A stretch of DNA of 11,549 nt, taken from contig JAJPZL010000493.1 in assembly GCA_021204375.1 (NCBI GenBank), forward strand, positions 1 to 11,549. The letters run 5' to 3'. A program made the position numbers and the translations under genes. The notes beneath the pieces were generated by a model. That model did no database searches. It was not told the origin of the DNA and saw only the letters and a list, made by a program, of their open reading frames with translations. Position 1 is the first letter of the stretch, and the number at the start of each line of letters is the position of its first letter. Positions 1 through 11,549 of the stretch are shown here, one piece after another. The DNA comes from Bacteroides sp. Its GTDB lineage: Bacteria; Bacteroidota; Bacteroidia; Bacteroidales; Bacteroidaceae.

Positions 1-1538
1 CAATAAATCAACGGACATCATGCGGATAATCATATATCGAAAAAGCTGACAGATATGTTATTGAGGAAGACAAAACCTACAGTTTCAAATTATATGCCAA
101 TACAAACTGGGTGATAAAACAACCTTTTATCAATGATCTGACATGGCTTGGAGAGATGGTAGAGATTGATGAGAATGATATAAGCGGAGGAAGTACGCTG
201 GATAATACGATGGAGGACTCAGCCCGGGAGATTTCTTTTATATTCAAAAACAATGTAATCGAAAAGGATATATCTATGGACATTCCTGTTTATATTGAAT
301 TTGATGACTTAGGAGAGAAGATTATGAAAGAGTATACTTTCCATATATACGGAGAAGCAAATTCGGATGCTGATGTAAGATTTGCAGAAGAAGCAAATTG
401 TTATGTACTGTAGACCCAAGGAAAAGGAGTGTCTATTCCGGTAAGCCAGACAAACAGATATTATGAAAAATATCCAAATACATCAGACGCCAATTATTAT
501 GAAACGTACCCTATCAAAGAGAATGAGGCATTAAAAATAAAATTTCTCTGGACTGATCATGAAAATGGATTTAATAAAGGAAAGGATGGTAAGAGTCCTA
601 TCAAATCCATCGAATTCGAGCCTGATAACGATAAGGGGCCAGGTGCACGTATTGTCGTAACCCCAGGAAGTGAGCCGGGAAATGCAGTAATTGCTGTTAC
701 AGATAATAGTGATAATATCCACTGGAGTTGGCATATATGGGTAGTAGATACAAATGAAAACTTTGATCCATACAACGAATCAACCGATTGGCACAACTTC
801 CGCTATTATCAGTTCCTTGACCGGAACCTGGGAGCTCTTTCAGCTGATGGGGAAAATCCAGAAAGTATGGGATTCCATTACCAATGGGGAAGAAAAGATC
901 CCTTTCCCGCAGCCAGTTGACACGAATCCAGTACTTTTATTAAAAGATATAAGGAAGACGGAACTCTCATAGATGATGGTCTTGAAACATTTGAATTTAG
1001 CTGGAGCAATATGAGTAGTAATGCCGATAATCCTTTAAAATCGATTCAGGAACCTCAAACATTCATCAAAAGTCCTTCTACTGTAAATTGGTTTTGGTTA
1101 GCCTGGTCAGCCACTGCGATGTTTGACTTCTGGAATGAGATGGAAGCCGATAACTTCTCAACTTCCCAAAAAGGAATATTTGACCCTTGCCCGGAGGGAT
1201 GGAAAACAGTGCCGGGAGGTGCCAGCTTAGCCAGTGAATGGAATTTACTTCCCAATGCTGTAACATATTATGACAATTATGTGGAAATAAACGATATATT
1301 GGTAAATGGTACATCAGTAGATCTGGGAATATGGCTGCTAACCGGCTATATCGACAATAATTCAGGAACTATTGTTTCGGTAAAGCAAGGGAGTTACTGG
1401 ACCGGTACCCATAATACCAGTTCCGGTTATGAAGCCTTCAGAACTCGTTTTGTGAGTAAGGATGATACACACCCTTCTATTTCATTCGGAAAGAGCAACG
1501 GTCTCCCGATAAGATGTATGCGTCGGGTGGATAAATAA
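1..1538 (+). pseudogene. Decayed Bacteroidetes surface protein with FISUMP-type C-terminal domain (5' end outside window)
   Basis: One reading frame (codons starting at positions divisible by 3) reads as a continuous protein to the TAA at 1536-1538, but is interrupted by TAG at 411-413 and TGA at 918-920. A TAA at 27-29 may be a third stop, though a frameshift near the edge cannot be excluded. No frameshift is needed between the pieces. The sequence runs smoothly through both later stops: ANCYVL-stop-TQGKGVSIPVS matches the linker usual in these proteins, and DPFPAAS-stop-HESSTFIKRY continues the domain. FISUMP hallmarks are FLDRNLGALS and HYQWGRKDPFP (about 808-911), DPCPEGW (about 1185) and the terminal NGLPIRCMRR (about 1500). 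Such proteins are usually exported surface or fimbria-like proteins of unknown ligand. The signal peptide would lie upstream of the window. A working readthrough gene is unlikely because the stops are of different types. The family assignment is by motif memory; the broken state is directly visible. Confidence 0.8.
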
Positions 1539-1585
1539 AAAATGGAATGAGTTTTTAATTAAAACTATTTATTGCCACCGACTGT

Positions 1586-1640
1586 GAAGCCGGCGGTAAC
1601 AGTAGTTGTGCAACAGACACCGGGAAGCCGGCGGCGACAG
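1586..1640. repeat. Imperfect GC-rich 17-bp direct repeat (2 copies) in the metG upstream region
   Basis: GAAGCCGGCGGTAACAG at 1586-1602 and GAAGCCGGCGGCGACAG at 1624-1640 differ only by two adjacent transitions and are spaced 38 bp apart. The first copy forms the 3' arm of an imperfect hairpin: TTGCCACCG (1572-1580) against CGGCGGTAA (1591-1599), with a 10-nt loop, one G-T wobble and one mismatch. In the second copy CCGG at 1620-1623 and 1628-1631 can pair around GAAG. The GC-rich block stands out from the AT-rich sequence around it. No T-tract follows, so it is not a standard terminator. Its function is unknown. Confidence 0.55.
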
Positions 1641-1727
1641 AGTTTTCTGTTCACCGGGAGAATATCTTCCGATGAACGAAATGAACAAAGAATGTCTTAC
1701 AGGATAGGGCATCCTCTCTCCTATTCA

Positions 1728-1759
1728 TTTGCTTCTAAAATTAATAACCTCTATCTTTG
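1728..1759 (+). promoter_or_regulatory. Bacteroidetes sigma-ABfr-type promoter for metG
   Basis: The -33 element TTTG (1728-1731) and the -7 element TATCTTTG (1752-1759, a full match to TAnnTTTG) are separated by 20 bp, within the usual 19-21 bp spacing. Transcription would start near 1765, giving a leader of roughly 30 nt before the metG ATG at 1798. With 9-10 bp gaps and no visible terminator after metG, the transcript may continue into the flippase and fucosyltransferase-like genes. Confidence 0.8.
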
Positions 1760-1797
1760 CACCTTCACTCAAGTAAAATAAGCACTATTATATAAGT

Positions 1798-3837
1798 ATG
1801 GAAAAGAAATTTAAACGGACAACGGTTACTTCTGCATTGCCCTATGCGAATGGTCCTGTTCATATCGGACACCTGGCCGGGGTCTATGTTCCGGCGGATA
1901 TTTATGTACGCTACCTAAAATTGAAGAACGAAGAGGTGCTCTTTATCGGGGGTTCTGACGAGCACGGTGTACCGATCACGATCCGTGCCAAAAAAGAGGG
2001 GGTTACCCCGCAGGATATTGTGAACCGTTACCATACGCTGATCAAAGATTCGTTTGAAGAGTTTGGTATATCGTTCGATATCTACTCCCGTACTACTTCG
2101 GAGACGCATCATAAGCTGGCTTCGGACTTTTTCCGTACGTTGTATGATAAAGGTGCTTTTATTGAAAAGAGTTCGGAACAATATTACGACGATGAAGCGG
2201 GACAGTTCCTGGCGGATCGTTATATTACCGGCGAATGCCCTCACTGTCATTCGGAAGGTGCCTACGGAGATCAGTGTGAGAAGTGTGGTACTTCACTGAG
2301 CCCTACCGACCTGATCAACCCGAAAAGTGCGATCAGCGGAAGTGTGCCGGTGATGAAAGAGACCAAACACTGGTACCTGCCGCTGGACCAGCACGAGGAG
2401 TGGCTGCGGAAGTGGATCCTGGAGGATCACAAGGAGTGGCGTCCCAATGTATACGGGCAGTGCAAATCGTGGCTGGATATGGGGTTGCAGCCCCGGGCGG
2501 TAAGCCGTGACCTGGACTGGGGGATCCCGGTACCGGTAGAGGGTGCGGAAGGCAAGGTGTTGTATGTTTGGTTCGATGCTCCGCTGGGTTATGTATCGAA
2601 TACGAAGGAGTTGCTGCCGGATACGTGGGAAACGTGGTGGAAGGATCCGGAAAGCCGGTTGATCCACTTTATCGGAAAGGATAATATTGTGTTCCACTGC
2701 ATTGTTTTCCCGGCTATGCTGAAAGCGGAAGAGAGTTATATATTGCCGGAGAATGTGCCTTCGAACGAGTTCCTGAACTTAGAGGGAGATAAGATATCGA
2801 CTTCGCGCAACTGGGCAGTGTGGCTGCATGAGTATCTGGAAGAGTTCCCGGGTAAGCAGGATGTATTGCGGTATGTATTGACGGCGAATGCACCGGAGAC
2901 GAAGGATAATGATTTTACCTGGAAGGATTTCCAGGCACGCAATAACAGTGAGCTGGTAGCGATCTACGGGAATTTTGTAAACCGTTCGCTGGTACTGACT
3001 GCCAAGTATTTTGATTCGAAGGTTCCGCAGGCGGGTGAACTGACGGAGTATGATAAAGAGGTACTGGCTGAGTTTGCACAGATCAAGAGTGAACTGGAGC
3101 AACTGCTGGATAACTTTAAATTCAGGGATGCGCAGAAAGAGGCGATGAACCTGGCACGTATCGGGAATAAGTACCTGGCGGATACGGAGCCGTGGAAGCT
3201 AGCTAAGACGGATATGGAGCGTGTGGGCACGATCCTGAATATCAGCCTTCAGCTGGTGGCTAATCTGGCTATTGCTTTTGAACCGTTTCTGCCTTTCAGT
3301 TCGCAGAAACTCAGGGATATGCTGAATATGGATACGTTTGAGTGGAACAGCCTGGGACGTACGGATCTTTTGCAGGCGGGTCATCAGCTGGGTAAGCCTG
3401 AGTTGCTTTTTGAAAAGATAGAAGATCCTGTGATCGAAGAGCAGATACAGAAGCTGCTGGCTACCAAAAAAGAGAACGAGGAGAATAACTACAAAGCGAA
3501 CCCGGTCCGGGAGAATATTGAGTTTGACGATTTCCTGAAACTGGATATCCGGGTGGGTACGGTACTGGAGTGCCTGAAAGTACCGAAAACGGATAAACTG
3601 CTTCAATTCAAGATAGAAGATGGATTGGAGACCCGTACCATTGTTTCGGGTATTGCTGGTTACTATCAACCGGAAGAGCTGGTAGGGAAACAGGTGTGCT
3701 TTATTGCCAACCTGGCACCCCGCAAGCTGAGGGGGATCGTTTCGGAAGGGATGATCCTTTCGGCGGAGAATAATGACGGCACTTTGTCGGTGATCATGCC
3801 CCAGAAGGAGGTAAAGCCGGGAAACGAGGTCAAATAA
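1798..3837 (+). CDS. metG: Methionine--tRNA ligase (MetRS) with C-terminal tRNA-binding domain
   Basis: This cytoplasmic class Ia synthetase activates methionine with ATP and charges tRNA-Met, both initiator and elongator. The 679-residue protein is the usual length for the long bacterial form. The Rossmann catalytic domain begins with [11 protein letters not shown] (HIGH at residues 22-25). The zinc knuckle is complete: C147-PH-C150, then C160-EK-C163. The KMSKS loop is the variant KISTS at residues 332-336, within the family pattern. An alpha-helical anticodon-binding domain follows, and residues about 578-679 form the EMAP/Trbp111-like OB-fold ([26 protein letters not shown]), which aids tRNA binding and dimerisation. 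The ATG at 1798 is the first start that preserves the full N-terminal strand before HIGH. It sits about 30 nt below a good promoter and has no obvious Shine-Dalgarno. The gene looks intact and essential. It is oddly placed as the apparent first gene of a polysaccharide cluster, with the flippase ATG 9 bp after its stop. Confidence 0.98.
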
Positions 3838-3846
3838 GAGTTTGTT

Positions 3847-5301
3847 ATGTCCGATAACCTGAAGAGCAAAACCATCAGGAATGTAGTATGGAGTACTATT
3901 GATAAGGCAGGGCAGCAGGTGATCTATATAGGAGTATATATATTGCTGGCTAACCTGCTTACACCGGAAGATTACGGACTGATCGGGGTGCTTACTATCT
4001 TTATGGCTATCTCCAGTGTGATGATAGACAGCGGGTTCAGCTCTGCGCTGATCCATAAAAAGGCCCCGACCGAACAGGACTATAGTTCTGTTTTCTATTT
4101 TAACCTTTTTCTGAGTGTGGGGATCTACCTGCTTCTTTACAGCGGGGCTTCCCTGATAGCAGATATCTTTGGGGATGAACGGCTGGTAGTGTTGTCACGG
4201 ATCACTTTCCTGGCTATTATTGCCAACTCTTTAGGAATTATACATGGAACGCAGCTGAATAAAGAGCTGGATTTTGTTTCTCTGACCAAGATCAACTTTT
4301 TATCCCTGCTGATCTCTTCTGTGACGACGGTGTGGCTTGCGGTAAAAGGGTATGGAGTGTGGGCCCTGGTAGCGCAGACAGTGGTGCTTTCGGTAGCTAA
4401 GTTCTTACTTTATCTTTTATTTAACCGGTGGTATCCCCGGAAACATTTCCGGCTGGCTCCGATCCAGGAGTTCCTGCCTTACAGTTCACGTCTTTTGGGT
4501 GCGGGGTTATTGAATGCTGTCTTTGATAATATCTATGCGCCTTTTATCCGTACGTTGGGTTATCCGTTATCCCAGGTGGGTATCTATACCCAGGCCAATA
4601 AATTGCAGGAGATACCGGCATTGCTTATTTCAAATACTTTTAAAAGTGTATCGTTCCCTACCCTGGCTTCTGTGAAAGAGGATGAAGAGCGGATGAACTG
4701 CATCCTTAGTAAAACCGTACGTACGATCGCGTTTATCGGATTACCGGTTATGTGGGGGCTGGCAGTAACGGGAGACTCTTTTATCCTGCTTATTCTTCCG
4801 GAACGCTGGGCACCGAGCATAGTACTGTTCCGGATCCTCTGTTTTGCAGGGATGATCTCGCCGTTCTTACCGCTGTTTGTTAACCTGTTGCTGGCTAAAG
4901 GGGCCTCTAAAAAGTATCTGCACCTGGAAATTATTACCAAATCTTCTCTGCTGGTTTTTCTGGTGCTGGGATCGTTCGCCGGTATTAAAGGGATAGCGGG
5001 TAGCTGGATCGCTTATAACTACCTGGCGGTAGGGGTGGCCCTGGTATTTACCCGGAAGATCTCCGGGTATGGTTTCCGGGCGTTCTGGAAAGATCTCCGG
5101 GTCTATTTTTTCTCTTCGGTGGTGATGGCGGTTGCCGTATATAGCCTGTCCTGGATAGTGCACGACCGGATGGTATTGCTACCGGTACAGTGTATAACCG
5201 GAATTCTTTTATATACGGGTTGTATGAAGTTTTTCTCTACGGATATTTACTTAGAGACGGAGGAGATCGTAAAAAGAAGGATCAGAAAACCCAGATCATA
5301 G
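3847..5301 (+). CDS. Polysaccharide flippase of the MOP/WzxC type (lipid-linked oligosaccharide transporter)
   Basis: The 484-residue polytopic membrane protein is made of about 12-14 hydrophobic segments. Near the start are IRNVVWSTIDKAGQQ and LANLLTPEDYGLIG, followed by the GFSSALIHKK stretch; these are typical of WzxC-like members of the MOP exporter superfamily (Polysacc_synt family). Such proteins flip undecaprenyl-pyrophosphate-linked glycan units from the cytoplasmic to the periplasmic face of the inner membrane. The length is normal and the C-terminus is a basic tail (KRRIRKPRS). The ATG at 3847 is 9 bp after the metG stop, and the next gene starts 9 bp after this one ends, so all three are probably co-transcribed. 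It is the only transporter gene seen and probably exports the product of the downstream glycosyltransferases. The substrate cannot be read from the sequence. A teichuronic-acid-type exporter annotation would reflect the same family, not a different function. Confidence 0.92.
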   Translation: MSDNLKSKTIRNVVWSTIDKAGQQVIYIGVYILLANLLTPEDYGLIGVLTIFMAISSVMIDSGFSSALIHKKAPTEQDYSSVFYFNLFLSVGIYLLLYSGASLIADIFGDERLVVLSRITFLAIIANSLGIIHGTQLNKELDFVSLTKINFLSLLISSVTTVWLAVKGYGVWALVAQTVVLSVAKFLLYLLFNRWYPRKHFRLAPIQEFLPYSSRLLGAGLLNAVFDNIYAPFIRTLGYPLSQVGIYTQANKLQEIPALLISNTFKSVSFPTLASVKEDEERMNCILSKTVRTIAFIGLPVMWGLAVTGDSFILLILPERWAPSIVLFRILCFAGMISPFLPLFVNLLLAKGASKKYLHLEIITKSSLLVFLVLGSFAGIKGIAGSWIAYNYLAVGVALVFTRKISGYGFRAFWKDLRVYFFSSVVMAVAVYSLSWIVHDRMVLLPVQCITGILLYTGCMKFFSTDIYLETEEIVKRRIRKPRS

Positions 5302-5310
5302 CGAATATAT

Positions 5311-6144
5311 ATGTTAATATTTATCCCGGCAGGAGGGCTTGCCAACAGGCTCCGTTCTATTTGTTCTGCGATACAATTGAGTAAGGATTGTGGTATTCCA
5401 CTGAAAATTATCTGGTTTAAGGATCAGGGGCTGGGATGCCGTTTCAGTGATCTTTTTAATCCGATACAAGAGGAGGGTATTGTCCTGAGAGAGGCAACAT
5501 GGGCCGACAAGTTGTTACTGGACCGACCGCGCAGGAAGAACTTTTATCTTCCCCGGATTTATCAGCGATGGGCTTTTACAGAGAGGTTGTATGAACAACA
5601 GATCACACCGCTCAGGAACAGCAATTTTGATTTCAGGGGATGGGCCACGGCTCAGTCTGCCTATATGGCCTCCTATACGCTCTTTTATCAGTTTCCAGGT
5701 GAGATGTTGCGTACCTGTTTTGTACCTGTACCGGAGATACAGGAAGAATTGGAAAGGGAACTGAAGGATGTAAACGGGGATACGATCGGGATTCATATTC
5801 GCCGGACGGACCATACGATCGCCATTCTGGAGAGTCCTACGGAGCTCTTTTTCCGGAAGATGGATGAGCAGATAGAGAGAGATCCGGCTACCCGGTTCTA
5901 TTTAGCGACCGATTCGCAGGAAGAGAAGAGGGATTTTATGGAGAGGTATGGGGAGAGGATCCGGACTATCCGGCAGGAGGCAGACCGCACCAATAGAGAA
6001 GGAATGCGGGATGCGGTGAAAGAGTTTTTCCTGCTCTCGGCCTGTAAAGAGATATGGGGAAGTTCGGATAGCTCTTTTTCGGAAATGGCCGCTTACCGGA
6101 GTGATATTCCTTTAAAGGTGATCCGGAAAAAGATTAATTCCTGA
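5311..6144 (+). CDS. Fucosyltransferase-like glycosyltransferase (GT11-related, HxRRxD motif)
   Basis: The 277-residue protein is predicted to be cytoplasmic. It opens with the strand-loop IFIPAGGLANRLRSI (residues 3-17), usual for alpha-1,2/1,6-fucosyltransferase-like GT-B enzymes. It carries the GDP-sugar-binding motif HIRRTD at residues 162-167 (HxRRxD, as in GT11, NodZ/FUT8 and protein O-fucosyltransferases). A C-terminal motif, GSSDSSFSEMAAY, begins at residue 250 and corresponds to the SxSSFS stretch of GT11. Its likely role is transfer of fucose or a related sugar from a GDP donor onto the growing lipid-linked glycan. It is somewhat shorter and more divergent than typical GT11 members, so donor and linkage are uncertain. 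The ATG at 5311 directly precedes the first beta-strand. It follows the flippase by 9 bp and ends 128 bp before the next gene, which has its own promoter-like box. Confidence 0.78.
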   Translation: MLIFIPAGGLANRLRSICSAIQLSKDCGIPLKIIWFKDQGLGCRFSDLFNPIQEEGIVLREATWADKLLLDRPRRKNFYLPRIYQRWAFTERLYEQQITPLRNSNFDFRGWATAQSAYMASYTLFYQFPGEMLRTCFVPVPEIQEELERELKDVNGDTIGIHIRRTDHTIAILESPTELFFRKMDEQIERDPATRFYLATDSQEEKRDFMERYGERIRTIRQEADRTNREGMRDAVKEFFLLSACKEIWGSSDSSFSEMAAYRSDIPLKVIRKKINS

Positions 6145-6230
6145 CTGGCAGAACCACCGGTTAAAAGGGAAAAGGAGTTTGCTATTTGTTAAAAAGAGCG
6201 ATAAATAGTGAGGGTATAAGCTATTTTTCG

Positions 6231-6238
6231 TAGTTTTG
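6231..6238 (+). promoter_or_regulatory. -7 box (TAGTTTTG) upstream of the CDP-polyol synthetase gene
   Basis: In the 128-bp gap 6145-6272, TAGTTTTG fits the Bacteroidetes -7 consensus TAnnTTTG exactly. About 20 bp upstream (6207-6210) there is only AGTG, a weak match to the -33 TTTG. A start near 6245 would leave a leader of about 28 nt before the ATG at 6273. This suggests that the synthetase-LicD-GT genes can be transcribed separately from the flippase unit. Short CTATTT motifs occur at 6182, 6221 and 6249 in the same gap, with no clear meaning. Confidence 0.5.
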
Positions 6239-6272
6239 TGAGTAATAACTATTTGATTGAAAACCCACAAGT

Positions 6273-7643
6273 ATGAGAAAGAACATCGCAGTTATTCTGG
6301 CGGGAGGTATAGGAAGTCGTTTTGGATTTTATACACCGAAACAATTTTTTAAGTTAGCCGGTAGAACCGTTATTGAACATACAGTAGAGGCATTTGAAAT
6401 AAATGACAATATAGATCATACTACGATCGTATCCAATCCTTTTTATATTTCGCAGGTAGAGTCACTTATCTTAAAAAATAACTGGAAAAAAGTAAATAAG
6501 GTAATAAGCGGAGGTAAAGAGAGATATAATTCCAGTCTATCCGCGGTGCAGGCCTACGCCCACGAAAAAGTAAATTTAATCTTTCATGAAGCAGTGCGTC
6601 CTTTGGTTACCCAGCGTATTATTAATGATGTGATTGCTACGCTTAAAAGTTACAGAGCAGTAGATGTAGCGATCCCTTCTACCGATACGATCATTCAGGT
6701 GAACGGAGACTTTATAGAGCATATTCCCGACCGGAGCAGGCAGCAAAGGGGACAGACTCCCCAGGCTTTTCATATAGAATTGATCAGGGAGGCTTATTCT
6801 ATCGCTTTAAAAGATCCGGAATTTAAGGTTACGGATGATTGTGGGGTGGTAAAAAAATATATGCCGGAAGAAGAGATCTATGTGGTAAAAGGGGAAGAGA
6901 GTAATATGAAACTGACTTTCCCGGAAGATACTTATCTGTTGGATAAATACCTGCAATTAAGGAAAAATGAGCTGGAAGAGGTACGGTTAGAGCCCAATGT
7001 ATTTTTAAACAAGGTAGCGGTTGTGTTCGGAGGAAGTTACGGGATCGGAAAAGAGATCGTGACGTTACTGAACCAGTATGGGGCAAAAGCGTATGAGTTT
7101 TCAAGGAGTTCGACCCAAACGGATATCTCTTCGAGAGAAGATGTCAGGGAAGCGTTGAAAGGAGTTTTTGAAAAGGAACAACGGATCGATTATGTGATCA
7201 ATCCGGCGGCCGTATTAAAGACAGAGCTCTTAATGAACGCTGATTATGAAACGATCTGTGAAACGGTGAATGTTAATTACCTGGGGGCTGTTCATATTGC
7301 TATGGAGGCTTTTGAATACCTGAAAGAGACGAAAGGTAAATTGCTGTTCTTTACTTCGAACTCTTATATACGGGGAAGGGCCTTCTGTGCCGTTTACTCA
7401 TCTACCAAAGCGGCTATAGTAAATTTTGTGCAGGCAATTGCCCAGGAATGGGAGCCTCTAGGAATCCAGGTGAACTGTATCAACCCGGAACGTACTACTA
7501 CTCCGATGAGGGTGAAGAATTTCGGGATTGAGCCGGAAAGTAGCCTGTTAACTCCTCAACAAGTTGCTTCGGTAAGCGTACAAAGCCTGCTGAAAGATTT
7601 TACAGGACAGGTAATTGATATTAAGAAGAAGGATGAAAAATAA
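6273..7643 (+). CDS. Bifunctional cytidylyltransferase / short-chain reductase, probable CDP-ribitol synthase (Acs1/Bcs1-like)
   Basis: The 456-residue cytoplasmic protein fuses two enzymes. Residues about 1-230 are an IspD/TarI-type cytidylyltransferase: the nucleotide loop AGGIGSRFGFYTPKQF (residues 10-25; R16 and K23 would contact CTP), FHEAVRPLV, RGQTPQAF (159-166) and TDD at 187-189. Residues about 245-456 are an SDR domain. Its cofactor loop is GGSYGIG (253-259) in place of TGxxxGIG, and NPAA (310-313) replaces NNAG. The likely catalytic set is N335, S362, Y375 and K379. This order and length match H. influenzae Acs1/Bcs1, which reduces D-ribulose-5-phosphate with NADPH and activates the product as CDP-ribitol. 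Other CDP-polyols (for example arabinitol) are possible, and plain isoprenoid IspD is unlikely because of the fusion and context. The 5' half is AT-rich (19 of 60 GC at 6481-6540). The last 11 bp overlap licD, so the two are probably translationally coupled. Confidence 0.85.
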   Translation: MRKNIAVILAGGIGSRFGFYTPKQFFKLAGRTVIEHTVEAFEINDNIDHTTIVSNPFYISQVESLILKNNWKKVNKVISGGKERYNSSLSAVQAYAHEKVNLIFHEAVRPLVTQRIINDVIATLKSYRAVDVAIPSTDTIIQVNGDFIEHIPDRSRQQRGQTPQAFHIELIREAYSIALKDPEFKVTDDCGVVKKYMPEEEIYVVKGEESNMKLTFPEDTYLLDKYLQLRKNELEEVRLEPNVFLNKVAVVFGGSYGIGKEIVTLLNQYGAKAYEFSRSSTQTDISSREDVREALKGVFEKEQRIDYVINPAAVLKTELLMNADYETICETVNVNYLGAVHIAMEAFEYLKETKGKLLFFTSNSYIRGRAFCAVYSSTKAAIVNFVQAIAQEWEPLGIQVNCINPERTTTPMRVKNFGIEPESSLLTPQQVASVSVQSLLKDFTGQVIDIKKKDEK

Positions 7644-8448
7644 AAACCTGGAGAAATATGTGGCTTCTAATTTAAGGAGCTGTCAGTTAAAACAAGTGGA
7701 GCTATTGGATATAGTGGATGCGATTTGCAGGAAGCATCAGTTAAACTATTGGCTGGACGGCGGCACTTTACTGGGAGCTGCCCGGCATAAAGGGTTTATT
7801 CCGTGGGACGATGACCTGGATATCGGAATGTCCCTGGAAGATCTGAAAAGGTTTATACAAATAGCGGGTAAGGAGTTGCCGGAGCATGTTTTCCTGCAGA
7901 CTAAAGAGACGGACCCCTCCTTTCCGAATCCGTTCGTCAAGCTCCGGGATATGAACTCCTTCTTTGTGGAATTCGGGGATGATTTTAAAAAGGAGTACCA
8001 GAAAGGAATCTATCTGGATATTTTCGGTTTTATTCCCTATCCTTCGCTTTCGCGCAAGAGTGTGAAGTTCTTCACGAAAAGGATAAACCGCTCGTATACT
8101 ATCCTGCATGGAGCGCATTACTATAGCCTGAAAACGTTTCTTCAGTTCCCCTGGTTTACGGCGCAGTACTATTCGTTAAAACTGATCTGGAGTATTGTAT
8201 GTGCTTTCAGCAGTAAAAAGAGGTTTATCTCCAACGAACTGCATAACAACGGATATGGGATCATGCACCTGAAAGAGAATATATATCCGTTGGGAGAGAT
8301 CTTTTTTGAGGGGGAATATTACAGTGCCCCGGCCAATCCGGATGGGTATCTGATGGAATTGTATGGGGATTATATGCAATTGCCTCCGGAAGATAAGCGA
8401 AAAATACATGCTACTTATATTAATCCTTGTTTAGATGCAGGAGAGTAG
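7633..8448 (+). CDS. LicD/fukutin-family phosphotransferase (probable polyol-phosphate transferase)
   Basis: The 271-residue protein shows the full LicD/FKRP nucleotidyltransferase-fold signature. WLDGGTLLGAARHKG (residues 40-54) contains the GG-T/S pair, and FIPWDDDLDIG (55-65) supplies the metal-binding aspartates D59-D61 and D63. The ending YGDYMQLPPEDKR is the usual C-terminal LicD motif. Characterised relatives move phosphocholine (LicD) or ribitol-5-phosphate (fukutin, FKRP) from CDP donors to sugars. Because the upstream overlapping gene looks like a CDP-ribitol synthase and no choline genes (licA, licB, licC) are seen, ribitol-phosphate or another polyol-phosphate is the better guess. 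The ATG at 7633 is preferred over an upstream in-frame TTG at 7615. It lies inside the previous gene (overlap ATGAAAAATAA) behind a purine-rich AGAAGAAGG stretch. Its stop overlaps the next gene by 14 bp, so coupled translation of three proteins is likely. The acceptor sugar is unknown. Confidence 0.9.
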   Translation: MKNKNLEKYVASNLRSCQLKQVELLDIVDAICRKHQLNYWLDGGTLLGAARHKGFIPWDDDLDIGMSLEDLKRFIQIAGKELPEHVFLQTKETDPSFPNPFVKLRDMNSFFVEFGDDFKKEYQKGIYLDIFGFIPYPSLSRKSVKFFTKRINRSYTILHGAHYYSLKTFLQFPWFTAQYYSLKLIWSIVCAFSSKKRFISNELHNNGYGIMHLKENIYPLGEIFFEGEYYSAPANPDGYLMELYGDYMQLPPEDKRKIHATYINPCLDAGE

Positions 8449-9367
8449 AGTTTATGCACCCGTGGCTATGTTCGTGTATAACCGGCTTAGCAATACACGG
8501 AACACGTTTGAACACCTGAAAAAGAATCTATACGCGGATCAGACAGCGCTCTATATATTCTCTGATGGCGGAAAGGATGAGCGATCCCGGAAAGAGGTAC
8601 AAAAGGTAAGGAAGTATCTGAGAACGGTTTCCGGATTTAAAGAGATCCATCTGGTAGAAAGGGAGTGTAATTACTACCTGGAACGGAATGTGATAGAGGG
8701 GATCCATGAGGTGATCGGCAGGTATGGCCGGGTGATCGTACTGGAAGATGATATTGCTACCTCTCCCTGGTTCCTGAAGTATATGAACGATGCGCTTGAG
8801 TTTTATAAGGAGGATAAAAAGGTGATGCATATTGCCGGATTTACCAACCTCCATCTGGAAAATAAAGGGGATACTTATTTTACGCCTCACATGTCGGGAT
8901 ATGGATGGGCTACCTGGAGTGACCGGTGGAAGCATTTCCGCCACTATTCTAACCGGGAAGAGACATTGGCTGGTCTTTCGCCCGAAGAGCTGGAACGCAT
9001 TGAGTATGACGGGGCTTTTCCGTGTCTCCGGTCGCTTGACCGCAGGCCGATCCCCTGGGATATTTGCTGGGAATTAACTATTTATAAACAGAAAGGTTTG
9101 TGCCTTACTCCTACCCGTTCGCTGGTGAGGAATACAGGGATCTATTCGGGAACTCATTTCAGGCACTATAAAATATTGGGAAGGTATAATTACGACCGTC
9201 CTTTTTATGACAGAGAGATGCGGGTAAATAGCCGGGAGATAAAAGCGGACCCGGAGATTGAAGAACTTTATAAGGAGGCTTTTAGGGATCATGGCATGCG
9301 CTATACGCTTTTGGGGAAAATAGCGCGGTATTTTTATCTCCGCTTCATTAAGAAAAGTTACAAATAA
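8435..9367 (+). CDS. GT-A-fold glycosyltransferase (GT2/GNT-I-like sugar transferase)
   Basis: The 310-residue cytoplasmic protein starts with APVAMFVYNR (residues 8-17), the first beta-strand typical of this group, then FSDGGKDE (42-49). The metal/nucleotide-sugar site is VLEDDIATSPWFLKYMNDAL, with EDD at residues 104-106 as the DxD equivalent. GYGWATWSDRW (155-165) is the conserved acceptor-side motif of the family. These proteins are common in Bacteroidetes O-antigen and capsule loci and resemble the catalytic core of N-acetylglucosaminyltransferase I, but donor and linkage are not predictable. The ATG at 8435 overlaps the licD stop by 14 bp. The basic C-terminal segment (FYLRFIKKSYK) may help membrane association. 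As the third gene of the coupled set, it could add a sugar to, or supply the acceptor for, the LicD step. Confidence 0.85.
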   Translation: MQESRVYAPVAMFVYNRLSNTRNTFEHLKKNLYADQTALYIFSDGGKDERSRKEVQKVRKYLRTVSGFKEIHLVERECNYYLERNVIEGIHEVIGRYGRVIVLEDDIATSPWFLKYMNDALEFYKEDKKVMHIAGFTNLHLENKGDTYFTPHMSGYGWATWSDRWKHFRHYSNREETLAGLSPEELERIEYDGAFPCLRSLDRRPIPWDICWELTIYKQKGLCLTPTRSLVRNTGIYSGTHFRHYKILGRYNYDRPFYDREMRVNSREIKADPEIEELYKEAFRDHGMRYTLLGKIARYFYLRFIKKSYK

Positions 9368-9371
9368 TTTG

Positions 9372-9379
9372 TACCTTTG
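9372..9379 (+). promoter_or_regulatory. -7 box (TACCTTTG) upstream of the GT4 gene
   Basis: TACCTTTG fits the Bacteroidetes -7 consensus TAnnTTTG exactly and begins 4 bp after the previous stop codon. The -33 position (near 9348) reads TTAA, a poor match to TTTG. Transcription would begin about 10 nt before the ATG at 9396. This argues for that ATG over an upstream in-frame TTG at 9369, which would lie ahead of the transcription start. Confidence 0.5.
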
Positions 9380-9395
9380 CAGAAACTTTACAAAA

Positions 9396-10658
9396 ATGAG
9401 GGTACTACTGATCAATACATCCGAGAGGATCGGGGGAGCTGCTATTGCAGCCAGCCGGATCATGGAGGCTCTGAAGAATAATGGCATCAAAGCAAAATTA
9501 CTGGTAAAAGATAAGCAAACCGACAACCTGAGTGTAGTAGGCCTGGAACAGAACTGGTGGCAGGTATGGAAATTTGTCTGGGAACGGATCGTGATCTGGG
9601 CAGGTAACCGCTTCCACAAAAAGAACCTTTTTTCGGTGGATATTGCCAATACCGGAAATGATATTACCTCGCTGCCGGAGTTCAGGCAGGCGGATGTGAT
9701 TCACCTTCACTGGATCAACCAGGGGATGTTATCGCTGAAAAACCTAAGACAGATCCTTGCATCGGGCAAACCGGTGGTATGGACCATGCATGATATGTGG
9801 CCCTGCACCGGGATATGTCATTATGCACGTACCTGTGACCACTACGAAACGGAATGTAAGGATTGTCCCTATCTCTGGGAAAGCGGTGGTAAGAAGGATC
9901 TCTCTTACCGGACCTTCCGGAAGAAAAAGAGTTTGTATGAGCAGGCTGATATTACCTTTATTACCTGTAGTGAATGGCTTAGAAAACAGGCCGAAAAAAG
10001 TGCGTTTATTACCGGGCATACCGTAACCAATATTCCTAACCCGATCAATACAAATCTTTTTAAACCGAGAGATATTGCAGAAGCACGTAAAAGACTGGAA
10101 TTACCTTTGGATAAAAAGCTGATCCTTTTCGGCTCGGTTAAAATTACCGATGAGCGTAAAGGGATGACTTATCTGGTAGAGGCGTGTAAATTATTAATTG
10201 AAAAATATCCCCACCTGAAAGAGGAGATAGGGCTGGTTGTATTTGGCCAGAAGAGTTCTTACCTGGAACCAGTCCTCCCCTTCCCTGTCTATTCCCATGA
10301 GTTTATCCGGGATGAAAGAAAAATTGTGGATATTTATAATGCGGTGGATCTGTTCGTAACTCCTTCGCTGGAAGAGAACCTGCCTAATATGATCATGGAG
10401 GCTATGGCCTGCGGAGTGCCTTGTGTAGGATTCCAAACGGGGGGTATCCCTGAGATGATCGATCACCTGCATAACGGGTATGTAGCCAAATATAAGTCTA
10501 CCGAAGATTTTGCCAACGGTATTCACTGGCTGCTGGAAGAGGATCAGGCCCCGCTGCGTGAGGCTGCCCACCGGAAAGTGGTTTCCTGCTATTCGGAGAA
10601 TGCGGTTGCCAAGCGGTACCTGGCTATTTATAACCGGATAACCGGAAAGCATGAGTAG
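9396..10658 (+). CDS. Glycosyltransferase family 4 (GT-B fold, WcaC-like)
   Basis: The 420-residue protein is a retaining GT-B glycosyltransferase. The N-terminal domain begins VLLINTSERIGGAAIAASRI, with the GG loop usual for GT4. It contains VIHLHWINQG and TMHDMWPCTG, followed by a cysteine-rich stretch (C137, C141, C147, C154, C157, ending in CPYL) that is characteristic of this GT4 branch. The C-terminal domain carries the nucleotide-sugar motif E-x7-E (E327 and E335 in EENLPNMIMEAMACG) and TGGIPEMI. Its role is addition of one sugar during assembly of the cluster's glycan in the cytoplasm; the donor is not predictable. The ATG at 9396 is chosen because it immediately precedes the first beta-strand and follows a -7 box; an in-frame TTG at 9369 would add nine residues of no family character. 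The 3' end overlaps the next gene by 8 bp. Confidence 0.9.
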   Translation: MRVLLINTSERIGGAAIAASRIMEALKNNGIKAKLLVKDKQTDNLSVVGLEQNWWQVWKFVWERIVIWAGNRFHKKNLFSVDIANTGNDITSLPEFRQADVIHLHWINQGMLSLKNLRQILASGKPVVWTMHDMWPCTGICHYARTCDHYETECKDCPYLWESGGKKDLSYRTFRKKKSLYEQADITFITCSEWLRKQAEKSAFITGHTVTNIPNPINTNLFKPRDIAEARKRLELPLDKKLILFGSVKITDERKGMTYLVEACKLLIEKYPHLKEEIGLVVFGQKSSYLEPVLPFPVYSHEFIRDERKIVDIYNAVDLFVTPSLEENLPNMIMEAMACGVPCVGFQTGGIPEMIDHLHNGYVAKYKSTEDFANGIHWLLEEDQAPLREAAHRKVVSCYSENAVAKRYLAIYNRITGKHE

Positions 10659-11403
10659 AAGGGAGCCTTTGTTTTCTATCATTACGGTTACCTGGAATGC
10701 TCAGGATACGCTGGAGAGAACATTGCAAAGTGTAGCGTCCCAGAGATACGGGCGTATAGAGTATATAGTGATTGACGGAGGTTCCTGGGATGATACGCTT
10801 CAACTAACTGAAAAGTATCGATCTTCTATTGCTAAGTTGACCAGCGAACCGGACCAGGGGATCTACGATGCTATGAATAAAGGGATCCAGCAGGCTACCG
10901 GGGATTATCTCTGTTTCCTGAATGCCGGAGATACTTTTTATACTCCTCTTACTTTGCAGGAAATAGTAAATGTTCTTCCAACTACCGGGGAATTACCGGA
11001 TATTATATATGGGGAGACGGCTATTGTAGATAAGGAAGGAGCATTCCTGTATATGCGCAGACTTTCCGCCCCGGAACATCTCACCTGGAAAAGTTTTAAA
11101 AGCGGTATGCGGGTATGTCACCAGGCCTTTTTAGTAAAAAGAAGCCTGGCAGAACCCTACGACCTGAGATACCGCCTCTCTGCTGACTTTGACTGGTGCA
11201 TCCGGATGATGAAAAAGACAAACCGGATCTGTAATACTCATCTTATCCTGATCAATTACCTGAATGAGGGGATGACGACCCGGAACTATAAAGCTTCCCT
11301 GAAAGAGCGATTCCGGATTATGGTACATTACTACGGATTTATCTCTACTGTTTTCTATCATCTTTGGTTTATTGTACGGTTGATCCTTAAACCGGAAAAA
11401 TAA
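10651..11403 (+). CDS. Glycosyltransferase family 2 (WcaE-like)
   Basis: The 250-residue protein is an inverting GT-A enzyme. It starts FSIITVTWNA (residues 8-17), then VIDGGSWDDT with the nucleotide-contacting D42. Next come EPDQGIYDAMNKGI, FLNAGD (N91-D94, the metal-site equivalent of DxD), the CHQA motif (156-159) and SADFDW (177-182), which probably includes the catalytic acid/base region. This motif set matches the WcaE-like group common in O-antigen and exopolysaccharide clusters. The ATG at 10651 overlaps the end of the GT4 gene (ATGAGTAG), so the pair is probably translationally coupled. A hydrophobic, basic C-terminal end (FIVRLILKPEK) suggests peripheral membrane contact. Length is normal. 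The sugar transferred is unknown. Confidence 0.9.
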   Translation: MSRREPLFSIITVTWNAQDTLERTLQSVASQRYGRIEYIVIDGGSWDDTLQLTEKYRSSIAKLTSEPDQGIYDAMNKGIQQATGDYLCFLNAGDTFYTPLTLQEIVNVLPTTGELPDIIYGETAIVDKEGAFLYMRRLSAPEHLTWKSFKSGMRVCHQAFLVKRSLAEPYDLRYRLSADFDWCIRMMKKTNRICNTHLILINYLNEGMTTRNYKASLKERFRIMVHYYGFISTVFYHLWFIVRLILKPEK

Positions 11404-11509
11404 AAATACTTACTTTCCTTCCTGCTTTTCCTGTTGTATCGGAAATCTTATCCGGATTAAAATTTCTTTTTACTTTATTTGGATAGTACTTTAACTATGA
11501 GTTTTAGCA

Positions 11510-11549
11510 ATGGAATATTATACATATTTCGTGCTATGTGGCTCTGTAC
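11510..11549 (+). CDS. Possible start of the next cluster gene (truncated by window end)
   Basis: After a 106-bp gap with no convincing promoter or terminator, an ATG at 11510 opens a frame that stays open to the window edge and encodes a hydrophobic start (MEYYTYFVLCGSV). This is compatible with an integral membrane protein such as a polymerase or an undecaprenyl-phosphate sugar-phosphate transferase. A second ATG at 11497 in another frame (MSFSNGILYIF...) is also open and hydrophobic. Too little is present to choose a frame firmly or assign a family. Confidence 0.3.
   Translation, partial: MEYYTYFVLCGSV

Follow-up and report, generated by a model that had tools for sequence, protein, structure and literature searches.

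The window (the whole 11,549-nucleotide stretch of Bacteroides sp. DNA analyzed here) likely holds a complete locus of fragilis glycosylation (LFG)-type region with a polyol-phosphate cassette in its species-specific part, in which a CDP-alditol would be made and alditol-phosphate put on the protein O-glycan. As set out in the accessible part of PMC12871550, an LFG comprises metG first, wzx second, variable genes in the middle, and two conserved glycosyltransferase genes last, and it is responsible for the outer portion of the general protein O-glycan. The window has the same arrangement and differs in that its variable part holds a CDP-alditol synthase/LicD cassette, of which that part of the LFG description makes no mention. 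A sequence-only reading of this DNA had placed the two cassette genes in an unspecified surface-glycan cluster; the layout replaces this with an LFG, and the cassette probably serves the general protein O-glycan.

All of the genes described here lie on the forward strand. The window opens with metG, the first conserved LFG gene (methionine-tRNA ligase; positions 1798 to 3837; NCBIfam NF001100, 883 bits against a cut-off of 587), followed by wzx (3847 to 5301; PF13440, 245 bits), which encodes a flippase of the MOP type acting on the lipid-linked outer glycan and whose best NCBIfam model, "O-glycosylation flippase," scores 318 bits, under its cut-off of 720. The variable cassette starts with a putative glycosyltransferase gene (5311 to 6144; 277 amino acids, with the motif GGLANRLR) for which all FUT8/GT11 matches are subthreshold, and relatives of this gene occur in two other loci with the gene pair (L037 and L051). 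The pair itself, an IspD-SDR fusion gene (6273 to 7643) and a LicD-family gene (7633 to 8448), is followed by a GT2 or GNT-I-like glycosyltransferase gene (8435 to 9367) that overlaps LicD by 14 bp and has two Pfam matches barely exceeding their cut-offs (PF03071, 25.8 bits; PF00535, 25.3 bits). The penultimate conserved LFG gene encodes a GT4 glycosyltransferase (9396 to 10658; PF13692/PF00534) sharing 59 to 70% identity with those of three family members, and the last encodes a WcaE-like GT2 glycosyltransferase (10651 to 11403; best NCBIfam model wcaE, 89 bits against a cut-off of 369). Position, rather than a comparison with the letters of BF4306, makes the latter a probable fucosyltransferase of the BF4306 type. 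Scans of the window with Rfam (gathering threshold) and for tRNAs gave no match, and a sigma-70 scan gave 9 sites compared with 4.8 expected (standard deviation, 2.5).

The terminal glycosyltransferases were recognized as the conserved LFG pair through three genomes (G059, G165, and G258), in which a pair 59 to 70% identical to that of the window lies behind metG-wzx, and not through the B. fragilis genes. Two congeners and one further member of the family carry metG (82 to 88% identity, with 88% in both congeners), wzx (29 to 35%), the GT4 gene (59 to 70%), and the GT2 gene (63 to 67%) in the same order on one stretch. The fusion and LicD genes are absent from all three of these loci with the whole frame, among five family members sampled, and the pair is therefore a cassette that individual species carry within a conserved locus. 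The other two family members have the glycosyltransferase pair, with neither metG nor wzx within the 19 kb fetched. Relatives of the last GT2 gene were found at an E value of ≤1e-30 in 156 of 393 genomes of the order, including the genome of the window and all five other family members sampled.

The fusion gene has an ATG start and encodes 456 amino acids. Residues 5 to 227 (positions 6285 to 6953) match Pfam IspD (PF01128) with 147 bits against a cut-off of 27, and residues 247 to 415 (7011 to 7517), the classical SDR core, match adh_short with 102.6 bits against 26.6, in agreement with the single protein with cytidylyltransferase and SDR motifs that had been read from the letters. To collect relatives, genome contigs were searched with an alignment-based profile, and the best 80 of 549 relatives were retained, a set chosen by similarity rather than at random. 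The window fusion has PKQ (residues 22 to 24), GQTPQ (160 to 164), TDD (187 to 189), GGxxGIG (253 to 259), S362, Y375, and K379; among these motif residues, only T187 (72/80) and G254 (77/80) vary across the aligned best 80 of 549, with PKQ, GQTPQ, DD (188 to 189), GIG (257 to 259), S362, Y375, and K379 found in 80/80. An IspD-type cytidylyltransferase fused to an SDR with intact catalytic residues is characteristic of enzymes of the Bcs1/Acs1 type, and the protein is accordingly predicted to be a CDP-alditol synthase combining reductase and cytidylyltransferase.

Also in keeping with the Bcs1/Acs1 type, the cytidylyltransferase is nearer to TarI than to MEP enzymes among PDB chains and in a 24-row tree. 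Its four closest PDB chains are 4jis and 6xhp (ribitol-5-phosphate cytidylyltransferase) and two chains that carry the MEP name in their depositions, 3f1c and 2vsh, the latter being pneumococcal TarI. In the tree, for which 8 of the 19 standalone IspD relatives from genomes of the order (L014 to L032) were compared, TarI falls on the fusion side of the genome's own IspD, but long branches meet there. The cut-offs of both relevant NCBIfam models were missed, with 159.5 bits against 166 for D-ribitol-5-phosphate cytidylyltransferase (NF001183) and 160.5 bits against 181.3 for the MEP-pathway IspD equivalog (TIGR00453). The family name IspD and the TIGR00453 score could speak for a role in isoprenoid synthesis, with CDP-methylerythritol as the product; this was rejected as extremely improbable, given the missed cut-off, a separate standalone IspD in the genome that scores higher with PF01128 (183 bits against 150 for the fusion), and the motif GQTPQ, shared by the fusions and the TarI chains, in place of the VQTPQ of the housekeeping IspD.

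The 271-amino-acid LicD product matches PF04991 with 138 bits against a cut-off of 22.6 and carries the DDD metal motif, and W58, D59, D60, D61, and D63 of the previously noted WDDDLDI are invariant in 38 of 38 aligned sequences. The LicD gene starts with ATG at 7633 and its stop ends at 8448, and as the fusion stop codon TAA occupies 7641 to 7643, the overlap of 11 bp stands as first described; an alternative TTG start at 7615 would give 29 bp. The structure nearest to LicD is FKRP, and the catalytic fold is common to FKRP-like ribitol-phosphate transferases. Since the donor cannot be read from LicD by itself, the assignment of a CDP-alditol donor rests on the neighboring fusion. That LicD would instead use another donor, such as CDP-choline or CMP-aminoethylphosphonate, with the fusion unrelated to it, is suggested by the versatility of the family, by a LicD of 36% identity (L123) that adjoins genes of phosphonate metabolism, for PEP mutase and for phosphonopyruvate decarboxylase, and by its sole NCBIfam match, cholinephosphotransferase Mf1. 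The Mf1 score is 72.6 bits, under the cut-off of 225, no choline kinase (PF01633) was found in the genome of the window (79% complete), and 20 of the 22 other fusions in the clade of the window fusion (from the best 80 of 549 relatives; see below) have LicD directly downstream; choline is an unlikely donor, and the use of any such donor is very improbable.

LicD lies directly downstream of the fusion on the same strand in 29 of the 80 named fusion loci (best 80 of 549), far above chance, and the proposal that CDP-polyol synthase and LicD phosphotransferase form one unit was supported. Within 3 kb of these 80 fusions, LicD occurs alone in 34 loci, a TagF-like phosphotransferase alone in 29, both types in 7, and neither in 10, and a phosphotransferase of the CDP-alditol type (LicD and/or TagF-like) is therefore present in 70 of the 80 (best 80 of 549). 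PF04464 was matched directly in 21 of 40 scanned neighbors, picked from 39 fusion loci without LicD, and the remaining members of the TagF-like class come from a profile grown out of the PF04464-scanned neighbors. The control for this neighborhood was the fall-off with distance among those of the best 80 of 549 loci that have full flanks: within 3 kb, 59 of 65 loci have a phosphotransferase, compared with 3 of 59 between 3 and 6 kb away and 0 of 54 between 6 and 9 kb away.

A search for the pair across Bacteroidales, as the sequence-only reading had proposed, identified the full-length fusion in 10 of 393 genomes, although the copy in G290 is interrupted by a stop codon. The Bacteroidales setting that had been suggested for the module was supported. 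At an E value of ≤1e-5, LicD was found in 8 of the 10 fusion genomes compared with 49 of the 383 others (Fisher P = 4e-6, a value that overstates independence because the genomes are related); two of the 10 have no LicD match, and two more have LicD on another contig. With a threshold of ≤1e-70, set after seeing the list, the fusion occurs in four of five LicD genomes compared with 6 of 388 others (Fisher P = 1e-6, indicative only, again with related genomes). In a tree of 79 loci (from the best 80 of 549; L095, which has one stop, was left out) and the window, the window fusion falls in a clade of 23 rows (SH-aLRT, 91), 21 of which, including the window, have LicD.

The full LFG arrangement with the module recurs in Phocaeicola coprophilus (L036), Bacteroides mediterraneensis (L039), and an uncultured Bacteroides metagenome-assembled genome (L037). 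Across the 22 other clade loci (best 80 of 549), 8 have metG and/or the terminal glycosyltransferase pair and 3 have wzx only, and the remaining 11, 3 of which are on short stretches, have none of metG, wzx, and the terminal pair, so the module is not confined to the LFG frame. In Hoylesella loescheii, the genes on either side of the pair, for an M23 peptidase and for a Y-family DNA polymerase, are unrelated to it. None of seven scanned flanking proteins there is a glycan-assembly enzyme by Pfam, and one of the seven, 6 kb farther and on the opposite strand, resembles the window glycosyltransferase at 8435 (E value, 2e-14). This placement fits a self-contained decoration unit, as had been proposed. 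LicD enzymes elsewhere decorate lipopolysaccharide, and together with the Hoylesella locus and the 11 clade loci lacking LFG markers, this could mean that the pair decorates another glycan, such as lipopolysaccharide or capsule, and is in the LFG by chance. Such a reading is unlikely, as the module is co-oriented with and directly adjoins its neighbors between wzx and the two conserved LFG glycosyltransferase genes in four loci (the window, P. coprophilus, B. mediterraneensis, and L037), and B. fragilis reportedly loses most of its O-glycan when the LFG is deleted (PMC12871550).

From the observed gene content, domain families, conserved pairing, and locus layout, we infer a polyol, an acceptor sugar, and an order of events for decoration of the protein O-glycan. 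The SDR domain would reduce a keto-sugar phosphate with NAD(P)H, most likely ribulose-5-phosphate to ribitol-5-phosphate, and the IspD/TarI-type domain would join the reduced product to CTP to give the CDP-alditol. LicD would then transfer alditol-phosphate in the cytoplasm to a sugar, probably HexNAc, of the undecaprenyl-linked outer glycan, which Wzx would flip with its alditol-phosphate for ligation to the mannose-linked core on proteins with the D-S/T motif.

Of the earlier proposal of ribitol-phosphate or a similar polyol-phosphate, the polyol class was sustained, and ribitol became one candidate with hexitols as live rivals. Ribitol is the first choice because of the relationship to TarI and Bcs1, with chances that we consider roughly even. 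Bcs1 makes CDP-ribitol from ribulose-5-phosphate, NADPH, and CTP (PMC10299916), and as a known fused reductase-cytidylyltransferase it argues against another polyol, as do 4jis as the nearest structure and the GQTPQ shared with TarI. That the module works with a hexitol (mannitol or glucitol) or another pentitol such as arabinitol nevertheless has a substantial, if less than even, chance. The O-glycan of Prevotella intermedia, with HexNAc-HPO3-C6H12O5, in which the authors saw a six-carbon sugar alcohol, for instance mannitol or sorbitol (PMC10897501), would favor this alternative. Further support comes from genome G173, which carries an orthologous LicD (54% identical), no fusion at an E value of ≤1e-60, and, about 2 kb from LicD on the other strand, a standalone IspD-type enzyme (PF01128) with an extended SDR (PF01370). 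A PF01128 and PF01370 gene pair is the published criterion for CDP-glucitol/CDP-mannitol synthesis (PMC10918830); it is found in L114 and not in the window fusion, whose Pfam matches at an E value of ≤1e-3 include PF00106 for the SDR and do not include PF01370. The extended SDR near the G173 LicD matches the CDP-6-glucitol synthase structures 8v4g/8v4h (E value, 4e-35), with UDP-glucuronate decarboxylases matching slightly better, so the match is no more than suggestive.

The window fusion also departs from its relatives in a way that may bear on specificity. It has E106, N363, I366, and C372 where the best 80 of 549 aligned fusions have D (79/80), S (79/80), T (79/80), and Y (77/80), respectively. 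These four changes of near-invariant residues (D106E, S363N, T366I, and Y372C) fall in both domains, with 363, 366, and 372 between the catalytic serine and tyrosine and with residue 106 as the counterpart of a substrate-binding aspartate of E. coli IspD, and they count in favor of a polyol other than ribitol. The window fusion is the most deviant of the 80, with 8 private changes (median, 1) at alignment columns in which the other sequences reach 97% conservation or more, and its end branch in the tree measures 0.67 compared with a median of 0.26 (both from the best 80 of 549). The deviation may reflect altered specificity or drift. A fusion drifting or inactive under relaxed selection is improbable, as the frame is open with S362, Y375, K379, and the nucleotide loops intact, and LicD and the neighboring genes are open frames with family matches.

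Several known systems resemble the module. As the sequence-only reading pointed out, H. influenzae Bcs1/Acs1, compared by its description (PMC10299916) and not by its letters, also has cytidylyltransferase and reductase in one protein, but Bcs1 serves the capsule polymerase Bcs3, whereas the partner of the window fusion is LicD in a protein O-glycosylation-type locus. C. jejuni HS5.18/HS5.17 and S. pneumoniae Mnp1/Mnp2 likewise use an IspD-like cytidylyltransferase and an SDR to make CDP-hexitols (PMC10918830), but as two proteins rather than with a fused classical SDR (PF00106), and the substrate of the HS5.17 reductase, a PF01370-type enzyme, is CDP-fructose (PMC10918830). The O-glycan of P. 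intermedia and that of Porphyromonas gingivalis, in which glycerol phosphate with zero to two acetyls is probably added late (PMC8729774), share HexNAc with phosphate and a C6 sugar alcohol or glycerol phosphate; they are known from mass spectrometry. No enzymes are assigned to these phosphoglycerol or phospho-hexitol side groups in the accessible parts of PMC8729774 and PMC10897501, from which "LicD" is absent, as is "CDP" from that of PMC10897501.

The comparison with human ISPD and fukutin/FKRP likewise held. In both systems (in that of the window by prediction), ISPD-family CDP-polyol supply is combined with a LicD-family phosphotransferase on a mannose-linked protein glycan; they differ in acceptor and cell compartment and in that human ISPD has a C-terminal part of unknown function (PMC4873967), compared with an SDR with catalytic residues in the window fusion. 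In a Foldseek search, the fusion matched human ISPD (4cvh) best (E value, 1.1e-18; 472 columns; TM, 0.45; rmsd, 14.4), with a fusion model of low confidence in domain packing (pTM, 0.54); a second structure search gave only single-domain SDR chains among the 50 matches listed. The B. fragilis core is a mannose-linked rhamnosyl-mannose disaccharide (PMC8698959), Tannerella being an exception to the mannose-linked core (PMC12871550), and a review likened the pathway to eukaryotic O-mannosylation (PMC12871550). The probable target of the module would thus be a protein glycan linked through mannose, comparable to that of ISPD and FKTN/FKRP on alpha-dystroglycan (PMC4873967), and since both glycans can be mannose linked to protein, the parallel is closer than first thought. 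We tentatively propose a Bacteroidota counterpart of the dystroglycan pathway, in which ISPD-type and LicD/fukutin-type enzymes may attach polyol-phosphate to a HexNAc residue in a protein O-glycan that is linked through mannose. Different species may combine an orthologous LicD with different sources of CDP-polyol (fused SDR, or IspD with extended SDR), and the polyol would then mark hundreds of proteins in a species-specific way.

The fusion itself is already known: "bifunctional cytidylyltransferase/SDR family oxidoreductase" is an existing annotation name, and Gerin et al. (2016; PMC4873967) had remarked on bacterial ISPD-LicD and ISPD-reductase fusions. LicD, the LFG, and phospho-polyols on such glycans are also individually known. 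In the open-licence literature, which lacks most subscription papers, no published link of LicD or CDP-polyol synthesis to the LFG was found. As far as these searches reach, it is new to assign a protein O-glycosylation locus a CDP-alditol synthase/LicD cassette, as is the hint that orthologous LicD enzymes are paired with exchangeable donor supplies. The pair provides a two-gene candidate for phospho-polyol side groups in P. coprophilus and B. mediterraneensis, within the LFG frame, and in H. loescheii, outside it. If the proposal is correct, it would offer a testable bacterial model of ISPD-fukutin/FKRP chemistry on a mannose-linked protein glycan, and sequence would predict which species carry anionic polyol tags on proteins.

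Using Foldseek, human ISPD (PDB 4cvh) was identified as the top structural match of the IspD-SDR fusion protein encoded at window positions 6273 to 7643, with both domains aligned, while the packing of the domains in the model is uncertain. From this modeled likeness, the C-terminal part of human ISPD, whose role is unknown, may be a worn-out SDR derived from a fusion of the IspD-SDR type. Across an alignment of 80 fusions (the window's own and 79 of the best 80 of 549 relatives), the window's copy had the highest number of private changes at conserved columns. Residues 106, 363, and 366 are E, N, and I, respectively, where 79 of the 80 fusions carry D, S, and T, and residue 372 is C where Y is found in 77.

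At the Hoylesella loescheii locus L045, the fusion and LicD (9908 to 12182) have a Y-family DNA polymerase on one side and an M23/LysM peptidase on the other. A Pfam scan of seven flanking proteins at this locus gave no match to a glycan-assembly enzyme; one of the seven, encoded on the other strand (17410 to 18519), is similar to the glycosyltransferase at window position 8435. In genome G173 (locus L114, 3645 to 7198), a standalone IspD-type enzyme and an extended SDR lie near an orthologous LicD in place of the fusion, an apparent replacement of the CDP-polyol supply around this gene. The LicD of genome G111 (locus L123, 4674 to 9885), a more distant relative (36%), adjoins a PEP mutase/cytidylyltransferase fusion and a phosphonopyruvate decarboxylase.

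IspD-SDR fusions were also present in records titled Phascolarctobacterium (L067), Methanocorpusculum (L073), Duodenibacillus (L104), Oscillospiraceae (L108), and Treponema (L110), reflecting either gene transfer or mis-binned contigs.

Elsewhere in the window, several short ORFs lie upstream of metG (111 to 1538), one of which (1011 to 1538) gave a weak, below-cutoff match to Fib_succ_major. Positions 5311 to 6144 encode a 277-amino-acid probable glycosyltransferase with only subthreshold FUT8/GT11 matches, relatives of which were identified at two fusion-LicD loci (L037 and L051). A 128-bp gap (6145 to 6272) precedes the fusion and contains TAGTTTTG at 6231 to 6238. This octamer agrees with the Bacteroides -7 consensus, TAnnTTTG; the fusion-LicD cassette may have its own promoter.
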